Below are positions 1-64,000 of a DNA stretch of 64,000 nt, in pieces; positions within the stretch are counted from its first letter, which is position 1, and each line of letters opens with the position of its first letter. The notes beneath the pieces were generated by a model. That model made no database searches. It saw only the letters and a program-made list of their open reading frames with translations, and was not told the origin of the DNA. Both the position numbers and the translations under genes were made by a program. The stretch is from the NCBI GenBank assembly GCA_018402155.1, contig JAGYJG010000001.1, positions 1,880,501 to 1,944,500 on the forward strand. Reading direction: 5' to 3'. This stretch comes from Bacteroidia bacterium (lineage in GTDB: Bacteria; Bacteroidota; Bacteroidia; NS11-12g; UBA9320).

Positions 1-469
1 AGCTACACTGTATCTTATGACGGTCATTCCAATGTAGTTTTGGGCAAAACCGTCTGCCACCACTTGCTAGTAACATCAGATCAATAATGTAGGTTTTTAG
101 AGTTATCTGCAAGGGGTCCATAGCTGCAATACACTAAATATTGCGTGGAGTGTATAAATAGATGTGTACGCTTAGTGTATTTAACTAAATAAACTATTTT
201 TTCATAAGTCATTGGTTATTAGCTATTAATGCCGACTGCAAACGTTTACAAACGCTTATAGTCGTAAGTAAGTGATTAAAATTCACTTGGTACTTGGCAG
301 CTACATTCTATTTGCAGTGTTGTTTCGAGGGAGATGCATCTCTCATAGTGTTTACATAGAGTGACCGCGGCCCACAAAGCAACCCAAATTAACATTTAGT
401 AATAATCGCCAGCGATAACTGGCACAAGAAACATTTTTTAACAAACACAATTTAACACACGTAATTATT
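1..469. other. Left-edge region without a recognisable gene
   Basis: The first 90 bases are an open plus-strand frame of 29 codons running in from outside the window and ending in TAA at 88-90. It could be the tail of a gene, but I recognise no family in it. The remaining stretch up to ssb is AT-rich and holds a 12-base palindrome (GAGATGCATCTC, 331-342) but no convincing TAnnTTTG promoter element. The ssb promoter must lie here, but I cannot place it. Confidence 0.4.
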
Positions 470-835
470 ATGAACGCATTAAAAAACAAAGTACAATTAA
501 TCGGAAATCTAGGTACAGACCCAGAAGTGAAAAAACTAGAAAATGGCAGCAGTGTTGCCAAGTTTACAATGGCAACCAACGAGAGCTACCTAAACAAAAA
601 AGGCGATCGCGTCGAGGAAACTCAATGGCACAACATCGTAGCATGGGGAAAAACCGCAGAAATTATGGGAGATTTACTCTCTAAGGGTAAGGAAGTAATG
701 GTGGAGGGGAAACTCACTAGCAGAAGCTGGGAAGATAAGGATGGTACAAAGCGTTACACAACTGAAGTAGTTGTGAGCGAATTCTTACTATTGAGCAGAG
801 ATGCAAAAAAGCAGGAAGGGGATCTGCCTTTTTAA
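470..835 (+). CDS. ssb: Single-stranded DNA-binding protein
   Basis: Binds single-stranded DNA during replication, recombination and repair. The 121-residue protein begins with the typical OB-fold opening (LIGNLGTDPEVK near residues 10-21) and continues with the family strands around ATNESY, ETQWHNIVAWGKTAE and GKEVMVEGKLTSRSW. The tail ends in DLPF, the C-terminal tip that recruits partner proteins. At 121 residues it is shorter than Escherichia coli SSB (about 178) because the flexible linker before the tip is very short. ATG start; a good rho-independent terminator follows about 120 bases downstream. Confident assignment. Confidence 0.97.
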   Translation: MNALKNKVQLIGNLGTDPEVKKLENGSSVAKFTMATNESYLNKKGDRVEETQWHNIVAWGKTAEIMGDLLSKGKEVMVEGKLTSRSWEDKDGTKRYTTEVVVSEFLLLSRDAKKQEGDLPF

Positions 836-951
836 AAAAGACTTCCCGCACCTTAGCCCATTCTTTAATAGGTAATTGGAAGGTTACTATATTAGCGTAA
901 CTATGTATTAAAACAGGCAATAATTTTTATTCGCTCAATTTTTTTAACTCT

Positions 952-993
952 AAAAAGGAGCTGCCCGAAGTATGTGGCGGCTCCTTTCTTTTG
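952..993 (+). terminator. Rho-independent terminator after ssb
   Basis: AAAGGAGCTGCC (954-965) pairs with GGCGGCTCCTTT (976-987), 12 pairs including one G-T wobble, with a 10-base loop, followed by a T-rich tail. It lies about 120 bases past the ssb stop. Confidence 0.85.
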
Positions 994-1112
994 TAACAAT
1001 CTGAAGACATATAATTTTCATAAATTTGATTACGACCAAACTATGTATATCTGTAGCTGTTGTAGCACATCATATAACTAACCAATACTCTATCAAAATA
1101 GATCTATTTTAG

Positions 1113-1355
1113 CAAATATCTTTCAAAGGTATAAGGCATCAATCATACAAAAACATTGACTTTAGCAAAAAAGTTAGTTCTTCGGTAGCCACACTATCAG
1201 TGGATTTAGGCATAAAATCACTTTCTAAGTACCAAATCACTAAAGACGTTTTACTGGACAATAAAACAAGGGCCGAGAATCCTAAATACAAATACAGAAG
1301 TACAAACCTAGACCCTACTCCATTTGCACATGTTTCGAAAATATTATTCTTCTAA
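1113..1355 (+). pseudogene. Startless 80-codon frame, possible remnant of a barrel-protein C-terminus
   Basis: A plus-strand frame stays open for 80 codons, from just after TAG (1110-1112) to TAA (1353-1355). It has no ATG near its 5' end; its only possible internal start is a GTG (about codon 33). The translation is protein-like rather than low-complexity (segments such as SSSVATLSVDLGIKS and NLDPTPFAHVSKI) and ends in two Phe residues, as outer-membrane barrel proteins often do. I cannot name a family. It may be the 3' remnant of a deleted gene, or chance. Confidence 0.3.
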
Positions 1356-1401
1356 AACTAGTATCCACTTATACCTTGTTTTGAAGTTTCTTTGCACCTA
1401 A

Positions 1402-2745
1402 GTGAACAAGCATTTAAGCGAAATTATAAAAATCAGCTGGCCTATAATAGTGGGGCAACTTGGCATGGTCTTAACTGGATTTTTTGACACCTTAATGGTT
1501 GGAAAGCTTGGCTACGAGCCTTTAGCCGCGGCAGGTATCTGCAATAGTGTATTCTTTTTTGTAGCTGTTTTCCCCATTGGAGTAACCATGGCCTATGCTA
1601 CGATTGTAAGTATTTTACAAGGGAAAAATAAAACGTCTAGCTATAGGCTGTTAGCACGCGATAGTTTTATTGTAACCATTGGTTTATCTGTACTTGCCTC
1701 AACTTTCATCTACTTATTTATTGCCAACTTCCATATTTTGGGTCAAACAAACGCTGTAGAATACCTTGCAATTCCTTACCTGACCTTATTGATGTGGTCA
1801 CTATTACCTATGATGACATTCTTTTTTGCTAAAAATATATGTGACGGTTTTAGTTATACAATAGGAGGTATGGTCATTACGCTTATAGCTTTAATACTCA
1901 ATGTATTTTTAAATTGGGTACTTATATACGGTAACCTTGGTTTCCCTGCGTATGGGCTAAACGGAGCTGGATATGCTACAATTATATCGCGTATTTTCTT
2001 GGCGGCAAGTATGATGCTCGTACTGTTTGGGTCGCAACAAATTCCAATATCTTGGAGTAAATTTATACGTTCATTTTGGGAATCAAGACGAATCGCCTTT
2101 TACAAACGAATTTTCGCAATCGGGTTTCCCTCTGGTTTGCAATATTTTTTTGAGGTAGCTGCTTTTGCTGGTGCGGCGGTTATGGCAGGATGGCTTGGCA
2201 CCCAAGAACTAGCCTCTCACAATTTAGCTATTACTATAGCCTCAGTTACCTACATGTTTGCAAGCGGTATATCCGCTGGCAGCAGCATATGCGTGGCAAG
2301 AGCTTATGGCAACCAAAATAAAATAAATATTAAGGCTTATGGCCTTACCGGACTGAAACTTGGATTTGGTGTTGCTGTAATTTTTGCTTTGATATTTTTT
2401 ACTTTCAACGAGTTGCTTGCCAAATTATTTACAACAGATCCCGCAGTTATTAAAATGGGATCTGAGCTACTTATAATCGCTGCAATTTTTCAGCTAAGTG
2501 ATGGTATACAAGCAATAGGAGTTGGAATTCTGCGTGGTGTCGAAGATGTTAAAATACCTAGTTTACTAATTTTTATAGCTTATTGGGTTATTGCTATGCC
2601 CTTGGGCTATGTAATGTCCCATTTTGGACCACCAAAATCGCTGTATTTTGGAGTAAACGGTATTTGGATAGGACTAAGTATAGGGCTTACAATATCAGCA
2701 GTATTTCTTTTCTACAGATTTAATAGCTTACTTCGTACCCCATGA
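1402..2745 (+). CDS. MATE-family multidrug/cation efflux transporter
   Basis: Predicted inner-membrane antiporter that exports drugs or metabolites using a Na+ or H+ gradient (NorM/MATE type). The 447 residues match the family length and form about 12 hydrophobic segments in two similar halves. Near the N-terminus sits the MATE-like stretch SWPIIVGQLGMVLTGFFDT (residues about 12-30), and a second-half stretch GFPSGLQYFFEV (about 243-254) follows the inter-repeat loop. Start is GTG at 1402; no better ATG lies upstream. The stop overlaps the next start (ATGA), so the two genes are probably co-transcribed. The substrate cannot be read from sequence. Confidence 0.92.
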   Translation: MNKHLSEIIKISWPIIVGQLGMVLTGFFDTLMVGKLGYEPLAAAGICNSVFFFVAVFPIGVTMAYATIVSILQGKNKTSSYRLLARDSFIVTIGLSVLASTFIYLFIANFHILGQTNAVEYLAIPYLTLLMWSLLPMMTFFFAKNICDGFSYTIGGMVITLIALILNVFLNWVLIYGNLGFPAYGLNGAGYATIISRIFLAASMMLVLFGSQQIPISWSKFIRSFWESRRIAFYKRIFAIGFPSGLQYFFEVAAFAGAAVMAGWLGTQELASHNLAITIASVTYMFASGISAGSSICVARAYGNQNKINIKAYGLTGLKLGFGVAVIFALIFFTFNELLAKLFTTDPAVIKMGSELLIIAAIFQLSDGIQAIGVGILRGVEDVKIPSLLIFIAYWVIAMPLGYVMSHFGPPKSLYFGVNGIWIGLSIGLTISAVFLFYRFNSLLRTP

Positions 2746-3476
2746 AATGGTCCATTATTTCTTTACTCTTGCTTAATTCACTTCTTAGTGCTGGACAAAA
2801 TAGCATAGGCCTAATAGCTGAGCCGACTCTGAATATAACCAATATTGATACAGAACCCAAGGCAATTGCTGACTCCTTAAAATCTTTGAAAACACATGAC
2901 TATACATTAAGTATTGGCATTGAACTTCGAAAAAATATTGATCGATATCAATCTATTTCTATTATCCCTGGTTACCATCAAACCAATATCATAACCGAAT
3001 TTAAAAACCTGCAATTTTTAGACGTAATACACCCACAATTGCCCGAAATAAGGGATTTAGCTTTTGCAGCAAATAAGCAGGCAAAGGTGCGCTACAGGCA
3101 CCAATATTTAGGAGCTCAGTTTTTATATAATCGGATGATTAAGACCAGCAGACTGCCGCCCAAAATGAGTTTTAACATCGGTGGAGGTTTTGGGATTTTT
3201 CTTCTTTTTTCGCAAGATGTAAAAGTAACCACTGAAGGATTTTCAGTGCAAGGAAAATACAAACATATCATCAAAAACGACATAGGTATAGCTAGCAAAA
3301 AATTACTGTTGCAAGCTTTAATAACAGCGGACTACACCTATGAAATACTACCTAATATAGAAGTTTTAGCCGGATTAAAAGTGATGTTACCTTTTACATC
3401 CACTACTTCTACATATCGACCTACAATGACTGTTTGGTCTCCAGCACTCAGACTTGGTGTAAGACGTATTTTATAA
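2742..3476 (+). CDS. Predicted outer-membrane beta-barrel protein
   Basis: 244-residue exported protein with a signal peptide ending near LLSAGQ (residues 14-19). Downstream, alternating hydrophobic/polar strands (for example YTLSIGIELRKNI, YLGAQFLYNRMI, FNIGGGFGIFLLFS) and a C-terminus of the form WSPALRLGVRRIL fit a small beta-barrel of the PorT/outer-membrane-protein class common in Bacteroidota. The start codon overlaps the MATE stop by four bases, suggesting translational coupling, but nothing in the sequence shows that they work together. The specific function is unknown. Confidence 0.75.
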   Translation: MKWSIISLLLLNSLLSAGQNSIGLIAEPTLNITNIDTEPKAIADSLKSLKTHDYTLSIGIELRKNIDRYQSISIIPGYHQTNIITEFKNLQFLDVIHPQLPEIRDLAFAANKQAKVRYRHQYLGAQFLYNRMIKTSRLPPKMSFNIGGGFGIFLLFSQDVKVTTEGFSVQGKYKHIIKNDIGIASKKLLLQALITADYTYEILPNIEVLAGLKVMLPFTSTTSTYRPTMTVWSPALRLGVRRIL

Positions 3477-3585
3477 CCTAATATTCAGTTATTCTTTACC
3501 ATTTTAATGTTTTAAGCCAAGAAATAGCTATCTGCAAGTTTTACGTGGCAAATTACACGTTATGCACTTCAAGGATAAACCTATA

Positions 3586-5739
3586 TCAACGCATCAAAAA
3601 TACACTCCCGCTGCTTTGAAGTTGTTCAGCACCATTTGGTACTGGTTTTTCGTATAGAATAACAAAGAAATAATGATCGCTTTTAGCAAGTTCGTTCATG
3701 TAATATCCATTCCAGCTAAAGTCATCAGCAGAACTTTCGTACACTTGCTCACCCCAGCGATTATATATTTTCATGCTTTTGAGTGTCACATTACCCGACG
3801 GCCTAAAAACATCATTGATACCGTCACCATTAGGTGAAAAAGCGTTTGGTATAAAAATATCACACGCAAAAGGCAAAAAGTCGAGGGTCACACTATCTAC
3901 AAATGTGCCACATTTATTAGTTACAGTTAAACCATATTTTCCCGACTTATCCAACAACCTAAGCGGGCCGTCAAATCCGTCAGACCAGGTGTACGTTGCA
4001 TCTGAAGCCGAGACGTCTAATTGGCGAAAGCTACCGCCACATAATGTGCTATCACTGCCTAAATCAAACATTGGCGCTTCAATTGACCGCACGATAATAC
4101 TATCTCGATATACACAACCATTATTACCTAACTCAGCCCATAATATGCCACTTTTACTTACTAATGAAAAGGAATCTGTACTACCTGTGCTCCAAAGAAT
4201 TGTAGCGCTACCTTTCTCAACAGATTTTTCAAAAGTATCCCCTTGGCAAATTGTTGTATCTGAACCCAGTTCAAAAAATGGTCGTTCATAAACTGTAGTT
4301 ATTAATTCTGCAGTATCTCTGCATCCACTGACGTCCACGGCATATTTCAAAACGTTGAGTCCTAAAATTGTGGGTGTAAAAACACCTTGATCATTTACTG
4401 CATCGCCGATCCACTTTCCATTTGGAATGGTTACTTCCAGCTGAACTGGAGTATCACCTTCGCAGAATCTAGAAGATGCAGAGCCTATAGTATTATTTGG
4501 CTGAGGTACCACCTGCAACGAGTCTTTGTATACATCATAGCATCCAGCACCGTCAGTAGCTTCTAACTGTATGTAGTATTTGCTAATTGCTGTATAAGTG
4601 TGGTTAACTGTATTTCCTGTTTTTGCATTACCATCTCCAAAATTCCACAGACTAATCACAGTAGCATCGTTTGTTTGGTGGTCAAATTCAAATAGATTAC
4701 CATCAATGCACATGGCACTATCAAATATTACTTTAGTAGTGTCTATGGTTCGTGGGCGCACAATTACTTCCATTTCAAATGAATCTGTACAATACTCTCT
4801 ATCATTGAATGTATTGTCTACTGTAAATCTTACTGTGTATACACCCGGGTTTAAATATGTTTTATTTACAAAATTATCATCTATGTTGAATGATATTTGT
4901 CCATCGCCAAAATCCCATTTTTTTTCTGTGTACGAATATCCAGTCGGCAAAAAACCATATCTAGAGGTATTCGTAAATTTAAAATAATTACTAGACCCAT
5001 CCGGTTTCAAGAAGCATTGTTCGGCTGTATTGCCGGTGACAGCTGGATCTAGTATGAAAGAAACCTCTGGAGATGGCGCTACAGTATCTTTTTTTACTAC
5101 AATTGTCTCACATTGATATGATTTTACCGTAAGTTGCACATCATAGATTCCTCCAACAGTATATACGTGATTTGCCACTTGTGCAGTACTCGTAGTCCCA
5201 TCCCCAAAACGCCAGGCATAAGTCAACGTACCCGCACCGGTTTGCACTACATTTGGTGTGAATATAAAATCGTTTATATTTTCACATTGATAAGCATCAT
5301 TTGGCACAAAATCTGCTTGAATATTTTCTGTGGTAGTACTTGACTCTGGATATACTGTGGTAAGGTAATTGAAAACCGTACCAGCACCATTATACTCAAA
5401 AACTGCAAAGAAATACGTGGTATTTTTTTCCAAATTAGTTACTATCACTGAATTTCCTGTTCCATTGTACACGACAAACTCCGTAGCAGAAAATGAATGT
5501 CCATTACCAAAAATGGAAGAAGGAAGATAAAATGTATTGTTGTTTGGCAAGACGCTTACAGCAGTATTTTTGGATGCTATAACAATGCGCGAAACTCCAT
5601 TACCTTTATCCCACGAGAGATTTACCTCACTGCAATATTTATTCCCAAACACTAAATTTGTGGAGGCTTCTGTAGGCGTTTGAGCCTTACTTAGAAAAGC
5701 TAAACAAAGCAACACAAAAAAAATAACACCTTTTTTCAT
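3586..5739 (-). CDS. Secreted PKD-repeat protein with type B T9SS sorting domain
   Basis: 717-residue surface or secreted protein. The start at 5739 is chosen because it begins the signal peptide MKKGVIFFVLLCLAFLSKAQ; an upstream in-frame start (5838) would bury it. Several PKD-like modules carry the WxFGDG hallmark (AWRFGDGTTS, KKWDFGDGQIS, SLWNFGDGNAK), followed by Ig-like repeats with paired cysteines. The C-terminus (CDIFIPNAFSPNGDGINDVF, then KIYNRWGEQVYES) is the gliding-motility-associated type B sorting domain read by the type IX secretion system. Its role is probably adhesion or matrix binding. It is convergent with the preceding gene, with about 110 bases between. Confidence 0.93.
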   Translation of the reverse strand: MKKGVIFFVLLCLAFLSKAQTPTEASTNLVFGNKYCSEVNLSWDKGNGVSRIVIASKNTAVSVLPNNNTFYLPSSIFGNGHSFSATEFVVYNGTGNSVIVTNLEKNTTYFFAVFEYNGAGTVFNYLTTVYPESSTTTENIQADFVPNDAYQCENINDFIFTPNVVQTGAGTLTYAWRFGDGTTSTAQVANHVYTVGGIYDVQLTVKSYQCETIVVKKDTVAPSPEVSFILDPAVTGNTAEQCFLKPDGSSNYFKFTNTSRYGFLPTGYSYTEKKWDFGDGQISFNIDDNFVNKTYLNPGVYTVRFTVDNTFNDREYCTDSFEMEVIVRPRTIDTTKVIFDSAMCIDGNLFEFDHQTNDATVISLWNFGDGNAKTGNTVNHTYTAISKYYIQLEATDGAGCYDVYKDSLQVVPQPNNTIGSASSRFCEGDTPVQLEVTIPNGKWIGDAVNDQGVFTPTILGLNVLKYAVDVSGCRDTAELITTVYERPFFELGSDTTICQGDTFEKSVEKGSATILWSTGSTDSFSLVSKSGILWAELGNNGCVYRDSIIVRSIEAPMFDLGSDSTLCGGSFRQLDVSASDATYTWSDGFDGPLRLLDKSGKYGLTVTNKCGTFVDSVTLDFLPFACDIFIPNAFSPNGDGINDVFRPSGNVTLKSMKIYNRWGEQVYESSADDFSWNGYYMNELAKSDHYFFVILYEKPVPNGAEQLQSSGSVFLMR

Positions 5740-6034
5740 TGAAGAAATGCAAATATACAAAATAGCTTGAGCAATTTGGAGACATCCAATTTCATTGAGA
5801 TAAAACAACAAAAGTCTGACGAAAAGAGAAATGGCCATAAACTGAATTTACACATATAAACGTTGCTATTCGTTACGTTAGAAGTTCATGTATAATTATT
5901 TGATTTTTTGATGGTAAAATAATTCTAAATGTATAGGTAAATACAAGCTTATGTCATTTATGTTTATTCTAAAATAAGGCTAGAAGGCATTAGTGAAATT
6001 TATCATTGAAAAAAATAGTACGTTTGAACCTGTC

Positions 6035-7669
6035 ATGAGTCCAAAAGAACTAGAATTTAACAAAAATGAAGATGCAAACAAAATGCTTTGGTCTGACTAC
6101 CAGAATATTGCAAAAAAAATACACCTTGGCGGAGGAGAAAAATCACTAGCAAAACAGCGTGCAAAAGGTAAGCTAACTGCACGCGAGCGCATAGCATATT
6201 TAAAAGATCAAAACGCTGAATTTTTAGAAATTGGAACTTTTGTAGGCTACGAGATGTATGCCGAACATGGTGGCTGTCCCGCTGGTGGCGTAGTAGGTGG
6301 CATAACAACTGTAGCCGGTAGAAAATGCCTGATAGTAGCCAATGATGCAAGCGTAAAAGCCGGAGCGTGGTTTCCTATTAGCGCAAAAAAAAATCTTCGT
6401 TTTCAAGAAATTGCCTTAGAAAATTATTTGCCTATAATCTACTTAGTGGATAGTGCGGGTGTTTTTTTGCCTATGCAAGATGAGATTTTTCCTGATAAGG
6501 AGCACTTTGGCCGAATATTTAGAAACAACGCTATACTCAGCAGCAGGGGTATTCCACAGATATCTGCGGTTATGGGCAGCTGTGTGGCTGGAGGTGCATA
6601 TCTGCCTATTATGAGTGATGAAGCACTAATCGTAGATAAGACAGGAAGCATATTCCTGGCAGGCAGCTACCTTGTGAAAGCAGCTATAGGAGAGGAAATA
6701 GATAATGAAACACTGGGTGGTTCTATTGCTCAAACAGATCTTTCAGGAGTAATAGACGACCGATTTCCTGACGATAAATCTTGCCTAGATCGTATTCGGT
6801 TTCTAATGGATAAAATAGGAGAAAGAGAAAAGGCAGGATTTAACAGAGTAGAAGCAGTAGAACCAAAATATAAACTTGATGAGGTGTTTGGCGTGCTTCC
6901 CCACGAACGCAGCAAACCCTACAAAACAATTGAATTAATCCACCGTCTAGTAGATAATTCACAGTTTGAGCAATACAAAGAGACATTTGGTAAAACCATT
7001 ATCTGCGGCTATGGCCGTATAGATGGATGGGCGGTAGGAATAGTAGCCAATAACCGAGAATTGGTAAAAAGCAAAAAAGGCGAAATGCAGTTTGGTGGAG
7101 TGATATACAGCGATAGTGCAGACAAGGCAGCCCGATTTATCATGAATTGTAATCAGAAAAAAATACCTCTCGTTTTTTTACAAGATGTAACCGGATTTAT
7201 GGTGGGCAGCCGCAGCGAGCATGGTGGAATAATAAAAGATGGAGCCAAAATGGTGAATGCAATGAGCAACAGTACGGTTCCCAAATTTACGGTGGTAGTA
7301 GGAAATAGCTATGGCGCTGGCAACTATGCTATGTGCGGTAAAGCCTACGACCCCCGACTAATAGTAGCTTGGCCTTCTGCAAAAATAGCGGTAATGGGTG
7401 GCGAGCAGGCTGCCAAAGTTCTCCTGCAAATAGAAAAAGCATCGCTAGCCAAAAAAGGCGAGGAAATAACTGCAGAAAAAGAAAAAGTACTATTAAATAA
7501 AATAATAGACCGATATAACAAACAAACTACACCAGAATATGCAGCATCGCGGCTTTGGGTAGATGAAATAATAAATCCAGCAGAAACACGAACGTGGATA
7601 AGCACTGGAATAGAAATAGCAAACCATGCGCCCGTAGAAAAATATAATGTAGGAGTTATTCAAACATAA
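6035..7669 (+). CDS. Acyl-CoA carboxylase, carboxyltransferase (beta) subunit
   Basis: Transfers carboxyl from carboxybiotin to an acyl-CoA (methylcrotonyl-, propionyl- or acetyl-CoA). About 544 residues, matching the family. Characteristic segments include GKLTARERI near the N-terminus, the oxyanion-forming glycine runs GSCVAGGAYLP and GNSYGAGNYAMCG, and the C-terminal AWPSAKIAVMGGEQAA. The GG-rich layout is closest to methylcrotonyl-CoA carboxylase beta subunits. I chose ATG 6035 (MSPKELEFNKNE) because relatives start close to the FNKNED segment; a GTG at 5993 would add 14 residues and remains possible. No biotin carboxylase is adjacent; a lone biotin carrier protein is encoded at 50783. 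Confidence 0.93.
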   Translation: MSPKELEFNKNEDANKMLWSDYQNIAKKIHLGGGEKSLAKQRAKGKLTARERIAYLKDQNAEFLEIGTFVGYEMYAEHGGCPAGGVVGGITTVAGRKCLIVANDASVKAGAWFPISAKKNLRFQEIALENYLPIIYLVDSAGVFLPMQDEIFPDKEHFGRIFRNNAILSSRGIPQISAVMGSCVAGGAYLPIMSDEALIVDKTGSIFLAGSYLVKAAIGEEIDNETLGGSIAQTDLSGVIDDRFPDDKSCLDRIRFLMDKIGEREKAGFNRVEAVEPKYKLDEVFGVLPHERSKPYKTIELIHRLVDNSQFEQYKETFGKTIICGYGRIDGWAVGIVANNRELVKSKKGEMQFGGVIYSDSADKAARFIMNCNQKKIPLVFLQDVTGFMVGSRSEHGGIIKDGAKMVNAMSNSTVPKFTVVVGNSYGAGNYAMCGKAYDPRLIVAWPSAKIAVMGGEQAAKVLLQIEKASLAKKGEEITAEKEKVLLNKIIDRYNKQTTPEYAASRLWVDEIINPAETRTWISTGIEIANHAPVEKYNVGVIQT

Positions 7670-7693
7670 AAAAAATTAATACCAAAATATAAT

Positions 7694-9250
7694 ATGAATA
7701 AATACGTCACACTAGCTGCACTAGTTTTTTGTGCTCTTTCTGCACAAGCGCAAGAACCTTCTGACAAACTTTGGCACCTACTTCCATATAGCAAAAAAGG
7801 AAACTCAGGTATAGGCCTAGCAGAAGCACAAGAAATGACTAAAAACAAAAAATCGCAAACCGTCATAGTGGCTATAGCAGACGCGGGAGTAGATATAGAT
7901 CACCCTGATCTAAAAAATATGCTTTGGATAAATAAAGATGAAATCCCCGATAATAATATAGATGATGATAATAATGGCTACGTGGACGATGTTTACGGAT
8001 GGAATTTTTGTGGCGATGTCACTTTTGATAATATGGAGCTAACACGTGAATACGCTCGTTTAAATTCTAAATACGAATTAAAATCTACAGAAAACAGCTC
8101 TGATATTGAGGAGTATAATCGATATTTAAGAATTAAAGAAATCTATCTAAAGGAACAACAAGAGGCTAAGAGCACCTATGAATTACTAGAACAGATGATG
8201 GCAGGTATAAATGCGTTTGAAGAAAACTATGGAGCAGAAATGACCCTAAATGAAGTAACTGGTCACAAAGCCCAAAATAGGTCTGAGCAAATTGCTAAAA
8301 TGGTGTTGCTAAATAATGCAAAAGGAGCAAAAGAGTCTTTTGATTTTAAAGCCATAAAAAGTGAAATAAAAAAAGGATACGACCAATATGACTTTATGTA
8401 TAACTACGGCTACAACCCTATTTTTAACCCAAGAGAAGAAAAAGTGGGTGACGATTATACTAACGCAACCGAGCAAGGCTATGGCAATAATAAAGTATAC
8501 TATGGTGAGCGTTTTTCAAACCATGGTACGCACGTAGCAGGAATAGTAGCTGCGGATGGAAGTAATGATTTTGGCACTACCGGAATATGCCAAAGCTGCA
8601 AAATAATGAGCATAAGAAACGTGCCAGAAGGTGATGAACGAGACAAGGATGTTGCCAATGCAATAAGATATGCTGTAGATAACGGAGCCAAAATCGTAAA
8701 TATGAGTTTTGGTAAAGGATATGCGTACCGCCCAGAAGTGGTGAAAGAGGCCATACGATATGCCGAAGGTAAAAACGTGCTACTAGTGCATGCTGCGGGA
8801 AACTCAAGCCAAAACAATGACATTGAAGATAATTTCCCAAATGATAATGGAAACGAGTTTAACAATTGGCTAGAAGTAGGCGCAAGTAGCTGGCAAAAAA
8901 AACCAAACGCACTTGCCATTTTTAGTAACTATGGAAAAAAAGAGGTAGATCTTTTTGCCCCAGGTGTTGCTATATATAGCACTACACCAGAAAATAACTA
9001 CGAGGCTTTTGATGGTACAAGTATGGCTAGCCCTGTAGCTGCCGGAGTAGCCGCTTATGTATGGAGCTACTACCCAAATCTCTCTGCTTCCCAACTCAAA
9101 ACTCTGCTAATAGACAGTGCTATACCTATAAAGGGGAGAAACAAAATACCCGGAAAGCGAAAGAAAAAAAGAGTTAAAACAATCTCGAAAAGTGGTGCAC
9201 AAATAAACCTACCTGCGGCACTACGTGCAGCAGAAAAATTAATGAAATAA
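7694..9250 (+). CDS. Secreted subtilisin-like serine protease (S8)
   Basis: 518-residue exported endopeptidase. Signal peptide: MNKYVTLAALVFCALSAQAQ. The catalytic triad is complete: Asp63 (IADAGVDIDHPDL), His277 (NHGTHVAGI) and Ser443 (GTSMASPVAAG), with the oxyanion-hole Asn in HAAGNSS. About 200 residues separate Asp and His, much more than in subtilisin; this insertion is rich in Glu and Lys and probably helical (around residues 115-250). No T9SS sorting domain is visible, and the C-terminus is Lys/Arg-rich. The next gene starts four bases after the stop, so the two are probably co-transcribed. Confidence 0.95.
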   Translation: MNKYVTLAALVFCALSAQAQEPSDKLWHLLPYSKKGNSGIGLAEAQEMTKNKKSQTVIVAIADAGVDIDHPDLKNMLWINKDEIPDNNIDDDNNGYVDDVYGWNFCGDVTFDNMELTREYARLNSKYELKSTENSSDIEEYNRYLRIKEIYLKEQQEAKSTYELLEQMMAGINAFEENYGAEMTLNEVTGHKAQNRSEQIAKMVLLNNAKGAKESFDFKAIKSEIKKGYDQYDFMYNYGYNPIFNPREEKVGDDYTNATEQGYGNNKVYYGERFSNHGTHVAGIVAADGSNDFGTTGICQSCKIMSIRNVPEGDERDKDVANAIRYAVDNGAKIVNMSFGKGYAYRPEVVKEAIRYAEGKNVLLVHAAGNSSQNNDIEDNFPNDNGNEFNNWLEVGASSWQKKPNALAIFSNYGKKEVDLFAPGVAIYSTTPENNYEAFDGTSMASPVAAGVAAYVWSYYPNLSASQLKTLLIDSAIPIKGRNKIPGKRKKKRVKTISKSGAQINLPAALRAAEKLMK

Positions 9251-9254
9251 CAGT

Positions 9255-10865
9255 ATGACAAAATTCAGTTTACTATTCTCTTTAGTATTTGTCTTTCTAT
9301 TGGGATGCAAAACCCCAAAACAAGAGGTAGATACGATTATAACTGCTTCAAAAATTTATATCTGCAACGAAACTTTTGACATAGCTGAATCAATAGCCAT
9401 AAATCAAGGCAAAGTGGTAGCTTACGGAAATAAAAAAGACATTACGAGCAAATTTAAATCAAACGATAACCACGAATATTCTGGAATAATATACCCAGGA
9501 TTTATCGACGCGCATTCACACTTTTATGGTTATGGAACTATACTAAATAAAGTAGACCTTAAGGGAACTACTAGTCTTGAAAATGTGGTAGATCGAATTA
9601 TCGAACACGCCAAAACTACCCATGAATTTTGGATAACTGGTCGTGGTTGGGATCAGACCAAATGGGAGCAACAAGGCAGTTTGACTAATGTGAGGATGAA
9701 CGTATTTTTTCCGGATAGGCCTGTGTTTGTTAAAAGAATAGATGGTCATGCAGGTTTGGCAAATGCCAAAGCATTGGAACTAGCAGGCATTACTATTAAT
9801 ACCCGCGTAAGTGGAGGAACTATAGAAGTAAAAAATGGCAGACTTACCGGGCTTCTCACAGACAACGCTATGGAGTTAATAGATAAAATACTACCTATAC
9901 CCTCGCGAGAAAGTCAGATAGAAGCACTACTCAAAGCTCAAGAAAATTGCCTGAAAGCCGGCCTAACTACTGTAACAGACGCAGGATTAGACCTCCCAAC
10001 TATACTTCTAATAGATAGCCTTCAAAAAACCAGAAGACTAAATATAAGAGTATACGCAATGGCAAACCCATCCGAAGAAAACTTTCAGTTTTTCGAAAAG
10101 AATGGACCAATTTCTACCCCTAGATTGCAAGTTTCTTCTTTTAAATTATATGCCGATGGAGCACTCGGCAGCCGAGGTGCTAAACTAAAAGAAGACTACT
10201 GCGACCACCCAAACCATACCGGTGTATGGGTGACTACCCCTGAGCAAATTAATATGCTATGTGAACGGATTAATCAACTTGGTTTTCAAGCCAATACACA
10301 TGCAATTGGTGATAGTGCCAACAGTTTGGTGCTTCGCACCTACGCGAAACACCTAAAAGGCAAAAATGACCAGCGCTGGCGTATAGAGCACGCACAGGTA
10401 GTATCACCAGAAGACATGATTTTATTTCAAGAATACAATATACTGCCTAGTGTACAACCTACTCATGCTACAAGCGATATGAATTGGGCTGCAAAACGCC
10501 TTTGCAATAATCGTATGAGTGGAGCCTATGCATACAGTACCCTTCTATCCCTTAACGGATACTTACCGTTGGGCACAGATTTCCCCGTAGAAGAAATTCA
10601 TCCACTACACACGTTTCACTCTGCCGTATATAGACAAGATACAGACATGCAGCCCCTCGGAGGGTTTTTACCACAAGAGGCACTTACCCCGAAACAAGCG
10701 CTGCTTGGGATGACTCTATGGGCAGCCAAAGCCAATAGAATGGAAGATAAAATTGGTAGCCTTTCACCTGGAAAATATGCTGATTACGTATTGCTCGATC
10801 GTGATATAATGTACGAAAAATATATGCTAAAAACTAACGTACTGAAAACGGTGGTATCAGAATGA
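9255..10865 (+). CDS. Amidohydrolase (YtcJ-type, amidohydrolase family 3) lipoprotein
   Basis: 536-residue metal-dependent hydrolase with an exported lipoprotein signal (lipobox FLLGC at about residues 14-18). Metal-binding and family motifs are in order: GFIDAHSHFYG (about 80-90), DGHAGLANAKALELAG (about 157-172), YADGALGSRGA (about 299-309), HAIGDSANS, RIEHAQVV, and GTDFPVEEIHP near the C-terminus, followed by SPGKYADYVLLDRD. Relatives hydrolyse N-substituted formamides or similar amides, but the substrate is not predictable. It follows the subtilase closely, so it may handle products of extracellular protein breakdown (inference). Confidence 0.93.
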   Translation: MTKFSLLFSLVFVFLLGCKTPKQEVDTIITASKIYICNETFDIAESIAINQGKVVAYGNKKDITSKFKSNDNHEYSGIIYPGFIDAHSHFYGYGTILNKVDLKGTTSLENVVDRIIEHAKTTHEFWITGRGWDQTKWEQQGSLTNVRMNVFFPDRPVFVKRIDGHAGLANAKALELAGITINTRVSGGTIEVKNGRLTGLLTDNAMELIDKILPIPSRESQIEALLKAQENCLKAGLTTVTDAGLDLPTILLIDSLQKTRRLNIRVYAMANPSEENFQFFEKNGPISTPRLQVSSFKLYADGALGSRGAKLKEDYCDHPNHTGVWVTTPEQINMLCERINQLGFQANTHAIGDSANSLVLRTYAKHLKGKNDQRWRIEHAQVVSPEDMILFQEYNILPSVQPTHATSDMNWAAKRLCNNRMSGAYAYSTLLSLNGYLPLGTDFPVEEIHPLHTFHSAVYRQDTDMQPLGGFLPQEALTPKQALLGMTLWAAKANRMEDKIGSLSPGKYADYVLLDRDIMYEKYMLKTNVLKTVVSE

Positions 10866-11024
10866 AAAACGGTGGAAAATTTTGAATAGCCCTTTGGCTC
10901 TAGTTCAACATCAAGCATTCACCATTCAGTTAATCATAGCTCAGTATACTACCCTATTGAGGCCAAAAAATATTGATACGTCTTTTTACAAATATGTGCT
11001 CAACGCGCCAAATAACAACTTGAA

Positions 11025-11942
11025 TCACACCTCCCCAAACCATTTACGAATAATTTCTTGCTTGTTTTTCTTCACGTGATTTAAAAAAGCATCCGCTATA
11101 GGAGAATGTTTTTTTTTCTTCACCCAAATTAAATTCCAAGAGGTAACAATAGGGAGTCCCCGCACACGAATTATACGCAAACGGGCTTCTCTGAGTTCAT
11201 TTTTGATGCCTATAATGGGCATAATAGAATATCCTAATCCTGCTAACACCGCTTGCTTTACCGCTTCATTAGATGTAAGCTCCATTCTTTTTTTTTGAAA
11301 CGGAATATTTTGATTTAAAATGAACCCCTCCATAGTCTGTCTAGTACCTGACCCCCGCTCCCTAAAAATAAGAGGCAAATTCTGCAATAAATCAGTGGAA
11401 TAAATCTCATCCCCTAGCTCACTTGCTGATGAACCTATAAGATATAGTTTATTCTCTAATAATTCTAGTGCATCTACCTGCAACATAGGAGGTAAAATAG
11501 AAACTAATGAAAAGTCTACTTCGTTATTTTCTAAACTATTCAATACCCCCATTTTATTCGTAACATCCATACGCAAATCTACACCCGGGTACTTTTTTAT
11601 GAAATCAGTCAAAAAATAGGGCATTACATATTTTCCTGTAGACACTACTGATATTTTTAACCGTCCCGTTACCTCTCCCTTAAAAGATAGAGCTCTATGA
11701 TTAATAGCACTCACCTGATTGAGAATTTCGTCAGCTACCTCCGCTATTTCTTTACCGAAATCTGTGACATAAAGTTGCCTTCCTATTACTTCAGTAAGAG
11801 GAACAGAGAACTGCTCTTGAAAATTTTTTAACTGTATCGAGACCGCTGGTTGCGTTAAATGAAGTTCTTCTGCAGCCTTTGTTACGCTCTCGGTTTGCGT
11901 TACTTTCAAAAAAATACGTAACTGATGTAGTGTGTAATTCAT
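11025..11942 (-). CDS. LysR-type transcriptional regulator (CbbR/CcmR-like)
   Basis: 305-residue DNA-binding regulator. The N-terminal winged helix-turn-helix is clear (LHQLRIFLKVTQTESVTKAA followed by ELHLTQPAVSIQLKNF, residues about 5-42), then a substrate-binding-like effector domain with GRLKISVVSTGKYVMPYFL. The overall pattern resembles LysR proteins that control carbon fixation or inorganic-carbon uptake (CbbR, CmpR, CcmR). It is divergent from the isocitrate dehydrogenase, with about 90 bases between starts, and 2 kb from an SbtA-type bicarbonate transporter, which is a plausible target. Assignment to LysR is secure; effector and regulon are inference. Confidence 0.93.
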   Translation of the reverse strand: MNYTLHQLRIFLKVTQTESVTKAAEELHLTQPAVSIQLKNFQEQFSVPLTEVIGRQLYVTDFGKEIAEVADEILNQVSAINHRALSFKGEVTGRLKISVVSTGKYVMPYFLTDFIKKYPGVDLRMDVTNKMGVLNSLENNEVDFSLVSILPPMLQVDALELLENKLYLIGSSASELGDEIYSTDLLQNLPLIFRERGSGTRQTMEGFILNQNIPFQKKRMELTSNEAVKQAVLAGLGYSIMPIIGIKNELREARLRIIRVRGLPIVTSWNLIWVKKKKHSPIADAFLNHVKKNKQEIIRKWFGEV

Positions 11943-12029
11943 AAATTATTTTTATGCTTTACATTGAAAACATATATAAAAATATATGACAATTCTCTCT
12001 GACATTTGCAGTACAAATATAGCGCAATA

Positions 12030-13472
12030 ATGACTACAACGAGAATAACTATCGCCAAAGGAGACGGAATAGGCCCAGAAATCATGGATGCGACACTCAA
12101 AATTCTGAATGCAGCTGGCGCAAATTTAGCCTATGACGAAATAGACGTTGGAGAAAAGGTATACTTAAGTGGTAACACATCAGGCATAAGCGAAGAGGCG
12201 TGGGGCATAATTCGAAAAAACAAAATTTTTCTCAAAGCACCTATAACAACGCCACAAGGTGGTGGCTACAAAAGCTTGAACGTAACCATGCGAAAATCTC
12301 TTGGATTGTTTGCCAACGTTCGTCCATGTAAAAGCTTAAGTCCTTTTGTACAAACCAAACATCCACTAATGGACGTAGTCATAATACGCGAAAACGAAGA
12401 GGACCTTTACGCGGGCATTGAGCACCAGCAAACCGCTGAAGTAGTGCAATGTCTAAAACTTATAACTAGACCCGGCTGCGAAAAAATTGTGCGATATGCC
12501 TTTGAATACGCTAAACAAAATGGACGAAAAAAAGTAACCTGTTTTAGTAAAGATAACATAATGAAACAGACCGATGGTCTTTTTAGAGAGGTTTTTAATG
12601 AAGTGGCAGCTTCTTATCCCTCTATTCAAAATGAACATTGGATAGTTGACATAGCTACTGCAAAGCTAGCAGACACTCCAGAGGATTTTGACGTAATAGT
12701 AACCACTAATTTGTATGGCGATATCGTATCTGATGTAGCTGCACAAATAGCCGGCTCTGTAGGTTTAGCTGGCTCGTCAAATATTGGCCTTTCATGCGCT
12801 ATGTTTGAAGCCATACACGGCTCCGCTCCAGATATTGCAGGTAAAAATATAGCAAATCCGTCTGGATTACTTCAGGGTGCTGTAATTATGCTTAACCATA
12901 TAGGACAAGGACAAATAGCATCCAAAATTCAAAATGCTTGGCTCAAAACAATAGAAGACGGTATTCATACAGCTGATATTTTTAATGAAAAAATTAGTAA
13001 ACAAAAGGTCGGAACTTCACAGTTTGCAAATGCTGTAATAGATAACATTGGAAAATTACCCAGAAGTTTAACTCCTGTTAAATTTAGTGATACGAAGGAA
13101 ATAGTAATCCCTGATTACAAGCGCAGAACAAACATTAAAAAAGAACTTGTGGGCGTAGATATTTTCGTAGACTGTGCAGAACAAAACCCTGATAAAGTGG
13201 CCGCACTAATCCAAAAAATTAACAATGAAAGTGTACAACTCAGCATGATAACCAACAGGGGCGTTAAAGTTTGGCCAAATGGATTTAAAGAGACCTTTTG
13301 CACGGACCATTGGAGATGCCGTTTTCAAGCTAAAGACCAAAGAACAATATCTAAACAAGCAATCATAGATCTTCTAATAGCAGCAGAAAGCCATACAATC
13401 GATGTTATCAAAACTGAAAATCTTTACACGTTTAACGGTAAGATAGGATATTCACTTGGCCAAGGTCAATAA
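12030..13472 (+). CDS. icd: NADP-dependent isocitrate dehydrogenase, long Thermus-type
   Basis: Oxidatively decarboxylates isocitrate to 2-oxoglutarate and CO2. 480 residues from ATG 12030 (MTTTRITIAKGDGIGPEI); an upstream TTG would add eight residues without family support. Key segments: IAKGDGIGPEIMDATL (nucleotide fold entry), KSLNVTMRKSLGLFANVRPC (substrate-binding Arg cluster), VVIIRENEEDLYAGIEH, the metal-binding NLYGDIVSDVAAQIAGS, and EAIHGSAPDIAGKNIANPSG for the adenine site. A C-terminal extension of roughly 140 residues beyond the catalytic core resembles the long Thermus/Rickettsia form. It is divergent from the LysR gene, and citrate synthase is 3 kb away. Confidence 0.93.
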   Translation: MTTTRITIAKGDGIGPEIMDATLKILNAAGANLAYDEIDVGEKVYLSGNTSGISEEAWGIIRKNKIFLKAPITTPQGGGYKSLNVTMRKSLGLFANVRPCKSLSPFVQTKHPLMDVVIIRENEEDLYAGIEHQQTAEVVQCLKLITRPGCEKIVRYAFEYAKQNGRKKVTCFSKDNIMKQTDGLFREVFNEVAASYPSIQNEHWIVDIATAKLADTPEDFDVIVTTNLYGDIVSDVAAQIAGSVGLAGSSNIGLSCAMFEAIHGSAPDIAGKNIANPSGLLQGAVIMLNHIGQGQIASKIQNAWLKTIEDGIHTADIFNEKISKQKVGTSQFANAVIDNIGKLPRSLTPVKFSDTKEIVIPDYKRRTNIKKELVGVDIFVDCAEQNPDKVAALIQKINNESVQLSMITNRGVKVWPNGFKETFCTDHWRCRFQAKDQRTISKQAIIDLLIAAESHTIDVIKTENLYTFNGKIGYSLGQGQ

Positions 13473-13489
13473 TAGGGGTAAAAACAATG

Positions 13490-13557
13490 AAGTTTATTCA
13501 ACTTTTCATTAACTAATTACTTCTTTCTCAGCGTCGCCTTCATTGCAGAATAAACTT
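13490..13557. repeat. Perfect 10-bp inverted repeat with 48-base spacer
   Basis: AAGTTTATTC at 13490-13499 and its exact complement GAATAAACTT at 13548-13557 flank 48 bases in the gap between the isocitrate dehydrogenase and the 92-residue protein gene. It could be a long-range RNA stem in a leader, a pair of operator half-sites, or a scar of a lost small insertion. There is no T-run, so a terminator is unlikely. Confidence 0.55.
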
Positions 13558-13587
13558 ACACTGAAATTCACCAAAATAAAATAATAC

Positions 13588-13866
13588 ATGAGTAAAACAC
13601 AAAACTATCAATTAATTAATGGGATATACAACACAGAAGAAGCCAAAGAAATTTTACTAGGCATGGTTCGATACAAAATTCAATTTCATCAAAACAAGGT
13701 CTTTAGTAGTGACGTTCGCTTAGGTGTTGTAGATAAAATATCAAATACTCGTGTCGCAGAGTTAATGCGCACCCGAGAAGATATTTCAGCACTTATTGAA
13801 GAAGTATCCCGTGTTAATAAAAAGCTCTCAATAACCTCCTCCATTAATATTGAGATAACTGATTGA
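13588..13866 (+). CDS. Small conserved-looking protein of unknown function
   Basis: 92 residues, soluble, no signal peptide or membrane segment, no family I recognise. It looks like a small alpha/beta protein with a long central helix (MRTREDISALIEEVSRVNKK, about 62-81) and a terminal strand (SSINIEITD). SbtA transporters are often accompanied by a PII-like SbtB. This protein has a similar size and position next to the transporter but shows no PII T- or B-loop signature, so it should not be called SbtB. Its stop codon sits inside a terminator-like hairpin, which would limit read-through into the transporter gene. Confidence 0.75.
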   Translation: MSKTQNYQLINGIYNTEEAKEILLGMVRYKIQFHQNKVFSSDVRLGVVDKISNTRVAELMRTREDISALIEEVSRVNKKLSITSSINIEITD

Positions 13867-13899
13867 TGTGAAGAATTAATCAGTTTGATGTTTTTTTTT
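13857..13899 (+). terminator. Hairpin plus T-run overlapping the stop of the 92-residue gene
   Basis: AACTGATT (13857-13864) pairs exactly with AATCAGTT (13878-13885), followed after five bases by nine T residues (13891-13899). The left arm includes the TGA stop region of the upstream gene. The stem is AT-rich, so termination may be partial; position suggests an attenuator between the small gene and the bicarbonate transporter. Confidence 0.6.
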
Positions 13900-13905
13900 A
13901 AATGT

Positions 13906-13948
13906 TGAGAATGGACGAAAGTGTATATATGCTGGCGTCCATTCCTCA
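13906..13948 (+). promoter_or_regulatory. Strong hairpin in the leader of the bicarbonate transporter gene
   Basis: TGAGAATGGACG (13906-13917) pairs with CGTCCATTCCTCA (13936-13948): 12 base pairs with one bulged C, enclosing an 18-base AT-rich loop. It ends 30 bases before the sbtA start and is not followed by a T-run. It is either an RNA control or stability element or a DNA operator of unusual spacing; the nearby LysR protein is one candidate binder. Confidence 0.6.
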
Positions 13949-13978
13949 TTTAGCACACAAAAAAAAGAAAATAATTTT

Positions 13979-14938
13979 ATGAACTTAGATTTACTATTAG
14001 AAAATTTAACCAATCCAGCATTACTGTTTTTCATACTTGGAATACTCGCAGTAATCGTAAAAAGCGATTTAGAAATACCTGAAAACTCCTCCAAATTCAT
14101 ATCACTGTACCTGTTGTTTTCTATTGGTTTCAAGGGAGGTCAAGAGTTATCTCACGAGGAGATTACCGCAGAAATACTATGGTCTATGTTATTTGGTATG
14201 ACCATAGCTACAGCAATACCTATTTACACATTTTTGCTATTAAAACGCAAAATGACGGTTTATAATGCAGGTGCTGTAGCGGCGGCTTACGGCTCTGTAA
14301 GTGCGGTCACCTTTGTGACGGCAGTATCATATCTAGAAATGCAACAACTTCCGTTACATGGCCACATGGTCGCTATGATGGCCCTTATGGAGTCTCCAGC
14401 TATTATCGCGGGCCTCATCCTTATTTCAATTTTTAATAAAGATAAGGAACCCAAAATAAAGAAGCGAATAGCACTCCGACACTCACTTACCAACGGCAGC
14501 GTGCTTCTCATATTAGGCAGTTTACTCATCGGATTTATGGCTAGTGAGAAACAAGCTGAAGGCATCAAACCGTTTACTGACGATATATTTAAAGGATTTT
14601 TAGCTATATTCTTACTTGATATGGGAATTGTAAGTGGTAGAAAAATTGGGGATTTGTTAGCCAAAGGTTGGTTCCCTATTGCATTTGCTATACTTATACC
14701 GCTGATTAACGGAAGCTTGGTAGCACTGCTCAGTGGCATGGTAACCGATGACGTGAGCAATCGATTTATATTTGCAATACTAGCAGCAAGTGCCTCTTAC
14801 ATTGCAGTACCCGCCGCTATGAAAATGACAGTCCCCAAGGCAAATCCCGGATTATTTCTGCCCATGGCGCTTGCGGTCACCTTTCCAGTAAATATTACTA
14901 TTGGTATGCCAATCTACTTTTATTTGGCTAGCTGGTAA
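13979..14938 (+). CDS. sbtA: SbtA-type sodium-dependent bicarbonate transporter
   Basis: 319-residue inner-membrane protein with about 10 hydrophobic segments, matching the SbtA family (formerly DUF897). Family-like segments are NPALLFFILGILAVIVKSDLE-type opening, LYLLFSIGFKGGQEL (about 44-58), AAAYGSVSAVTFVTA (about 101-115), MALMESPAIIAGL (about 136-148) and IFLLDMGIVSGRKIG (second half). In cyanobacteria SbtA imports bicarbonate with Na+. In a heterotroph it probably supplies bicarbonate to carboxylases such as the acyl-CoA carboxylase in this window (inference). It is preceded by two leader hairpins and followed by a terminator-like dyad. Confidence 0.88.
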   Translation: MNLDLLLENLTNPALLFFILGILAVIVKSDLEIPENSSKFISLYLLFSIGFKGGQELSHEEITAEILWSMLFGMTIATAIPIYTFLLLKRKMTVYNAGAVAAAYGSVSAVTFVTAVSYLEMQQLPLHGHMVAMMALMESPAIIAGLILISIFNKDKEPKIKKRIALRHSLTNGSVLLILGSLLIGFMASEKQAEGIKPFTDDIFKGFLAIFLLDMGIVSGRKIGDLLAKGWFPIAFAILIPLINGSLVALLSGMVTDDVSNRFIFAILAASASYIAVPAAMKMTVPKANPGLFLPMALAVTFPVNITIGMPIYFYLASW

Positions 14939-14940
14939 TA

Positions 14941-14969
14941 AAAACTTGCAACTTTCAAAGTTGAGTTTT
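14941..14969 (+). terminator. Terminator-like dyad after sbtA
   Basis: AAAACT(14941-14946)-TG-CAACTTT(14949-14955) pairs with AAAGTTG(14957-14963)-AGTTTT(14964-14969). The stem is long but AT-rich, the central loop is a single base in the DNA, and the T-run is short; it is likely a weak terminator immediately after the stop codon. Confidence 0.5.
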
Positions 14970-15340
14970 GTTCAAGTAATTATTAGGCGGTGGTACTTTG
15001 TGTAATTTATCCAGGTAGTTGATTTGTTAAAATAATCAGACGGAGTTTATGTAAATGATTAAAGGACTGTTTATCTTTAACTAATACGTATCAACAATTA
15101 CTTAAAACAGAAGAACATTCTCCTAAATGTCATACTTACAGTACACTATTTAGGTGAAATCTATTTAGGATTCAGTCTCTTTGAGTTTTAAGTTTTTTAT
15201 ATTTAACTATCACCAAACCATTGATTTAAGCACTATAAATTACCAAAAAGTAAGGGGAAGTCTAGTTGAACTCTAACCTAAAACAACCAAAAATAACCCA
15301 CCCAGACCAAGAGCGAATCTTATACATAGAAATACACTGA
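14970..15340. other. Intergenic region between convergent sbtA and gltA
   Basis: About 370 AT-rich bases between two convergent genes. I find no open frame of interest, no repeat and no RNA gene here; it has the stop-rich look of non-coding DNA. Confidence 0.5.
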
Positions 15341-16630
15341 CTAACTCCTTTTTTCTATCGAAACAAAGTCTCGGCTTACTGGTCCAGTATAAATCTGACG
15401 TGGTCTACCGATAGGATGTTTATCATCCATCATTTCTTTCCATTGTGCTATCCAGCCCGGCAAACGACCGAGGGCAAAGAGTACGGTAAACATTTCTACA
15501 GGGAATCCCATTGCTTTGTATATAATTCCTGAATAGAAGTCTACGTTAGGGAACAATTTTCGTTCTATAAAGTACGGGTCTGACAACACAACCGCCTCTA
15601 ACTTTTTCGCTATTTCTAACGTTGGATCGTTTACTCCAAGTTTTTCTAGCACCTCATCAGCAGATTGCTTTATGATTTTAGCTCTTGGGTCAAAGTTTTT
15701 ATAAACCCTGTGACCAAAACCCATAAGACGAAATGGATCATCTTTATCTTTCGCTTTGTCTATATATTTCTGAGCGTCCCCTCCGTCTGCTTGTATAGCT
15801 TCTAGCATCTCTATTACTTTTTGATTCGCTCCACCGTGAAGAGGACCCCAAAGTGCAGCTATACCAGCAGATATACTTGCATAAAGATTTGCATGGCTAG
15901 AGCCCACAAGTCTTACTGTAGATGCGGAGCAGTTTTGCTCGTGGTCTGCATGCAGTATCATGAGCTTATTCATTGCGCGCACCAGAATAGGATCTATTAT
16001 ATACTCTTCAGTGACGTGCTTGAAAGTCATATTCAAGTAGTTTTCTACATACGTTAGACTATTTTGCGGGTAAATGAGCGGATGACCATTTCTATTCTTT
16101 GAAATCATTGCGCAAATAGTTGGCATCTTTGCTAAAAGTCTAGTAATAGTTCTCATACGTGCTTCTTCTCCTGCATTCGGGTTCAAACTCTCCGGATAAA
16201 AAGACGAGAGTGATGAAATCATGGCTATCAACTGACCCATAGGGTGACTGCCAGAAGGCCAAGCATCAAAAATATTTTGAATATCTCCATTGACCAACGT
16301 ATGTCTTCTTATTTCATTATCCCATCTGTCATATTCCTCTTTTGTAGGTAATTCTCCATAAATAAGCAAATAGGCTACCTCAAGAAATTCCGCTTTGTCT
16401 GCTAGTTCCTCTATAGAGTAACCTCTATGTCTTAATATCCCTTTCTCTCCATCAAGATACGTAATGGCCGAAGTAGTGGAACCCGTATTTTTGTATCCTA
16501 AATCTAGGGTAACAGCACCCGTAGCTCCGCGCAGTTGACTTATATCAATCCCTACTTCGTTTTCTGTGCCTACTATTACGGGCAGTTCGGTTTCTTGACC
16601 TTGAATGTTAATCTTTGCGGTTTGTGACAT
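15341..16630 (-). CDS. gltA: Citrate synthase (type II)
   Basis: Condenses acetyl-CoA with oxaloacetate at the entry to the TCA cycle. 429 residues, typical of the hexameric bacterial type. Motifs include the His-containing SSHANLYASISAGIAALWG and GPLHGGANQ, the catalytic GFGHRVYKNFDPRAKI segment, and the C-terminal PGWIAQWKEMM with RPRQIYTGP. The N-terminal small domain (LDLGYKNTGSTTSAITYLDG) is of the type II pattern. A good promoter lies 38-68 bases upstream and is back-to-back with a plus-strand promoter. Confidence 0.97.
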   Translation of the reverse strand: MSQTAKINIQGQETELPVIVGTENEVGIDISQLRGATGAVTLDLGYKNTGSTTSAITYLDGEKGILRHRGYSIEELADKAEFLEVAYLLIYGELPTKEEYDRWDNEIRRHTLVNGDIQNIFDAWPSGSHPMGQLIAMISSLSSFYPESLNPNAGEEARMRTITRLLAKMPTICAMISKNRNGHPLIYPQNSLTYVENYLNMTFKHVTEEYIIDPILVRAMNKLMILHADHEQNCSASTVRLVGSSHANLYASISAGIAALWGPLHGGANQKVIEMLEAIQADGGDAQKYIDKAKDKDDPFRLMGFGHRVYKNFDPRAKIIKQSADEVLEKLGVNDPTLEIAKKLEAVVLSDPYFIERKLFPNVDFYSGIIYKAMGFPVEMFTVLFALGRLPGWIAQWKEMMDDKHPIGRPRQIYTGPVSRDFVSIEKRS

Positions 16631-16667
16631 GAGTATTTCTGTTTTTATGACTATATTTTATGGTCAG

Positions 16668-16698
16668 CAAATTTAGTGCCATTGCACTGTTTTTCAAA
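16668..16698 (-). promoter_or_regulatory. Promoter for gltA
   Basis: On the minus strand TTTG (CAAA at 16695-16698) is followed 19 bases later by TAAATTTG (CAAATTTA at 16668-16675), matching the Bacteroidota TTTG / TAnnTTTG pair with the usual spacing. Distance to the gltA ATG is about 37 bases. Confidence 0.75.
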
Positions 16699-16716
16699 GG
16701 ATAAGTGACAATAATT

Positions 16717-16745
16717 TTTGTTATTTGGAAATTGTCTTAGTTTTG
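16717..16745 (+). promoter_or_regulatory. Promoter for the 221-residue gene
   Basis: TTTG (16717-16720), 17-base spacer, TAGTTTTG (16738-16745), a full TAnnTTTG match. It overlaps an upstream TTG start candidate (16725), which supports the ATG at 16764 as the true start. Confidence 0.7.
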
Positions 16746-16763
16746 CTAAAGAACGAAAAAACC

Positions 16764-17429
16764 ATGTCAGAAAACATTGTCAATATACTTGAGGGACTTA
16801 ACCATAAAGCAGCACTGAAACAACACATTTACCGCAACACGCTGGAGACTTTTGAACAACTGAAAACCTGTGCATTAGAAATTGCTGAACACCTAACTCC
16901 ACAAGTTATTGAAAAAGATAAAAATCTTCAAGTTGAATTAATAGAAGTAAGCGAATTTGAGTTTCACCTAAAATTTAGCGGAGATACCATTACCTTTATT
17001 ATGCACACTAATGTATTTTGTTTTCCACCTGAACATGCAGTAGGTAAAAGCTCTTATGTATTAGAAACACCCACCCGTGGCTATTGCGGTATGATTCAAG
17101 CGTATAATTTCCTATCAGACTCGTTGAAATACCAACGTCTATCTGACATAGGTTATTTACTCGCCCGACTATTTATCAATGCAGAAGGTAATTTTTTTGT
17201 CGACGGCCAACGTCAACTAGATTTTCTGTACAAAGAATTTGCAACTCAAAAAATAAATGCCAGCGCTATTAGTAAGATTATAGAACAAACCATGCTCTAC
17301 GCGCTAGATTTTGACCTCTATGTGCCGCCTATGGAGGTAATGTCCGAAATCACTTTGCAGCAAAAACGAGTATTTAATAATGCAGGTGGTTTTGCCACTG
17401 GGAAGAGACTAGGTTTCAAAAAAGAGTAG
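16764..17429 (+). CDS. Conserved-looking cytosolic protein of unknown function
   Basis: 221 residues from ATG 16764; the longer TTG-initiated frame would begin inside the promoter. No signal peptide or membrane segment. It has a helical N-terminus (about residues 1-50), a beta-rich middle with two aromatic patches (FEFHLKFSGDTITFIMHTNV and NVFCFPPEHAVGKSSYV), and a helical C-terminus ending in GGFATGKRLGFKKE. I do not recognise the family and do not propose a function. Single gene between divergent gltA and the convergent C1 peptidase. Confidence 0.85.
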   Translation: MSENIVNILEGLNHKAALKQHIYRNTLETFEQLKTCALEIAEHLTPQVIEKDKNLQVELIEVSEFEFHLKFSGDTITFIMHTNVFCFPPEHAVGKSSYVLETPTRGYCGMIQAYNFLSDSLKYQRLSDIGYLLARLFINAEGNFFVDGQRQLDFLYKEFATQKINASAISKIIEQTMLYALDFDLYVPPMEVMSEITLQQKRVFNNAGGFATGKRLGFKKE

Positions 17430-17503
17430 CATTAAATTTTTTCGCTAGCTGCACTTTTTTGTATTTACTTTATTTCAAATCAGGTTAAGTCAAACCTTTA
17501 CGC

Positions 17504-18706
17504 TCATAGCTTTTTCAAAAGACTCTTAGGCAAAGCGTCTTTATGCACCATAAAATTTATGGTTTTGTAAGCCACATAGGCCATACTTGCATAGAAATAT
17601 CCATCGCAATAATTGCTTTCTGTTCCCCAGCTATTTTTAACAATAAAATATTCGTTACCATTTTGGTCTATTACCAAACCTGTGAGATGCATTCCATGGT
17701 CATCTGTAGTAAGGTAATTATCAAAAGCAACTTGCCTCATTTCCTGCGTTATTTTCTTCTCAATACCTGGCGTATCAAATTGTGTACCCTCTTTTACGGC
17801 GCCCGCATCATTAAAATGAGTATTGTCTTTTCCTTTCGCTTTTAGTGCATCTTCATTTTCGGGCACTATAGCCAGTCCATCTCTGAAACTAAATCCTTTT
17901 TCGCTAACATCTGCAGCCCATCCTATGCTAAAACCATTTTTAATGGCATTGGTCATTAGATTCATCATTTCCTCCAGTGGCACATTTTCTATCTCTTCCC
18001 ATATCCAATTATCCGGCACCTCTAGCGCAAAATCTTCATAAAAAGGATGATGAGTGTATGAGCCAATAACTATATAATCATCCATATCTAGCGCTAAACT
18101 TTTTGCAAAATCCTGTGGAGTGTAGCTTTGTCCATTGTACGTAAAGTTTTCTGGAACTTCACCTAAGTAGGAATCAAGCACGGCATTAAAGGCCTTTTTC
18201 CAACTAGTAGTTAGTTTTTGCTGTTTATTTGCTATCACTGCGTCGAGTATTCCTTTTAGCACGGCTTCCATCTCGCTATGATTATGCTTTTCCAATCCGT
18301 AGTTTAATCCCACATATGCTTCCTGAGGCACTATACCATATTTTTTTATCACATAAGGTATATCGTGAAAAGCACCTCCCTGGCCAAAATTACTATTCCC
18401 ATGCATACGCACATAGCGTTCAGCCTTATCCTCGTATGCTTTACGGACCACATACATTTCACTAAGTTTATGCTTGCCTTTACCCGTGCGTATGAGCTCA
18501 CTCTCTATAAAACTTAGTGCGCTAAAACTCCAGCAGGTTCCAGTACGACTTTGATTTTGCACGTCGGTTGCTTCTAAATCTTTTTGAACGCTAAAAATGT
18601 AATTGCCATTTTTCTTGTTTCTCAAGGTATCTTGGGCCTGAAGTTGATACTGAAATAAAAATAAGCTACATATTAACAAGGCTGATACAAATGAATATTT
18701 TGTCAT
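17504..18706 (-). CDS. Secreted papain-fold cysteine peptidase (C1, bleomycin-hydrolase-like)
   Basis: 400-residue exported peptidase with an N-terminal signal region (ALLICSLFLFQYQLQAQ). The active-site Cys lies in TGTCWSFSALSFIESEL (about residues 56-72), the His in DDHGMHLTGLVID and the Asn in FIVKNSWGTESNYCDGY near the C-terminus. The long stretch between Cys and His, and segments such as SEMYVVRKAYEDKAERYVRM and GGAFHDIPYVIKKYGIVP, match the C1B aminopeptidase C/bleomycin hydrolase group, here secreted rather than cytosolic. Lacks a T9SS domain. It is divergent from the M1 peptidase gene that begins 90 bases away. Confidence 0.93.
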   Translation of the reverse strand: MTKYSFVSALLICSLFLFQYQLQAQDTLRNKKNGNYIFSVQKDLEATDVQNQSRTGTCWSFSALSFIESELIRTGKGKHKLSEMYVVRKAYEDKAERYVRMHGNSNFGQGGAFHDIPYVIKKYGIVPQEAYVGLNYGLEKHNHSEMEAVLKGILDAVIANKQQKLTTSWKKAFNAVLDSYLGEVPENFTYNGQSYTPQDFAKSLALDMDDYIVIGSYTHHPFYEDFALEVPDNWIWEEIENVPLEEMMNLMTNAIKNGFSIGWAADVSEKGFSFRDGLAIVPENEDALKAKGKDNTHFNDAGAVKEGTQFDTPGIEKKITQEMRQVAFDNYLTTDDHGMHLTGLVIDQNGNEYFIVKNSWGTESNYCDGYFYASMAYVAYKTINFMVHKDALPKSLLKKL

Positions 18707-18775
18707 AAGGCTGCTAAATTAAACCATTTTATAAAAATATGATTCAGAAATAGACTAAGTAGAAAAATAGAACGG

Positions 18776-18783
18776 TAAATTTG
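18776..18783 (+). promoter_or_regulatory. -7 promoter element for the M1 peptidase gene
   Basis: TAAATTTG is an exact TAnnTTTG match 13 bases before the ATG. No clear -33 TTG is at standard distance. Confidence 0.55.
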
Positions 18784-18796
18784 TTTCCTATTTGTG

Positions 18797-20734
18797 ATGC
18801 GATATATTGTTTTCATACTGCAATTTCTGTTTGTGTTTCATACAAATGCTCAAAACACCTATGCCCAAGACATGGAAGCACTAATAAAAAGTGAGGGACA
18901 ATCCTTCGTAGCAAAGACTAAATTTAAAAACAAACGCAGCGGGAATCAATATGACTTAATATACCAAAAATTGTATTTGCGTATAGACTCCCTCGCTCCA
19001 AGAAATAGAAAAATAGAAGGAAATGTATACGCCAAATTACTGGCCTCTGAAGATGATTTCACAACTTTCACCTTTGACCTAACAAGCAACATGGTGGTAG
19101 ATTCCGTGAAAATAAATGATAAAATAGCCAATTTCAGTAGAATGGGACATGAGATTTTGCTCACAGTGCCGCCACAAACTATTGGTAGTGAAATAACATC
19201 ACAGATATTCTATCATGGCGATCCAAGTAAGAGTGACAATCGTGCATTTAGCTATGACTACCAGCGAGATGGCCCTATAGTGTGGACACTCTCACAGCCA
19301 TACGGTGCATTTGGTTGGTGGCCGTGCAAACAGCAACTTGTAGACAAAATAGACTCCTTAGATATGCACATACACATTCCCAAAGGCAATAAAGCTGCAG
19401 GTATGGGCATACTTACAGCAGTAGATACCTTGGCTGATAGTAGCCTTATTTTTAAGTGGAAACATCGTCACCCAATTAGCACATATTTGGTAGCAGTAAC
19501 AATATCAAATTTTTATGAAGAAAGCCACTATATACCCCTCAGCGGCGGAGATAGTGTTTTTCACTTAGACTATCTATATCCCGCCTATAAGCCTGCTGCA
19601 GACACTTTACGTCTCGCCATAAATGGGATGATGCGCACTTTTGATAGTCTTTTTGGTGCTTACCCATTCAAAAACGAAAAACACGGCCATGTAATGTTTG
19701 GTAGAGGCGGTGGTATGGAGCACCAAACTATGAGTTCTATGGCTCATTTACGTTTCGACCTTATGGCACACGAGCTTGGGCACCAATGGTTTGGAAATAA
19801 AATAACATGCGGATCTTGGCAAGACCTTTGGCTCAATGAGGGGTGGGCTACCTATACCAATGCTGTAGCACGAGAGTTTCACAAAAGCAAGGACGAGCAT
19901 CGCAGTTTTCTGCGCGAGAGCATCGTGAGTGCCACACGGCCAGACGGAGGCTCACTTTATGCATATGATACCTCCGATGTACGGACCCTTTTTGATGGAG
20001 ACATACGATACAATAAAGGCAGCGCAGTGCTTCATCAATTGCGCTGGGAAGTAGGAGACAGTGCTTTTTTTGCCGGCACCAGAAACTACATGGCCAATGC
20101 CGATTTCTGCTACGGTTTTGCATATACAACTGACTTTCAAGATGCTATAGAAGAGGCTAGCGGCCAAAATTTAGCTCCGTTTTTTGAACGATATGTTTAC
20201 CTTGAAGGTTATCCAATACTCACTACTCGCTGGAATAGGGTAAACGCAGGAGATCTCAGAATACAAATAAACCAGAAGACCTCTCACCCATCTGTATCTT
20301 TTTTTCCACTCAAAATTCCTTTTAAAGCAAAAGGTGCTGGAAAAGATACTATGCTTATAATTGAACATCGTACAGCTAGTCAAGAAACAATCATACCACT
20401 AGGATTTAGAGTGTCATCCTTAGAATTTGACCCTGACTATTGGCTTCTCGCACGCAATACGTTAATACAAGGTACTCATGTCGATTTATCTTCTGTCCAA
20501 GTATTTCCAAACCCGAGCACCAACGAACTTTCTATATTTTTGCAGGACAAAAAAGTAGATAGACTAGAAGTGCTAGACCTATATGGAAGAGTCATACAAA
20601 TGATAGATGTAGAAACGCTCAAAGACGGCACAACCACAATTAATATTGCAGAACTAACCAATGGAGTTTACCTCATACGAGCCACTGCTGGAGGAGAAAA
20701 GGCAGTAGCAAAGTTTACTAAAGCCGCTATTTAA
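18797..20734 (+). CDS. Secreted M1-family zinc aminopeptidase with T9SS sorting domain
   Basis: 645-residue metallopeptidase from ATG 18797 (a GTG directly before it gives one extra Met). Signal peptide: FILQFLFVFHTNAQ. The zinc site is complete: HELGH at 325-329 and Glu348 in LNEGWATY (HEXXH-X18-E). The exopeptidase loop reads GGGMEHQTM, with His where aminopeptidase N has Asn (GAMEN), a variant I associate with secreted Bacteroidota members. The last 80 residues (VQVFPNPSTNELSIFL, LYGRVIQ, NGVYLIRATAGG) are a type A T9SS C-terminal domain, so the enzyme is predicted on the cell surface or outside the cell. Confidence 0.95.
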   Translation: MRYIVFILQFLFVFHTNAQNTYAQDMEALIKSEGQSFVAKTKFKNKRSGNQYDLIYQKLYLRIDSLAPRNRKIEGNVYAKLLASEDDFTTFTFDLTSNMVVDSVKINDKIANFSRMGHEILLTVPPQTIGSEITSQIFYHGDPSKSDNRAFSYDYQRDGPIVWTLSQPYGAFGWWPCKQQLVDKIDSLDMHIHIPKGNKAAGMGILTAVDTLADSSLIFKWKHRHPISTYLVAVTISNFYEESHYIPLSGGDSVFHLDYLYPAYKPAADTLRLAINGMMRTFDSLFGAYPFKNEKHGHVMFGRGGGMEHQTMSSMAHLRFDLMAHELGHQWFGNKITCGSWQDLWLNEGWATYTNAVAREFHKSKDEHRSFLRESIVSATRPDGGSLYAYDTSDVRTLFDGDIRYNKGSAVLHQLRWEVGDSAFFAGTRNYMANADFCYGFAYTTDFQDAIEEASGQNLAPFFERYVYLEGYPILTTRWNRVNAGDLRIQINQKTSHPSVSFFPLKIPFKAKGAGKDTMLIIEHRTASQETIIPLGFRVSSLEFDPDYWLLARNTLIQGTHVDLSSVQVFPNPSTNELSIFLQDKKVDRLEVLDLYGRVIQMIDVETLKDGTTTINIAELTNGVYLIRATAGGEKAVAKFTKAAI

Positions 20735-21027
20735 TGCTTCAAAATACATAAACTTAGCTAACTCGGATTTTTAGAAAAATTATGTGCCATTTTTAGGTTA
20801 CTATTCGAGCCCAACCACAATTATTTCAAGAATTTAAACATTGTTACACGTTATCTTTCTAGTGTTATTGAAGACAGTTATTTCTTTCATCAACAAACCA
20901 GTCATCAATGTCGCACGCAGACCAAACTACAATATTGTACAATACAAAAGGCTGGCATAGTATCACTTCGGTAGACTAGAAGCTTTTAAAATAGCACGTC
21001 AGTATGCGAATAGTTCAAATTTACCTG

Positions 21028-22818
21028 CTAAAAGCAATACTCATTTTCACTTATCACCTTCTCTGCTATTTTCTTGCGTAAGGCAATAATGTTGATCATT
21101 GGGTATTTAGTAAAGCGTTTTAATCCCATGTGCATCATCACTAACATGTCGTCTTTGGCAAATGCTGCAAGTGCGTGTTTGCCAGCTAAATATACTCGCT
21201 CCATAGCATCGTTCGTAAAACATTGCGTCATGGCTATTTGATATTCGCAGGCTTCTTCTCCTTTTAAAGCAATTAACTTTTCGGTGCGAAGTAATGTACT
21301 TTCTGCCGTGAAAACATCAATAACCATATCGGCAAGATTTATTAGTATCTCTTGCTGTTTTTCCAGTTCCATCATATACTTTTTAGCTGCTGCTCCAGCT
21401 ACCATTAGTATAGCTTTTTTAGCTTGTACAATACTTTTACGCTCTTGGTACAGTGCAGATCCATCACCTTCGTCCCCAAAATCTGGTATTTCCATCAACT
21501 CTTCTTGAATTTGCATAGCAGGACCCATCAAGTCCAATTCACCTTTCAGCGCTTTTTTCATCAGTTGTCCTACGGCAAGCATTCGGTTAATTTCATTGGT
21601 TCCTTCAAATATGCGGTTGATTCTACTATCGCGGTACATACTCGCCACAGGATATTCCTCTGAATATCCTGTTCCACCAAATATCTGAACCGATTCATCT
21701 ACCACATAATCCAAAGTTTCAGAACCTAATACTTTTAGAATAGCGCACTCAATATTATACTCTTCCGCAGCTAGCAGTTTGGCTAATGGTTTTTCAGTGC
21801 CACTTGCTACTAGCTCGCTTATTTTCTCCTGAATCATCCCCGAAATTCGATAGGTAGCACTTTCCGTAGCGAAGGTTTTGATAGTCATTTCACCTATTTT
21901 ATGTTGAATAGCCCCAAAACTACTAATAGGCGCACCAAATTGATGGCGTTCGTTGGCATATTTTACTGCAATATCTATACTTTTTTTGCTGCCTCCCATG
22001 ACCATGGCACCTAATTTATAGCGACCAATATTGAGCACATTGAAAGCGATTTTATGGCCTTTGCCTATTTCACCCAAAAGGTTATTTTTAGGGACTCTTA
22101 CGTTTTCGAAAAACACTTGACGTGTACTACTTCCTTTGATGCCGAGTTTAACTTCCTCGTCTCCTAAGGTTAGGCCAGGCGCGCCTTGCTCCACTAAAAA
22201 TGCAGTGAATTTATTGCCATCTACTTGTGCAAACACTGTAAATAAATCAGCAAATCCTGCATTGGTAATCCACATTTTTTGGCCAGTTATTACCCATTCA
22301 TCTCCATCTAAAATGGCTTTGGTTTTGGCTGCTAGAGCATCACTTCCGCTATCTGGTTCGGTAAGGCAGTAAGCTGCTTTTATGCTGCCGTTTCCTAAAC
22401 CAGGCAGGTATTTTTCTTTTTGTTCTTCCGTTCCATAGTACAAAATAGGTAAGGTGCCTATTCCTGTATGAGCCGCCAAAGCCACGCTAAAGCTTTGGCT
22501 TTTGCCAAGTTCTTCGCTAAGTACAGATTCCGTATTGAAATCTACTGCCATCCCACCGTATTCTTCGGGTAAAGCTGCACTTAGCATTCCTAAGTCTGCT
22601 GCTTTTTCCATAAGTTCTGGGATCAGGTGCGGATTTTCTAGCTGTTTATCAATTTTAGCACGTAAGTGATTGACTTCTTTTTCTAGAAAATCTCGAGTCA
22701 TTTCACGGAACATTTTTTGTTCTTCATTAATTTCTTCTGGTACGAATGTACTCTGGGCGTCCTGATTTTTGATGAGGAATTCGCCGCCAATTAAGTTTTT
22801 ATTTCTTTCTGTTGACAT
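21028..22818 (-). CDS. fadE: Acyl-CoA dehydrogenase (FadE type)
   Basis: Flavoprotein that introduces the first double bond of fatty-acid beta-oxidation. 596 residues, close to the long Bacillus FadE type, with a C-terminal helical extension of about 190 residues after the catalytic core. Motifs: LPEEYGGMAVDFNTESVLSE (N-terminal helices), AYCLTEPDSGSDALAAKT and MWITNAGFADLFTVFAQ (FAD and substrate), ESVQIFGGTGYSEEYPVASM followed by YRDSRINRIFEGTNEINRM (FAD-binding and active-site Glu region). Last gene of the TetR-fadN-fadA-fadE block, transcribed leftward; a four-helix-bundle gene lies just upstream. Confidence 0.95.
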   Translation of the reverse strand: MSTERNKNLIGGEFLIKNQDAQSTFVPEEINEEQKMFREMTRDFLEKEVNHLRAKIDKQLENPHLIPELMEKAADLGMLSAALPEEYGGMAVDFNTESVLSEELGKSQSFSVALAAHTGIGTLPILYYGTEEQKEKYLPGLGNGSIKAAYCLTEPDSGSDALAAKTKAILDGDEWVITGQKMWITNAGFADLFTVFAQVDGNKFTAFLVEQGAPGLTLGDEEVKLGIKGSSTRQVFFENVRVPKNNLLGEIGKGHKIAFNVLNIGRYKLGAMVMGGSKKSIDIAVKYANERHQFGAPISSFGAIQHKIGEMTIKTFATESATYRISGMIQEKISELVASGTEKPLAKLLAAEEYNIECAILKVLGSETLDYVVDESVQIFGGTGYSEEYPVASMYRDSRINRIFEGTNEINRMLAVGQLMKKALKGELDLMGPAMQIQEELMEIPDFGDEGDGSALYQERKSIVQAKKAILMVAGAAAKKYMMELEKQQEILINLADMVIDVFTAESTLLRTEKLIALKGEEACEYQIAMTQCFTNDAMERVYLAGKHALAAFAKDDMLVMMHMGLKRFTKYPMINIIALRKKIAEKVISENEYCF

Positions 22819-22843
22819 ATGATTTAGGATTTAAGACTTAGGA

Positions 22844-23209
22844 TTATTTGTCGAGTGTGTTTATTAATTTAAAAATTGAATTATCTATGTGTATCAGTTT
22901 TTCGATTATTAAATCAACTGACTCTTGGTTTGTTATTTCTAGTTTAGCTGCAACGGATAATAATGTGATTACTTCGGCAATGCTTCCTTTTGATATATAT
23001 AAAAATCGAATGAAATCTGGATTTGTTCCTCGCGCAGAACCTTCAGCGATATTTGATGGAATAGACACTCCAGCTCGTTGAATTTGAGAAATTATACCAT
23101 ACTTTTCTTCTCTGGAATACTTCGCCGCTTCTTTGTATATTTCACCAACCAGGTCAATCGCTTCTTCCCAAACTTTTAATTTCCTGAAATTATGATCCGT
23201 TCTATTCAT
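22844..23209 (-). CDS. Four-helix bundle protein (S23/IVS-encoded family)
   Basis: 121-residue all-helical protein of the TIGR02436 four-helix bundle family, first known from intervening sequences of 23S rRNA genes. Hallmarks: FRKLKVWEEAIDLVGEIY, then SQIQRAGVSIPSNIAEGSAR (about 41-60) and FIRFLYISKGSIAEV (about 67-81). Full length with no disruption. It sits between fadA and fadE on the same strand with AT-rich flanks. These genes are frequently scattered through Bacteroidota genomes; the cellular role is unknown. A broken relative lies 1.4 kb away on the other side of fadA. Confidence 0.92.
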   Translation of the reverse strand: MNRTDHNFRKLKVWEEAIDLVGEIYKEAAKYSREEKYGIISQIQRAGVSIPSNIAEGSARGTNPDFIRFLYISKGSIAEVITLLSVAAKLEITNQESVDLIIEKLIHIDNSIFKLINTLDK

Positions 23210-23302
23210 TTAATTTATTATGTGAAATATGATTTAGAGAATATATATTGATTAGAAAAAGTCATATATCTTATATCATTCTTCTTAAATCAGCTTTAAA
23301 AT

Positions 23303-24484
23303 CTAAAGCCTTTCAACCACTGCCGCTATTCCTTGTCCTCCACCTATACATGCTGTAACCATTCCATATCTTTGATTTCTCAAATTCATTTCTTCTAAAA
23401 TCTGTACTGTAAGTTTAGCTCCTGTACAACCCAATGGGTGTCCTAAACTTATAGCTCCGCCATTTACATTCACAATATCTGGATTGATGTTCAGCCCTCG
23501 CATTACTGCCAAACTTTGTGAAGCAAAGGCTTCATTCAGTTCTATTTGATCTATATCCATTAGGTTCAGACCTGCTCTAATGAGCGCTTTAGGTATAGCC
23601 TCCATTGGACCAATGCCCATGTAGCGCGGATGCACACCTACAGAAACACTACTCACTAATCTGGCTTTGGGTTCTAGCCCGAGTGATTTCATCATTTTTT
23701 CACTCATCACCAATACAAAACTAGCTCCGTCACTGGTTTGTGAGCTGTTTCCTGCGGTAACGCTTCCATATTTTTTGAATGCAGGCCGCAGTTTTGCAAG
23801 TACTTCAGGTGCGGTATCTACCCTTGGTCCCTCATCGGTATCTACTATATATTTTGTAGTTACTCTTTTGTTAGTATTGACATCAAAATCTACTTGCTCC
23901 ACCTCAAAAGGAACTATTTGAGATTTGAATTTTCCTTCATTTAAAGCTTTTAGCGCTTTTTGGTGAGATCCAAATGCAAATGCATCCTGGTCTTCTCTGC
24001 TGATGTTATATTTTGTAGCTACTTCTTCAGCAGTCAATCCCATTCCCAAAAAATAATCGGCGTGATCTTTTGCTATCGCGTAGTTGGGCACGGTTTTGTA
24101 GCCTACTGTCGGCACTAGGCTCATACTTTCAGTACCACCAGCAATTATGCAGTCAGCTAATCCTGCTTTTATTTTAGCAACAGCCATAGTAATGGTTTCT
24201 ATCCCACTTCCGCAATATCTGTTTACTGTTACACCAGGCACTTCCATTGGGAGTTTACTCTTCATCCCTACCCAGCGGGCCATTTGCAGGCCTTGCTCTG
24301 CTTCGGGCACTGCATTTCCTACGATGAGGTCATCTACCGTAGAAGGGTCAAACCCTGGAGTATTCTCAATTAAGTAATCAATCACAGCAGCTCCCAAATC
24401 CACAGGACTTGTAAATCTGAAACCGCCTCTGCCTGCTTTTCCTACTGCGGTTCTGTATCCGTTTATAATATATGCTTCGTTCAT
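23303..24484 (-). CDS. fadA: Acetyl-CoA C-acyltransferase (thiolase)
   Basis: Cleaves 3-ketoacyl-CoA with CoA, the last step of beta-oxidation. 393 residues, standard thiolase length. The nucleophile is Cys91 in [14 protein letters not shown]; the His lies in [19 protein letters not shown] and the second Cys in [14 protein letters not shown] close to the C-terminus. [17 protein letters not shown] (the family NEAFA signature) is also present. It lies between fadN and fadE in the order of Bacillus fadNAE, though four-helix-bundle sequences have been inserted on both sides. Confidence 0.96.
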
Positions 24485-24506
24485 TAGATTTATAGATTAT
24501 TAGAGG

Positions 24507-24909
24507 TTAGATTTTTAGAATATATAGTTGTTTTATTTCTGATTTCCATTTATGTCTTTTTATTACTTTTTCTCTGAATGCATAAAGCATTTTTTGCAAT
24601 TCTATTGATTCATTTTCAAACCTTTACAATTCATTATGAGACATATAGCCTAAGTCGAAAGAGTGAATCAAACATCCTTGCACTTCTTTCATACTGCCAT
24701 GCTATGTCGAGAAAGTTCGCAAGCTGTTTGTCTGTAGCTCTTCCTGTGCCTCCAATTATATTCAGAGAAGACGAAACACTAGCCCTTCTCATCTGAGAGA
24801 CTAAATCATACTTCTCTTCTGTTGGATATTGTTTAGTTAGCTTATAAATAGCTACAATAAATACTCTTGTTCGTTTCCAAATAATAAGCTCTTTAAAATT
24901 ATGTTTCAT
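24507..24909 (-). pseudogene. Broken four-helix bundle (S23-family) gene
   Basis: The frame from 24909 starts normally (MKHNFKELIIWKRTRVFIVA, then SQMRRASVSSSLNI and GRATDKQLANFLDIAWQ) but then loses the family pattern and stops at 24634. In the adjacent frame the sequence resumes as family-like MKEVQGCLIHSFDLGYMSHNEL, meets an in-frame TAA, and continues past it (RFENESIELQKMLYAF and on) to a final TAA at 24507-24509. So one frameshift near 24692-24700 and one nonsense codon have destroyed an otherwise full-length gene of about 130 codons. The family's SNIAEGSGR signature has also decayed to LNIIGGTGR. Confidence 0.75.
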
Positions 24910-24953
24910 TATTGTATTTCTCTAAAAATCTATGACACTAAATGTCTAAAAAT

Positions 24954-27320
24954 CTAATTTCTCAACGGTTTCCCAGTCTTCAAAATATGCTGAATTCTCT
25001 CCAATGTTTTTCGTTCCCCAAGTAAACTCAAAAACGCTTCTCTTTCTAAATTTAATAAGTATTGCTCGGTTACTTTGGTAGGTTGGGTGAGGTCACCGCC
25101 GGCCATTACAAAGGCTAATTTCTTGCCAATGAGCATATCATGCTCGCTAGCATAGCCGCTTATGCCAAATGCTTCTACTCCTGAATACAAGGCGCCCAAA
25201 GCAGTTCGTCCGAGTACCAAAATATCATCTCTTTGTGGTTTTTGTACATAGCCATCGTGGGCGAGTTCTAGCACTTTTCTTTTAGCTTCTGCTATCACTC
25301 TGTTACCGTTTACTACTACTTCGTCTTTGTCGTGGTGCATTACACCTATTTCAAAAGCCTCATGTGCTGAAGTAGCTACTTTTGCAGTGGCAATAGTTTG
25401 GAAACGCTCGATGAGTGTAGGTAATTGTGGGTCGCCAGTATAAAAACTATCGCTTGTACGCACCACAAATTCTTTGGTACCTCCACCCCCTGGAATTAGT
25501 CCTGCTCCCGCTTCTACCAAACCAATATACGTTTCTGCTGCTGCAACGGCGCTATCTGCATGCAGGGTCATTTCACAGCCACCACCCAGAGTGAGACCAT
25601 GAGGCGCCATTACAACGGGTATGCTACTGTATCTTAGCCGCATCACCGTATTTTGAAAATATTTGATGGCCATATTAAGCTCATCAAATTCTTGTTCTAT
25701 GGCCAGCATCAGCATCATAGCCAAATTTGCCCCTGCAGAGAAATTCGGAGCGTCATTGCCAATTACCAAGCCTTTCCAACCTTGTGTTTCTGCCATATCT
25801 ATGGATTTATTGATAGCTGCTAAAGTGCCGCTTCCGATAGCGTTCATTTTTGAATGAAATTCTAGACATAGAACGCCATCGCCTATGTCATGCAGGGTAG
25901 CTTCAGAGTTTTTATAGACTGGCTCTTGATCTCGGTAATTGTCCAAGATGGTAAATGCTTCGGTTCCTGGCACTACATCATAACGTTGTGAAGCAATATT
26001 GTAATACTTGCGTCTGCCGTTTTCTGATTTATAGAATGTAGTATTGCCATTAGATTTGAATTCGGCAATCCATTGAGGAATGACATATCCTGCCTTTTCT
26101 ATTTCAGATAATACCTTTCCAAATCCAATCATATCCCAAGTTTCAAAGGGGCCTACTTCCCACCCAAAGCCCGCTTTTAAGGCATCGTCTATTTGGTACA
26201 AATCATCTGCAATTTCAGGAATTCTATTGGCAGAATAGGCCAAAATAGCAGCAGTAACATCGTGATAAAAATCGGAGGCTGCATCGCCTCCATCAAATAA
26301 TATACTCAATTTACTTTTAAGTCTATTCGCCTTTTTAGCCTTACCAATGCTATCAAAACGTGGCTTATCTTGGGGTTTATACTCCAAAGAATGTAAATCC
26401 AATGCCTCTATCACACGACTTCCATCAACTGCGTTAGTTTTTTTGTAAAAACCCTGGCCAGTTTTATCTCCTAACCAGTTATTTTCAAGCATTTTTTCTA
26501 AAAACGAAGGGATAGCGAACCACTCTTTCATCTCATCAGTAGGACAGTTTTCACTCACACCATTGGCCACTTTAACTAAGGTATCCAAACCCACCAAATC
26601 TGAAGTTCTGAATGTAGCTGACTTTGGTCTACCAGACACAGGACCAGTAATGGTATCTACGGCTTCTATACTGAGTTTATGTTTTTGCATCATTTTAAAA
26701 ATGGTCATAATGCTAAACACACCAATTCTATTGGCAATAAAAGCGGGAGTATCTTTACATTTAACGGTTGTTTTTCCGAGGAATAAATCGCCATAGTGCA
26801 AGAAGAAATCAACGACTTCGGGTTTGGTTTTGGAAGAAGGAATAATTTCTAAGAGTTTCAAATATCTAGGTGGGTTGAAAAAGTGGGTGCCACAAAAATG
26901 AGCCGCAAAATCATCGCTTCTACCCTCGAGCATCATCTCAATGGGAATGCCAGAGGTATTAGAAGTAATCAAACTGCCGGGTTTTCTGTGTTTTTCCACC
27001 TTTTCGAAAAGTGATTTTTTGATATCTAATCGCTCAATTATCACTTCTATAATCCAATCGTAGTCCTTTATTTGGAAAAGATGATCATCAAAATTACCTG
27101 TTTTTATTCGGTTAGTAAAAGATTGGGCATAGATAGGCGAAGGACTTGATTTTAGTGCAGCATCGAGTGCAACATCTGCCATATTTCTTTCATCCTTTTT
27201 CAAATCGAGAAGGAGTACTTCAAGTCCAATATTGGCAAAATGACAGGCAATTTGACTACCCATTACACCCGAGCCTAGTACGGCAACTTTTTTTATTTTT
27301 TGGTTGACATTAGATATCAT
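24954..27320 (-). CDS. fadN: 3-hydroxyacyl-CoA dehydrogenase / enoyl-CoA hydratase
   Basis: Bifunctional beta-oxidation enzyme, 788 residues, matching Bacillus FadN in length and order (dehydrogenase first, hydratase last). The N-terminal Rossmann motif is VAVLGSGVMGSQIACHFANI (about 13-32); GTHFFNPPRYLKLLEIIPS and GFGWEVGPFETWDMIGF mark the dehydrogenase halves. The hydratase domain carries NFSAGANLAMM, GLTLGGGCEMTLHADS and GLVEAGAGLIPGGGGTKE (about 560-665). The start overlaps the end of the TetR gene by 11 bases, so the two are co-transcribed. Substrate chain length is not readable from sequence. Confidence 0.96.
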   Translation of the reverse strand: MISNVNQKIKKVAVLGSGVMGSQIACHFANIGLEVLLLDLKKDERNMADVALDAALKSSPSPIYAQSFTNRIKTGNFDDHLFQIKDYDWIIEVIIERLDIKKSLFEKVEKHRKPGSLITSNTSGIPIEMMLEGRSDDFAAHFCGTHFFNPPRYLKLLEIIPSSKTKPEVVDFFLHYGDLFLGKTTVKCKDTPAFIANRIGVFSIMTIFKMMQKHKLSIEAVDTITGPVSGRPKSATFRTSDLVGLDTLVKVANGVSENCPTDEMKEWFAIPSFLEKMLENNWLGDKTGQGFYKKTNAVDGSRVIEALDLHSLEYKPQDKPRFDSIGKAKKANRLKSKLSILFDGGDAASDFYHDVTAAILAYSANRIPEIADDLYQIDDALKAGFGWEVGPFETWDMIGFGKVLSEIEKAGYVIPQWIAEFKSNGNTTFYKSENGRRKYYNIASQRYDVVPGTEAFTILDNYRDQEPVYKNSEATLHDIGDGVLCLEFHSKMNAIGSGTLAAINKSIDMAETQGWKGLVIGNDAPNFSAGANLAMMLMLAIEQEFDELNMAIKYFQNTVMRLRYSSIPVVMAPHGLTLGGGCEMTLHADSAVAAAETYIGLVEAGAGLIPGGGGTKEFVVRTSDSFYTGDPQLPTLIERFQTIATAKVATSAHEAFEIGVMHHDKDEVVVNGNRVIAEAKRKVLELAHDGYVQKPQRDDILVLGRTALGALYSGVEAFGISGYASEHDMLIGKKLAFVMAGGDLTQPTKVTEQYLLNLEREAFLSLLGERKTLERIQHILKTGKPLRN

Positions 27321-27888
27321 GTAATCGCTCTTTAAAAGTATTTTTTAAGTTGTGAAGTGTTCGCTTCAAATAATTATTATCTTTGAGGAGTCGCATCAAA
27401 ATAACGGCACCCTCTATTTCTGCTACGGTAGTCTCTGCATGCAGTTTGGATTGGTTTTTAGTCATTCCTTGCTGAGCAAATAAGTGTGCCAACACCTCAA
27501 ACCACTCATCAAAAAATGCACGAATAATCTCGGTAAATTTCGGATTAGTATTGAGTGTTTCTAAGCCAATATTTACAAAAAAATCACCACCTTCCTCGTG
27601 AGTATAAATTTTTTCTGCCTCATCCATTAAAGCATTTAGCCGTTCTTCAATAGTAAATTCAGTATCCTCAGCTATGCTAAACACTTTTCTCACATAGTGC
27701 GATTTAAGCGCCTCCAGCACCTCGGCCATTAGCTCCTCTTTGCTGGTGATATAGTGATAAATGCTTCCTTTTAATAAACCATTAGCATTGGCCAAATCTT
27801 GCATCGACGTGGCATGATATCCTTTGGATTTAAAAACCGAAAGGGAATTTTGCAGCAGGGTTTTTCTATCAAGTTTTGGTTTAGCCAT
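27310..27888 (-). CDS. TetR/AcrR-family regulator, probably of fatty-acid degradation
   Basis: 192 residues with an N-terminal helix-turn-helix (LLQNSLSVFKSKGYHATSMQ, then NGLLKGSIYHYITSKEEL; residues about 10-53) and an all-helical ligand-binding domain. It is first in the fadN-fadA-fadE operon and overlaps fadN. By analogy with FadR-type TetR repressors it probably senses acyl-CoA and represses this operon. A 14-base near-palindrome about 40 bases upstream is a good candidate for its autoregulatory operator. Family assignment is secure; ligand is inference. Confidence 0.93.
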   Translation of the reverse strand: MAKPKLDRKTLLQNSLSVFKSKGYHATSMQDLANANGLLKGSIYHYITSKEELMAEVLEALKSHYVRKVFSIAEDTEFTIEERLNALMDEAEKIYTHEEGGDFFVNIGLETLNTNPKFTEIIRAFFDEWFEVLAHLFAQQGMTKNQSKLHAETTVAEIEGAVILMRLLKDNNYLKRTLHNLKNTFKERLHDI

Positions 27889-27927
27889 TTTAAAATCGGT
27901 TCGAATATACCTAAATATTTTATTTTA

Positions 27928-27941
27928 ACCAACCGTTTGGT
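27928..27941. promoter_or_regulatory. Candidate TetR operator upstream of the fad operon
   Basis: ACCAACCGTTTGGT is symmetric at 12 of 14 positions (ACCAA..TTGGT arms) and lies 40 bases upstream of the TetR start codon, where a self-repressor would bind. Confidence 0.55.
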
Positions 27942-28144
27942 AGATTATTTTTATATTTTATTTACCAATTATATAAGCCAGAAACCCCCTGAAATGTATC
28001 ACAGATTTAAATCAATATTCTCATCTTTTAAAAAGGTCATCAAGAAATTACTTAATGTCTTTTTAAACTAAAAAATAGATATCAAAAATCAGCTGCTAAA
28101 TACATCTAAAAATCACAGCGCTTTGAGCTAACTACTGCGCTAAT

Positions 28145-28600
28145 CTAAAACATACCCTTGCTGAGGCAGGTAACAGTCCATACAATTAGAGAAGATATCG
28201 TTATACCTATAGAATTGGCTAAAAACGCTTTTTTAAAGTCCATTTTGAAGAGATATGCAGCGATAGTGCCTGCATAAACTCCGGTGCCTGGTAATGGAAT
28301 CATTACAAAAATGGCTAATCCAACATAACCATACTTGTCGAGATTTTCTTTGGAGCCCTTTTTTGCCCTACGTGCCACCCAAATAGCGCTTTTTTTATAC
28401 CAATGCAATTTGGTCAAAAACACATTCATGAAATTTAAAAAAAACAGCATCAATGGATATACTAAAATATTGGCTATAACGGCAATTACCAAAACCAAGA
28501 ACGGATTCAAATCTTTGAGTAGGCCAAAGGGGATGCCCACTTTAGCTTCTCCTAGCGGCGACATGCTCCAGAGGGCGGTATATATGTAATGCTTTAACAC
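28145..28600 (-). CDS. Small multidrug-export-type membrane protein (COG2426)
   Basis: 151-residue integral membrane protein with four or five hydrophobic segments and the family-like stretches SPLGEAKVGIPFGLLKDLNP and GYVGLAIFVMIPLPGTGVYA (the family's PLPGTG motif), matching the putative small multidrug export protein family (Pfam Sm_multidrug_ex), which is distantly related to DedA proteins. Real function is not established for the family. Start is GTG at 28600; CAAAGCTA (28608-28615), a minus-strand TAnnTTTG match, lies just upstream and would give a very short leader. Confidence 0.87.
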   Translation of the reverse strand: MLKHYIYTALWSMSPLGEAKVGIPFGLLKDLNPFLVLVIAVIANILVYPLMLFFLNFMNVFLTKLHWYKKSAIWVARRAKKGSKENLDKYGYVGLAIFVMIPLPGTGVYAGTIAAYLFKMDFKKAFLANSIGITISSLIVWTVTCLSKGMF

Positions 28601-29038
28601 GAAGGCGCAAAGCTAAACGGGAATCACAACTTAAGGCAGCTCATTGCTCGAATATTATAGGTTGTTAATACGATAAAAAATGATGAAATCTCAAGTCATT
28701 CAAAATCTCATAAACTGAACTTTAACGTCCGTTAGTTTAGTAATTTGCTTAATTCCTAATACTATTTTCCTTGTATTATGATTGACCCAATACCAACAAC
28801 ATCGTGCCGGACTATTTCCGAAATTATACCATAAATTTCACTTACACATTGCACCAATCGAGCAAGTGCAATGAGTTGACCAAAGGTCTCTGACGCCAAA
28901 ATTCGTACATCTATAACTAATTCCTCAAATACGATATAGTTGAACTAGGCTAAAGTTTAGACTTAAATATCTATTCAGAATATCCTTAAATAGTATATCA
29001 CGAAATACTGGCCAAAAATCACTACGAAACGTCAGATT
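28601..29038. other. Intergenic region downstream of menE
   Basis: About 440 AT-rich bases between the end of menE and the start of the small membrane protein gene. Apart from the -7 promoter match at 28608-28615 on the minus strand I find no coding frame, RNA gene or repeat. A weak hairpin around TAACG..CGTTA (about 28712-28723) has no T-run. Confidence 0.5.
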
Positions 29039-30067
29039 TTAAAATGACATAATTTTGCGAATCATTTTACCCGTATCTGTGCGTTCTAATGATGCCACAA
29101 ACAGAATTTCTTTGGGGTTGTGATATGCTGGTAGAGCTTGCTTACAAATAGTTAATAGATTCTCTATATTATCCAAAGGGGGGCCTTCTATTACTAAAAC
29201 TACGCTTTCTCCCCATTTGCTATTATATTTTTTTCCGATATAAAACTGCCGCGTTAAACCTTCTCGAATCAAAACTTTTTCTAAAACTTGCTCTACCAAT
29301 ACAGGATGTATCTTTACTCCGCCGCTATTAATTACATCATCTACTCGGCCCAAAACTTCAAAACCTTTTACGTGCAATATTGCTATATCGTTTGTTTTGA
29401 TGAAAAAGTTTAGCTCAGGAATAGTTATGCATAATTGACTATCGTAAAGTGATAATTGCACGCCAGTTTGCGGCTTAAAATAAGGATCTTTAAGTACATT
29501 TTTAAGTGCGATGTGGCTCGCTGTTTCGGTCATGCCGTAGGTTTCCCACACATTTGTATCGGTCTCTTTCAAAAAACTATTCAACTCTTCTTTCAGCGCT
29601 AGACCAATAGGAGCCCCACCGACTAAAATTGAATGATACCCAAGTAAATGTATCTTGTCTTTTGAGAGCAAACTATGAAGTTGAGCGGGAGTGAAAGAAG
29701 CTATGCAAATTTTACTTCCAACATCCCAAACAGGAAGCTTGGGATGCATAGTAGGCTGCACAAAATGGATTTGCCAACCAAAACACAAAGCACGTATCAA
29801 CTGCATAAATCCTCCAGTTTTTTTTACCGGTAAACAGCACAAGACATTACATTGGTCCAAATTTTGGTGAAGTCCCAATACTTGACGAGTACCTTCTGCA
29901 GACCATAGAAGCATAGCTCTACTAAGTTTGACCGTCTTGGGTTTCCCAGTACTTCCTGACGAAGTCATTGAAAAAAAAGATGCACCACTATTCCATTCAC
30001 TAATAACTTGCTCTACAAACTTTTGATCTTTAAAATTTGAACTAAATGTGGCTCTAAATGTTGTCAA
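29039..30067 (-). CDS. menE: Acyl-CoA synthetase, probable o-succinylbenzoate-CoA ligase
   Basis: ATP-dependent adenylate-forming enzyme of menaquinone synthesis: activates o-succinylbenzoate to its CoA thioester. 342 residues, shorter than the usual 450-500 but normal for Bacteroidota MenE, which lacks part of the N-terminal domain. Motifs: SMTSSGSTGKPKTVKLSR (phosphate loop, about 33-50), ETYGMTETASHIALK (about 174-188), LGRVDDVINSGGVKIHPVLV, and the C-terminal lysine region RTDGKM-like (ERTDTGKMIRKI). No other men gene is nearby, so the substrate assignment rests on protein features alone. A TAnnTTTG match (30087-30094, minus strand) lies 20 bases upstream. Confidence 0.85.
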   Translation of the reverse strand: MTTFRATFSSNFKDQKFVEQVISEWNSGASFFSMTSSGSTGKPKTVKLSRAMLLWSAEGTRQVLGLHQNLDQCNVLCCLPVKKTGGFMQLIRALCFGWQIHFVQPTMHPKLPVWDVGSKICIASFTPAQLHSLLSKDKIHLLGYHSILVGGAPIGLALKEELNSFLKETDTNVWETYGMTETASHIALKNVLKDPYFKPQTGVQLSLYDSQLCITIPELNFFIKTNDIAILHVKGFEVLGRVDDVINSGGVKIHPVLVEQVLEKVLIREGLTRQFYIGKKYNSKWGESVVLVIEGPPLDNIENLLTICKQALPAYHNPKEILFVASLERTDTGKMIRKIMSF

Positions 30068-30086
30068 AATTCGACTTTATTTCCGT

Positions 30087-30094
30087 CAAAATTA
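30087..30094 (-). promoter_or_regulatory. -7 promoter element for menE
   Basis: CAAAATTA, i.e. TAATTTTG on the minus strand, is an exact TAnnTTTG match 20 bases from the ATG. A TTG lies about 25 bases further upstream, slightly longer than usual spacing. Confidence 0.5.
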
Positions 30095-30207
30095 AGACAT
30101 TTTAGGCCTACGAGTATCTCAACATTGTATTATTTCTAGCAATAGTGCTCTCGAAGGCTATAAAAACTTAAATTCGCAACTTAAATTAGTAGCATACACA
30201 GAATACA

Positions 30208-32184
30208 ATGAAAGTAATCAAGACAACATTTTTAGTCACTCTCCTATTAATCAACACATTGCTCTTTTCACAAGTAGGTACACTATCTGTTTCTGTAGAG
30301 GAGCAAAACAACGAGTTATTTCCTATTTTCACCTATGGCGATGAAGTAGTAATGAACGACGAGTTTATGCGTGTTTTTTACAAAAACAAGAGAAGTGAGG
30401 GTAACCCTACTAAACAAGAAATAGAAGAATACGTAGATCTTTATGTAAATTTTAAACTAAAGGTAAAAGAAGCATATGCAAAACAATTGGATACTGGATT
30501 CGCATTCAAACAAGAACTAGCAGGCTATCGAAATCAGCTTGCAAAGCCTTATTTAACCGATAAAACAGTAACAGAAAAATTGCTAAAGCAGGCCTATGAA
30601 CGAAGCCAACAAGAAATAAATGCCGCACACTTACTAATCAACTGTGCGGCAGATGCAAAACCAGTTGATACCTTAGCTGCTTACGAAAAAATACAAGGCC
30701 TTCGCAATAGGATTGTTAATGGGGAAGATTTTCAAACTATCGCCTTTCAATATTCTGAAGACCCGTCTGCAAAAACCAACAGCGGAGATTTAGGATATTT
30801 CACAGTTTTTCAAATGATATATCCTTTTGAAAATGCCGCATTTGATACTAAAGTTGGCGAAGTAAGCTACCCAATACGTACTCGTTTTGGTTATCACTTG
30901 GTGCATGTTAAAGATAAAAGACCTACACAAGGTGACATTAAAGTTGCTCATATAGCCATAAAATACTACAACCCGGAACAAGTAGATAGTACAAAAGATC
31001 GTATTTACGCTGTATATGAAAAACTACAATCGGGCGAAAATTGGAACGATTTAGTAAAAGAATTTTCAGAAGATTTTAACACCAATCAGAGTGAGGGTGA
31101 ATTGGGTTGGTTTAACAGAACAACGTCTGGAATACCTTTAGAATTTAAAGATGCTGCATACCTCCTGACTAATGATGGGGAGTATAGTAAACCAATACAA
31201 ACCAAATTTAGCTGGCATATATTAAAAAGAATTGAACAAAAGAAAAAACCAACCTACGAGGAATCCGTAGACTTTTTGCGCAAAAAAATTGAACGAGACA
31301 GCAGAAGCGAATTAAACAGAGAGGCTGTTGTCGCTCGTATAAAAAAGGAAAATAAATTTGTTAATTTAGCCGGTATCGATGCTGTAAAAAACACTTTTGA
31401 TGAAAGTCTTTTGAAAGGTGAGTATACCAAGCAACAAGGAACAGATAGGGTATTGTGTAAAATAGGTGATAGAGAATACACCGACAATCATTTTTATAGC
31501 TACGTAGCTACCAACCAGTCTAGAAGTAACCAATCTTTGGACAACGCTATAACTGCTATGTATGAGGCTTTTGTGCAACGAATAAACCTAGACTACGAAG
31601 AGGCGCAGCTTGAAAAAAAGTATCCTGATTTCAATTTGATAATGAAAGAGTATAGAGACGGCATATTACTTTTTGAACTAATGGATAAAGAGGTATGGAC
31701 TAAAGCTGTTAGAGATACAGCAGGACTGAAAGCCTATTACGCCGCTCACCAAGAAGATTTCATGTGGAAGGAGCGTGCTAAAATTACGGTATACAGCTGT
31801 AAGAATGCTAAAACTGCCAAAAAATTGAAAAACCAAATTTCGAAAGGTAAAAACGTTTCTCCTCTAATTGAAAAATGGAATACTGATGATGCACTTGCCG
31901 TATCAGTGGAATCAAACACAATAGAAAAAGGTAGCAAAAAACAATTTGAAAATCTTCCTTGGAACGTGGGCGTTCACGACCTAGCGCAAGAAAATGAAAG
32001 ATATAAATTTGTTCATGTAAGTGCGCTATTACCGGCTACAGCAAAATTACTAGAGGAAAATATGGGACAAGCAACTAGTGACTACCAAGACTACTTGCAG
32101 TTACTTTGGATAGATAATCTTAAAGAAAAATACCCAGTAGAAATTTACAAAACCAATATCCGTCGATTGTATAGTAACTACTAA
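30208..32184 (+). CDS. Periplasmic peptidylprolyl isomerase with tandem PpiC domains
   Basis: 658-residue exported folding factor (signal: TTFLVTLLLINTLLFSQ). Two parvulin-type rotamase domains follow each other: AAHLLINCAADAKP...GDLGYFTVFQMIYPFENAAF...GYHLVHVKDKRP (about 138-250) and IKVAHIAIKYYNPE...GELGWFNRTTSG (about 248-350). The C-terminal 300 residues are helical and resemble a SurA-like chaperone segment without a further clear active site. First of three related genes ending in a SurA-like protein. Probably assists outer-membrane protein biogenesis. Confidence 0.93.
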   Translation: MKVIKTTFLVTLLLINTLLFSQVGTLSVSVEEQNNELFPIFTYGDEVVMNDEFMRVFYKNKRSEGNPTKQEIEEYVDLYVNFKLKVKEAYAKQLDTGFAFKQELAGYRNQLAKPYLTDKTVTEKLLKQAYERSQQEINAAHLLINCAADAKPVDTLAAYEKIQGLRNRIVNGEDFQTIAFQYSEDPSAKTNSGDLGYFTVFQMIYPFENAAFDTKVGEVSYPIRTRFGYHLVHVKDKRPTQGDIKVAHIAIKYYNPEQVDSTKDRIYAVYEKLQSGENWNDLVKEFSEDFNTNQSEGELGWFNRTTSGIPLEFKDAAYLLTNDGEYSKPIQTKFSWHILKRIEQKKKPTYEESVDFLRKKIERDSRSELNREAVVARIKKENKFVNLAGIDAVKNTFDESLLKGEYTKQQGTDRVLCKIGDREYTDNHFYSYVATNQSRSNQSLDNAITAMYEAFVQRINLDYEEAQLEKKYPDFNLIMKEYRDGILLFELMDKEVWTKAVRDTAGLKAYYAAHQEDFMWKERAKITVYSCKNAKTAKKLKNQISKGKNVSPLIEKWNTDDALAVSVESNTIEKGSKKQFENLPWNVGVHDLAQENERYKFVHVSALLPATAKLLEENMGQATSDYQDYLQLLWIDNLKEKYPVEIYKTNIRRLYSNY

Positions 32185-32206
32185 AAATCATAATACTTAT
32201 ACTCGT

Positions 32207-33040
32207 GTGACGAAATCATTACTTTATATATTTATTCTAGGAGCTGCTACAGCCTGCACCAAACAAGAACTTGGTAAGGTACTGGCAGAGGCTTATGGAA
32301 AGCAATTATTTGATACCGAACTAGCTATGATAGTGCCTGAAGATGCCACCGTGGAAGATAGTGTTTTCCTAACAAAAGAATACATAAATATCTGGCTTTC
32401 TAAACAAATATTACTCCACAAAGCGGACAAAATACTCACAGCACAAGAAAAGGACAAAACAAAGCAACTAGAACAGTATAATATTGATTTACTGACTTAC
32501 GAAGTACTCAATAAACTTGCATCACAAGCAGTAGATACGTCCTACGACGAGGCTGAACTAAGAGACTATTATGACGAACACACCGCAGAGTTTGAGCTAT
32601 CTCAAAACATAATAAAAATTATTTTCTTCAAAATACCAAACGATGCACGAGACATTGATATGCTTTGGTCCAGTTTTAAGGCTACAGACGAAAGTATATA
32701 CAGTACATTAAAACAACTAAGCACATTGGGAGGCAACTACTACGAGGACAAAAATAGCTGGGTGTTTTTTGATGATATCCTCAAGGAGATTCCTATAAAC
32801 ACATACAATCAAGAGCACTATTTGAACAATAATAAACTCATTAGACTACCTGATGGTGATTTCGAATACTTCATTCGTATTTTAGATTTCAGAATAAGAA
32901 GTAGCACATCCCCTTTTTCTATAGAAAAAGAAAACATAAAACAGCTATTGGGTATGAAACGACAACAAAAAGCAGTGCAGAGCATTGAAACAAAACTAGT
33001 AGAAGAAGCGTATAGCAATAAAGAAATTAAAATATTTTGA
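32207..33040 (+). CDS. SurA-like lipoprotein lacking a recognisable isomerase domain
   Basis: 277 residues with a lipoprotein signal (LGAATAC, Cys at about 17). The layout, a helical N-terminal part with SVFLTKEYINIWLSKQILLHKA followed by a long helical region and a weak strand part, resembles the chaperone portion of SurA/PpiC proteins; none of the parvulin motifs (GxLG, GYHI) are present. GTG start at 32207, 22 bases after the preceding stop; its end overlaps the next gene's TTG start by four bases. Position in the block implies a role in outer-membrane protein folding (inference). Confidence 0.8.
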   Translation: MTKSLLYIFILGAATACTKQELGKVLAEAYGKQLFDTELAMIVPEDATVEDSVFLTKEYINIWLSKQILLHKADKILTAQEKDKTKQLEQYNIDLLTYEVLNKLASQAVDTSYDEAELRDYYDEHTAEFELSQNIIKIIFFKIPNDARDIDMLWSSFKATDESIYSTLKQLSTLGGNYYEDKNSWVFFDDILKEIPINTYNQEHYLNNNKLIRLPDGDFEYFIRILDFRIRSSTSPFSIEKENIKQLLGMKRQQKAVQSIETKLVEEAYSNKEIKIF

Positions 33041-34383
33041 AAGCAACACTAACAGCCATATTGCTCCTTTCAGCTTCCATAGCTAATGCGCAAAATACAA
33101 AGATACTGGATGAAGTAGTAGCCGTAATTGGAGAAAATATCATCTTAAAATCACAACTAGAAGCTGAATATGCTCAAGCCCAAAAAGAGATGTCATTTTA
33201 CGATGGTGACTTGAAATGTGAACTACTAAATCAACTTATTATCCAGAAACTATACCTACATAAAGGAAAACTAGATAGCACATATGCAGACGAAACCCGA
33301 GTAAATGCTGAAGTGGATAGACGTATTCAATACTATGCCTCTCAAATAGGAGGAGAAGCCAAATTAGAACAATATTTGGGGAAGACTGTAGATGAATATA
33401 AAGCACAAATGAAACCAAAGGTTGAAGAGCAGATGATAACGCAGCAGGTGCAACAAGGCCTTATTAGCAATGTAAAAGCGTCTCCAACCGACGTTCGTTT
33501 ATTTTTTAGGGATATACCAAAAGACAGCCTACCAAGATACGCCAAAGAAGTAGAATTCGCAGTAGTATCCATGAAACCCAAACCTAGTAAGTATGCTAAA
33601 AAATATGCCTTAGAAAAAATTACTGCTCTGAGAAACGAGATTATAAATGGTAGATACACCTTTGATTTTGCTGCAAAAAGTAATAGTGATGACCCAGGAA
33701 CATCAGTAAATGGGGGCGAATTAGGTTATTTTGCAAGAGGACAAATGGTTAGCGAATTTGAACGTGCAGCATTCAAATTAAAAAAAGATTCTATATCTGA
33801 AGTTATAGAAACAGAATACGGATACCATATTATGCAGGTAATAGACAGAAAAGGAGAAAAAGTAAATGCCCGTCATATTCTGATAAAGCCACTCATTGTG
33901 CCTAGTGATTTTCTTGCACTAAAAGAAGAAATGAAAAAGCTTATGGTAGCTATAAAAACAGATAGTTTAACGTTGTGTCACGTTGCAAATAAATATAGTA
34001 GCGATGCTCAAACAAAAGATAACTGTGGTTTCTTTGTAAATGCGGCAACTGGATCTCAACAAGTTCCTGTAGCTGAACTTCCCCCTCTATTATCCGCAAA
34101 AGCAGAAACTATGTATCCTGGTGAGTTTTCCGGTCCCGTAAAATTTCAAGATATAGACGGTACAGAGGGTTACCGTTTCTTTTATCTACGTAGAGAAGTG
34201 CCTGCCCACCTAGCAAATCTGAAAGACGACTACCAAAAAATACAAACTTTGGCTTTGGAAAAAAAACAAGATACAGAAGTACAAAAATGGGTTGAAGATT
34301 TTAAACAAGGAGTTTATATAAAAATAGATGACAAATACTCAAACTGCTCAGAATTGGCAAAATGGAAAGGACTAAGCAACTAA
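33037..34383 (+). CDS. SurA-like periplasmic chaperone / peptidylprolyl isomerase
   Basis: 448-residue exported protein (signal: LTAILLLSASIANAQ). The N-terminal SurA motif EVVAVIGENIILKSQLEAEY (about 26-45) is followed by a parvulin domain with GGELGYFARGQMVSEFERAAF and YGYHIMQVIDRKG (about 228-275) and a second, weaker one (ARHILIKPL...CGFFVNAATG). Closest in layout to SurA. TTG start at 33037 overlaps the upstream stop (TTGA), which indicates translational coupling. Next gene, a MoxR ATPase, starts four bases after the stop; the same order is common in Bacteroidota. Confidence 0.93.
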   Translation: MKATLTAILLLSASIANAQNTKILDEVVAVIGENIILKSQLEAEYAQAQKEMSFYDGDLKCELLNQLIIQKLYLHKGKLDSTYADETRVNAEVDRRIQYYASQIGGEAKLEQYLGKTVDEYKAQMKPKVEEQMITQQVQQGLISNVKASPTDVRLFFRDIPKDSLPRYAKEVEFAVVSMKPKPSKYAKKYALEKITALRNEIINGRYTFDFAAKSNSDDPGTSVNGGELGYFARGQMVSEFERAAFKLKKDSISEVIETEYGYHIMQVIDRKGEKVNARHILIKPLIVPSDFLALKEEMKKLMVAIKTDSLTLCHVANKYSSDAQTKDNCGFFVNAATGSQQVPVAELPPLLSAKAETMYPGEFSGPVKFQDIDGTEGYRFFYLRREVPAHLANLKDDYQKIQTLALEKKQDTEVQKWVEDFKQGVYIKIDDKYSNCSELAKWKGLSN

Positions 34384-34387
34384 ATAA

Positions 34388-35353
34388 ATGGTAGATTTCA
34401 GTAATGACAAACAAGCTGCCGACCACCTCGTGGGCAAAGTGCAGGAACTAAAAGCAGAAATAGGGAAAATAATAATAGGCCAAGAAGATGTAATAAATGG
34501 TGTAATCACAAGTATTATAAGCAATGGGCACTCACTACTTATTGGGGTTCCTGGACTAGCCAAAACACTCCTTATTCAAACCATAAGTGAAGCACTTGCA
34601 ATGAGCTTTAATCGCATACAGTTCACCCCAGACCTTATGCCTAGCGATATTGTAGGTTCTGAAATACTAGATGATACCAGAAACTTTAAATTTAACAAAG
34701 GCCCTGTATTCTCAAATATAGTGCTTGCAGACGAGATAAATAGAACTCCACCAAAAACACAAGCTGCATTACTTGAAGCAATGCAAGAAAAAACAGTTAC
34801 CGTAGCCGGTGTAAACTATCCACTTCCTAAACCATTTTTTGTGCTTGCTACTCAAAATCCTATAGAACAAGAAGGTACATACCCATTACCCGAAGCTCAA
34901 CTAGACAGATTTATGTTTAACATGATCTTGGATTACCCTAGTACAGAAGAAGAAATAAATATAGTAAAAGCGACCACAACACCACAGACTAAGCAAGTAA
35001 CTAATGTACTCAGTAAAGAAGAAATTCTTGGTTTTCAGGAGTTGGTAAGAAAAGTGCCCGTGGCAGATAATGTGTATGAGTATGCAGTAAATCTAGTAGG
35101 GAAAACACGGGCAGGAAGAAAACTAGCCACCTCCATTGTAAACGAATATGTAGACTATGGTGCTGGACCTAGAGCATCTCAATATCTAATTATTGGCGCA
35201 AAAGCAAACGCTATTATTAACGGTAAATACTCCCCAGACATAGAGGATGTGCAAGCCGTTGCAAAAATGGTACTTCGCCACCGCGTAGTGCGCAATTATA
35301 AAGCAGAAGCCGAAGGAATGTCTTCTGACAACATAATTGAAAGTCTATTTTAA
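34388..35353 (+). CDS. MoxR-type AAA+ ATPase
   Basis: 321-residue cytosolic ATPase. Walker A variant GVPGLAKTLL (about 56-65), Walker B VLADEINRTPPKTQAALLEAMQ (as two adjoining parts, about 115-136), sensor 1 in FVLATQNPIEQEGTYPLPEA and sensor 2 near AGPRASQYLI. MoxR ATPases act as chaperones that insert cofactors or assemble partner proteins, usually with VWA-domain proteins encoded next door; none follows here. It is the last gene of the SurA block, with the exonuclease fusion beginning six bases later. Confidence 0.94.
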   Translation: MVDFSNDKQAADHLVGKVQELKAEIGKIIIGQEDVINGVITSIISNGHSLLIGVPGLAKTLLIQTISEALAMSFNRIQFTPDLMPSDIVGSEILDDTRNFKFNKGPVFSNIVLADEINRTPPKTQAALLEAMQEKTVTVAGVNYPLPKPFFVLATQNPIEQEGTYPLPEAQLDRFMFNMILDYPSTEEEINIVKATTTPQTKQVTNVLSKEEILGFQELVRKVPVADNVYEYAVNLVGKTRAGRKLATSIVNEYVDYGAGPRASQYLIIGAKANAIINGKYSPDIEDVQAVAKMVLRHRVVRNYKAEAEGMSSDNIIESLF

Positions 35354-35358
35354 AAAAT

Positions 35359-36723
35359 ATGGTATATACCATAGTAGATATAGAAACTACGGGTGGATCT
35401 CATGGTAACAGAATCACTGAAATAGCCGCCGCAAAAACAGATGGAATTAGAATACTCGACACCTATGAATCACTTGTTAATCCCGAAGTATTTATTCCAA
35501 AATCTATCACACTACTTACAGGAATTACTAACCCTATGGTAGCAGACGCTCCAACGTTTGAAGAAATTGCAGAAGAATTTTTGTCATTTTTGGAAGATAC
35601 CATTTTTATAGCACACAATGTTAGTTTTGACTATGGCATAATAAAGAACCATTTTGAAGACTTGGGTATATCATTCAATAAAAAAAAATTATGTACGGTG
35701 CGTTTATCTCGTGGTATTATACCTGGTTATGCGTCCTATTCCTTAGGAAAATTATGTCCTGCTTTGGGTATCAAAAATCATCAAAGACATCGCGCTATGG
35801 GTGATACTATTGCAACCGTAGAATTATTTCATTATCTGCTGACTCAAGATAAAGAGAACTTTATACACTACTCTTTAAATCAGCTTAATAAAGAAGCATT
35901 ACTACCGCCCAACTTAGACAAAAAAGAATTTGAAAACTTGCCAAACACCGCGGGGGTATACTATCTACTGGGAGAAAAAATGGATATACTTTATGTAGGT
36001 AAAGCAAAAGATATCAAAAAACGCATTGTTACACATTTTTCCGAAAAAAGTAGAAAAAAAAGCGAATTGCTGCGCAAAATATACCACGTGAGCTTCACAG
36101 AAACGGGTAACGAGCTGATAGCTCTTTTGCTAGAAAGTCACGAAATAAAAAAGCACTACCCCTATTACAACAAGGCACAAAAATACAAAAGCCACGATTA
36201 CCATGTTTGCTATTACGAAGGGCAAGACGGTATTCTTAGAGTCGATATTTTTCTTAAAAAGTTTGCAAAAAATAGTATCCAAAGCTTTAGCTCTATGACA
36301 ATGGCAAAGGACCATCTTTACAAACTAGTAGAAAAAAATAAACTTTGCCCCAAATACACCGGACTAGAACGCACAAAAAATACTTGCTACATGGGTAAGT
36401 CCTGCCCTATATGCTCACTACAAGAAAGTACAGAAAACTACAACCAACGCGTGATTACTGCTACAGTAAATAGAGATAACAGGCTATCTGCATTTATTAT
36501 TGGTCCGGGGCGTAATTTTGACGAAAAAGGCATAATTTTCATTGAAAATGGGGACTACAAGGGCTTCGGTTTTATAAATAGCAAAGTAGCTTATAACGCC
36601 CAAAATCTTATAGATGCAGTGGTCCCCTACACAAATAATAACGACACAAAAAGAATTTTAAATGGGTTTTTAGATCACCCATTACAAAAAATGTATCAAG
36701 TAGTGGAGCTCAAAAACTCGTAA
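35359..36723 (+). CDS. DEDDh exonuclease fused to a GIY-YIG (UvrC N-terminal-like) nuclease
   Basis: 454-residue two-domain nuclease. Residues 1-170 form a DnaQ-like 3'-5' exonuclease: VDIETTG (Exo I), AHNVSFDYGII (Exo II) and HRAMGDTIATVEL (Exo III with His). From about residue 190 a GIY-YIG domain follows: LPNTAGVYYLLG, ILYVGKAKDIKKRIVTHF and LLLESHEIKKHYPYYN. The C-terminal part has a CYMGKSCPIC cysteine cluster. The architecture resembles Cho-like proteins and is known from Bacteroidota and some Actinobacteria; it probably acts in DNA repair. No UvrC C-terminal nuclease or HhH domain is visible. Confidence 0.92.
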   Translation: MVYTIVDIETTGGSHGNRITEIAAAKTDGIRILDTYESLVNPEVFIPKSITLLTGITNPMVADAPTFEEIAEEFLSFLEDTIFIAHNVSFDYGIIKNHFEDLGISFNKKKLCTVRLSRGIIPGYASYSLGKLCPALGIKNHQRHRAMGDTIATVELFHYLLTQDKENFIHYSLNQLNKEALLPPNLDKKEFENLPNTAGVYYLLGEKMDILYVGKAKDIKKRIVTHFSEKSRKKSELLRKIYHVSFTETGNELIALLLESHEIKKHYPYYNKAQKYKSHDYHVCYYEGQDGILRVDIFLKKFAKNSIQSFSSMTMAKDHLYKLVEKNKLCPKYTGLERTKNTCYMGKSCPICSLQESTENYNQRVITATVNRDNRLSAFIIGPGRNFDEKGIIFIENGDYKGFGFINSKVAYNAQNLIDAVVPYTNNNDTKRILNGFLDHPLQKMYQVVELKNS

Positions 36724-36790
36724 AAACCTTATTCTGAAAATCTTCCTTGCTCCAGAATAATGTCTTCAAACACTTCCCATCGTGCTCTCG

Positions 36791-37291
36791 TCAAAAATCT
36801 TCCGAATACTTTGCTATTTCTTGGGCCGTTCCCGTTAGCACTACTTTTATGTAAAATACTTGGTTATCTAACTTACTTTTGATATAAACTGTGGTGTAGT
36901 CTTTTCCTTTCATTGGGTTCCATTCTTTCAGAAAGAATGGCTCAAACACCTTACTAGAAAACGAAACTTCTGCATCCATATTGATAAATTTTTCTGGTAT
37001 TTCGGTGAATATCGTTTTGCCAGCCTCATTTTCTATGGAAATAGAATAGTTTCCATTGGCTACTTGGGGTACTTCGATGTCTATATTTTTTAAGGGTGTT
37101 TTCACTATGTGCGTAGCAGATTCCATAAGATCTAAAGCACCTGTTACACCTATTCCTGTGGCCTCTTGCCAATAATATATGACGCTAGAAGGTATCCCTT
37201 CACCCTGTGCAAGCGTGTGGGTGTACGATTCTTTTTCTGCGGTACAAGCCGCTATCAGCAAGGCTAAGCCAAGTAGTGTGTATACTTTCAT
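36791..37291 (-). CDS. Small lipoprotein of unknown function
   Basis: 166 residues starting at ATG 37291 (a TTG nine bases upstream is less likely). Lipoprotein signal: LLGLALLIAAC, Cys 16. The remainder is beta-rich and Trp/Phe-containing (YYWQEATGIG, PFFLKEWNPMKGKDYTTVYI), without a family I can name. It is immediately downstream of the LuxE-like gene on the same strand (26 bases) and may be co-transcribed, yet a CAAATGTA (37298-37305; TAnnTTTG on the minus strand) seven bases before its ATG could give it a near-leaderless transcript of its own. Confidence 0.75.
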   Translation of the reverse strand: MKVYTLLGLALLIAACTAEKESYTHTLAQGEGIPSSVIYYWQEATGIGVTGALDLMESATHIVKTPLKNIDIEVPQVANGNYSISIENEAGKTIFTEIPEKFINMDAEVSFSSKVFEPFFLKEWNPMKGKDYTTVYIKSKLDNQVFYIKVVLTGTAQEIAKYSEDF

Positions 37292-37317
37292 TGAAAGCAA
37301 ATGTAGTATTTTGTACC

Positions 37318-38292
37318 CTAAATAACCAGTAAACTACATCCTCGCAAATCTGCATCATCTAGTCTGCCCGACACTTCAAAGCTGCCATCATCATATACCC
37401 TACCCAAATCGTCAGTCGCTATAAAACAGCACGTATATAAATTTGCGAGATCTATAATATTCAGCGCGGCCGTATGTCCTATGGCTTCTTGGCTTAAAGG
37501 ATCGTTATCTGCACGAGCTAACACCTTCATCCAAGAAGGGCACATATATCGAGCATTCCGATCACTATACGCCTGGCTCATAAGCTCCGTCATGCCATAC
37601 TCAGAGCGAATAATTGCGTTTGGGAAAGCACTTTGCAACGCCTTATACACCTCAGCTTTTGTAATCTCCGTTTTTCTGCCTTTCATTCCACCCGTCTCTA
37701 TAATGGTAAGGTTGGGTATATCTAACTGATAGCGTTCTGCAAAATCAATAAGCGCAAAACTTACCCCAAAAAGAAGTACGTGAGATTTACTACTTCTTAG
37801 CTCATCGTAAAGCGCCTGATGGTTATATAAATAATACGCTTCTTTCTGTCGGTTGAGTTTCATAAAATAAGTCACCATATCAACAAGAGAAGATTGCTCG
37901 CGCTCTAAGTAGCTGGGGAGCAAACCATAAATTGAGTATTTACGGATGTCACCCACGAGTTGTGTTATGATTTTGGTGCAGTTAGTATGGTAGAGATCCA
38001 ATGATTTTACATTGTGTTTTGATGGTATTTGGCCAGTTGTGCCACTACTAGTAAATATCTTTTGAGGTTCAAAAAACTGAGAAACTACTGTATGAGTTTT
38101 AAAAAAAGAGATGGGCAAAAAAGGTATCTGTGTATAATGCTTAACTGAGTTTGGATTTTTGTCAATTAGTCTTAGGTATTCGGCATAAATCTTATTATTT
38201 TTGGATTGATATTGAAATACCCTTAGGGCAAGGTCGTTAAAACTATTATCAGAAACATTCCACACATCGGAAATGCTAGGCAAACTATTCAT
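37318..38292 (-). CDS. LuxE-like acyl-protein synthetase (adenylate-forming)
   Basis: 324 residues from ATG 38292; upstream in-frame starts have no family support. Matches the acyl-protein synthetase LuxE family: FNDLALRVFQYQSKNNKIYA (about 18-37), the phosphate loop PQKIFTSSGTTGQIPSKHNV (about 74-93), IIETGGMKGRKTEITKAEVY and SEYGMTELMSQAY. Such enzymes activate a fatty or aromatic acid as adenylate. No lux, reductase or polyketide genes lie nearby, so the acid is unknown. The 5' end overlaps that of the divergent gene. Confidence 0.88.
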   Translation of the reverse strand: MNSLPSISDVWNVSDNSFNDLALRVFQYQSKNNKIYAEYLRLIDKNPNSVKHYTQIPFLPISFFKTHTVVSQFFEPQKIFTSSGTTGQIPSKHNVKSLDLYHTNCTKIITQLVGDIRKYSIYGLLPSYLEREQSSLVDMVTYFMKLNRQKEAYYLYNHQALYDELRSSKSHVLLFGVSFALIDFAERYQLDIPNLTIIETGGMKGRKTEITKAEVYKALQSAFPNAIIRSEYGMTELMSQAYSDRNARYMCPSWMKVLARADNDPLSQEAIGHTAALNIIDLANLYTCCFIATDDLGRVYDDGSFEVSGRLDDADLRGCSLLVI

Positions 38293-38812
38293 ACAAGGCA
38301 CAAAGGTAATCAGTGTAATCATTTTACTTGCAACTTGTGGCTGCACACCAGATTCTTTGGGCTACAGTCTTACGCCTGTAATACAGTTGCAGAGTGTTGA
38401 CATCATCCAAAATTTAGCTCAAAAAGATAGCATAATAAAATTGACTATATTGTTTGAAGATGGAGATGGTGACATAGGACTGAGTGATTCAGATACAATA
38501 GCTCCATACGATAGCGGGAGTCCCTTTGCCCATAATCTTCCTATTATTTTTATGGAGGATGACGGAACGGGGAACTTTCAAGAACTAATCAACGAACAAA
38601 CAGGCAAGCCATACGGTAACAATCATGCTAGGATACCCAACATAACTCCAAAGGGCAAATTTAAAGCAGTAAGTGGCGAAATCATCGTAAAAATAACCGC
38701 TAATCCAGCGGCACAAAATCCCACTAAAGTACTATTAAAAGCCAAACTAATAGACAGAGCACTTAATATTAGTAATACAATTTCTACCCCAGTGCTTGTT
38801 TTAACACATTAA
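38273..38812 (+). CDS. Lipoprotein of unknown function
   Basis: 179 residues with a lipoprotein signal (SVIILLATCGC; lipobox Cys about residue 22 or 24). The mature part includes an acidic patch LFEDGDGDIGLSDSD that resembles Ca-binding EF-type or thrombospondin-like loops, and beta strands towards the C-terminus. The only ATG compatible with the signal peptide is at 38273; this start lies inside the divergent LuxE-like gene, so the first 20 bases of the two coding regions overlap. No name can be given. Confidence 0.75.
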   Translation: MLGKLFIQGTKVISVIILLATCGCTPDSLGYSLTPVIQLQSVDIIQNLAQKDSIIKLTILFEDGDGDIGLSDSDTIAPYDSGSPFAHNLPIIFMEDDGTGNFQELINEQTGKPYGNNHARIPNITPKGKFKAVSGEIIVKITANPAAQNPTKVLLKAKLIDRALNISNTISTPVLVLTH

Positions 38813-38883
38813 TGTATTTATTTTTATACATTTTTATTTTTATTTAAATAACCACAAAAATCAACTCGAGTACCATTTTTTTA

Positions 38884-38891
38884 TATGTTTG
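38884..38891 (+). promoter_or_regulatory. -7 promoter element for the ompH-ompH-murI group
   Basis: TATGTTTG, an exact TAnnTTTG match, 61 bases upstream of the first ompH start. No obvious -33 TTG at standard distance. Confidence 0.5.
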
Positions 38892-38952
38892 CAGCAATTT
38901 GGACAATATAGCACGCTTTATGCAAAGTTATTTTTAAAAAAAATTAAAAAAT

Positions 38953-39540
38953 ATGAACCCAATCATAAAAATGTCCCTAACCCTTTGTGCTTTGTTCCTT
39001 TTATCTCCTATTGCCAATGCCCAAAAGTTTGCTTACGTAGATTCTGAATACATTATTGCTCAAATACCTTCTTACAAATCTGCTCAAACCCAACTTGATG
39101 AATTGAGTAAAGAATGGCAGCAGGAGGTTGACAGAAAATTCAGTGAAATAGATAAATTGTACAAGGAGTACCAAGCAATGAAAGTTCTTTATACAAATGA
39201 TCAGAAAAAAAAGAGTGAAAATGACATTATTGAAAAAGAACGAGAGGCTAAAAAGTATCAAAATGACAAGTTTGGATACGAAGGAGAACTATTTAAAAAA
39301 CGAACTGAGCTTGTAAAACCAATACAAGACAAAGTATACGCTGCCATAAATACGGTAGCTAAGAGTAATGGACTAGATTTTATTTTCGATAAAAGTGGAG
39401 ATATGCTTATGCTAGTATCCAATCCTAAATACGACAGAAGTGATGAGGTATTAGAAGAACTCGGCGTTGTAAAAACAGAGGGTAAAGGAAATAATTTACC
39501 CGGAAATTCCTTTGATGACAAAGATCTCCCGCCCAGATAA
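38953..39540 (+). CDS. OmpH/Skp-family periplasmic chaperone (copy 1)
   Basis: 195 residues with signal peptide (ALFLLSPIANA) and the OmpH opening QKFAYVDSEYIIAQIPSYKSA (split: VDSEYIIAQIP at about 29-39), followed by a long Lys/Glu-rich coiled coil (about 45-120) and the family closing segment VYAAINTVAKSNGLDFIFDK. Skp traps unfolded outer-membrane proteins in the periplasm. The tail (about 25 extra residues rich in Gly, Asn and Asp) exceeds the shorter paralogue next door. First of an ompH-ompH-murI row. Confidence 0.93.
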   Translation: MNPIIKMSLTLCALFLLSPIANAQKFAYVDSEYIIAQIPSYKSAQTQLDELSKEWQQEVDRKFSEIDKLYKEYQAMKVLYTNDQKKKSENDIIEKEREAKKYQNDKFGYEGELFKKRTELVKPIQDKVYAAINTVAKSNGLDFIFDKSGDMLMLVSNPKYDRSDEVLEELGVVKTEGKGNNLPGNSFDDKDLPPR

Positions 39541-39594
39541 TCAAACACAATCAATAAAAAATCAAAAAAAAACACATAATTAAAATAAAGCCAA

Positions 39595-40101
39595 ATGAAA
39601 AAAGTAATCGTAGTTTTAGCACTAGTAATGTCAAGTCTAGCAATGCAGGCTCAAACAAAAGTGGGGCACATCAACAGTAGTGCGTTGATAGAAGCAATGC
39701 CTGAAGCAGATAGTATACAAAAAAAATTAGCTAAAGAACAAGAGCAGTGGAAATCTATAGTAGAAGAAAAAGAACGCGAAGTAAGGACTAAGTATGCTGC
39801 CTTTATGGAAATATCCGAAGATCCAAATGTAAGTACTACTGTAAAAGAAATAAAAATGCAGGAAGTAGAAAATTTACAAAAGCAATACCAAGAATTACAG
39901 CAGCGAGCAAATACAGAGCTTCAACGCAAGCAAGAAGAACTTTTAGAACCACTTTTAGCAAAAGTAAAAGTTGCTATACAAGAAGTAGCGCAGGCTAACG
40001 GATATGCTTATGTAATGGAGACCACTGAAGGAAGTGGCGTTATCTATAGCGATAGTAAATTCGATTTGTTGCCGCTAGTGAAGGCTAAGTTAAATCTTTA
40101 A
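39595..40101 (+). CDS. OmpH/Skp-family periplasmic chaperone (copy 2)
   Basis: 168 residues, signal peptide (VVLALVMSSLAMQAQ), then VGHINSSALIEAMPEADSIQ and a coiled-coil segment of about 90 residues, ending with VAQANGYAYVMETTEGSGVI and a C-terminal KAKLNL. A tandem paralogue of the preceding gene, 54 bases downstream. Pairs of ompH genes are normal for the phylum, usually following bamA; here bamA is absent immediately upstream. Confidence 0.94.
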   Translation: MKKVIVVLALVMSSLAMQAQTKVGHINSSALIEAMPEADSIQKKLAKEQEQWKSIVEEKEREVRTKYAAFMEISEDPNVSTTVKEIKMQEVENLQKQYQELQQRANTELQRKQEELLEPLLAKVKVAIQEVAQANGYAYVMETTEGSGVIYSDSKFDLLPLVKAKLNL

Positions 40102-40111
40102 AAAATATAGT

Positions 40112-40921
40112 ATTAAAACGTCTCAATCTATAGGCGTATTTGACTCAGGGCTAGGCGGTCTGACCGTTCTTAGAGCCTTGCAGCAAAAACTTCCAAATGA
40201 GCAGTTCATCTACTATGGTGACACTGCTCATTTGCCATATGGCGATAAAAGTGAGGAAGCACTGCAAAGCTATGTAGAAGCAATTTTACACTACCTACAT
40301 AGGCGAGAATGCAAACTAGTAGTAGTCGCGTGCAATAGTGCTGCTACTGTCATCAGAAATATGAAAAATTTGCCTTTTGCCAATGAAAACATAGTGGAAG
40401 TAATAAGTCCAATAATAGAGCTCATCGCCAAACAAAACAAATATGTCAATATTGGAATTATAGGAACACGAAAAACGATAGGTTCGGGGATGTTTAACGA
40501 TACCTTATCAAAACAAAATCCTAAGCTAAACATAATAGCTCGAGCAACGCCATTACTTGTGCCACTTATAGAGGACGGATTTATGGAAGAGAGTGTACTT
40601 TTTCCCGTTTTCGAACGCTATTTTAAAGGTTTCGAACATTGCGAACTTCTCATACCTGCTTGTACCCATTACCCTATTATATATCAACAAATAGAACGCT
40701 ATTTTAACTATCGGCTAAAGGTGCTACATACCCCAAAAATAGTAGCCGAAAGTGTGGAAGCTCGTCTCGAATATTTGAAAATAGCGAATGAACAAGTGCG
40801 TCACCAAAACTTTGATGAATTTCATCTGAGCGATGTAACTGCAGAATTTGTTCACAGCGCTACATTTTTTCTCGAAAAAGAAGTACATTTTAATCGAACA
40901 CTTCTACCTTCTATTCACTAG
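40112..40921 (+). CDS. murI: Glutamate racemase, apparently with an ATT start codon
   Basis: Converts L- to D-glutamate for peptidoglycan. The essential N-terminal motif SIGVFDSGLGGLTVLRAL, including the catalytic Asp-Ser, is encoded at 40127-40180, but the frame has no ATG, GTG or TTG before it; an in-frame stop lies at 40091-40093. The first plausible initiator is ATT at 40112 (then AAA ACG TCT, giving MKTSQSIGVFD), 10 bases after the ompH stop and giving 269 residues, the normal length. Catalytic cysteines: VVACNSAAT and IPACTHYP. A TTG at 40178 would remove the catalytic Asp, so it cannot be right. Confidence 0.9.
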   Translation: MKTSQSIGVFDSGLGGLTVLRALQQKLPNEQFIYYGDTAHLPYGDKSEEALQSYVEAILHYLHRRECKLVVVACNSAATVIRNMKNLPFANENIVEVISPIIELIAKQNKYVNIGIIGTRKTIGSGMFNDTLSKQNPKLNIIARATPLLVPLIEDGFMEESVLFPVFERYFKGFEHCELLIPACTHYPIIYQQIERYFNYRLKVLHTPKIVAESVEARLEYLKIANEQVRHQNFDEFHLSDVTAEFVHSATFFLEKEVHFNRTLLPSIH

Positions 40922-41003
40922 ACCCTAATTTGTGGCTTCTGAACAAGCTAAAAAGTCAAATTATCCTAGTATTTCTCAATTATAGCTAAAATTGGCAATA
41001 AAT

Positions 41004-41513
41004 CTACACTAGTAATACTATAAAATAAATCCCTATTGCAGTGACCACCAACACCTTCATTAATGTGCCTACTAAGAAACCCAAAAATGAGCCTTTGGCA
41101 CTTTTTAACGCAACCTGGGGTGTTTGCCCGGTAATTTTTTCACCCAAATACGCTCCCACAAATGGCCCTAAAATTATAAGTATTGCTCCTAGACCTGAGG
41201 TCATAACAGCAAGCACGACGGCCACAAGTAGACCTATAGTAGTCCCCCGAGAACCAGCTTTAGTTCCTCCAAATTTTCGAGTACCCCAGATAGGCATATA
41301 ATAATCTGCTGCGGTAATAAATATAGTAAGTACCCCCAATGCAATGAGCCAGGCGTAGTGATTGACACCCATCTTTGCCTTCGCATTGTCAACAAAAACA
41401 AGTAGTAGGAGAGATACAAATGCAAGTGGCGGACCTGGAAGTACAGGCAGCACACTACCTACAAATCCAACTATTATTAAAAGTATACCAACAATGATAA
41501 TAGCTAATTCCAT
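41004..41513 (-). CDS. DUF456-family membrane protein
   Basis: 169-residue integral membrane protein with about five hydrophobic segments and the DUF456-type opening GFVGSVLPVLPGPPLAFVSL (about 18-37), plus the glycine-rich GLGAILIILGPFVGAYLGE (about 107-125). Function unknown for the family. CAAAGATA (41518-41525; TAnnTTTG on the minus strand) sits four bases before the ATG, so its mRNA is probably nearly leaderless. Confidence 0.88.
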   Translation of the reverse strand: MELAIIIVGILLIIVGFVGSVLPVLPGPPLAFVSLLLLVFVDNAKAKMGVNHYAWLIALGVLTIFITAADYYMPIWGTRKFGGTKAGSRGTTIGLLVAVVLAVMTSGLGAILIILGPFVGAYLGEKITGQTPQVALKSAKGSFLGFLVGTLMKVLVVTAIGIYFIVLLV

Positions 41514-41586
41514 AACACAAAGATATACTCCGATGTGTTACCTGCCTGAGGGCAACGTCAAATACAATGACTAATCAGAAGCCGTT

Positions 41587-41931
41587 TTAGCTGTAATAAG
41601 GAAAAAAGAAGGTAGACACAAAATAAATTGTAACGAGTAATATAAAAACGACCTGAAAGATAGAACCACCCAAAATTTTGTCTCTACTACTCGCATTTTC
41701 ACCTGCTACTGCTAATCGCTTCTCAGCAAGAAATGACAACACACCAACCGCCACTAAAATTAAGGGTATACTAAAAAATACAGCCATCATATTGTCTCTA
41801 GCATGCGAATTAAATAATGCCAAAAACAATGCACCTAGCGACAGAATAGCGCCAGGAAGCTTGGGCAACTGTGTGCCTCCCAATGCCGAGCCTAAAATCA
41901 AAATGCCTAAAACAATAAGTATATTTTCCAT
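41587..41931 (-). CDS. Small membrane protein distantly resembling DUF456
   Basis: 114 residues with three or four membrane segments. The first half (GSALGGTQLPKLPGAILSLG) echoes the LPxLPG motif of the DUF456 protein encoded directly downstream, suggesting an old tandem duplication in which this copy became shorter. No other recognisable domain. It precedes the DUF456 gene on the same strand with about 70 bases between them. Confidence 0.7.
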   Translation of the reverse strand: MENILIVLGILILGSALGGTQLPKLPGAILSLGALFLALFNSHARDNMMAVFFSIPLILVAVGVLSFLAEKRLAVAGENASSRDKILGGSIFQVVFILLVTIYFVSTFFFPYYS

Positions 41932-42261
41932 GTGTTATTTTTATTGCTGCAAAAATCAAACATTCACGGAACATAGCAAGTATAGCTACGATATTTTTCT
42001 TGTACTTGTTCACTATAAATACTGAATATGAATATAAATAAACTTTCAAATACTTGATTAAAAGGATTTTGAATGATAACAATACCAGGTCTAAATTACT
42101 CTACAAAACATAAATTAATTAAATATTTGTTCTTCTCAAAGCCTTGTTTTGCATATTTAGTAGTAATCAAGTACCAAAGTACTGCAGTCATTGAAAATGT
42201 TCGGACTCCTGATGATCATATAATACTGCCAAAATAACACTTCTGAAAGCAGTATATGCTT
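41932..42261. other. Intergenic region upstream of the small membrane protein gene
   Basis: 330 AT-rich bases. No gene or RNA is visible. A short inverted repeat AGTACCAAAGTACT (42170-42183) shares the CCAAGTAC/GTAC theme with sequences in front of the PadR gene about 1.6 kb away. Confidence 0.45.
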
Positions 42262-43425
42262 TTAAACATAAAGAGAACCACTATCACGATGTAAGGTATC
42301 TGCATTGTACTTTAAATTTTGCTGATTTTTTATGAAAAACACCTCTTCAAATACGCTGCGTTCGAGAAGCTGATCTCCAAAGTTTTTAAACGATTTGATG
42401 CTTATGTCACTAGCAGCGTACATACTCACCCCAAAAAATATAACCAAAGACAGTACCCAAGCTATAAAAAGCATTTTAATATTTAGCCGTAAATGTTTGT
42501 TGAATATAAATAGAATTATCGTATAGCACAATGCTCCCAATGGAAGAAGAATAAGACTGAGGAGAGTAATGCTAAACATCCAATTAAGCGAAAAGATACT
42601 CAAAATAGGTGAGGTTCCTGTACTGTCAAAATACGCTGTAAAACGGCCGGCTGCAGTAGCTAAAATAAATATAGTCACAACTATACCAACAATAACTAAT
42701 ACGATAAGAATTCCCGCTCCCAAAATTTTGGCAATAAACCGAATAATTTGTTCTAATCCAGTACTTACTGTTTTTCTAGTGCGCCAAAATTTATCGTTTT
42801 TTTTTAATTTTTTTGCCATGATACTTGCTTCATTTTTTACGCTATCAGCAACATCCGAGGCTCCTCGTCGCACATTATTTACAATGTCATTTACGGTGGT
42901 ATTACCCCCTCGCATGCGTGTGCGGTCTTCTAACGTAATAGTTGCTGGCAGTACAGCCCATAATATAAAATAAGCCAAAAGAGGGACTCCCGTAAATAAC
43001 ATCAGTAAAATCATACCTAAACGAGCAAGGCTAGTGTCTATATTAAAATATGCAGCCAATCCTGAGCACACCCCACCCAATAAACGATCTTCAGAATCGC
43101 GAAACAGCTTTTTACCCAAAGGTAGAGCCTTATGCGTACCTGCCTGCTCACTCTCCTCGTCCGCTATGTCTATGTCTTCTACTGTACCCATCAGGCTTAC
43201 AGCCTCACTTACATCGATAGTATTTATAAAAGTGTTTCCTTTTTTTATTTTACTAAAAAAGAGCTCGGCTATACGCGACTCTATATCTGCCAGTATTTCG
43301 TCGCCATCTTGGGTAGTAGCAAAATGATTTTGCAAGCTACGCAAATAATTTGCAAGAGATTGGTAGGCAATTTCGTCAATAGAGACGGCTTGCCCTGCTA
43401 GGTTTATTTGTATTATTTTGTTCAT
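42262..43425 (-). CDS. PspC-domain membrane protein
   Basis: 387 residues. The first 90 are a soluble domain typical of Bacteroidota PspC proteins (NLAGQAVSIDEIAYQSLANY...). The PspC domain follows (KKLFRDSEDRLLGGVCSGLA, then FNIDTSLARLGMILLMLF, about 103-160), then four more hydrophobic segments. PspC proteins sense or respond to cell-envelope stress. Its start overlaps the PadR gene's end by four bases, so it is in an operon with, and probably controlled by, that regulator. Confidence 0.9.
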   Translation of the reverse strand: MNKIIQINLAGQAVSIDEIAYQSLANYLRSLQNHFATTQDGDEILADIESRIAELFFSKIKKGNTFINTIDVSEAVSLMGTVEDIDIADEESEQAGTHKALPLGKKLFRDSEDRLLGGVCSGLAAYFNIDTSLARLGMILLMLFTGVPLLAYFILWAVLPATITLEDRTRMRGGNTTVNDIVNNVRRGASDVADSVKNEASIMAKKLKKNDKFWRTRKTVSTGLEQIIRFIAKILGAGILIVLVIVGIVVTIFILATAAGRFTAYFDSTGTSPILSIFSLNWMFSITLLSLILLPLGALCYTIILFIFNKHLRLNIKMLFIAWVLSLVIFFGVSMYAASDISIKSFKNFGDQLLERSVFEEVFFIKNQQNLKYNADTLHRDSGSLYV

Positions 43426-43751
43426 TTGGATGCAGTAATTTGATTCACAGACTGCGTAAGTTCATGCCACGTTGTAGCTAATTCTTGACAAAACAGACTT
43501 CCTTTAGGAGTTAGTGAGTAGTATTTTCTCGGTGGCCCTTGGTCACTTTCTTTCCAAGAGTAGCTCAGTAAACCTGCATTTTTTAGCCTAGTGAGCAATG
43601 GGTACAATGTTCCTTCTACAACCAGCAGCTTGGCTTCTTTAAGATTAGATATAATGTCTGATGCATACACCTCTCCCGAACTTGCTAATGTAAGTATACA
43701 GTACTCTAGTACACCTTTTCGCATTTGCGATTGAGTATTTTCTATTTTCAT
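43422..43751 (-). CDS. PadR-family transcriptional regulator
   Basis: 109 residues from ATG 43751 (earlier in-frame starts would place the promoter inside the gene). Winged-helix PadR pattern: MRKGVLEYCILTLASSGEVY (about 10-29), VVEGTLYPLLTRLKNAGLLS (about 44-63) and GPPRKYYSLTPKGSLF. PadR proteins repress their own operon and respond to phenolics or antibiotics, and PadR-PspC pairs are common in Bacteroidota. Translationally coupled to the PspC gene by a 4-base overlap. Confidence 0.93.
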   Translation of the reverse strand: MKIENTQSQMRKGVLEYCILTLASSGEVYASDIISNLKEAKLLVVEGTLYPLLTRLKNAGLLSYSWKESDQGPPRKYYSLTPKGSLFCQELATTWHELTQSVNQITASK

Positions 43752-43760
43752 TACTTTGTG

Positions 43761-43791
43761 CAAATATATAGTACTATGCATTACCAAGTAC
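43761..43791 (-). promoter_or_regulatory. Promoter and possible operator of the PadR-PspC operon
   Basis: CAAATATA (43761-43768) is TATATTTG on the minus strand, nine bases before the ATG, with TTG (CAA at 43785-43787) 16 bases further upstream. ATAGTACTAT (43768-43777), a perfect 10-base palindrome, lies between the two elements, where a repressor would block polymerase. Confidence 0.6.
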
Positions 43792-44005
43792 ATAAAACCA
43801 ACTTATATCTTATTTATTTGTACTATGTCCTTTGAAACCACATACCATTGTAGTGGTTCATACTACAGCATCACAAAAAAAGTCATTTCAAAAAGCGTCG
43901 TTAGCATATCTTAATGTGTCAGTGGAATACTTTTTTCTCTCAAATAGAAGTTAGAGAACTAGGAATAATTAGTATTAAACATGGAGCAAGTCCTCGAGAT
44001 AATCT

Positions 44006-44013
44006 TATTTTTG
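44006..44013 (+). promoter_or_regulatory. -7 promoter element for sucD
   Basis: TATTTTTG (TAnnTTTG) 14 bases before ATG 44028. It lies inside the longer open frame that begins at 43914, which supports the shorter start. Confidence 0.5.
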
Positions 44014-44027
44014 CCGGACGAAAAATT

Positions 44028-44894
44028 ATGTCAGTTTTAGTTAATAAAGATTCAAAGATAATAGTACAAGGATTCACTGGAAGCGAAGGAACATTCCACG
44101 CGGGACAGATGATAGAGTACGGAACACAAGTAGTAGGTGGTGTGACCCCAGGAAAAGGAGGACAAAAGCATCTTGATAAGCCCGTTTTCAACACTGTAGC
44201 AGATGCAGTAAAAGAGACTGCAGCAGATACAAGCATTATTTTTGTGCCGCCGCCATTTGCAGCAGATGCCATTATGGAAGCGGCAGAGGCCGGCATCAAG
44301 GTCATTGTTTGCATCACTGAGGGTATTCCTGTAGCAGATATGGTAAAAGTAAAAGCCTACTTAGCCAATAAAAATTCTAGACTTATAGGGCCAAACTGCC
44401 CAGGTATTATAACCACAGATGAAGCTAAAGTGGGCATTATGCCAGGATTTATCTTCAAAAAAGGTAAAATAGGTATTGTTTCTAAGTCTGGCACATTGAC
44501 CTACGAAGCGGTAGACCAAGTAGTAAAAGCAGGTATGGGATGTACCACAGCTATTGGGATAGGTGGCGATCCAATAATAGGAACATCTATGAAAGAAGCT
44601 GTAGAGCTTCTGATGAATGATCCCGAAACTGAAGGAATTGTAATGATAGGAGAAATAGGCGGTGGAATGGAAGCCGAAGCTGCTAGATACATAAAAGAAT
44701 ACGGAACTAAACCAGTAGTAGGATTTATAGCTGGTGAAACAGCGCCTGCTGGAAGAACAATGGGACATGCCGGCGCTATAGTAGGTGGTGATGACGATAC
44801 TGCATCAGCCAAAAAAGCAATAATGAGGGAATGCGGTATTCACGTAGTAGACTCTCCCGCGGGTATTGGTGCTAAAATGGCAGAAGTGATTTAA
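44028..44894 (+). CDS. sucD: Succinyl-CoA synthetase (ADP/GDP-forming), alpha subunit
   Basis: TCA-cycle enzyme making ATP or GTP from succinyl-CoA; 288 residues from ATG 44028, the standard length. CoA-binding motif: [20 protein letters not shown] (about 15-34). Later come [45 protein letters not shown] and the phosphohistidine loop [13 protein letters not shown] (His about 245). The beta subunit (sucC) is not adjacent, as is usual in this phylum. Followed by a good terminator. Confidence 0.96.
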
Positions 44895-44913
44895 TACTAT
44901 TTTCTACACACAT

Positions 44914-44952
44914 AAAAGGAGCCTGGGACAAAAATTCTAGGCCTTTTTTTTA
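44914..44952 (+). terminator. Rho-independent terminator after sucD
   Basis: AAAAGG (44914-44919) and CCTGGGA (44922-44928) pair with TTCTAGG and CCTTTT (44934-44946), with an AG bulge and two G-T wobbles, followed by a run of T residues. It starts 20 bases after the sucD stop. Confidence 0.75.
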
Positions 44953-45031
44953 TTTTTAGCTTGATTGTGTTTATATCCTATTAACATGATTTTGTATGGG
45001 CGAGATTAGCGTTGTAGTATTCCTATTTTAT

Positions 45032-45065
45032 AAAACCCAAAAGTTTTAAAAAGTTTTTGGGTTTT
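45032..45065. terminator. Hairpin between sucD and ruvC, probably the ruvC terminator
   Basis: AAAACCCAAAA (45032-45042) pairs exactly with TTTTGGGTTTT (45055-45065), an 11-pair stem with a 12-base loop. The symmetric A/T flanks would allow it to act on either strand; it lies about 80 bases past the minus-strand ruvC stop. Confidence 0.5.
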
Positions 45066-45143
45066 GCCACAACTTCAAATGAAAAAGAAGCGAAATTAGT
45101 GCCCCATCAGTTTGTGACAGTATAGATTAAGAATCCGAGTAAC

Positions 45144-45713
45144 CTATCTGACTTTGTCTGGATTTTTGGCCAAAAAACTACCCCAGCCAGTGTGGTGCTC
45201 ACCCGTTTGCTGTATGCCCGGTTTGTATGTGAAATGATGACATATGGCAACTGCCACAGCATCGGATGCGTCAAGCTTTGAATGGTTATTTGCTAATTTT
45301 AATAGTACTTGGACCATAGCAGCTACTTGCTCTTTGCTGGCAGTACCACGGCCAGTCACACTTTGCTTTACTCTTTTGGGTGCATATTCAAAAACAGGCA
45401 ACTTCCTATTAAGAGCAGCCGCCATACTTACGCCTTGTGCACGTCCTAGTTTGAGCATACTCTGGGGGTTTTTTCCCATAAAAGGAGCTTCGAGCGCTAC
45501 CTCATCTGGCAGGTATGTATCTATCAGCTTCGTACACTGGTCGAAAATGCACTGAAGTTTCATTGCATGGTTCTTCTCCTTTCGCATGTCAAAAATACCC
45601 ATACTGATAAGCAACATAGCATCTTTTTTTATCCCGATAATGCCGTATCCGGCAATGTTAGTTCCTGGGTCTATACCTAATATTATCTTATCGTAATTGT
45701 TATCTTCGGCCAC
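45144..45713 (-). CDS. ruvC: Crossover junction endodeoxyribonuclease RuvC
   Basis: Resolves Holliday junctions during recombinational repair. 189 residues. The acidic catalytic residues are in place: Asp in ILGIDPGTNIAGYG (about 16), Glu in VALEAPFMGKNPQS, and Asp pair in KLDASDAVAVAICHHF. KQSVTGRGTASKEQVAAMV is the DNA-binding loop. GTG start at 45713; ATG alternatives would lose the first strand. CAAAGATA (45722-45729; TAnnTTTG on the minus strand) lies eight bases upstream. Confidence 0.95.
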   Translation of the reverse strand: MAEDNNYDKIILGIDPGTNIAGYGIIGIKKDAMLLISMGIFDMRKEKNHAMKLQCIFDQCTKLIDTYLPDEVALEAPFMGKNPQSMLKLGRAQGVSMAAALNRKLPVFEYAPKRVKQSVTGRGTASKEQVAAMVQVLLKLANNHSKLDASDAVAVAICHHFTYKPGIQQTGEHHTGWGSFLAKNPDKVR

Positions 45714-45757
45714 GTTTAGTACAAAGATACATTATACGCCACACAATATTTTCACAC

Positions 45758-46720
45758 GTGAATAAAACCAATACATCGAAAGGATACAAAAAAATATATC
45801 CCATGCTAAAATGGCTATTTAGTGGAATTTCCTTGTATTTTTTTGTAAAACAAGTGCAATCAATAGAAGGTAGATTACTAGCTGATATAGCCACAGGACT
45901 TACAAAACACCCCATCATTTTGACGATAATTTTTTTGCTCGCCTTACTTAATTGGAATGCCGAAGCAAAAAAATTCAAACTCCTCATAGCAGGGGAGGTA
46001 AACCTATCTCAATTCAAATCTTTTTTCATTATTTTGGGCGGTATGGCCATCAGCAATTTTACGCCTGCACGCACAGGCGAGTACATTGGTAGAGGATTGC
46101 TACTAAAAAAATTACACCCTATGAAAGTAGTAATTGCAACTGTAGCTGGGAATATTGCGCAAGTCCTTATGACCTATAGTTTAGGCCTATTAAGTGTAGG
46201 TGTTGCTCTATTTTTTACTGATTTCGGAAGCTCACTCACGTCAAACTCCAAAATGGTGTATGCAGGGATTTCACTTTTCGTTCTTCTAATAGTCTTGCAT
46301 AACATCAAGGATTTTTTGCCTTGGGTGAAATCCAAGCTCCCCCACAAACTTGCCAAAACATTGAATCTCGTAAACAAGTACGATAGAACGTTATACTTAA
46401 AAGTTATTGCTATTGCCTTTGTGCGCTACCTCGCTTTTGCTCTCCAGTTCTACTTACTTTTACAGCTGTTTTCAGATTTTTCATTGCCATTAACTACAGT
46501 TATTTTTGTACCAATAGCATACCTTCTTCAAAGCTTGGTGCCAGTACCAGCAGTGTCTGATGTTGGTGTACGTGTGGGCGTCTCACAAATGTTATTCGGA
46601 GCTTTCCTTTCAGATAACATCTTGCTACAAGCCGTGACGTGTTTGTGGTTTATTAATTTGATACTTCCTGGTCTATTGGGAACTATATATTTGGTAACAA
46701 GTACAATCAGACAAAGATGA
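45758..46720 (+). CDS. Lysylphosphatidylglycerol-synthase-type membrane protein (UPF0104, flippase-like)
   Basis: 320 residues with about eight membrane segments, matching the flippase-like membrane domain that in MprF exports aminoacyl lipids. Family-like segments: GGMAISNFTPARTGEYIGRG (about 93-112) and SLVPVPAVSDVGVRVGVSQM (about 264-283). The soluble aminoacyl-transferase domain of MprF is absent. Its stop overlaps the glycosyltransferase start (ATGA), which hints at a shared role in envelope lipid or glycan export. GTG start at 45758. The lipid substrate is unknown. Confidence 0.85.
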   Translation: MNKTNTSKGYKKIYPMLKWLFSGISLYFFVKQVQSIEGRLLADIATGLTKHPIILTIIFLLALLNWNAEAKKFKLLIAGEVNLSQFKSFFIILGGMAISNFTPARTGEYIGRGLLLKKLHPMKVVIATVAGNIAQVLMTYSLGLLSVGVALFFTDFGSSLTSNSKMVYAGISLFVLLIVLHNIKDFLPWVKSKLPHKLAKTLNLVNKYDRTLYLKVIAIAFVRYLAFALQFYLLLQLFSDFSLPLTTVIFVPIAYLLQSLVPVPAVSDVGVRVGVSQMLFGAFLSDNILLQAVTCLWFINLILPGLLGTIYLVTSTIRQR

Positions 46721-47826
46721 TAGCCTATATTTTTATAGTACTAGTAGCAGGAATAACGTATATGTGTTTACTAAAGCGATATACACAACTATGGAATTCT
46801 ATACCCGAGGAAAAAGCTGCAAAGTGCCAAGAAACAAGCCATGTAAGCCTACTTATTCCTTTTAGAAACGAGATAAAAAACCTTGATGCATTACTCCGCA
46901 CTCTGAATGACCTTACAATTAGTACTATCAAACTTGAGATACTTTTTATAAATGATCACTCTACAGATGGCGGAGAAAAAATCATACAAAACTATAAAGG
47001 ACCACTGCATATAAAGCTGCTAGAGCTCTCTGATACCTCAGGAAAAAAGGCTGCAATCAATAAGGGTTGGCAGCAGTGCAAAGGAAAAATAATACTGCAA
47101 ACTGACGCAGACTGCCTACTACCTCAGCGCTGGTTACAGGCTATGCTTGCTCCATTTGCCGAGGACAAAATACTTTTAGCATGTGGCCCAGTGAAGTTTA
47201 CTACACCCAAAAACTTTTGGCAACGCATTGTAGCACTAGATTTTGCTGCACTAATAGCAATAGGAGCTGCACACATAGGCTGGGAAAAACCCATGATTTG
47301 CAATGGAGCAAATTTGGCCTATCGCTCAAGAATATTGAATGACGGGATCACGCTAAATGACAAACGAGCAAGCGGTGACGATGTATTTCTTCTTCAAAGT
47401 GCTTTTAAAAATCAACCAGACGGGATATCCTTTGTAAAAAATAAAGATGCACTAGTAGAAACAGCCGGCCCAGTTACTTTTTCAGCATTTTGGAACCAAA
47501 GACTACGCTGGGCAAGTAAGAATGGGGAGTACGATATTGCTTTCAATAAATGGATTTTAATAGGCATATGGGCCTATAACCTACTAATAGTGCTATCACT
47601 TCTCTCATTTTCGGCTGTTGGAGCTACTGCTGCAATGTTTCTTGTACTAATCAAAGTACTCGCTGAAGGCACTTTTTATAATTCGTTTTCTGATTTCTTT
47701 TCTTTGAAAATGTGGTTTAAAAACATACTATTAGGTCAACCGTTTCACATACTTTACATGGCCATATTGCCACCGCTATCTCAACGAATAAAATACCAAT
47801 GGAAAGAAAGAAAGATAAACAGATAG
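46717..47826 (+). CDS. Membrane-anchored family 2 glycosyltransferase
   Basis: 369 residues: an N-terminal membrane anchor, a GT-A domain and C-terminal membrane segments. Motifs: VSLLIPFRNEIKNLDALLRT (about 45-64), EILFINDHSTDGGEKI, the DAD-type metal motif in ILQTDADCLLP (about 126-136), SGDDVFLLQ and the RLRWASKNGEY (QxxRW-like) sequence typical of processive or polyprenol-dependent enzymes. It follows the flippase-like gene with a 4-base overlap, so it probably modifies a lipid or surface glycan. Confidence 0.92.
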   Translation: MIAYIFIVLVAGITYMCLLKRYTQLWNSIPEEKAAKCQETSHVSLLIPFRNEIKNLDALLRTLNDLTISTIKLEILFINDHSTDGGEKIIQNYKGPLHIKLLELSDTSGKKAAINKGWQQCKGKIILQTDADCLLPQRWLQAMLAPFAEDKILLACGPVKFTTPKNFWQRIVALDFAALIAIGAAHIGWEKPMICNGANLAYRSRILNDGITLNDKRASGDDVFLLQSAFKNQPDGISFVKNKDALVETAGPVTFSAFWNQRLRWASKNGEYDIAFNKWILIGIWAYNLLIVLSLLSFSAVGATAAMFLVLIKVLAEGTFYNSFSDFFSLKMWFKNILLGQPFHILYMAILPPLSQRIKYQWKERKINR

Positions 47827-48086
47827 AACTACCAGAATTAGAAGCAGAAGTACTTCAGCTATGTCTTTTTCCAGAAAGCTTCGAAATAATAGTGGCTGAA
47901 TGCACTACAGAAAAAAAAGAAAGCGTAATAGCAGATGCAATTAAAAACCTAATTCATCTCAAACTGCTTGTAGCAGCAAATGAAGAAGTGAATCTGGCTT
48001 GGATATACGATAGCGATAAAATGCGAGATAGTACTTTCAAAGCAACAGCAAATGGTGTGCAATGGATGGAAGATATGCACGCATAA
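47799..48086 (+). CDS. Small helical protein of unknown function
   Basis: 95 residues, predicted soluble, no cysteines except two around LQLCLFPESFEIIVAECTTE. The start overlaps the glycosyltransferase end by 28 bases in another frame, so it is translationally linked to it. The pattern (two to three helices followed by a short beta hairpin with NLAWIYDSDKM) could be a small winged-helix or adaptor protein, but I recognise no family. Confidence 0.7.
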   Translation: MERKKDKQIELPELEAEVLQLCLFPESFEIIVAECTTEKKESVIADAIKNLIHLKLLVAANEEVNLAWIYDSDKMRDSTFKATANGVQWMEDMHA

Positions 48087-48097
48087 ACGCAGATATT

Positions 48098-48724
48098 TTA
48101 CAACACAACATTCACTGCTAAATAAAGTCCTACGGGTGAGAGTACTGTAAATGAAGTAGACACAATAGGTAAAGGTAAATCCCTAGCATTTACCAAATAA
48201 AAACCCACTAAACCTGCGCCCAATTCTATGTGTTGGTGCACAGAGTGCTGTATACCAAAAGAGAACGAAAAATATTTTTGAGCTTTTATGCTATACTTTT
48301 CTTTATACACATAATCTTCAAAAGGAGGAAGAGCTTCAAAGATTTCTCGGTTTTCGTAAGTTGTATTTGCTGAGCCAAAATTTATACCAAGCTTCAGTCC
48401 ACTTTGTTCAAAATCTTTTTTTGTCGGGTAGGCTATAGCATAAACCCCTATTTCTGACCAATTTCCATTGAGCAGTATTTCGTCAAAACCACGCACATTT
48501 TTGAGCTTTGCGTTATTTTTTCCATAGGAGGTTACAAGTCCAAACGACCTATACCTAAGGCTCGCCTGAGCACTAACTGCTGGCGCGGCAAGCATAGCTT
48601 GAGTTAGATTAAGTCCCGCAGATACTGAAAACTCTTTATATTTTTTGGTGTCTATTTGTGCATGCAACGCACCAAATGCACATAAAAATACACCCATAAA
48701 CAGACTATATCTTATTCTACCCAT
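48098..48724 (-). CDS. Predicted outer-membrane beta-barrel protein
   Basis: 208 residues from ATG 48724, chosen because MGRIRYSLFMGVFLCAFGALHAQ-type signal peptide begins there (cleavage after AHAQ-like HAQ, residues about 21-23). Alternating strands (for example SLRYRSFGLVTSYGKNNA, GVYAIAYPTKKDFEQSGLK) and a C-terminus LYLAVNVVL fit a small barrel or transporter-like surface protein. It overlaps the end of the preceding lipoprotein gene by 13 bases and is probably co-transcribed with it. Function unknown. Confidence 0.72.
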   Translation of the reverse strand: MGRIRYSLFMGVFLCAFGALHAQIDTKKYKEFSVSAGLNLTQAMLAAPAVSAQASLRYRSFGLVTSYGKNNAKLKNVRGFDEILLNGNWSEIGVYAIAYPTKKDFEQSGLKLGINFGSANTTYENREIFEALPPFEDYVYKEKYSIKAQKYFSFSFGIQHSVHQHIELGAGLVGFYLVNARDLPLPIVSTSFTVLSPVGLYLAVNVVL

Positions 48725-49227
48725 AAGACATAGTTTGTATTGTTTACAAAACTCCAATCAGATAAGGTAGTCAGTGGCCAATTATCAGACGATACCCTTA
48801 GTTGGTGATCATTTTCGTCAGGCGACAATATCCCAACAATATTTTCTAAATTGAGTGTTATTTTTTTCTTTTTTCGACGTATTACTATACTGTATTCCAA
48901 ACTTAATTTTGAAATAGCACTGTCACCCCGTAATACAAAATTCATTCGTTGTGCATACATATCAATCGGTATTTGCTTTATCCTTTTTTTTGTGCAAACA
49001 AGTGAATCTTTTATTCCAGCATTATTATCGAAAATAATTTCTAATTCTGAGCTACTAGCGTTATAAACACGCAAAAATGGACCTTCAGTAAACCCTTCTT
49101 CCTCACGACACCCGACAATAAATAAGGAAAACAAGAGTAGCAAAACATAGAGTATATTAACCTGTTTTTTAAAGATTTCGGAAACAAAGGAAGTAAGGAA
49201 ATAGCTATGAATCTGCTGTCTAAACAT
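48712..49227 (-). CDS. Lipoprotein of unknown function
   Basis: 171 residues with a lipobox SLFIVGC (Cys about 40) after an unusually long, basic N-terminal region; no later start codon fits, so the long leader stands. The Cys is followed by REEEG, an acidic stretch. The mature part is beta-rich, with VYNASSSELEIIFDNNAG and IVIRRKKKKITLNL. The C-terminal end overlaps the start of the outer-membrane protein gene by 13 bases. No family recognised. Confidence 0.68.
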   Translation of the reverse strand: MFRQQIHSYFLTSFVSEIFKKQVNILYVLLLLFSLFIVGCREEEGFTEGPFLRVYNASSSELEIIFDNNAGIKDSLVCTKKRIKQIPIDMYAQRMNFVLRGDSAISKLSLEYSIVIRRKKKKITLNLENIVGILSPDENDHQLRVSSDNWPLTTLSDWSFVNNTNYVLWVE

Positions 49228-49243
49228 AGGGAAAAAAATACAC

Positions 49244-50530
49244 TTACAGTTTTATGAGCTTTTTGCGCACAATCTGACCCTCAAATGTGCTGAATGTAGC
49301 AAAATAAGCTCCGCTTGCCCAATTGCTAACTTCTACATCATGCCAGTGTGAATTTAGGTTTACTTCTTTAAAAAAAACTTCTGAACCTTGAGCGTCTATT
49401 ATACGGAGTACACCTGCTACGGGCAGTTGCATTTTCCAATGCAGTAAATTAGTCACCGGATTACTCATTACCAAGTAATTATTAGTTAGTTTTTGTGATA
49501 TACTGGCCGTCGTTCTATTCACAGTTAGCTGCATACTCACAGGCAGATGGTCACTCATATTGTACAATGCAGAAAGAACTTCTGCAGGTGCAGAAGTATT
49601 ACCTGCGGCCGTTATGGTACCATTAAAGCTATTACCATCATTGCCAATTGCTATATAGGAGCCTCGCACATAGCCAAACCCTCGCGCATTATCTAGCACT
49701 TCTTGTCCACACAGTATAATATCGAAACGATCATCTAAACCACCACCACTATGACAGCCTCCGCTCACGCGAGTACTTTGCGTATGTATAGATGCAAACG
49801 CAGCATTGTTATTCCAAGAGCCTGAACTACTGATAGGGTCCTTAAAGCGAATTGCCCTGTTGGGGTGACCAAGCAGGTTTATAAATCCTTGTTCATTGCT
49901 AGTGTACATGTTAAAATCTCCAGAAAAAATATAGGACTTACTAGCATCATAGTTAGCTTCGTGGTAGCTCATAACAGCCTCCGTAGCCCTCGCTCTTTCG
50001 CTTGCGTTGGCTGATCCCGAACTCGCTTTTAGGTGAGCCACATAGCACACAAGCCAGGTAGTATCTCCAGCATCTAGCTCACTTTGATCAAGGTAATACA
50101 GCTCATAGACGTCTATCAAGCGAACCAGCGTAGTAGCGTTTAGTGCTCTATCTATTTGGTCTTGGCTATGGAGCACCAATTTATTTGTATTGTAATAAAG
50201 CATATTGGTCAGGCTACTATTTCCAGTATAATTTGCTTGTTTGTAATAGTTTCTGCCGTCTTTATTTAGCGCATTATCCAGTAATCTTTTGGCAGCAGTA
50301 CCTCCATCGCCGACTATTTCATTTACTGTTAAAATATCTGGTTTGGCGTAGCTCATTATAGTGCGCATATAGCTCTCTTTATCTGAAGGTCCATTATTAG
50401 ACACCGTACAAAACGATGTAATATTACGATAATTGAGTACATTATAATGCATGTATATCAAGGTATCGTTTATGTTTTGACCTAGTGCAAAAAAGGTTAC
50501 AAAAACAACGAGTAGCGAAAATTTTCTCAT
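49244..50530 (-). CDS. Secreted endonuclease/exonuclease/phosphatase-fold protein with T9SS domain
   Basis: 428 residues from ATG 50530 (signal MRKFSLLVVFVTFFALGQ). The metal-dependent EEP fold is complete: MHYNVLNY (Asn), DILTVNEIVGDGG (Glu), YIFSGDFNMYTSNEQ (Asp/Asn) and MSDHLPVSMQL (Asp-His pair). The last 80 residues (YLVMSNPVTNLLHWKM, then GAYFATFSTFEGQIVRKKLI) form a type A T9SS sorting domain. It is either a secreted DNase or a phosphodiesterase/phosphatase; substrate cannot be told. CAAAAGTA (50537-50544; TAnnTTTG on the minus strand) lies seven bases before the ATG. Confidence 0.92.
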   Translation of the reverse strand: MRKFSLLVVFVTFFALGQNINDTLIYMHYNVLNYRNITSFCTVSNNGPSDKESYMRTIMSYAKPDILTVNEIVGDGGTAAKRLLDNALNKDGRNYYKQANYTGNSSLTNMLYYNTNKLVLHSQDQIDRALNATTLVRLIDVYELYYLDQSELDAGDTTWLVCYVAHLKASSGSANASERARATEAVMSYHEANYDASKSYIFSGDFNMYTSNEQGFINLLGHPNRAIRFKDPISSSGSWNNNAAFASIHTQSTRVSGGCHSGGGLDDRFDIILCGQEVLDNARGFGYVRGSYIAIGNDGNSFNGTITAAGNTSAPAEVLSALYNMSDHLPVSMQLTVNRTTASISQKLTNNYLVMSNPVTNLLHWKMQLPVAGVLRIIDAQGSEVFFKEVNLNSHWHDVEVSNWASGAYFATFSTFEGQIVRKKLIKL

Positions 50531-50782
50531 AAAATTCAAAAGTAAGGCTTTAAATAGTATCCCAACATAAAGTTTCGCATTCAAAATAAAAAGATAGGCT
50601 GCCAGAGTAGTTCAATCAACCAAAAAAACAACCCTATATGAGAAATTTTCAGCATCATTTTCAAGACTGAGTTACTGTCTAATACCTTACATTGCGAGTG
50701 CGACATAAGAAGTTTAAACGAACCCCCAAATATGATCCAAGACTAAACATTTGCTCAACTATTTGTAATATTGCAGACTACA

Positions 50783-51277
50783 ATGGCAAAAATAGAAGTA
50801 AACGCGAATAATTACGAGGTAGCCCGACATGACTCTAATATTGTTTTAAACGGAGAAAATACCCCGTACGATATCATCTTGTTGCCAAGTGGAGACTACC
50901 ATCTAACTGTAGAAAACAAATCGTATACCGTAAGTGTAACACATAAAAATACTGCAACCGGCAAGCTGATACTAAGCATAAATGGACGCACAATGGAAAC
51001 TACGCTACAAAACAAACTTGCAGAACTACTCAAAAGCATGGGTATGGAAGGTGGTAAACGCAAGCTTAAAGATTTGAAAGCCCCTATGCCTGGTCTAGTG
51101 CTAGATGTTTTTGTAAAAGCAGGACAAGAAATAGAAGAAGGCCAAGAACTGATGATACTAGAAGCTATGAAAATGGAAAATGCCATCAAATCTCCACAAG
51201 CAGGCACCATAGCCAGTGTGCACGCAGACAAACTGGACAAAGTAGAGAAAAATCAACTCTTGATAATGTTCGCTTAG
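50783..51277 (+). CDS. Biotin carboxyl carrier protein
   Basis: 164 residues from ATG 50783. The C-terminal 75 residues form a biotinyl domain with the biotin-accepting Lys in LEAMKMEN and the flanking APMPGLVLDVFVKAGQEIEE; the N-terminal part is a separate beta-rich segment. Such small carriers serve acyl-CoA carboxylases (propionyl- or methylcrotonyl-CoA); the carboxyltransferase at 6035 is a candidate partner but far away, and a biotin carboxylase is not in this window. Confidence 0.93.
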   Translation: MAKIEVNANNYEVARHDSNIVLNGENTPYDIILLPSGDYHLTVENKSYTVSVTHKNTATGKLILSINGRTMETTLQNKLAELLKSMGMEGGKRKLKDLKAPMPGLVLDVFVKAGQEIEEGQELMILEAMKMENAIKSPQAGTIASVHADKLDKVEKNQLLIMFA

Positions 51278-51351
51278 CTCTACAAAGTACAGCCCAACCG
51301 GCAAGCACTTGCACGTATAAATGCAACTATTCGAAAATAAATCTCAATTTT

Positions 51352-52407
51352 ATGAAAAACATACTGTTACTGCTTTTTGTATATATAACCGCTTTGGCAA
51401 ATGCGCAAGTAAACTTAGAGGAAGCAAAAACTCAACTCACCGAAGCTAAAGCAAAACTCCAAGCGCAGAAAGACGCCGTAAAAGCAGCTGAGGCCGCTGT
51501 GGAAAATCTCACTCCACCACAATATTGGACAAAAGGAGGTTTTGGCGCACTCAATTTTAACTCTCTTGGACTTAGCAATTGGGCTGCAGGGGGAGTTTCT
51601 TCTAATTCTATAACTGCCCTTGGCAACATCTATAGAAACTACAAAAAAGATAAACTAGAATGGATAAACAACCTGGACCTCGCCTACGGTTTAATACAAA
51701 ATAGGGGCCAAGACTTTCGAAAAAATGAAGATAAAATTGACTATCTGACTAAAACTAATTACAACATTACGGAAAAAGTATCTTACTCCTCGCTTATCAA
51801 CTTTAAATCGCAATTTGCTCCGGGTTTTAATTTTACCGATGTATCTATTGAAGATGCAACCAGAGATGAAATTTCAAGATTTCTAGCCCCTGCCTATCTC
51901 ACTACTTCATTAGGTTTCAACTACAGCGTGACTGATTATTTCAACATCTATCTTTCCCTTACTACAGGCAAATTTACTTTTGTAATGGACGACTCTATTG
52001 CAGCCAAAAACATATATATCCCTAATTTTGAAGACGCACGAGGAAAACAGTACTATAGTAACTATTACAGAGCAGAGTTTGGAGCACTTACAAATGTCCG
52101 TTTTAATAAAGACCTGACTGACCGGATAAACCTAACTTCTACGCTAAACTTGTTTTGGAACTATACCGATGTAAACGTATTTAACAGATATAACGTCGAC
52201 ATAAACTGGGAAACTATGATGAACATGAAACTTACAGACTATATAGGCGTGAGCTTATACACCAACTTAATACACGATAATGATGTTGCCATTCCTCTGT
52301 TTGACAGGAATAATAGACCTATTTTAGATGGCGATGGTAATCAAGCCACTGGACCGCGTACGCAGTTTAAAAGACTATTGGGTATAGGTTTTTCTTACAA
52401 ATTGTAG
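51352..52407 (+). CDS. DUF3078-family outer-membrane protein
   Basis: 351 residues with signal peptide (LLLFVYITALANAQ) and a short Lys/Ala/Glu-rich coiled-coil (about 20-50), then a DUF3078-like beta barrel (YWTKGGFGALNFNSLGLSNW, GALTNVRFNKDLTDRINLTS) ending in LLGIGFSYKL. DUF3078 proteins are common in Bacteroidota and of unknown function. It lies 75 bases after the biotin carrier gene, with no visible terminator between. Confidence 0.87.
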   Translation: MKNILLLLFVYITALANAQVNLEEAKTQLTEAKAKLQAQKDAVKAAEAAVENLTPPQYWTKGGFGALNFNSLGLSNWAAGGVSSNSITALGNIYRNYKKDKLEWINNLDLAYGLIQNRGQDFRKNEDKIDYLTKTNYNITEKVSYSSLINFKSQFAPGFNFTDVSIEDATRDEISRFLAPAYLTTSLGFNYSVTDYFNIYLSLTTGKFTFVMDDSIAAKNIYIPNFEDARGKQYYSNYYRAEFGALTNVRFNKDLTDRINLTSTLNLFWNYTDVNVFNRYNVDINWETMMNMKLTDYIGVSLYTNLIHDNDVAIPLFDRNNRPILDGDGNQATGPRTQFKRLLGIGFSYKL

Positions 52408-52590
52408 CAAAACTCAACCTAAACTTATGAAAATATTTAATGAATAGCTTTTTGGAATAGCTTTTTGTGTTATGACTGGAAGTTTAGTAACCACAACAGT
52501 GATGGGGCCTAAAATTAATTTTATACGTCATATCATTCACATATCGTATCGCATAGCATTTCTTTAATTATGTTATCGCAAAGGTTTAAT

Positions 52591-52598
52591 TAGTTTTG
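52591..52598 (+). promoter_or_regulatory. -7 promoter element for the beta-propeller lipoprotein
   Basis: TAGTTTTG (TAnnTTTG) with only five bases between it and the ATG at 52604, so the mRNA is probably leaderless or nearly so. A TTG-type -33 element is not clear. A 14-base palindrome TAAAATTAATTTTA (52510-52523) lies 70 bases further upstream. Confidence 0.5.
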
Positions 52599-52603
52599 AC
52601 ACC

Positions 52604-53731
52604 ATGAAAAAATCGATATACTTCTTAATTCTACTACTTCTTTTTGGCGCTTGTAAAGATGACGAACAAGAAACAGTAGCACCAATCCAAGAATACGTTG
52701 AAATTCCGGCATTTTATACTGGAGCAAATAGAGAAGTTCCGAATTTTACAAAAATAGCAGGTTCCACAGATAGAGTGGACAGTCCTCAAGACTTAGACTT
52801 TCATCCCACTCGTGAAAACGAACTATGGGTAGTACTCAAAGGTACCGATAACAGTGGAGGCAGCACCGTAACTATTAGTAATGCTGGCAAAGCGCAGCAA
52901 TCTACAGAATGGAGAAGAGATGGAAACGCTTGGCACTTTATGGCGTTAGTTTCTGCTATATCTTTTAGCAAAACCAATGAAAACTTTGGCACTGCTGCCA
53001 ATATACAAGACGCCAATAGACAAGGAGGCACCTTTTCTGGACCGTCCCTATGGAGCAGCGATATGAATGTATACGCAAAAGATCCCGGGACAGATGCCAA
53101 TGGAGATAGACTAAATGGAAGCCACCTTGATATGCTACACGGCAGCCCATATTCACTAGGTATAGAATCTGACGGAGACAATGCTTTTTGGGTTTACGAT
53201 GCCTACAACGGACACATCGCTTGGTATGATTTTGCCGAAGACCACGGCCCCGGCTACCACGACCACTCCGATGGTATTATTCATCGATATGACGAAATGG
53301 ACTTAGGAAGAGACGCTTCTGGGATACCATCTCATATCGTAGAAGACGATGCCTCTGGTATACTCTACATTTGCGATCCTGCCAATAAGAGAATTCTATG
53401 GATGAACACGTTGTCTGGCAGTATAAGAGAATCTGCGCCACTCATAAATGAGCTTCTAGCAAGCCATCAGCTGATGAAAAATGTAGAATGGGGAGTTTTC
53501 GCCGCAGAAAATATTCAAAAACCTTGCGGAATAGAGGTGCACGGCAATATCCTCTATGCCTCTGATAATGCAACCGGAGAAATAATAGCCTACCACAAAG
53601 AAACGAAAGAAGAACTTGCTCGAATAAACACCGGGGCAGAATCTATAATGGGTATAAAAACCGATAAAAATGGTTTTTTGTGGTATGTAGATGCAGACGC
53701 TAATACAGTAATGCGTATAGATCCAAAGTAG
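52604..53731 (+). CDS. Surface-type beta-propeller (NHL-like) lipoprotein
   Basis: 375 residues with a lipobox LLLFGAC (Cys 17) followed by KDDEQE, which resembles the K-(D/E)(D/E) export signal that sends Bacteroidota lipoproteins to the cell surface. The mature protein has repeated blade-like segments (for example DLDFHPTRENELWVVLKG, IVEDDASGILYICDPANKR, GIKTDKNGFLWYVDADANTV) typical of NHL/SMP-30-like propellers. A His-rich segment, DHGPGYHDHSDGIIHRY (about 210-226), could bind metal. First gene of the plus-strand metal island. Exact role unknown. Confidence 0.82.
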   Translation: MKKSIYFLILLLLFGACKDDEQETVAPIQEYVEIPAFYTGANREVPNFTKIAGSTDRVDSPQDLDFHPTRENELWVVLKGTDNSGGSTVTISNAGKAQQSTEWRRDGNAWHFMALVSAISFSKTNENFGTAANIQDANRQGGTFSGPSLWSSDMNVYAKDPGTDANGDRLNGSHLDMLHGSPYSLGIESDGDNAFWVYDAYNGHIAWYDFAEDHGPGYHDHSDGIIHRYDEMDLGRDASGIPSHIVEDDASGILYICDPANKRILWMNTLSGSIRESAPLINELLASHQLMKNVEWGVFAAENIQKPCGIEVHGNILYASDNATGEIIAYHKETKEELARINTGAESIMGIKTDKNGFLWYVDADANTVMRIDPK

Positions 53732-53778
53732 CTTTTAAAAATAACGGATAACATCAATCTTATTTTTCATAGTTTCCG

Positions 53779-53811
53779 TTGGTTTATTCAACCAATTAAA
53801 CTATATATTTG
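53779..53811 (+). promoter_or_regulatory. Promoter with embedded operator-like palindrome, start of the metal island proper
   Basis: TTG (53779-53781), 22-base spacer, TATATTTG (53804-53811). The -33 side is embedded in a perfect inverted repeat TTGGTT-TATTC-AACCAA (53779-53795), a suitable repressor site. The ATG of the next gene starts five bases after the -7 element, so the mRNA is probably leaderless. Confidence 0.6.
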
Positions 53812-53816
53812 TGATA

Positions 53817-54245
53817 ATGTTTAGGAAATCACTGTTTTTGAAACTATTCGCCACCTTCATGAGCCTACTTGTGCTTATAGGTACGATTGGTATTCAAGCT
53901 GATTTTCACATTTGCCAAGGAAATATCAAAACTTTTAGTTTTTGGGGAAATGCACAAAAATGTTCGCCTATGGAGCTTAAAACGGCCTGCGAGCACAACT
54001 TTGACCACACCATAACTAAGAAAAAATGCTGCAATGACGAAGAAATGTTTAACAGCACTTCATTTCAGACAGAATTTTCAGCACGCGGTTCAGTCAACAA
54101 AAGTTTTGAAGTAGCGCTAAATGCCTATGTTTCAAACCATGTACTGAAAATAGCCCCTACCGTAGCAACGTGGACATTACCGCCACCACCCCTCATTGGT
54201 CAGCAAAAATCATTGATTATTGCTTTTCAGCAATATTTAATTTAG
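53817..54245 (+). CDS. Small Cys-rich exported protein, HYC_CC_PP type (copy 1)
   Basis: 142 residues from ATG 53817; a GTG six bases upstream overlaps the promoter. A membrane/signal segment (FMSLLVLIGTIGIQA) is followed by FHICQGN, a later ACEHNF, a KKCCND Cys pair and a C-terminal PPPPLI, the pattern behind the HYC_CC_PP family name in Bacteroidota. The His and Cys residues suggest metal binding in the periplasm, and these proteins are often encoded next to copper-related genes. A second, divergent copy is at 57767. Function unproved. Confidence 0.75.
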   Translation: MFRKSLFLKLFATFMSLLVLIGTIGIQADFHICQGNIKTFSFWGNAQKCSPMELKTACEHNFDHTITKKKCCNDEEMFNSTSFQTEFSARGSVNKSFEVALNAYVSNHVLKIAPTVATWTLPPPPLIGQQKSLIIAFQQYLI

Positions 54246-54342
54246 CCTTCCCTCTTCTTCTCCTATACTTTGCTGTTTTTTTTGCAGCGGTACAACACTG
54301 GGCATTATTCTATCATGCTTAGTAGTAAATCATCACAAAAGT

Positions 54343-54357
54343 TGCCAAACTTTGGCA
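54343..54357. promoter_or_regulatory. 15-base palindrome upstream of the HMBD lipoprotein
   Basis: TGCCAAACTTTGGCA is a perfect palindrome around one central base, ending 30 bases before ATG 54388. Its centre (AAACTTTG) differs by one base from the TAnnTTTG promoter element, so it could be an operator covering a -7 site. Confidence 0.45.
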
Positions 54358-54387
54358 CTACACAGAAAAAATATTTATAAACACAGC

Positions 54388-54606
54388 ATGAAACTAATAT
54401 CTATAAAAACAACCTTATTACTAACAATTGTATGTACTATGTCAGCGTGCAATAACAGCACCAATTCAACAATAGACCAAACCGGAGCCGCCTATACATC
54501 AGCCTACGTATGCCCTATGCACTGCGAAGGTAGCGGCAGCAATTCAGCAGGCATATGCCCTACCTGTGAAATGGACTACGTAAAAAATAATCAAAAAGAA
54601 AAATAA
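54388..54606 (+). CDS. Small heavy-metal-binding-domain lipoprotein
   Basis: 72 residues from ATG 54388; the longer frame upstream adds a part with no sense. Lipobox VCTMSAC (Cys about 17). The mature part is a single heavy-metal-binding (HMBD) hairpin: YVCPMHCEGSGSNSAGICPT, then CEMDYV, giving CPMH and CPTC pairs instead of the usual CPMHP...CPKCGM. Such domains are found at the N-termini of copper ATPases and in small periplasmic metal proteins. Second of the closely spaced genes of the metal island. Confidence 0.82.
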   Translation: MKLISIKTTLLLTIVCTMSACNNSTNSTIDQTGAAYTSAYVCPMHCEGSGSNSAGICPTCEMDYVKNNQKEK

Positions 54607-54638
54607 CAGAGTAAAAAGACAGTATAATTAGAATAATC

Positions 54639-55598
54639 ATGAAAAAAATAGCAACACTTACTGTGGTAGTCTTACTAGCACTTGCCGCCAATGCACAAAA
54701 AGACGTCAGATTTACCATTAACCATCTATTGGGGGACAAGCCATTTGCTTTTAACACGGCCATAACCAATGATATTGGCGATGAGCTCAAAATAGCACGA
54801 TTAGAATACTACATATCTGACATAAAAATAGTGCACGACGGAGGACAAATAACTCCTGCAAGTGATGTGTATATATTAGCCAAAGGAGACAAGAAAGACA
54901 CCATAAGCTTAGGAAATTTTGATGTAACAATAATAGAAGCGATTCAATTTGCTGTGGGCGTAGACCCTGGTGTGAACAATGGAGACCCAAGTGCTTGGGC
55001 TTCTGTTCATCCTCTTGCACCCAAAAATCCGTCTATGCATTGGGGTTGGGCATCCGGCTATCGCTTTGTGGCTATAGAAGGAAAATCTGGCACTACTTTC
55101 AATCAAGACTTTCAGATACATGCCTTGGGAAATAAAAATTACTTCAAACAAAGCATAAACACTGAAGCCGTAGAAGTAAACAATAGTTTGGTAATAGCAA
55201 TCAATGCGGACTATACCAAAGCCGTTTCCGGTATTTCTATGGCTGGTGGACTCATAGAGCATGGAGAAACTAATGAAGCTGCAGAATGCCTCAGAAACTA
55301 CCAGCTACATGTATTTACAAATAACTTAGGAGAATCTAGTGTTGCCAGCAAAAGGGAGTTGAATATACCCAACGCTTTTAGTGTACTTCCTGTGCCAAGC
55401 ATTGGACAAATTACCTTGAAGGTAAGAAATACCGAATTTGCCAATGCTACCTTCCGCGTCACCAACTTACTAGGTACAGAAATGGCAACTGGCCAAGTGA
55501 ACACAGATACATCCCTTACTATAACCACCAAAGGCATTTACTTTGTAACCTTAACGCAAAATGGTATGACATCTACCAAAAAAATCATCATTAACTAA
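54639..55598 (+). CDS. MbnP-like protein with T9SS sorting domain (copy 1)
   Basis: 319 residues, signal peptide VVLLALAANAQ. Residues about 20-230 match the MbnP family: FTINHLLGDKPFAFNT, ARLEYYISDIKI, and the core SMHWGWASGYRFVAIEG (about 128-144), which carries the WxW residues. In methanotrophs MbnP binds Cu(I) using a tryptophan-derived kynurenine made by MbnH. From about 235 the protein adds a type A T9SS C-terminal domain (SVLPVPSIGQITLKV, then KGIYFVTLTQNGMTSTKKII), so it is sent to the cell surface. Next gene, a diheme cytochrome c, begins three bases after the stop. Confidence 0.88.
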   Translation: MKKIATLTVVVLLALAANAQKDVRFTINHLLGDKPFAFNTAITNDIGDELKIARLEYYISDIKIVHDGGQITPASDVYILAKGDKKDTISLGNFDVTIIEAIQFAVGVDPGVNNGDPSAWASVHPLAPKNPSMHWGWASGYRFVAIEGKSGTTFNQDFQIHALGNKNYFKQSINTEAVEVNNSLVIAINADYTKAVSGISMAGGLIEHGETNEAAECLRNYQLHVFTNNLGESSVASKRELNIPNAFSVLPVPSIGQITLKVRNTEFANATFRVTNLLGTEMATGQVNTDTSLTITTKGIYFVTLTQNGMTSTKKIIIN

Positions 55599-55601
55599 AA
55601 A

Positions 55602-56624
55602 ATGCTCAGTCGGCAAATTTCATATTTCTGTTTACTTTGCCTCTGGTGCACCGGTTGTACAGCAGACCATGCGCTGCAGCCTGTAGAACACTACTCCCAG
55701 AATATGCCGAGTGATTTTGAGCAAATAGCCTATCCCAAAGACAATGAATACACTCCAGAAAGGTGGGCATTGGGGAAAAAATTGTTTTACGACACAGTAC
55801 TATCGCTAGACAGTACTGTGAGCTGTGCATCGTGTCACAAACCAGATTTTGCTTTTGGGGATAATGTGGCGCTGAGTAGCGGTATACAAAACCGGCTTAG
55901 CGAGCAAAACTCTCCTTCATTAGCCAATGTAGCCTACCACCCCTACTTTACCCGTGCTGGCGGTGTACCCACTTTAGAAATGCAGATACTGGTCCCTATA
56001 CAAGAGCACAATGAGTTTAATTTTAATATGGTACTAGCCGCTGAGCGTTTAACACAAGATAGTACGTATGTAGCCATGAGCTGGAGGGCATACAACCGAG
56101 CGCCAGATGCTTTTGTAATAACCCGAGCCATCGCAAATTTTGAACGAGAACTCATCAGTAAAAATAGTTTTTTTGATCAATATTATTTTAAAAAAATAGC
56201 CAAGTTATCTGCCGAAGAACATGCCGGAATGGAACTTTTCTACAGTGAAAAAACCAACTGTTTCCAGTGTCATGGTGGCCCAGATTTTACTAATTACTCA
56301 TTTGAAAATAATGGTTTGTATCTACTTTACAAAGACAAAGGAAGAAAACGACTAACGGGAAAAGATGATGACGATGCACTATTTAAAGTGCCAACACTAA
56401 GAAACATAGCTGAAAGTCAGCCATATATGCACGACGGATCTATTTCAAACCTAGCAGAGGTAGTTGATCACTACAATTCGGGCGGGAAAATGCACAAAAA
56501 TCAAAGTCCTCTGATACAGCCACTTCACCTCACACCAGAACAGCAAGTACAATTAATTGCTTTTTTGAATACCTTGACGGATGAGGAATTTTTAACAAAT
56601 AAAGAACATAAAGAAGAAAAATGA
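55602..56624 (+). CDS. Diheme cytochrome c of the MbnH/MauG/CcpA family (copy 1)
   Basis: 340 residues, lipoprotein signal (LWCTGC, Cys about 19). Two c-type heme sites: CASCHKPDFAFGDN (about 75-88) and CFQCHGGPDF (about 223-232). Further family marks: WALGKKLFYDTVLSLDSTVS and PYMHDGSISNLAEVVDHYNS. Proteins of this class reduce H2O2 (CcpA) or oxidise aromatic residues on a partner protein (MauG, MbnH). Coupling to the MbnP-like gene points to the latter. Ends with a 4-base overlap into the next diheme gene. Confidence 0.92.
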   Translation: MLSRQISYFCLLCLWCTGCTADHALQPVEHYSQNMPSDFEQIAYPKDNEYTPERWALGKKLFYDTVLSLDSTVSCASCHKPDFAFGDNVALSSGIQNRLSEQNSPSLANVAYHPYFTRAGGVPTLEMQILVPIQEHNEFNFNMVLAAERLTQDSTYVAMSWRAYNRAPDAFVITRAIANFERELISKNSFFDQYYFKKIAKLSAEEHAGMELFYSEKTNCFQCHGGPDFTNYSFENNGLYLLYKDKGRKRLTGKDDDDALFKVPTLRNIAESQPYMHDGSISNLAEVVDHYNSGGKMHKNQSPLIQPLHLTPEQQVQLIAFLNTLTDEEFLTNKEHKEEK

Positions 56625-57706
56625 ATTATAAAGTACTAATAGTATATTTTGTAGGCGCCATTACCTTGGTAACAGGATGCATGGACAACGTTGATGAGCT
56701 ACCCCAAGGAATAGTGCAAGATGAGACCCCTTATAATATACAATATGGACAATTTCCTACACCTAGTATAGCAGCAGACAACCCACTGACCATAGAGGGA
56801 GTAAAACTAGGTAGGATGCTATTTTATGATAAAAAACTATCGGGAGATGGAACGCAGGCGTGTGCAAGCTGCCACCTACAAGCGTATGCTTTTACAGATC
56901 CTGCACAGTTTTCTACTGGTATACGTGGGGTTAAAGGAAAAAGAAATGCTATGAGTATTTTCAATATGGCTTGGAATAACAATGGATTTTTTTGGGATGG
57001 TCAATCAACGCTATTAAGACACCAATCTCTGCTGCCTATACTAGACGAGCTAGAAATGGACGAAACCCTCGAAAACGTAGTAGCCAAACTCTCTGAGCAC
57101 GAGTCTTATAAAAATCAGTTTATTCGAGCTTTTGGTTCTGAGGATATCACACCAGAAAAAATGGGATTAGCCTTGGAACAATTTATGAATTCCATTACCT
57201 CTACAAACGCACGATACGATGACTTTCTGCAAGATTCAACTGTATTTACTGCCAGTGAAAAACGCGGATTAAAACTCTTTAATACAGAGTACAACCCGTT
57301 TTTTCCAGAGTTGAGCGGTGCAGACTGCCAACACTGCCATAGTGGATTCAATTTTGAAAATGACAGGTATATGAACAATGGTTTGGACGAAGCTTTTGAT
57401 GACTTTGGTAGAGGCGCTGTAACCGGCAAAACAGCAGACAATGGAAAATTTAAAGTAACCAGTTTGAGAAACATCGCCCTAACTGCACCCTATATGCATG
57501 ATGGTAGATTTAGCACACTAGAAGAAGTGGTGGAGCACTACAACTCTGGCTTAAAAGCTTCAGCTACGCTAGACCCTGCACTAAACCAAACGAGAGCTAC
57601 TGGACTAATGCTAACAACCCAAGATAAGAAAGACCTTGTAGCGTTTCTTAAAACACTTACAGACAAAGACTTAATAACTAACCCAAATTATTCCGACCCA
57701 TTTTGA
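56621..57706 (+). CDS. Diheme cytochrome c of the MbnH/MauG/CcpA family (copy 2)
   Basis: 361 residues with lipobox LVTGC. Heme sites CASCHLQAYAFTDPAQF (about 88-104) and CQHCHSGFNFEND (about 239-251), plus GVKLGRMLFYDKKLSGDGTQ and APYMHDGRFSTLEEVVEHYN. It is more like the third copy (62173) than the first, for example in QFSTGIRGVKGKRNAMSI. Overlaps the upstream gene by four bases. Which residue provides the distal ligand to the second heme, and therefore peroxidase versus MauG-like activity, cannot be told without alignment. Confidence 0.92.
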   Translation: MNYKVLIVYFVGAITLVTGCMDNVDELPQGIVQDETPYNIQYGQFPTPSIAADNPLTIEGVKLGRMLFYDKKLSGDGTQACASCHLQAYAFTDPAQFSTGIRGVKGKRNAMSIFNMAWNNNGFFWDGQSTLLRHQSLLPILDELEMDETLENVVAKLSEHESYKNQFIRAFGSEDITPEKMGLALEQFMNSITSTNARYDDFLQDSTVFTASEKRGLKLFNTEYNPFFPELSGADCQHCHSGFNFENDRYMNNGLDEAFDDFGRGAVTGKTADNGKFKVTSLRNIALTAPYMHDGRFSTLEEVVEHYNSGLKASATLDPALNQTRATGLMLTTQDKKDLVAFLKTLTDKDLITNPNYSDPF

Positions 57707-57766
57707 CCGATGAATTATATCAAACTTATTTTTAGTAATAATCTACCCCCAACAACGCTGTAATAT

Positions 57767-58156
57767 ATGAAACACGTGAAAAAACTAAGCTCATATCTAT
57801 TTATCCTTTTGTATTTACTTCCTAGTGTAGGCTTACAAGTGGATTTGACCTATTGCTGTGGTCAACTTGAAACAATAGGTATAACCCATGAAGCAAAAAC
57901 TCCTTCGCCCAACTGCTGCACTATGAGTAATATCCAAGAAACATGTGATACTCAAATAGAACTTATTGTACCCCAAGAATTACTGGAAGCTTTAGCCACT
58001 GAAACCTCAGAAATAGATCAACCATGCAATGTCTTAGCACCTCGTTTTGGAATCAAAAATCAATTACAACTGCACTCTAAAATTCACTCGTTTCACCTCC
58101 ACACATATCTCACAAAACCGCCTACCCAGGCTCAGTTACAAGTATTTTTGTGTTAG
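57767..58156 (+). CDS. Small Cys-rich exported protein, HYC_CC_PP type (copy 2)
   Basis: 129 residues with a signal/membrane segment (YLFILLYLLPSVGLQ) then YCCGQLE, PNCCTMSN, ETCDTQ and QPCNVL, and a C-terminal KPPTQ and HSFHLHTY. It resembles the protein encoded at 53817 in plan (exported, Cys pairs, late His and Pro-Pro) though the residues differ, with one extra Cys-Cys pair. It separates the first MbnP-peroxidase group from the TonB receptor gene. Metal binding is plausible; function unproved. Confidence 0.7.
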   Translation: MKHVKKLSSYLFILLYLLPSVGLQVDLTYCCGQLETIGITHEAKTPSPNCCTMSNIQETCDTQIELIVPQELLEALATETSEIDQPCNVLAPRFGIKNQLQLHSKIHSFHLHTYLTKPPTQAQLQVFLC

Positions 58157-58394
58157 GATTTTCACCCGATACATTTCTTTAAAAAAATTACGTAATACAA
58201 TCTGAGCTATTTGTAGCTAGGCTATGCCTCTACTTCTTTGGAATACACATTATAAATGGACAGACCACAGTATTAGCCTGGACTAAAAAGCAATTGAGTA
58301 CTAGACTGTATACAGCAAAATTTTTTAACTCTTTCGGATATAATAGCTCTGAAAAGCAAAATTTTAATTTTAAAATCAAACAATAAACATAAAA

Positions 58395-60671
58395 ATGAAA
58401 AATATACTAACAGTCATTCTGATGCTGCTTGCCACGCAAAGCCACGCACAGCATGAACAACATATAATAAAAGGAACCGTTTCCTTACAAGACGGCGAGA
58501 ATTTGAAGCCACTACCTGGGGCATTTGTACACTGGACAGAAACTCCTGGCGGAGTATTTACCAATGCCGAAGGAGAGTTTGTCATAGAACACCACCACGG
58601 CCCCGTCATTCTAATTGCTTCATTTGCCTCACACACCAATGATACCATTGAGCTGAAAGACATGATAACTCCCATTCAATTTGTGCTAAAATCAGACAAT
58701 GAACTGGCCGGAGCTACGATACTGGCAAAGCGCATAAATTATGGTCTGAGCAAACTAGACCCTAGAACAACAGTACTACTTGGCGAACGAGAATTTCAAA
58801 AAGCAGCATGTTGTAATCTTTCCGAAAGTTTTGAAAATGCTCCTGCAATAGATGTAAGTTTCAGCGACGCAGTAACGGGTACCAAACAAATAAAGATGCT
58901 AGGTCTTGATGGGTTTTACACTCTTATAGGACGCGAGTACATGCCCAGTGTGCGAACACTAAACTCTTACTATGGACTAAGTCACATACCTGCAGCGTGG
59001 GTAGATGGCATACAGATAACCAAAGGAGCTGGCAGCGTGGTAAATGGATATGAAAGTATAGCAGGCCAAATAAATATAGAGCTCAAAAAACCTTTTGGCA
59101 AAGAGAAATTTTTGCTTGACCAATTTGTATCTGAAGGTGGCAGAGCAGAAACAGATTTGATGTATGTAAAAGACATCAACAAATACGTAGCTACCTCGCT
59201 GCTCGCTCGCTATGGGGTACGCGGCTTAGAAAATGACAGAAATGGTGACGGATTTTTGGATATGCCCAAAGGCCAAGATTTCAAAATAATGAATCGCTGG
59301 CAGTTTTATACCGAAAAAGGCTTAGAAGGAACAGCCAATATTAGTTTTCATAACAACGAGCAAAACGCTGGTCAAACGGCCTTCTATAATGGCGATAATA
59401 GCGCCTACGGAATAGGTATAAACTCACAAGTAATGGATGCATTTGCAAAACTAGGCTACGCAAGAAAAAATCGTGCACTTAGCAGTTTTGGCTCGCAATA
59501 CAACTTTAACAACACAAAAATGACTAGTATATACGGTTCTAATACCAATCAAAATGTGTACGATGCACAAACCAACCAAGCATATGTAAACCTACTTTAC
59601 GAAAGCTATATAGGCAACTCCTTTCACCAATACCAAACAGGAGTATCCTTTTTGTACGATAAAATGCACGAGACCTATACCGGCTCTGGACTCACGGAAC
59701 CCTTCCGGTTTGAACGAGAGGAGGCTGTGCCAGGCGCATTTTTTGAATACACATATAAGCCCAAAGAAACCTTTAGCTTGGTAGGTGGTATACGTGCAGA
59801 CTATAACTCCATATACGGCCTATCTATAACCCCCAGATTTCATGGAAAATACCGATTCAATAAAGACAAAACAGCACTTCGAATGTCTGCCGGGATGGGA
59901 CGTAGAACCAGTAATCCATTGGCACAAAACCAGTTCATTTTTGCCAGCGGCAGGAGCTTACACTTTGATATGACAGACCCTAGCTTAGCCTATGGACTAG
60001 AGCAAGAAGTAGCCATTAACTCTGGTCTGAGCTTTGAGCATGAGTTTAGACTCACCTATATGCCAGCTACCTTTGGCATAGACTATTTTAACACTACTTT
60101 TTTGCAAGAGGTAGTGGTAGACCGAGAGATTGACCAAGAAGTGCGATTTTATAATATGGAAAATGGCACACGAGCCAATAGCCTACAAATGCAACTAGAC
60201 CTACAACCGGCACGAAGAACAGAAGTACGAATAGCCTACAGAATGTTTGATGTGGAAACTATCTACAAAAACTCTGAAAATGCCGCTTCCCTTACTCGCA
60301 CATTGGCCAAACCATTCATTTCTAGAAACAGGGCTTTCATTAGTGCCACACAAAATACAAGAAACGATTGGCAGTTTAGCACCACTGCTACATGGTACGG
60401 ACCACAACGAATAGCAGGTAAATTTGAGCAAAATATTGGTCAAGATGTAGCTGTTTACTCACCAAGTTTTTACAACTGGAATATGCAAGTAAGCAAAACA
60501 TTTAAGAAAAAATTTGAAGTATATGTAGGAGGAGAAAACTTATTAAATTTCAAACAAGAAAACCCTATCCAAGAGGCTGCCAATCCGTTTGACAAAGATT
60601 TTGATGCTGGACTGGTTTGGGGACCTATCTTTGGCAGAATGATATACGGAGGATTTAGATTTAGAATTTAA
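58395..60671 (+). CDS. TonB-dependent outer-membrane receptor with Cys-Cys plug motif
   Basis: 758 residues. Signal peptide (ILMLLATQSHAQ), a carboxypeptidase-like regulatory domain (about 22-100), a plug domain and a 22-strand barrel ending in GGFRFRI. The plug begins with REFQKAACCNLSESFENAPA (about 135-154) and contains VDGIQITKGAGSVVNGYESI; the paired cysteines at its start are typical of a subgroup found beside copper-handling genes in Bacteroidota. It probably imports copper or a copper complex, powered by TonB. No SusD-like partner is present, so it is not a glycan system. Confidence 0.92.
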   Translation: MKNILTVILMLLATQSHAQHEQHIIKGTVSLQDGENLKPLPGAFVHWTETPGGVFTNAEGEFVIEHHHGPVILIASFASHTNDTIELKDMITPIQFVLKSDNELAGATILAKRINYGLSKLDPRTTVLLGEREFQKAACCNLSESFENAPAIDVSFSDAVTGTKQIKMLGLDGFYTLIGREYMPSVRTLNSYYGLSHIPAAWVDGIQITKGAGSVVNGYESIAGQINIELKKPFGKEKFLLDQFVSEGGRAETDLMYVKDINKYVATSLLARYGVRGLENDRNGDGFLDMPKGQDFKIMNRWQFYTEKGLEGTANISFHNNEQNAGQTAFYNGDNSAYGIGINSQVMDAFAKLGYARKNRALSSFGSQYNFNNTKMTSIYGSNTNQNVYDAQTNQAYVNLLYESYIGNSFHQYQTGVSFLYDKMHETYTGSGLTEPFRFEREEAVPGAFFEYTYKPKETFSLVGGIRADYNSIYGLSITPRFHGKYRFNKDKTALRMSAGMGRRTSNPLAQNQFIFASGRSLHFDMTDPSLAYGLEQEVAINSGLSFEHEFRLTYMPATFGIDYFNTTFLQEVVVDREIDQEVRFYNMENGTRANSLQMQLDLQPARRTEVRIAYRMFDVETIYKNSENAASLTRTLAKPFISRNRAFISATQNTRNDWQFSTTATWYGPQRIAGKFEQNIGQDVAVYSPSFYNWNMQVSKTFKKKFEVYVGGENLLNFKQENPIQEAANPFDKDFDAGLVWGPIFGRMIYGGFRFRI

Positions 60672-60676
60672 TAAAT

Positions 60677-61405
60677 ATGAAAGAAACACACAATATGAAC
60701 GAAACACACCTATCTATAGCAGGTATAAGCTGTATGAGCTGTGTAAGCAAAATAGAAAAAGCTTTATATAGCAACACCGCTATAAAACAAGTAACCATAA
60801 ATAAAGAAAATGGAGCAGCTATACTAAAAGGCAATAGCCTGCCGCACCTTGATATTATAACAGACCTTATAGAAAGTGCAGGAAACTATACAGTAGGTGC
60901 AACATCAAAAACACCAGAAGCGTCTACCAAAAGTGACCGTAGTTACAAACCATTGGTCATTATTGCCTTATATTTGTTAGGCACAACGCTTCTTATAGAG
61001 GTAAGCTCAGTCGGGTTTTTGTGGCATAGGTGGATGTCCAACTTTATGGCGGGATTTTTTCTCGTATTTTCGTTCTTTAAAATCCTAGACATTCCAGCTT
61101 TTGCCAAAGCATACCAATCGTATGACCTTTTGGCAGCCAAAGCTCCTTGGTATGGCTACGTATTTCCATTTATAGAAATGGGACTAGGTGTAGCATATTT
61201 ACTCTATTCTGACCATAGCGTTACACATTTAGTAACTGCTATCGTTATGTTTGTGAGTCTTTTAGGAGTAGTGCGCTCAGTGGTGCGAAAATCTGAGATA
61301 CAATGTGCCTGTCTTGGAACTGTTTTTAACCTGCCCATGAGCTATGTTACCATTATAGAAGACGGTATAATGCTGATAATGGCACTCATAATGTACTTAA
61401 ATTAA
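60677..61405 (+). CDS. HMA domain fused to a MauE-like membrane protein
   Basis: 242 residues in two parts. Residues about 7-75 are a heavy-metal-associated ferredoxin-like domain with the metal motif GISCMSC (CxxC) at about 14-20. After a short linker four membrane segments follow with MauE/DoxX-like sequence (FKILDIPAFAKAYQSYDLLA, PWYGYVFPFIEMGLGVAYLL) and a CAC pair near the C-terminus (SEIQCACLGT). MauE assists maturation of methylamine dehydrogenase, with the heme protein MauG acting on the same enzyme. Here the fused HMA domain suggests metal or redox delivery to the island's heme proteins (inference). Gene starts six bases after the receptor. Confidence 0.85.
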   Translation: MKETHNMNETHLSIAGISCMSCVSKIEKALYSNTAIKQVTINKENGAAILKGNSLPHLDIITDLIESAGNYTVGATSKTPEASTKSDRSYKPLVIIALYLLGTTLLIEVSSVGFLWHRWMSNFMAGFFLVFSFFKILDIPAFAKAYQSYDLLAAKAPWYGYVFPFIEMGLGVAYLLYSDHSVTHLVTAIVMFVSLLGVVRSVVRKSEIQCACLGTVFNLPMSYVTIIEDGIMLIMALIMYLN

Positions 61406-61412
61406 TATAAAA

Positions 61413-62171
61413 ATGAAAAACTTACTATATCTACTCTTAGGCTTACTCCTCATCGCCGTTTCGTCTTGTGATGACGATGATATTCCAGTAATACCTGACC
61501 CAACAGAACAAACTACTGGAAACCTCACAATCACTATGAATCATGTATATGGTAGCTCCGATATGCACTACAACCAAACCGTAAATTTACCAAGCACCGA
61601 GCAAGTGGAATTTAAAAGGCTCTACTATTTACTTAGCGATTTTTATCTGCGAAATGAGGCTGGTACTAAAGTAGTACTGCCCAAACAATACGCCCTAATA
61701 GAAGATCATAATGATAAAGTTTCATTTACACTTACGGATATCCCCTTTGGTACATATAGCGCCATCGGATTTTCTATAGGATTAGATTCTGTGACAAACC
61801 ACGGCAATCCCAATCAGTATGAGACTTCCCACCCACTATCACCTATCAATAATTCGCTGCATTGGAATTGGGAAGGTGGCTACATCTTTACAGCAATAGA
61901 AGGTAAGGTAATACCTAGCAATGAAACCTTTGTTTTTCATCTGGCAGGCGTGCAACATAAACTAGATTATGAACTGAAAGTACAACTTACTTGTTCTACT
62001 ACACCACAGTACGCCACCATAACCTATGATGTAAAAGAAGTGTTTCAAAATCCTGAAATATACACCATAGCAGAAGATGGAACTAGCTCGCATAGCACAA
62101 CAAGTCCTGTTGTCATAAAATTGATAAATAACATGGGCAACATAATGACAGGAATTACTGTAAAGAAATAG
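61413..62171 (+). CDS. MbnP-like lipoprotein (copy 2)
   Basis: 252 residues. Lipobox AVSSC (Cys 19) followed by DDDD, an acidic signal typical of surface-exposed Bacteroidota lipoproteins. The MbnP core is present: LTITMNHVYGSSDMHYNQTV, FKRLYYLLSDFYLRNE and SLHWNWEGGYIFTAIEG (about 148-164) with the WxW residues in the same place as the first copy. No T9SS domain. The diheme cytochrome gene follows after one base. It shares the MbnP core but reaches the surface by a different route from copy 1 (inference from the signals). Confidence 0.88.
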   Translation: MKNLLYLLLGLLLIAVSSCDDDDIPVIPDPTEQTTGNLTITMNHVYGSSDMHYNQTVNLPSTEQVEFKRLYYLLSDFYLRNEAGTKVVLPKQYALIEDHNDKVSFTLTDIPFGTYSAIGFSIGLDSVTNHGNPNQYETSHPLSPINNSLHWNWEGGYIFTAIEGKVIPSNETFVFHLAGVQHKLDYELKVQLTCSTTPQYATITYDVKEVFQNPEIYTIAEDGTSSHSTTSPVVIKLINNMGNIMTGITVKK

Positions 62172-62172
62172 A

Positions 62173-63282
62173 ATGAAAAAACTAATCGTATATCTACTCT
62201 TAGCCAGCAGCGTCATCGCTTGCAAAGATGTTGTAAATGAAGTGCCAGATACCCCTTTTAGCACAACGCCTTATACGTTTAGCTTCAATAAAACAGTGCT
62301 ACCTCCGGTGCGTATACCAAAAGATAATCCACTAACACAAGAAGGGGTACAACTTGGCCGCATGCTGTTTTATGACCCAATACTAAGTGCAGATAGCACC
62401 CAAAGTTGCGCATCATGTCACAATCAAACAGATGCTTTCACTGACAATGGACGCCAGTTTAGCACTGGTATACGAGGCATTACAGGCACCAGAAATGCAA
62501 TGTCTATTGTAAATATGATGTGGCACTTGGATGGATTTTTCTGGGATGGTCGCTCCGATGCATTAAAACACCTGGCACTGATACCCATAGAAGATCCTAC
62601 AGAAATGGATGAAACAATAGGGAATGTAGTGGCAAAGCTCAACCGCTCACCTATGTATCAAGAAGCATTTAAAAAAGCCTTCGGAACAGGAGCCATAGGA
62701 GACGAAATCATTGGCAAGGCGCTGGAGCAATTTATGCTAACAATGGTAAGTGGCAATTCTAAATTTGACCGCGTAGTAATGCTCAAAACAGAGGAGTTTA
62801 CAGTGCAAGAGCGCACAGGACAAACTATTTTTAACCAAGAGGCTACGCCAATAAATGAGGAGCTCGACCCAAAAAATCCCAAAAATTTTGGCGGAGATTG
62901 TTTTCATTGCCACGGTAATAGTCTCTTTATGAGCCGCAATTATATGAGTAATGGGTTGCCAAATGTAACCGATTTAGGACGTGGTGCTACAAATGGAAAC
63001 CCACGAGATAATTACAAATTTAAAACACCTACGCTGCGCAACATTGAAAAGACAGCCCCTTATATGCATGATGGTAGGTTTAACACCCTAGAGGAAGTGG
63101 TACAGCACTACCTGAGCGATATGACAAATGCAACCGCAAACTTGGGAGATGAACCAAACATGCACGCACTACGGGACTCTGTATACCTCAGCGAAGAACA
63201 TAAAGCCGCTTTGGTAGCATTTTTGAAGACCCTAACTGACGACGATTTTTTAACCAATGAAGCTTATTCAAATCCATTTTAA
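62173..63282 (+). CDS. Diheme cytochrome c of the MbnH/MauG/CcpA family (copy 3)
   Basis: 369 residues, lipobox SSVIAC. Heme sites CASCHNQTDAFTDNG (about 79-93) and CFHCHGNSLFMSRN (about 241-254), with GVQLGRMLFYDPILSADSTQ and APYMHDGRFNTLEEVVQHYL. Clearly paralogous to the gene at 56621. Located one base after the second MbnP-like gene, so MbnP-MbnH pairing recurs within 8 kb. As with the others, peroxidase or MauG-like activity is not decided here. Confidence 0.92.
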   Translation: MKKLIVYLLLASSVIACKDVVNEVPDTPFSTTPYTFSFNKTVLPPVRIPKDNPLTQEGVQLGRMLFYDPILSADSTQSCASCHNQTDAFTDNGRQFSTGIRGITGTRNAMSIVNMMWHLDGFFWDGRSDALKHLALIPIEDPTEMDETIGNVVAKLNRSPMYQEAFKKAFGTGAIGDEIIGKALEQFMLTMVSGNSKFDRVVMLKTEEFTVQERTGQTIFNQEATPINEELDPKNPKNFGGDCFHCHGNSLFMSRNYMSNGLPNVTDLGRGATNGNPRDNYKFKTPTLRNIEKTAPYMHDGRFNTLEEVVQHYLSDMTNATANLGDEPNMHALRDSVYLSEEHKAALVAFLKTLTDDDFLTNEAYSNPF

Positions 63283-63321
63283 CCAAATAAAAATTATTTT
63301 AACATTTTAAAAAAACAACAC

Positions 63322-63693
63322 ATGAAACAAATTTTTTTAGCCATTTTAATGATAGCCACACTAGGTGTGACTGCAAAAAACATCACCAAAACCATTTTAG
63401 TAAAAGGCGAATGTGGTGAATGTAAAGAGAAAATAGAAGCGGCTCTAGACATGCCGGGAGTAAGTTTTGCAGAATGGAACGAAGAGACCAAAATGCTAAC
63501 TATACGTTTCAACGACAAAAAAATAACAGAAGATGACATACACAACACTATCAGTAATTTGGGCTATGCCACAGACCGCCTAGAAGCCAACAAAGCTAGC
63601 CAGGCCAAACTCTCTAAGTGCTGCCAACCAAAGGAAGTGAAGAAAGCATGTGATGATAAAAAAAGCTGCTGCTCAGGCACAAAAAAACAATAG
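63322..63693 (+). CDS. Exported HMA-domain protein with Cys-rich tail
   Basis: 123 residues. A short signal-like N-terminus (LAILMIATLGVTA) precedes an HMA domain with GECGECKEKIEAALDMPGV (CxxC about 32-35), followed by a helical linker and a tail with CCQPKE, KKACDD and KSCCSGTKKQ. The CC pairs resemble metal-scavenging tails. Because of the signal it probably acts in the periplasm or envelope, unlike cytosolic CopZ. Last gene of the island; a strong terminator begins 18 bases after the stop. Confidence 0.85.
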   Translation: MKQIFLAILMIATLGVTAKNITKTILVKGECGECKEKIEAALDMPGVSFAEWNEETKMLTIRFNDKKITEDDIHNTISNLGYATDRLEANKASQAKLSKCCQPKEVKKACDDKKSCCSGTKKQ

Positions 63694-63710
63694 ATTCAAT
63701 TCACTAAAAA

Positions 63711-63742
63711 AAGGCCCGAACAAACATTCGGGCCTTTTTTTT
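63711..63742 (+). terminator. Strong rho-independent terminator closing the metal island
   Basis: AGGCCCGAA (63712-63720) pairs exactly with TTCGGGCCT (63727-63735), six-base loop, then eight T residues. The clearest terminator in the window. Confidence 0.92.
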
Positions 63743-63895
63743 GGCTAGCAGGGAATGCGCACACACCGTCGGTCACATTGGTCGCATCAAAACGCACTAT
63801 TTCATTGTCTTCCCACTTTTTGATTCTAATGCATACCGTCTAATATCTCTATTTCTGATACTCTCTTCACTCGCACCCAATACTCAAATAAAATG

Positions 63896-63903
63896 TAACT
63901 TTG
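63896..63903 (+). promoter_or_regulatory. -7 promoter element for panD
   Basis: TAACTTTG is an exact TAnnTTTG match 20 bases before the panD ATG. No TTG sits at the standard -33 distance. Confidence 0.55.
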
Positions 63904-63923
63904 CACATTAAAAATAAGGCATA

Positions 63924-64000
63924 ATGCTGATAGAAGTTTTAAAATCCAAAATACACCGAGCGAAAATTACCCAAACTGAGTTAGACTATGTTGGGAGTAT
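63924..64000 (+). CDS. panD: Aspartate 1-decarboxylase (5' part, cut by window edge)
   Basis: Only the first 25 codons and part of the next lie in the window. MLIEVLKSKIHRAKITQ is the characteristic opening of PanD, which makes beta-alanine for pantothenate and CoA. The self-cleavage site Gly24-Ser25 (TELDYVGS) is in its standard place. The enzyme is a pyruvoyl decarboxylase made as an inactive precursor that cleaves itself there. Confidence 0.9.
   Translation, partial: MLIEVLKSKIHRAKITQTELDYVGS

Follow-up and report, generated by a model that had tools for sequence, protein, structure and literature searches.

A type IX-tagged MbnP-like protein and its MbnH-like diheme partners, a predicted extracellular copper cassette of Bacteroidota

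Introduction

MbnP of Methylosinus trichosporium (7l6g; families PF20243 and TIGR04052) is the described protein that most resembles the one analysed here. In the work of Manesis in 2021, the diheme enzyme MbnH reportedly oxidises the first Trp of the WxW motif of MbnP to kynurenine, and MbnP is reported to hold Cu(I) by His and Met. Another solved structure, 6e1c, carries the name 'Di-heme enzyme' (TIGR04039) and is taken by us to be MbnH.

In methanotrophs, MopE and CorA are surface copper proteins with kynurenine that are encoded beside a diheme MauG-like protein, SACCP and CorB, respectively (PMC3912023). Both are functional analogues of MbnP, and a kynurenine copper site is described in CorA (PMC3912023). 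CorB is predominantly periplasmic although its partner CorA sits on the surface, and SACCP occurs on the surface, co-localised with MopE (PMC3912023). MbnP is not markedly similar to MopE and CorA in sequence (PMC3621798). MopE and CorA are evidence that a copper site of this kind functions extracellularly.

Cargo proteins of the type IX secretion system (T9SS) of P. gingivalis enter the periplasm by Sec and fold there; they cross by means of the C-terminal domain (CTD), which PorU cleaves off, with attachment to A-LPS (PMC5445135). Among the literature matches listed for MbnP/MbnH, for the metallo-mystery pair and for type IX secretion with copper or metal, none described a T9SS-tagged MbnP; most subscription journals were outside the scope of this search. 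In this study, we analysed a stretch of 64,000 nucleotides of a Bacteroidia genome (hereafter, the window), which encodes such a protein, named T9-MbnP, together with two MbnH-like enzymes, named alpha and beta (Table 1).

T9-MbnP resembles M. trichosporium MbnP in its fold, in a Met two residues before the first Trp of WxW, in a downstream His and in an adjoining MbnH-like gene, and differs in having a C-terminal T9SS domain, one Cys against a four-Cys motif, and 39.3 of the 140 bits that the MbnP equivalog demands. The plan of MopE/CorA with SACCP/CorB is likewise predicted for T9-MbnP, whereas MopE/CorA have two His ligands and, in the passages used here, no T9SS tag is described for them (PMC3912023). 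Like the type A cargo of T9SS (the CTDs of NucA, FspA, RemA, RemZ and RgpB), T9-MbnP has a Sec signal and a C-terminal beta-sandwich; unlike those, it is a predicted metalloprotein with a site that probably needs enzymatic oxidation.

Results

Architecture of T9-MbnP

A preliminary description of the window had proposed that an MbnP core is fused to a type A T9SS domain. This was borne out by PF20243, TIGR04183 and PF18962 and by the recognition of both folds on a structural model. The order of the parts was Sec signal peptide, MbnP domain, linker and sorting domain. When the T9SS C-terminal family was searched against the protein, as that description had proposed, TIGR04183 matched residues 251-319 with 35.6 bits (cut-off 23, E 6.9e-9), and PF18962 matched residues 251-318 with 30.1 bits (cut-off 27). 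The domain had been assigned to the C-terminal 85 residues; the match stood, and the length had to be shortened to about 70 residues. The MbnP equivalog of NCBIfam, TIGR04052, gave a score under its cut-off, and we accordingly use the name MbnP-like.

Table 1. Features of the T9-MbnP cassette and its surroundings (positions in the window)
Feature	Position	Strand	Basis or remark
HYC_CC_PP family protein	53811..54245	+	NF047658 43 bits, cut-off 28
Small lipoprotein-like heavy-metal-binding-domain (HMBD) protein, directly upstream of T9-MbnP	54388..54606	+	PF19335 24.2 bits, cut-off 23.6; start codon inferred
T9-MbnP (MbnP-like with T9SS type A C-terminal sorting domain)	54639..55598	+	319 aa, ATG to TAA, one Cys
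Sec (type I) signal peptide MKKIATLTVVVLLALAANAQ of T9-MbnP, ends NAQ, without lipobox	54639..54698	+	Read from sequence; helix 2-17 in the model
MbnP domain of T9-MbnP, residues 21-202	54699..55244	+	PF20243 102.2 bits, cut-off 27
S132-M-H-W-G-W137 motif of T9-MbnP: W135 predicted kynurenine site, M133 predicted copper ligand	55032..55049	+	Alignment
His161 of T9-MbnP, predicted copper ligand (H in MVHVG of 7l6g)	55119..55121	+	Equivalence read by eye across two alignments
T9SS type A sorting domain of T9-MbnP, residues 251-319	55389..55595	+	TIGR04183, PF18962, 8glk_D
MbnH-like diheme enzyme, alpha clade	55602..56624	+	CCP_MauG (PF03150) 147.5 bits, cut-off 25.6; two CxxCH; lipoprotein-like start GC-TADH
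Arg118 of alpha, where beta and CcPs have Trp	55953-55955	+	Alignments
MbnH-like diheme enzyme, beta clade	56621..57706	+	CCP_MauG (PF03150) 176.7 bits, cut-off 25.6; two CxxCH; lipoprotein-like start GC-MDNV
Trp125 of FFWDGQ in beta	56993-56995	+	Alignments
Second HYC_CC_PP-like protein	57767..58156	+	NF047658 22.4 bits, under cut-off 28
TonB-dependent receptor	58395..60671	+	PF00593, PF13715 over cut-off
HMA domain fused to MauE-like membrane domain	60677..61405	+	PF00403, PF07291
Second MbnP-like protein, untagged lipoprotein	61413..62171	+	PF20243 123.5 bits; SLHWNW; C-DDDD after lipobox
MbnH-like diheme enzyme of second pair (FFWDGR)	62173..63282	+	CCP_MauG 180.5 bits; tree
CopZ/MerP-like metal-binding protein, signal-peptide-like start	63322..63693	+	Best NCBIfam match CopZ 34.5 bits, under cut-off 91

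The fusion is real and not due to chance, because a relatives scan with T9-MbnP gave 76 loci, at most of which the match spanned almost the full query, and because 46 of 47 aligned tagged members matched TIGR04183 at E <= 0.001.

An AlphaFold model built with 47 aligned homologues had a mean pLDDT of 91.5 and a pTM of 0.71, and its lowest-confidence stretch was the motif block 131-140 (pLDDT 66). The MbnP half matched M. trichosporium MbnP (7l6g_D, Z 16.2, rmsd 2.9, 202 aligned). Residues 246-319 matched translocon-bound CTDs (NucA, RemZ, FspA and RemA), the best match being 8glk_D (Z 10.9, rmsd 1.9, 72 residues). Foldseek gave the same two matches (7l6g_B, 2.9e-6; 8glk_D, 1.2e-4). Searches of solved structures returned the CTD and no MbnP structure with the single sequence, and CTDs only with the profile of tagged members; the 7l6g match was reached through a profile of untagged relatives and through the fold comparison.

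Predicted copper site

The stretch SMHWGWASGYRF, quoted in the preliminary description, corresponds to residues 132-143 of T9-MbnP. The profile of untagged relatives aligned with 7l6g at GMAWNW and MVHVG, which correspond to S-M133-H-W135-G-W137 and H161 of T9-MbnP. Thus the WxW motif (W135, W137), the Met two residues before it (M133) and the downstream His (H161) are all present, while the four-Cys motif, which appears in the name of 7l6g, is absent and one Cys only is found. Across the alignment of 47 tagged members, M133, W135, G136 and W137 were invariant and H161 was conserved in at least 90%. M133, W135, W137 and H161 are the putative equivalents of the MbnP site residues reported by Manesis in 2021.

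Kynurenine formation and copper binding in T9-MbnP are presumed from this likeness, and we infer the copper role from the family and the neighbouring genes; kynurenine probably forms at W135. The heme modification raised in the preliminary description has to be restated, the reaction reported for MbnP being oxidation of the first Trp of WxW to kynurenine, which the diheme enzyme MbnH carries out. The kynurenine site of CorA agrees with this correction (PMC3912023).

Export and location

The genome of the window comprises 2.49 Mb in 10 contigs and is 99.63% complete. SprA (2459.6 bits), PorU (1172.9 bits) and PorV (400.6 bits) were all found over their cut-offs, and 86 proteins, including T9-MbnP, matched TIGR04183. 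SprA was also present in all 12 other census genomes with T9-MbnP. Thus, T9-MbnP combines a CTD over two curated cut-offs with a Sec signal without lipobox and a host having SprA, PorU and PorV, as expected of type A cargo. Since the MbnP core is joined to a type A domain in such a genome, the protein would be expected to leave the cell and be anchored at the surface, and T9-MbnP is very probably exported by the T9SS.

The view that MbnP is usually periplasmic, on which the preliminary description relied, proved too narrow, because 103 of 138 untagged MbnP open reading frames (ORFs) matched a simple lipobox pattern and CorA and MopE, its functional analogues, occur at the surface or are secreted (PMC3912023, PMC3621798). 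By the same simple pattern, the 100 long-tailed ORFs comprised 92 with a Sec-type start without lipobox, 3 with a lipobox and 5 undecided. The tag and the lipobox therefore nearly exclude each other (3/100 tagged against 103/138 untagged, duplicates included).

A nuclease-like protein at 49244-50584 on the reverse strand likewise bears a type A domain of the T9SS (TIGR04183 27.1 bits, cut-off 23); its match to MnuA was far below the cut-off.

Distribution of tagged MbnPs

A sample of 395 genomes from the phylum of the window contained 97 with a PF20243 match, the phylum being that of GTDB, which takes in a genome titled Ignavibacteria by NCBI; three matches under the Pfam cut-off were left out of the fetched loci. 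In this census, 12 genomes besides that of the window had an MbnP with a tail of at least 85 residues. A home CTD model, made with the CTDs of 20 other proteins in the window's genome, recognised 10 of these 12 and missed L196 and L218. Within the order of the window, MbnP occurred in 103 of 108 genomes, the tag being scored only for 13 fetched long frames. The titles in the relatives scan included Saprospiraceae, Flavobacteriales, Salibacteraceae, Chitinophagales and Ignavibacteria. The tagged MbnP is thus a widespread group and is not peculiar to the window's genome.

All fetched loci together contained 100 long-tailed MbnP ORFs, 96 of them with a CTD match, and 138 ORFs without tail, duplicates included. 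Of these 238 ORFs, 219 entered a quick tree of MbnP cores after duplicate, short or X-rich cores were removed, and the tagged forms made one group of 92 rows (SH-aLRT 86). Two untagged rows within it were ORFs cut by the end of a locus or contig: L181__3, which is complete and tagged in L221, and L065__3. Repeated independent gain of the CTD, which we also considered, is unsupported, both untagged rows being cut ORFs. The 92 distinct tagged cores all carried M[H/Y]WGW (91 MHWGW, 1 MYWGW), whereas 115 untagged cores with WxW showed 36 five-letter variants, MHWGW being one of them (10 cores); another 17 untagged cores did not match the WxW pattern. The single tree group and the nearly uniform motif, set against the 36 untagged variants, point to a tag acquired once and then kept. 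Going beyond the preliminary description, the tagged forms make up a single widespread group that has its own set of diheme enzymes, one or two in number.

Some minor features were seen in this set. The untagged cores L195, L206, L211, L204, L216 and L219, without WxW, have a GGGYH[Y/F]M[R/Q] stretch, and in L279, L282 and L283, refetched from the genomes of three such cores, an MbnH-like gene still adjoins MbnP. Long N-terminal extensions precede the MbnP domain in L202 (517 aa), L209 (402 aa), L229 (397 aa) and L198 (370 aa). One tagged MbnP (L100) lies on a contig titled as a Euryarchaeota archaeon MAG; this bin title may be wrong, since L100 groups with Flavobacteriales rows.

Diheme partners of T9-MbnP

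In the window, 3 bases separate mbnP-T9 from alpha, and alpha and beta overlap by 4 bases. The best solved relative of both enzymes was 6e1c (E 9.2e-42 for alpha, 3.6e-55 for beta), with two CxxCH. Their scores against the MbnH equivalog TIGR04039 (262.9 and 268.3 bits, respectively) were under the cut-off of 362.85, and hence we call them MbnH-like. The cassette differs from MbnH and MauG in having two enzymes beside one target, in the Arg of alpha where 6e1c has Trp, and in these scores.

The next gene downstream was MbnH-like for 90 of 100 tagged and 126 of 138 untagged MbnP ORFs, and none of 292 MbnH-like ORFs matched the home CTD model at E 1e-3. Of the 162 distinct loci that extend 1.75 kb or more downstream, two or more MbnH-like genes were found in 47 of the 74 tagged and in 3 of the 88 untagged ones; Fisher's test gave p 1.2e-17, which treats related loci as independent and was not used as proof. 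One of the three untagged loci, L094, looks like a broken tagged copy, because tblastn covered query residues 1-319 despite an MbnP ORF of 125 aa.

A quick tree was built with 178 MbnH-like proteins out of 260 rows, groups larger than 60 being thinned at random; in it, alpha and beta formed separate supported groups. The alpha clade (60 rows, support 96) comprised 54 first-position, 4 second-position and 2 unpaired enzymes, and the beta clade (52 rows, support 99) comprised 42 second-position, 7 first-position, 1 third-position and 2 unpaired enzymes. Outside the tree, labels were given by home HMMs made from the alpha and beta groups of that tree; by these, the 74 tagged loci consisted of 46 with both enzymes (4 in the order beta-alpha), 14 with alpha alone, 5 with beta alone, 8 with neither and 1 with two alphas. 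Tagged MbnP, alpha and beta all occur in a culturable strain, Lewinella cohaerens DSM 23179 (L060). Because the relatives scan could be biased, the 12 census loci were refetched with longer flanks; the next MbnH-like gene was nearest the alpha model in all 12, and beta then followed in 7. Two MbnH-like genes in a row occurred in 1 of 27 untagged control loci, which were picked by hand and not at random. The exception, L285, had been picked with its two enzymes already seen (L194), so that the other 26, with none, are the fairer control. In L285 itself (G045:C26, 6026-8871), an untagged, lipoprotein-like MbnP precedes two MbnH-like genes that come closest to the alpha and beta models but lack the Arg and FWDG motifs of these.

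The two clades differed at the Trp of FWDG, a motif known from bacterial cytochrome c peroxidases; the residue was Trp in 52 of 52 beta rows and Arg in 55 of 59 alpha rows (otherwise 2 Ser, 1 Thr and 1 Lys); in the MbnH-like partners of untagged MbnPs it was Trp in 46 of 61. In MauG and CcP, the Trp at this site is positioned between the hemes. Arg118 of the window's alpha fell on the Trp of 6e1c and 3o5c in pairwise alignments read by eye. Among the five census alphas without beta behind, Arg was present in four and not in L255. Both CxxCH motifs were kept in 58 of 59 alpha and 51 of 52 beta rows. The pair is a natural comparison for the role of the FWDG Trp in MauG-like enzymes.

The MbnH-like partner of the second MbnP of the window was sister to beta (58-row group, support 97), and in genome G109 (L254, G109:C53:62500-71000) the order was untagged MbnP, beta, tagged MbnP and alpha. 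These two observations suggest an origin of the three-gene cassette from two neighbouring MbnP/MbnH-like pairs, with loss of one MbnP, and the order in L254 is possibly the ancestral arrangement.

The window's genome has four CCP_MauG ORFs (five matches, two in one ORF), three of them in the window. The fourth, a MauG-like diheme protein (G000:C1:1061800-1062228, L266), had no MbnP within the 4 kb fetched and has FWDSR at the Trp site.

Proposed order of events and alternatives

The analysis established the architecture, the two folds on the model, the T9SS parts, the conservation of Met, WxW and His, the grouping of the tagged forms and the linkage to alpha, often with beta. We consider it fairly likely that T9-MbnP leaves through the T9SS, is anchored at the surface, binds Cu(I) and has a maturation cassette of its own. 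Sec would carry it to the periplasm, where it would fold; alpha, with or without beta, would oxidise W135 to kynurenine and thereby form the copper site; SprA-PorV would export the folded protein by its CTD; and PorU would cut off the CTD and attach the protein to surface polysaccharide. Copper would be bound outside and then taken up or kept away from the cell. Since T9SS cargo fold in the periplasm (PMC5445135), oxidation there followed by export is the simplest order, and we lean towards modification before export. The mainly periplasmic location of CorB also speaks for this explanation (PMC3912023). Counting against it are the scores under the equivalog cut-offs, the single Cys, the Arg of alpha, the acidic lipobox residues, the surface location of SACCP and the pLDDT of 66 at the motif.

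The order could be reversed if MbnH-like lipoproteins were flipped outward and oxidised W135 on the cell surface after export, as SACCP, co-localised with MopE there, may do (PMC3912023). Many lipoprotein-like partners are indeed acidic after the Cys, resembling the export signals SDDDD or K-(D/E)2 (PMC5080379), and could face outward for that reason. However, these counts (17/32 at position 1 and 24/35 at position 2 after the lipobox) come without a background rate and say little, the window's alpha (CTADH) has no acidic run, and the periplasmic folding of T9SS cargo (PMC5445135) argues for the earlier step; surface modification is unlikely. A location in the periplasm throughout, with a CTD that is vestigial or a beta-sandwich arising by chance, would fit the modest signal in the window's copy (PF18962 30.1 against 27) and the two of 12 census members missed by the home CTD model, but is scarcely credible given the TIGR04183 matches of 46 of 47 members, SprA in 12 of 12 genomes and the structural match of the CTD.

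The division of labour between the two enzymes was also considered. Beta might make kynurenine while alpha performs another oxidation or passes electrons, or metal might be bound without kynurenine. The separate supported groups and the exchange at one site (Arg in 55/59 alpha, Trp in 52/52 beta rows) are in keeping with different jobs. Nevertheless, both groups keep two CxxCH (58/59, 51/52), and in 5 of the 12 census loci alpha is not directly followed by beta (in L254 beta lies just upstream, beside the untagged MbnP), so that some loci would have to manage with alpha alone; we consider different jobs doubtful. More speculative, and rather improbable, is a two-enzyme maturation in which the constant partner alpha, with Arg for the FWDG Trp, oxidises differently from beta, and two successive protein-based modifications build the extracellular copper site, both of which must be complete before the cargo is admitted to the type IX translocon. 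As for function, an exported T9-MbnP might serve copper protection, sensing or a matrix role and not uptake. The rarity of TonB receptor homologues (2 of 83 tagged loci) and the commoner small metal-binding proteins (HMBD in 16, CopZ-like in 12 loci) favour such a role; nothing speaks directly against it, and the sequence does not separate uptake from protection. We regard it as possible, though somewhat less than an even prospect.

In the explanation that we prefer, with modification in the periplasm and export by the T9SS, T9-MbnP should leave the cell by a route that genetics can shut off cleanly, and with none of the MbnH-like ORFs seen here tagged, the order of events becomes addressable. 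Because the cassette is spread over several Bacteroidota families and Ignavibacteriota, it may be part of how these bacteria handle copper.

Neighbourhood and second MbnP

A homologue of the HMBD protein was found within 4 kb upstream in 15, and of the HYC_CC_PP protein in 14, of 83 tagged loci; these numbers are low because only 46 of the 83 have 4 kb upstream. The CopZ-like protein occurred in 12 of the 83 and the TonB receptor homologue in 2. All neighbour counts come from single-sequence searches, and a few of the 83 loci are one place fetched twice. The TonB receptor was rejected as a general partner on this count, only 42 of 83 loci reaching about 7.5 kb downstream, and no PDB match was obtained for it at 1e-5; in the window's genome it is a possible route for the captured metal. 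An NHL/Vgb-like lipoprotein (52604-53731) was dropped as a cassette member (8/83 loci).

A whole-genome search found two MbnPs in the window's genome, both in the window, and both may end up outside the cell. The second had no sorting domain by the Pfam and NCBIfam profiles, and in its motif, SLHWNW, Leu replaces Met. The four Asp residues after its lipobox Cys are similar to the surface-export signal SDDDD.
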